Of a stretch of 8,073 nucleotides of DNA, positions 1 through 8,073 are shown piece after piece. Numbering within the stretch: position 1 is the first letter of the stretch; each line of letters begins with the position of its first letter. The DNA is from Marinagarivorans sp. UBA5870. GTDB lineage: Bacteria; Pseudomonadota; Gammaproteobacteria; Pseudomonadales; Cellvibrionaceae. The notes below the pieces were generated by a model. It worked only from the letters and a program-made list of their open reading frames with translations, did not search any database and was not told where the DNA came from. The stretch covers positions 1,476-9,548 of the forward strand of contig DJFO01000391.1 in NCBI GenBank assembly GCA_002432555.1, written 5' to 3'. The translations under genes and the position numbers were made by a program.

Positions 1-1930
1 TAAGCCCGCCGTTGTAGGTATCGCCGAGCACTTGGGAGCGCGTTACCCCCGCACTGAGTTGAACATGCCAGGCGGCACGACGGTAATCCATGGTGACAGA
101 ACCGTTGGTCAGGCTCGTGGGGTCCAGGGTATAGCCAAAACTGGTGCGAAACTGCAGGAACCCGCCCGCGCGGCTGAAGGAAAATAACCCGCGTGTGGCG
201 ATTTCCCCGTCGGCGCGGTTATCGGTCGACAGCGCCAGCTCGTTGGAAAAGCGGTTGCGGCCCAAAAATAATCCGAGTCGGTTTTCCAGGGTTAAACGGC
301 GGATGCCATCGACCGTATCAATGCGGGTGAGACCGAGGGAGTAGGGCGTTCCGAAAGTTTCAATACTGCCGAACAAGCTGAGTTTATGTTTTTGCTCTAT
401 AGCGCCGTTATTGCTTTGCGCCGAGATGAAATCCTGAAAATAAATGTTCTCGATATTGATGTCTTGCTTAAAGAGGCGGCCCGAAAGGTTGAGGCTGCCG
501 GCGCGGCCTTCTTGCAAATCTTGGGCATAATCCAGACGTGAGGAAAACAGAGGATAAGCCGAGATCCAAATCAGGCGGGCAAAATCATTTGTCGCATCCT
601 CATGCTCATCCCTATCAAGGTTGGGCAGTCTGTTGAAACCAATCCCAAATGAGTGTTTTTCTTGCAGCCCATAGAGAATCGTGGTGGCGATGGACTCCGT
701 CTGTACCGCGTCAGTTTGCGCGGTGGCCAATTCGGGCTCGCCGATCAATTTGTCGTTCTCGTTTAAAATGGTCATCGAGAACTGCCAATCCCCCGGGGCG
801 ATCATCTCCGCGCCGATTTGCACGCGCTTTCTTTCGACCTCCACCTGGCCCTGGGGGCCGTAACGGGTAATTTCAAAAAAATTCTCACCGTATTGCACTT
901 CCACGTCGCGGAATATATATCGGCCACTTTCGTCGACCACCTGAAAATCCAGTAGCAGGCCGTTGCGGTAAAGTTCAACCTCCCATCCCGGCGGGGCATC
1001 GCCCTCAAAGTCGCGGCGGTTAAAGGATTGGTCGAGGGCCGCGGATAGGTAGCGCTCCACCGTCACCCCAACGCCGGGGACCCACGGACTCACCAGGCTG
1101 TCGCCCCTCGCGTATATATCACCGAGTTCGTAACCCGTGATGCCCGGGCCAAACGAGGTCCCGGGCCTGGCGGACTGTTTCGATAGGGTGAGACGGGTAG
1201 AGGGTGGCGTAGTGCTGTCGGTTTGGATATGGGACAGGCGTGCTTGGTGTTTCAGCAAATCGTTGGTGGACTGTATCGAATATCCCCAAAGAGCATCGTC
1301 ATAACGCTGATCTTTAATGGCATTGAACCTGAGATCCATCGCCGGTGGGCCGAGCCATGCATATTCATCGTCGACCCAAGGATGAGATTTTTGGCTTCCC
1401 TGCTTAGGCGCATTCTTATTACGCATTTTCTCGCGCATAACACGCTGCTGAATCGGCAGAGTCTCTTTGCTTGATATCTGCATAATCAAGCGTGCCATGT
1501 TCAGTTGAATATCCAGCTCAAACCAACGCTCCAGCTCTTTTATATCCACATAGAGATCGAATTCATCCGCGTAAAAATGAAAGTCCGGGGAAAGACTCTG
1601 GCGGATGCCGCGGATATAGACTTCGCCACTTTTGATATTGAGAGAGAAGGTGTTCTGTTGATTGATAAACCAGCCGGATGCCTGTTGAGTTTCGCTGTCG
1701 ACCGAAATGGCAAAATCCAAGGCATCCAGAAATTCCTGGAGGGACATTACCGTGTAGTCGTTGGTGTGGTAAACGACAGTCGCGCCTGCGAGGGTAAAAG
1801 AGGCGAGTCGAAGCTCGACCACCATGCTCTCGTTCTCGTCGAGCTCCAGCTCCGTCGCAGCGTACAGGGGGGGAATCTGAAAACACGTGACAATCAGAAC
1901 AAAGAGCCAGCTTGTGAAAAGCCAGCGCAT
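1..1930 (-). CDS. Outer-membrane fimbrial usher, 3' end cut by window edge
   Basis: The reading frame is open without a stop from an ATG at 1930-1928 to base 1, giving 643 codons; the C-terminal part lies outside the window. Ushers form the outer-membrane pore through which chaperone-bound subunits are secreted and assembled. Residues 1-25 look like a signal peptide (hydrophobic LFVLIVTCF, cleavage near YAA). Residues about 50-155 hold two similar small beta modules (VMSLQEFLDALDF and LYVDIKELERWFEL) instead of an obvious PapC-type N-domain. From about 265 the sequence turns usher-like: YELGDIYARGDSLVSP, then PPGWEVELYRNG at 313-324 and a glycine-rich YGEN/YGPQGQ stretch, followed by alternating hydrophobic and polar strands typical of a beta barrel. 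The start lies 13 bp after the chaperone stop, with a weak AGG ribosome site, so it is translated from the same mRNA. The family assignment rests on these motifs and the adjacent chaperone; the exact usher clade (perhaps alternate/CS1-like) is not settled. Confidence 0.85.
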   Translation of the reverse strand, partial: MRWLFTSWLFVLIVTCFQIPPLYAATELELDENESMVVELRLASFTLAGATVVYHTNDYTVMSLQEFLDALDFAISVDSETQQASGWFINQQNTFSLNIKSGEVYIRGIRQSLSPDFHFYADEFDLYVDIKELERWFELDIQLNMARLIMQISSKETLPIQQRVMREKMRNKNAPKQGSQKSHPWVDDEYAWLGPPAMDLRFNAIKDQRYDDALWGYSIQSTNDLLKHQARLSHIQTDSTTPPSTRLTLSKQSARPGTSFGPGITGYELGDIYARGDSLVSPWVPGVGVTVERYLSAALDQSFNRRDFEGDAPPGWEVELYRNGLLLDFQVVDESGRYIFRDVEVQYGENFFEITRYGPQGQVEVERKRVQIGAEMIAPGDWQFSMTILNENDKLIGEPELATAQTDAVQTESIATTILYGLQEKHSFGIGFNRLPNLDRDEHEDATNDFARLIWISAYPLFSSRLDYAQDLQEGRAGSLNLSGRLFKQDINIENIYFQDFISAQSNNGAIEQKHKLSLFGSIETFGTPYSLGLTRIDTVDGIRRLTLENRLGLFLGRNRFSNELALSTDNRADGEIATRGLFSFSRAGGFLQFRTSFGYTLDPTSLTNGSVTMDYRRAAWHVQLSAGVTRSQVLGDTYNGGL

Positions 1931-1943
1931 TGCCTATTGCCGG

Positions 1944-2765
1944 TCAGGGTTTGAAAGTGCCGGTGACCGTGTGCTCGCCACCAAAAGTGGGATCTTCGGT
2001 AAAACGGATAAAAAGATTACCCTTACTCTTGTTGTAGGAAGCGGGCAGGTTCAAGGGCACCTCAACAATACGTTTATCGTTCGGGTAATAAACCGATAAA
2101 CCGCGGACATAACCAACCCGTTCGCCTTTTTCGCTGTTGAGAAAGACTTCAGCATCTCCGTAAGTGGAGCGCGAGCCCTCGCGGCCAAGCGAAAAGACCA
2201 GGGCATCTTCCTTGAGAGATGGAGCCTGTATGCTCAATTGAGTAGAGAGTTTACCGTGCCGGACTATGACCGGGATCGACACTTCAACAATGGGATCCAC
2301 GGAAACCGAAAGGTCGCCGCTACCGTCCAGCGAGTTACTGTCTTGTTTAGGGAGAGACTGGAATACTAAGTGAGTTCGGTATTCGCCTTCCTTCAGATCT
2401 TTGGGTATACGCACCATCACACGCACTTTTTGGAACGCACCGGCTTCGACTGTGACTCGGCGAGGGGAAAAACGTATGAGGTCGTCGGCAAAGAGTTCAT
2501 TGCCTTCCGCTTTTTCCACCGCCTGAAATCGCCCGTGATCGTCCGCGCGAATATTGCGGAGGATAATTCGATAACTGCCTGCTTCCGTTCCCTTATTGAC
2601 CAGGGTGAGTTCGGCGGAATTTTGGGAAGCCAAGACGACGCGGGTGGGAAGTATTTGTAACGCATCCACCGCGTAGGCCATTGGACTTGCCAGCAAAACT
2701 GCAACGCCGATGCAGCGCAGCAATCTGTTTATCCAATGCGAGGGGTGAAGCCGGGGGTAATTCAT
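1944..2765 (-). CDS. Periplasmic fimbrial chaperone, PapD-like
   Basis: A 273-residue protein when started at the ATG at 2765-2763. The frame continues upstream to a TTG at 2861, but the extra 32 residues are polar and would bury the signal peptide, so the inner ATG is preferred; its ribosome site is weak. Residues 1-32 form a signal peptide (positive WINRLLR, hydrophobic GVAVLLASPM, cleavage near AYA). The rest has the two-domain immunoglobulin-like pattern of fimbrial chaperones: an early LPTRVVL strand whose Arg42 is the likely counterpart of the subunit-anchoring arginine of PapD, FSPRRVTVEAG with QKVRVMVRIP at about 99-121, EGEYRTHLVF at 126-135, then IPVIVRHG at 164-171 leading to the second domain. 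Its role is to complete and cap secreted subunits and deliver them to the usher encoded next. The length is slightly above the family's usual 220-250 residues. Confidence in the family is high; the exact start is less sure. Confidence 0.88.
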   Translation of the reverse strand: MNYPRLHPSHWINRLLRCIGVAVLLASPMAYAVDALQILPTRVVLASQNSAELTLVNKGTEAGSYRIILRNIRADDHGRFQAVEKAEGNELFADDLIRFSPRRVTVEAGAFQKVRVMVRIPKDLKEGEYRTHLVFQSLPKQDSNSLDGSGDLSVSVDPIVEVSIPVIVRHGKLSTQLSIQAPSLKEDALVFSLGREGSRSTYGDAEVFLNSEKGERVGYVRGLSVYYPNDKRIVEVPLNLPASYNKSKGNLFIRFTEDPTFGGEHTVTGTFKP

Positions 2766-2798
2766 GTGGTAAGCCTGTTCGCGCGCGGCGATTTGCGG

Positions 2799-2843
2799 TG
2801 ATTCTTCGAAGCCCAGTGCTTCTTGGAAGCCCTGATTCTTCGA
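2799..2843. repeat. Direct repeat TGATTCTTCGA, two copies
   Basis: The 11-base word TGATTCTTCGA occurs at 2799-2809 and again at 2833-2843, 34 bp apart, inside the spacer between the fimbrial subunit and chaperone genes and next to the inverted repeat at 2845-2867. It could be a trace of local duplication or a protein-binding site. No function can be assigned. Confidence 0.4.
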
Positions 2844-2844
2844 C

Positions 2845-2867
2845 TGCAGATGCTGGTGCAATCTGCA
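2845..2867 (-). other. Small inverted repeat between subunit and chaperone genes
   Basis: A perfect 7-bp inverted repeat (TGCAGAT / ATCTGCA) flanks a 9-base loop in the 133-bp spacer between the subunit stop and the chaperone ATG. No run of U follows, so it is not a standard intrinsic terminator. In fimbrial operons, a structure at this place often lets the major subunit be made in excess by partial termination or mRNA stabilisation; that role is inferred here. Confidence 0.35.
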
Positions 2868-2898
2868 CGTAACGGGTTTGCCTTTGAGTGTAGACGCC

Positions 2899-3390
2899 CT
2901 AGTTATAGTTCACAATGATGATATAGGTCAGGTTGTACGAACCCGCGGTGGCGCCGTTGAGATTTAATAAACCACCGATTTTGGCAGTGGTCTGTCCGCC
3001 GACCAAGACTGTCGACGCATCTGAATAAAGCTGTGGGGTAAAAGTCAGGCCCGCGGCAGAATCACCTTGTTCAACCGAGACGGAAATTGTTTGACCGTCG
3101 GTTCCACTGATAAGTATTTCACCGAGCTGTCCTTCTCCTGTACAAGTACCGCCGCCCGACGCCTCCAGGGCGCCGGTCGGTCCCATATTGCACGTCCCAT
3201 TGCCAAGGGTGAGTGTCCCAAAGTTCACAATCTTTTGCTCGATGAATTCAAAGGAATCCAGAATGGATACGCTCGCCGTGCCGGAGAAAGAGGTGGCGTG
3301 GCTGAGGCCGGTGCACAAAAGGCCTAAGCCGATCAGCCAAGCAGCCGAAGTAAATGTGACGAATTTCCCTTTGTTATGCACTTTCGACAT
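2899..3390 (-). CDS. Secreted DUF4402-type fimbrial subunit
   Basis: A 163-residue protein with a clear signal peptide (hydrophobic WLIGLGLLCTGL, cleavage after SHA at 30-32). The mature part is a beta-rich, glycine- and threonine-rich single domain. It starts ATSFSGTASVSI, has VNFGTLTLGNG at 55-65, and ends GSYNLTYIIIVNYN, the terminal pattern of DUF4402 proteins, which occur next to fimbrial chaperones and ushers. Cys67 and Cys83 are the only cysteines of the mature chain and could form a disulfide. As first gene of the operon, directly before the chaperone and usher, it is most likely the major structural subunit; that role is inferred from order. The ATG at 3390 is preceded by a weak GAGA ribosome site. 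Any tip or minor subunit would have to lie beyond the left edge. Confidence 0.8.
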   Translation of the reverse strand: MSKVHNKGKFVTFTSAAWLIGLGLLCTGLSHATSFSGTASVSILDSFEFIEQKIVNFGTLTLGNGTCNMGPTGALEASGGGTCTGEGQLGEILISGTDGQTISVSVEQGDSAAGLTFTPQLYSDASTVLVGGQTTAKIGGLLNLNGATAGSYNLTYIIIVNYN

Positions 3391-3427
3391 AAAGACGGTC
3401 TCTGCAAATAGCCATACTTCCGATACA

Positions 3428-3456
3428 AGCCTAAGCCGTTGGATCTAAATATTCAA
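3428..3456 (-). promoter_or_regulatory. Weak candidate sigma-70 promoter of the fimbrial operon
   Basis: On the minus strand TTGAAT (3456-3451) is followed after 17 bp by TAGGCT (3433-3428). The -35 hexamer is reasonable and the spacing ideal, but the -10 hexamer matches only three of six consensus bases. It would give a leader of roughly 30 nt before the subunit ATG at 3390, and a poor -10 would fit a promoter that needs an activator. Confidence 0.2.
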
Positions 3457-3496
3457 CCGCTTCACTGCAGTCGGGTTAGACCGATGCGGCATAGAT

Positions 3497-3519
3497 TTTT
3501 CGAAAACCCTTTCGAAAGG
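3497..3519. promoter_or_regulatory. Tandem TTTCGAAA palindromes, possible operator
   Basis: Two palindromes stand side by side: TTTTCGAAAA (3497-3506) and CCTTTCGAAAGG (3508-3519). Both are perfect and their centres are 12 bp apart, close to one helical turn, so two dimers could bind the same DNA face. They lie 107-129 bp upstream of the fimbrial subunit start and about 185-205 bp upstream of the rightward gene. The binding protein is unknown. Confidence 0.4.
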
Positions 3520-3578
3520 TCTCTTCGCCGTCCTGCCCAGTCGGTAGTAGCCCTGTTATAGGTGCTCAATAAGCCCTC

Positions 3579-3591
3579 TCGCATAATGCAA
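3579..3591. promoter_or_regulatory. LuxO-type operator candidate
   Basis: TCGCATAATGCAA is a near-perfect 13-bp palindrome. It differs from the TTGCA-N3-TGCAA operator known for LuxO of vibrios at one base only (C for T at its second position). It sits 111 bp upstream of the ATG of the signalling operon that encodes a LuxO-like regulator, and about 190 bp upstream of the fimbrial operon. The link to that regulator is inferred from the similarity of its HTH to LuxO. Confidence 0.4.
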
Positions 3592-3691
3592 CACTGGAAT
3601 TTATCGCCTATCGTTAGTCCGGCGAGTTTCAATTCGCGCAGCTCTGAGTTATTAGAAATAAGTTTTGATGCCTCTTCTATATAAGGCATTC

Positions 3692-3696
3692 GAGGA
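3692..3696 (+). promoter_or_regulatory. Ribosome binding site of the hybrid phosphorelay gene
   Basis: GAGGA stands 6 bases before the ATG at 3703, a strong Shine-Dalgarno match with good spacing. It decides this start. The AT-rich TATATAAG at 3678-3685 lies just upstream; if it were the -10 element, the leader would be only about a dozen bases long, so the promoter position is uncertain. Confidence 0.6.
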
Positions 3697-3702
3697 TTTG
3701 CC

Positions 3703-6012
3703 ATGTTAGCGAATGCGGTTACGCACACTGATGTTGAACGTATTTTAAATGACCGCGATAACATACTCGTGCTGCACCGGTTGGATGGCGATATTTGGGG
3801 CGCAAGCATCGCGGCTACCGATATCTTCGGCTATTCGAATGAAGAAATGCGGCAAATGTGCCTCGTCAATATCCGGCCCAAGGCCTTGCGTCTTTCGGAC
3901 CTATGCAAGGACAAAATGGGTGACGACGCATTCGTGGTTTTTCAAAAACGCAACAGCCGGCGTTTTTCCGCCAGCGTGAAGCGGAGTGTTATATCTTTTG
4001 TTCACCAGCGCGAGCCGATTGAACTGGTCTGTTTACAGCTTACCCTCAGCGATGCGCAGGATTCCTCGCGGCCGAAGGCGCCTGCGGTCGATATCAATGA
4101 GCTCGCCCTCTTTGTCGACTCGCTAAAGAGTGAGTCCCGCACCTGTCTGCGCAATTTGTCGCGCGACATTGAAGCCTTGGTGGGGGCTGGCCTGTCGGGG
4201 GAACAACAGAAAATCGCCGATCGCATGAGGAGCGACTATGAGCAGCTATCGCACATCAACGAAAATATTGTCGACAGCTTTCAGCTCGCGCAAAACGCCT
4301 TGAGCATCGATAGCGAGCCCTTCAACATTATCGAATTTCTTTCTTCCGATATACCTCGTATCGATACTTCCATCAACCGGGCGCAGGACATGATTCTTGC
4401 CCCGCGATTGCCGGAGCTGATTTACGGCGATAGAAATATGATCGGGAAGATCTTTCGCAATCTGATTGATCAAGTCGCGCAGCTGATTTCGCCGCAGCGC
4501 TCCTTACTTTCCGCGGACTACGAATCCTCTGCGGAGCGCGGTGGCCGGTTGCTGGTAAAGTATGTTTTAGAGGGCTGTAAGTCGCGCTCGGCAAGCGCTG
4601 ATGACGGCGATGTCTGCAGCGTTTTCCTCAATGCTATGCCTATTGTCTTTTCCCGGCATGTGTTGCGTTTAATGGAAGGCATCTTACGCATCGACGACCT
4701 CGGCAACCAGAAAATGGAAGTCAACCTCGAGTTAGTACTGCCGGAAGTGCACGATCTCGGCTTAGCGAGAAGGGTGGATTTTCTCAAAGGGAAGGCCGTG
4801 GTGTTGGTCGATCAGCCCTATTCGCCGCTCGTTCTGCAGCTGAAAGCTTGGGGGGCTCAGGTCGATCATTTTCATTCCTCAGCCAAAGCCCTGGAGTTCA
4901 TGGCCTCGGGAAAGCGTCGCCCCGCGCTCTTTATCGTGCGTTCGAATGCCGAAGGTAGCGCGCCGATCACGGCTTCCCATTTAGAGGCTTCCCGTCTAGG
5001 TGCATTGCCGGTGATCCTAATAGGCGCGCAGGATATTTCCGGTGAGTCAAAGTTGGCCGCGGTCACGCTGCCGCTCACCGCCAGTGTGCCGGAGATCGGC
5101 AATGTTCTGAGCCAAGCGCTGCTCGAGGGATTTCCCTATCCCTATTGCAACATGAGTGCGAAACGCCAACACGCGGAGACATCCGAAAAACCGCAGCTGC
5201 TGGTGGTCAGCCACGACGTGTCCCTGCGCGCCCGCCTGGGCGACCTGTTGCGGCAAATGAACGTGTCGATCGATGACGCGGTGAATGGCATAGACGCCGT
5301 TATGGCAAGCACGAAGCTCCGCTACGACTGCATTATCATCGATGACGATATTCCCTATATGGACGGAGTCGAAGCCGCGATTCACCTGCGGCGAGTCTCG
5401 CACGTTAATAAAGACACTCCGGTCCTGATAGTGACGGGAGACGATTCGGAGAATGGCAAACTTACGCGATCACAGGCGGGCATCTCCGCGGATATCATGA
5501 AACCGGTGAATCCAACGCAGGCTCGGCAGATGATTCAGTCGCTCCTGATGCGGGGTCGCGAATCCGGCGAGCGCCGCGCTCTCGAAGATACCGCGTCACC
5601 GATTTCCGTTTTGCGCCGCTCGGAAGAGCAGCAGGAAGTACCGGCGTATTTGACCAATTCCAACGTGATCGACGAGCAGGTTCTGGATCGGTTGGCACAG
5701 GATACCAGCCTGGATATCTGCAAAGAGATGATCGATATGTTTATTCGGGAATCGCTTGTTTCGTTGGGCGAGATTTCCAAGTGTTGTATTGCCGGGGACT
5801 GGGACGCGATATTGGAGCATGCCCATAGCCTCCGCAGTTCTTGCCGTACTTTCGGTTGCGAAGCCTTGTTCTCGACTACGCTGCGGCTGGAGGAGGAGTC
5901 CCGTAAAAACAATATGGGCGAGTGTATGCGCCTGGCGGCCAGGCTGCCGACACTGTTCCTGAAAAGCCAGCAGCACTTATACGATTACTGCAATTTTTAT
6001 CATCGACGATAG
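3703..6012 (+). CDS. Hybrid phosphorelay protein with a degenerate kinase core (PAS-pseudokinase-REC-REC-HPt)
   Basis: A 769-residue protein without membrane segments, so probably cytoplasmic. Order of parts: a PAS domain (about 15-115; IFGYSNEEM at 41-49); a dimerisation region where the usual SHEIRTPL box reads KSESRTCL, putting Ser143 in place of the phospho-histidine; a histidine-kinase ATPase remnant (about 205-347) with GDRNMIGKIFRNLIDQ, where the second N-box asparagine is Gln257, and with no DxGxG motif; a first receiver-like domain (363-475) whose phospho-Asp position is Arg413; a second receiver (497-615) with Asp547, Thr578 and Lys600 in place, though its acidic pocket reads SHD (503-505); and an HPt domain (about 655-765) with His708 in AHSLRSS. 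Autokinase activity is therefore unlikely, while Asp547 and His708 could still relay phosphate from another kinase. It ends 17 bp before the LuxO-like gene and is surely co-transcribed. RcsD is the closest known analogy in logic, not a proven homolog. Confidence 0.88.
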   Translation: MLANAVTHTDVERILNDRDNILVLHRLDGDIWGASIAATDIFGYSNEEMRQMCLVNIRPKALRLSDLCKDKMGDDAFVVFQKRNSRRFSASVKRSVISFVHQREPIELVCLQLTLSDAQDSSRPKAPAVDINELALFVDSLKSESRTCLRNLSRDIEALVGAGLSGEQQKIADRMRSDYEQLSHINENIVDSFQLAQNALSIDSEPFNIIEFLSSDIPRIDTSINRAQDMILAPRLPELIYGDRNMIGKIFRNLIDQVAQLISPQRSLLSADYESSAERGGRLLVKYVLEGCKSRSASADDGDVCSVFLNAMPIVFSRHVLRLMEGILRIDDLGNQKMEVNLELVLPEVHDLGLARRVDFLKGKAVVLVDQPYSPLVLQLKAWGAQVDHFHSSAKALEFMASGKRRPALFIVRSNAEGSAPITASHLEASRLGALPVILIGAQDISGESKLAAVTLPLTASVPEIGNVLSQALLEGFPYPYCNMSAKRQHAETSEKPQLLVVSHDVSLRARLGDLLRQMNVSIDDAVNGIDAVMASTKLRYDCIIIDDDIPYMDGVEAAIHLRRVSHVNKDTPVLIVTGDDSENGKLTRSQAGISADIMKPVNPTQARQMIQSLLMRGRESGERRALEDTASPISVLRRSEEQQEVPAYLTNSNVIDEQVLDRLAQDTSLDICKEMIDMFIRESLVSLGEISKCCIAGDWDAILEHAHSLRSSCRTFGCEALFSTTLRLEEESRKNNMGECMRLAARLPTLFLKSQQHLYDYCNFYHRR

Positions 6013-6017
6013 CCGTT

Positions 6018-6023
6018 AGGTGA
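6018..6023 (+). promoter_or_regulatory. Ribosome binding site of the LuxO-like gene
   Basis: AGGTGA lies 6 bases before the ATG at 6030, in the 17-bp gap after the upstream stop. It fixes the start and indicates that the two genes are translated independently from one mRNA. Confidence 0.6.
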
Positions 6024-6029
6024 ATATTT

Positions 6030-7454
6030 ATGACCAAACTCTATATGATCGAGGACCGCATGTCGTTGGCCCGCTGTTACCGAGAGTTTCTCAGTAATGA
6101 AGAGGCCGCGGAGATAGTAGTGCTGGATTCCGGTCAGCGGGCGGCGGAATTCATCGCTCAGCTGGAGGAGCCGTCGCTGTTTTTGCTGGATCTCCAGGTG
6201 GCGGATGTGGATGGTTTTGACCTGCTGGATGCGATTATCGCGCGCTCGCCAAAAAACGCGGTGGTGGTGATTACCAGTACCGGTTCCTTTGAGGTGTCTC
6301 GCCGCGTCATGGAGGCGGGCGCCGCGGATTATCTCGAAAAACCCTTTACCCGGGACCGGCTGTGCGTGACCATGCGCAACGCGCTCAAACAGTTGGAGCT
6401 GGCCAAGGCCGCTCAACCCTTTAGCCAAGGTTTCGAAGGGTTCATTGGATCGAGTATGGCGATGCAGAGCGTCTATCGCATAATAGAAAGCGCCGCCGCG
6501 AGCAGCCGGGCCTCGGTGTTTATTACCGGCGAAAGCGGCACGGGTAAAGAGGTGTGCTCCCAAGCCGTGCATGACTTGAGCGAGCGGTCGGATTACGAAT
6601 GCGTCATTCTCAATTGTGCCGCAATTCCGCGGGATCTCATGGAGAGTGAAATTTTTGGTCACGTAAAAGGCGCTTTTACCGGCGCCCTGACCAACCGGGA
6701 CGGCGCTGCCCGCCGCGCCCACAAGGGGACACTGTTTCTCGACGAAATTGGTGAAATGGACATGGACCTGCAGAGTAAGCTGCTCCGGTTTATTCAGACG
6801 GGTCAGTTCCAGCGGGTGGGCAGCAGTGAAACCGAGGTGGTTGACGTGCGCTTTGTCTGCGCGACCAATCGCGATCCGCTGCGCGAGGTGCGGGAGGGGC
6901 GATTCCGCGAGGACCTTTATTACCGTCTCAACGTAATTCCCATAGAGCTGCCGCCTCTGCGGCAGCGGGGCGGCGATATTCTGCAAATTGCTGAACACTA
7001 CCTAAGGGTTTTCTCCGAAGAAGAGGGTAAAGGTTTTCGGCAGCTGTCACAGGCGGTCAGCGACATTTTTCTCGGTTACAGCTGGCCCGGCAATGTACGG
7101 CAGCTGCTGAATGTGCTGAGAAACATTGTGGTACTGCACAACGGCACGACGGTTGAAATGGATATGCTGCCGGCACCATTCAACGACTCCTCGAATGCCG
7201 ATCTCCGTATCAAACAAGCCGTCCAGCGGCAACCTGAAAACACCGCGCGCAAAGCGGCGGAGAGTGTGGAAGACATAAAACCACTCTGGCTGGTGGAGAT
7301 GGAGGCGATCGATAGGGCTATTAGCCTGTGTAACGGCAACGTTTCTATGGCCGCTAAACTGTTGGATATCAGCCCCTCGACCATCTACCGAAAAAAACCC
7401 GCGTGGAAAAAGAGTCTCGCGGATTATGGCGTGCAGTTGAATTATCTCAATTGA
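6030..7454 (+). CDS. LuxO-like sigma-54-dependent response regulator
   Basis: A 474-residue protein with three intact parts. The receiver (1-120) has Glu8-Asp9, phospho-acceptor Asp54 in FLLDLQ, Thr82 and Lys104-Pro105. The AAA+ domain (about 137-365) has Walker A GESGTGKE at 167-174, the sigma-54 contact loop GAFTGA at 214-219, Walker B TLFLDEIG at 234-241 and the arginine region [12 protein letters not shown] at 290-301. The C-terminal Fis-type HTH (about 420-458) reads [20 protein letters not shown], with [10 protein letters not shown] before it; this tail and the start ([17 protein letters not shown]) closely recall LuxO of vibrios. LuxO, when phosphorylated, drives sigma-54 transcription of Qrr small RNAs. 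The targets here are not known. The phosphate donor is probably His708 of the upstream HPt. Calling it an ortholog of luxO would need a phylogeny, as NtrC-family regulators are many, so no gene symbol is given. Confidence 0.92.
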
Positions 7455-7600
7455 TAGTATGGGGATTTCGGTGGCTGCAGCGGCGCTGTGCCTGGGTCCC
7501 GGCCTGAGTAGGGACAAGGTGCTAAGTTCGACTTATCTGAAACCTAAGTTCCGGCCGGGAGTCTATGGCAGCTGTTGCTTCGGCCATGCAGGACAGATTT
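7455..7600. other. Spacer between the LuxO-like gene and the hydrolase, with direct repeat
   Basis: About 145 bp without a credible gene. It carries the 8-base word CTAAGTTC twice (7522-7529 and 7544-7551), 22 bp apart or two helical turns, which could be an operator or promoter part for the hydrolase gene. No clear terminator with a T-run was seen after the regulator, so read-through into the hydrolase is possible. Confidence 0.35.
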
Positions 7601-8073
7601 ATGGTAGGTTTCACGCAATTTCTCCGGCAATTTATCCAATTTATCCAATTTATCAAGAGCTGGTTGCTATTTGCCGGCCTGCTCCTATTGTGGCTGCCCA
7701 GTCCATCTGCGTTGGCTAAAAAAGCTGACATTGAATTTTATGTCGAAAAGGTCGGCGATGGCGTATTCAGTCTGCGGCCGGAAAAGACCTGGCGTATCAA
7801 CAGCACCAATGTGCTTTATGTGGGGGAGAAAGCCCTGGTTCTCGTGGATGGACAGGCAGATCCTCATTCCGCGGAACAAATGCTGGAGGCAATTCACCAG
7901 CGTGTTTCTAAGCTGCCCATCGAATTTGTCATTCTCACTCATCCCCATTTGGATCATGTGGGTGGGCTCAGCGCCATCAAGCGGCGGTATCCGTCTGCGA
8001 AAATTATTGCGCACAATTCGGTAGCCGAATTTTTTCGGACCCACTCCGAAAAAGAGCGGCAATGGGAGGTCAA
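7601..8073 (+). CDS. Secreted metallo-beta-lactamase-fold hydrolase, 3' end cut by window edge
   Basis: The frame runs to the window end (157 complete codons from this start). The ATG at 7601 is chosen because AGGA stands 7 bases before it; the in-frame ATGs at 7565 (GGGAG only 3 bases away) and 7586 (no site) are alternatives. Residues 1-39 look like a signal peptide with an unusually long first part that holds a repeated QFI (see 7628-7654), then SWLLFAGLLLLWL and a cut after SALA. The mature chain begins like MBL-fold proteins: VGDGVFSLRP, then NSTNVLYVGEKALVLVDG, and the metal-binding THPHLDHVGG motif with His114, His116, Asp118 and His119. The remaining metal ligands lie beyond the edge. 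Members act on many substrates (beta-lactams, thioesters, lactones and others), so the substrate cannot be told. A role in quorum-signal breakdown would only be a guess from the neighbouring regulator. Confidence 0.85.
   Translation, partial: MVGFTQFLRQFIQFIQFIKSWLLFAGLLLLWLPSPSALAKKADIEFYVEKVGDGVFSLRPEKTWRINSTNVLYVGEKALVLVDGQADPHSAEQMLEAIHQRVSKLPIEFVILTHPHLDHVGGLSAIKRRYPSAKIIAHNSVAEFFRTHSEKERQWEV
7628..7654 (+). repeat. 9-bp tandem repeat in the signal-peptide coding region
   Basis: CAATTTATC is repeated three times head to tail, preceded by a diverged copy CAATTTCTC at 7616-7624. As the unit is 9 bp, copy-number change keeps the frame and adds or removes Gln-Phe-Ile triplets in the N-terminal part of the hydrolase signal peptide. 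Confidence 0.8.

What the first reader, a model, noticed from the sequence alone, without database searches (positions are those of the whole stretch)
3703..7454. RcsD-like node fused to a LuxU-type HPt and paired with a LuxO-like activator
In vibrios, membrane kinases pass phosphate through the free HPt protein LuxU to LuxO. Here the HPt (His708) is the tail of a soluble pseudokinase with a PAS domain, immediately upstream of the LuxO-like gene. This suggests a relay in which another kinase supplies phosphate to Asp547 or His708 and the PAS domain sets the flow, a layout like RcsC-RcsD-RcsB but built on sigma-54 output. I do not know this exact arrangement from described systems.
Basis: inference. 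Interest (0 to 1): 0.75.

Follow-up and report, generated by a model that had tools for sequence, protein, structure and literature searches.

The report
Dead-kinase relay node beside LuxO-like activator
A bacterial signalling protein that has lost its own kinase keeps one phosphate-carrying domain and sits next to a LuxO-like gene switch, which in relatives appears to control a hair-like surface pilus; it is an unusual but recognisable variant of known relay systems.

Summary
The gene pair is real. ORF 3703-6012 encodes PAS-like, dead DHp/CA, REC1-like, REC and HPt domains; ORF 6030-7454 a LuxO-type sigma-54 activator. The kinase His position is Ser143 and the ATP-site Asn is Gln257. His708 and Asp54 are intact; HPt and PAS regions are best conserved. 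Eleven related proteins, 0 of 11 with the kinase His, form one clade. In 3 pairs whose HPt lost its His the LuxO receiver is damaged; a fourth (L001) kept the receiver but lost the AAA+ domain. This supports His708-to-Asp54 transfer where both remain, but some relatives must work without phosphate. The LuxO branch is tied to DUF4402 pilus genes, with sigma-54 promoters in 5 of 5 relatives; the window itself shows no clear promoter. The layout has a described parallel, SypF-SypG of Vibrio fischeri, where other kinases are thought to feed the SypF HPt. Verdict: new variant of a known kind; interpretation partly supported. The donor kinase, and any separate LuxU, could not be tested.

The parts
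3703..6012 (+). LuxO-linked pseudokinase, 769 aa (PAS-like, DHp-like, CA-like, REC1-like, REC, HPt)
3703..4047 (+). PAS-like sensor domain, residues 1-115; 88, 89 and 81% identical to P0004, P0005 and P0006
   Evidence: sub-threshold Pfam PAS; strand-helix pattern of the model; relatives L115, L137 and L141 pass the PAS_9 cut-off, L119 is below it; conservation
4129..4131 (+). Ser143, at the place of the kinase phosphoacceptor His
   Evidence: two alignments agree
4315..4740 (+). degenerate CA (GHKL-like) domain, residues 205-346; N-box Asn is Gln257, G1 and G2 boxes not recognisable
4774..5142 (+). REC1-like domain, residues about 358-480 (WGAQ..HF-type motif shared by the family)
   Evidence: top Foldseek match of the whole model is full-length ShkA
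5188..5556 (+). REC domain, residues 496-618; Asp547, Thr578 and Lys600 kept, acidic pair replaced by Ser503-His504
5674..5973 (+). HPt domain, residues 658-757
   Evidence: 89, 90 and 77% identical to P0004-P0006 and 62% to P0007 (residues 661-757)
5824..5826 (+). His708, HPt phosphate-carrying residue
6030..7454 (+). LuxO-type sigma-54 activator, 474 aa; receiver residues (Glu8-Asp9, Asp54, Thr82, Lys104), GAFTGA and Fis HTH present
6189..6191 (+). Asp54, presumed phosphoacceptor of the activator
3579..3591 (+). candidate LuxO-type binding site TCGCATAATGCAA (9 of 10 to TTGCANNNTGCAA), the only one at that level in the window; the same 13-mer lies upstream of the Teredinibacter pseudokinase
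   Evidence: not significant by number alone (53 of 200 shuffles have one or more)
2899..3390 (-). DUF4402 pilin-like protein, divergent from the pair
1944..2861 (-). PapD-like periplasmic chaperone (Pfam hit below cut-off)
2..1930 (-). usher-like protein, cut by the window edge; no Pfam hit of its own

Best explanation
ORF 3703-6012 descends from a soluble PAS-DHp-CA-REC1-REC-HPt hybrid kinase that served a LuxO-like activator. It has lost autophosphorylation and probably its own receiver chemistry, and now works as a signal-gated HPt node. Another hybrid kinase (not identified) phosphorylates His708 in trans, and His708 passes phosphate to Asp54 of the activator encoded next to it. The PAS-like domain and dead core set the access, direction or rate of this exchange. 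The phosphorylated activator then works with sigma-54 on genes that include, in this clade, a DUF4402 chaperone-usher pilus, and perhaps its own operon. Shown by sequence: dead kinase, altered REC, intact HPt and Asp54, gene linkage, promoters in relatives. Inferred: donor in trans, gating by PAS, the target in the window's own genome.
For: Kinase His absent in 11 of 11 family members, present in 29 of 29 other hybrid kinases compared; the 11 form one clade (SH-aLRT 98). HPt and PAS regions are the most conserved, DHp, CA and REC1-like the least of the folded parts. Same-strand HPt-LuxO neighbours within 150 bp: 22 of 22 with the HPt His have a complete LuxO receiver set; the 3 pairs without it (L119 Ser, L137 Asn, L141 Asn) have a damaged one. 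Precedent: RscS and HahK to SypF HPt to SypG. Pilus link: the five best chaperone hits among 390 genomes all have a LuxO-like gene beside pilus genes (in G626 the operon is split over two contigs), and all five have a strong sigma-54-type site before a DUF4402 gene. LuxO-type sites are clearly in excess in one of them, G474.
Against: No donor kinase or genome is known for the window. Relatives keep the pairing after losing phosphate chemistry: L119 lacks the HPt His, the REC Asp and the LuxO Asp. In the pilus-linked loci, LuxO Asp54 is Gly, Tyr, Ser and Ser in four of five relatives, and the fifth (G507) keeps Asp but lacks the Thr. Teredinibacter L001 keeps the LuxO-type receiver while its HPt His is Gln. 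The window's upstream region has no convincing sigma-54 promoter, and its single UAS-like site is not significant by number. LuxO-type sites are within chance numbers in G507 and G492 and absent in G593.
Confidence: 0.52

Rival explanations
1. Phosphate-independent control by direct contact, as NifL does with NifA: the pseudokinase binds the activator and the PAS domain switches the complex; His708 is a remnant or minor.
For: Relative L119 has lost the phosphate-carrying residues in both partners and is still paired, 3 bp apart, beside the same kind of pilus operon with sigma-54-type sites. Three further pilus-linked LuxO proteins lack Asp54. The NifL-NifA complex is among the Foldseek matches of the model (rank 43, rmsd 37, so weak).
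Against: In the window clade the HPt is among the best conserved domains and His708 is kept in 6 of 6 rows of A1; Asp54, its acidic pair, Thr and Lys are all kept. Loss of the HPt His goes with damage to the LuxO receiver in 3 pairs, which suggests they work together where kept.
Confidence: 0.27
2. Phosphate drain: the HPt takes phosphate off the activator, which another donor charges, and the pseudokinase is a negative regulator.
For: HPt flow can be reversed in the known systems (passages of PMC11841056: LuxU removes phosphate from LuxO at high cell density; BinK is predicted to act on the SypF HPt). The dead kinase cannot charge the HPt itself.
Against: The window clade's own REC, the usual sink, has lost the metal-binding pair, so a drain also needs a partner in trans. 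No direct data.
Confidence: 0.13
3. The kinase core is unusual but active, or the protein is decaying without function.
For: Sequence alone cannot exclude weak nucleotide binding; two relatives (L115, L137) keep the ATP-site Asn and a G1-like box.
Against: In the window: no His, no N-box Asn, no recognisable G1 or G2 motif. Decay without function does not fit full-length orthologues at 61-75% identity with domain-specific conservation.
Confidence: 0.08

Closest known systems
SypF-SypG of Vibrio fischeri (with RscS, HahK, BinK)
   Same: Hybrid protein with C-terminal HPt serving a LuxO-like sigma-54 activator; HPt thought to be fed in trans by other hybrid kinases, and sufficient on its own to complement (passages)
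   Different: SypF is described as a histidine kinase and the output is a polysaccharide locus; here the kinase His and ATP site are gone, the REC metal site is altered and the linked genes look like a DUF4402 pilus
RcsD of the Rcs phosphorelay
   Same: Dead kinase core with an HPt that passes on phosphate it did not generate (recalled; RcsD named as phosphotransfer protein in a passage of PMC12189002)
   Different: RcsD is membrane-bound with a NarL-type partner RcsB and no REC (recalled); here the protein looks soluble, keeps a REC and has a sigma-54 partner
LuxU-LuxO of vibrios
   Same: HPt to LuxO transfer; activator scores 595 bits to the LuxO model; LuxO-type binding sites in excess at one related locus
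   Different: LuxU is a free small protein; no Qrr-like RNA found in the window by Rfam
NifL-NifA
   Same: PAS-bearing kinase-like protein controlling a sigma-54 activator (recalled)
   Different: No HPt or REC relay in NifL-NifA (recalled); His708 and Asp54 kept in the window
ShkA and BarA-type hybrid kinases
   Same: DHp-CA-REC1-REC layout (recalled for ShkA); ShkA is the top Foldseek match (E 2.3e-16, but TM 0.33 by query length and rmsd 13.1)
   Different: Those kinases are active (recalled); this core lacks the catalytic residues

Membership tests
LuxO (NCBIfam NF041946, quorum-sensing regulator) | Score above curated cut-off (800 bits) | tested here: not met
   595.2 bits
LuxO (NCBIfam NF041946, quorum-sensing regulator) | REC with acceptor set, sigma-54 AAA+ with GAFTGA, Fis HTH | tested here: met
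LuxO (NCBIfam NF041946, quorum-sensing regulator) | Control of Qrr small RNAs | tested here: inconclusive
   No Qrr in the window at E <= 1; rest of genome not held
RcsD | Kinase core without phosphoacceptor His, HPt with His (feature recalled) | tested here: met
RcsD | Membrane-anchored with periplasmic domain (feature recalled) | tested here: not met
   no transmembrane-like stretch
RcsD | NarL-type partner RcsB (feature recalled) | tested here: not met
   adjacent partner is a sigma-54 activator
LuxU | Stand-alone HPt protein | tested here: not met
   HPt is the C-terminus of a 769-aa protein
SypF | Histidine kinase with His and ATP site | tested here: not met
   Ser143, Gln257, no recognisable G boxes
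SypF | HPt serving a LuxO-like activator and charged in trans | tested here: inconclusive
   Adjacency and His708 present; trans charging needs experiment
Pseudo-receiver (for the REC of ORF 3703-6012) | Receiver lacking key catalytic residues | tested here: met
   acidic pair is Ser503-His504; Asp, Thr, Lys kept; definition from abstract start and passages of PMC12632262
NifL-NifA type contact control | Control of the activator by binding, without phosphate | not testable with these tools
   needs binding and mutant assays
Chaperone-usher pilus operon (neighbour) | Pilin-like, PapD-like chaperone and usher genes together | tested here: inconclusive
   DUF4402 passes its Pfam cut-off by 0.3 bits; PapD_N below cut-off; usher-like protein has no Pfam hit; gene order conserved in relatives

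The most novel reading that the evidence does not exclude
This clade is a natural series in which a phosphate relay was dismantled around a LuxO-like activator: the kinase His in all 11 members, and in some also the ATP site, the REC metal site, the HPt His and the LuxO Asp (the order of loss is inferred). The window is at a middle stage, a PAS-gated HPt node fed in trans. Its relatives have gone on to phosphate-free, NifL-like control of sigma-54-dependent pili, and one even dropped the sigma-54 ATPase domain of its activator.
Probability: 0.4. Interest if true: 0.75.

Novelty: new variant of a known kind. Interest (0 to 1): 0.57.

Why it matters
How pseudo-receivers are switched is described as unknown (abstract start of PMC12632262), and pseudo-histidine kinases are a young topic there (passages). 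Here one clade holds partly intact, half-dead and fully dead relays attached to the same activator, in some cases with the same kind of pilus promoter. That would make it testable how a phosphate switch turns into a contact switch, and it ties LuxO-like regulators outside vibrios to a DUF4402 pilus.

Tried and rejected
Qrr-like RNA in the window: Rfam up to E = 1 gave one chance-level snoRNA match. Sigma-54 promoter in the window: 6 pattern matches against 8.6 expected; none convincing between the divergent genes. A second draw of 340 genomes listed no match outside genomes already seen. The third protein search with A2 listed no full-length family member beyond those (120 of 201 hits listed; only 7996 candidates scored). 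Family searches of G474 (2 genomes), G691 (15), G486 (2) and G507 (22) found no further pseudokinase locus and no further LuxO of the clade. My first reading that the His position is Arg154 was wrong; two alignments place it at residue 143 (one search corrects the column used and my first notes). VIA-align rows cover mainly the REC, so they say nothing of the other domains. Searches of the held papers: DUF4402 with chaperone and usher, 0 papers; chaperone-usher, sigma54, enhancer binding protein, pilin, LuxO (4 of 5 terms), two papers seen only as listing and abstract start, not on this. Nothing wider is claimed about print.

Limits: both trees are quick searches with SH-aLRT only and have long branches. 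The 29 comparison kinases are my choice from fetched loci and search hits. One search scored at most 11 candidates per genome. Pairs compared are related and not independent. The sigma-54 score uses my own weights on a recalled consensus. P0037-P0039 are labelled as partners of P0004-P0006 by inference; only P0006 and P0039 share a contig length (13040). The LuxO gene of L115 runs off its contig. The split LuxO of L141 and the AAA-less LuxO of L001 could be assembly errors. Genomes drawn are samples: 369 of the class, 390 and 340 of the order. No DNA of P0004-P0008 was held, so no dN/dS.
Full report
The observation. Two ORFs lie at the coordinates given, 3703-6012 (769 aa) and 6030-7454 (474 aa), on one strand and 17 bp apart. 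Pfam recognises REC and HPt in the first and REC, sigma-54 AAA+ and Fis HTH in the second. The second is closest to LuxO among NCBIfam models (595 bits; its cut-off of 800 is not reached) and among solved structures (5ep0, E 6e-128). The AlphaFold2 model (A4, 17 rows, mean pLDDT 73.8) shows PAS-like, DHp, GHKL-like, REC-like, REC and HPt segments in that order. Foldseek ranks full-length ShkA first, with RetS, GacS and DivL kinase regions further down; overall superpositions are poor, so this supports domain content only.

The kinase is dead. The residue before Glu144 occupies the phosphoacceptor His position in two alignments. It is Ser in the window, Asp in P0004-P0006, Gln in P0007 and P0008, Asn in L001, L119 and L137, Lys in L115 and Arg in L141: 0 of 11 His, against 29 of 29 His in the other hybrid kinases that I aligned. 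The N-box Asn is Gln257 in the window and Asn in only 2 of 11 (L115, L137). A published survey gives 0.9% of HisKA domains without the His (722 of 76,471; passage of PMC12632262).

The receiver is altered. Asp547, Thr578 and Lys600 are kept, but the acidic pair is Ser503-His504 in the window and SH, SH, SQ in its three closest relatives, while P0007 and P0008 have DD. By the definition in PMC12632262 this is a pseudo-receiver. A relay through Asp547 is therefore unlikely though not excluded.

What is conserved. Against P0004, P0005 and P0006, identity is 89, 90 and 77% in the HPt and 88, 89 and 81% in the PAS-like region, but 59, 72 and 49% in the DHp and 69, 72 and 50% in the CA region. Against P0007 the HPt is 62%, the PAS-like region 46%, and DHp, CA and REC 20, 27 and 36%. 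Selection appears to hold the sensor and the HPt.

Family and distribution. The first protein search gave five full-length orthologues besides the query's own entry. A scan of GTDB genome contigs gave one locus, in Teredinibacter sp. ISS155 (L001). Among 97 genomes (G001 and its relatives, at most 11 candidates scored in each) only G001 had a full-length member (1033 bits; next best 109 bits, over the C-terminal domains). P0002 relatives at E <= 1e-100 occur in 16 of 369 class genomes and 43 of 390 order genomes. I fetched 56 neighbourhoods; four more pseudokinases came from them, L115, L119, L137 and L141. A search of 11 chosen genomes with A2 confirmed family members in G001, G486, G691, G725 and G474 (854-1091 bits); the best hits elsewhere, 277 bits or less, match ordinary kinases, so G507, whose LuxO stands alone, has none. 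All 11 proteins form one clade against 29 others (SH-aLRT 98). In the LuxO tree of 83 rows, all pseudokinase-paired and pilus-linked activators fall in one clade of 35 rows (98). Eleven of these 35 have a known neighbourhood (P0060 equals the L105 protein and is not counted again); five have a pseudokinase beside them and none has a His-bearing kinase directly beside it.

Joint decay. LuxO-like genes in the order often lie next to an HPt, in a hybrid kinase or a small protein. Of 22 same-strand neighbours within 150 bp (overlaps counted) whose HPt keeps its His, 22 have a complete LuxO receiver set; the 13 loci whose nearest HPt is farther off or on the other strand look the same. In the three pairs whose HPt His is lost, the receiver is damaged: L119 (Ser; LuxO ES pair and Asp to Gly), L137 (Asn; EG pair), and L141 (Asn; the receiver is a separate ORF between the two, with Asp to Glu). 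A fourth, L001, has HPt Gln and a 200-aa partner of receiver and HTH without the AAA+ domain; its receiver residues look intact, which does not fit a simple joint loss of His and Asp. Receivers also decay where no HPt is adjacent (L129, L130; L164-L166). Pairs are related, so this is a pattern and not a test. It favours HPt to LuxO transfer where both residues remain, as in the window.

Output. The pair is divergent from DUF4402, chaperone-like and usher-like genes. The chaperone has hits at E <= 1e-25 in 8 of 390 order genomes. The five best (G507, G474, G593, G626, G492) all have a LuxO-like gene beside such genes; in G626 the operon is split over two contigs. The three weaker ones (G066, G743, G725) have no LuxO of this kind in the 18 kb fetched. 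All five have a TGGCAC-type sigma-54 site before a DUF4402 gene (scores 19.7-20.4 of 21.9; background 1.4e-5 to 4.2e-5 per position, 11 positions of 214,124 at 19 or more). G066 has no such site (15.7); G725 and G743 were not scored. LuxO-type sites (TTGCAWWWTGCAA in vibrios, passage of PMC10162802) are perfect four times in the G474 pilin upstream regions (0 of 200 shuffles reach its total of seven). In G507 two one-mismatch sites lie between LuxO and pilin, but the count of three in the stretch is within chance (21 of 200); G492 likewise (two; 73 of 200); G593 has none, and none at 9 of 10 or better was seen in the G626 stretches scanned. The window has one such site, 3579-3591, in the divergent intergenic region. 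Its number is not significant (53 of 200 shuffles), but the same 13-mer lies, with two more one-mismatch sites, just upstream of the Teredinibacter pseudokinase (four in that locus; 16 of 100 shuffles reach four). No sigma-54 promoter is convincing in the window. The window operon begins with a DUF4402 gene that scores best to the second one of G507; the first one is not in the window.

How it most likely works. I infer a PAS-gated HPt node charged in trans, passing phosphate from His708 to Asp54. The nearest described system is SypF-SypG, in which RscS and HahK are thought to donate to the SypF HPt, and the HPt alone complements a sypF deletion (passages of PMC12369376, PMC10162802, PMC11841056). 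The same work shows a second HPt, LuxU, serving SypG when SypF is absent, so a separate LuxU in the window's genome would matter; it could not be looked for. The main rival is contact control as in NifL-NifA, which relatives such as L119 must use if they are functional. The window keeps the residues that L119 lost, so I favour the relay.

Novelty. Parts and layout have precedents (SypF-SypG, RcsD, pseudo-receivers). The dead kinase with a LuxO partner, the graded decay inside one clade and the pilus link were not found in the searches made (listings). I class it as a new variant of a known kind.

Noticed in passing
L001:12342-12944: Teredinibacter sp. ISS155 partner protein is a LuxO-like receiver plus Fis HTH (200 aa) without the sigma-54 AAA+ domain; its adjacent HPt has Gln for His.
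   Followed up: partly
L119:6507-8852 and 5067-6503 (G474): Pair in which kinase His, REC Asp, HPt His and LuxO Asp are all lost, beside a pilus operon with sigma-54-type sites and perfect LuxO-type sites.
   Followed up: partly
L137 and L113 (G691); L141 and L106 (G725): Two genomes hold both a complete hybrid kinase-LuxO pair and a pseudokinase-LuxO pair.
   Followed up: partly
L129:5217-6656, L130:5532-6971: LuxO-like activators without an adjacent kinase, with Asp54 replaced by Glu.
   Followed up: no
L132:5025-5759, L134, L135, L143: A 244-255 aa protein matching the REC-HPt part of hybrid kinases directly upstream of LuxO, with a hybrid kinase on the other strand nearby, in several genomes.
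   Followed up: no
L144:5877-7241: LuxO-like protein whose GAFTGA motif is missing in the alignment.
   Followed up: no
window 7565-8073: Start of a metallo-beta-lactamase-fold hydrolase downstream of the pair, cut by the window edge.
   Followed up: no
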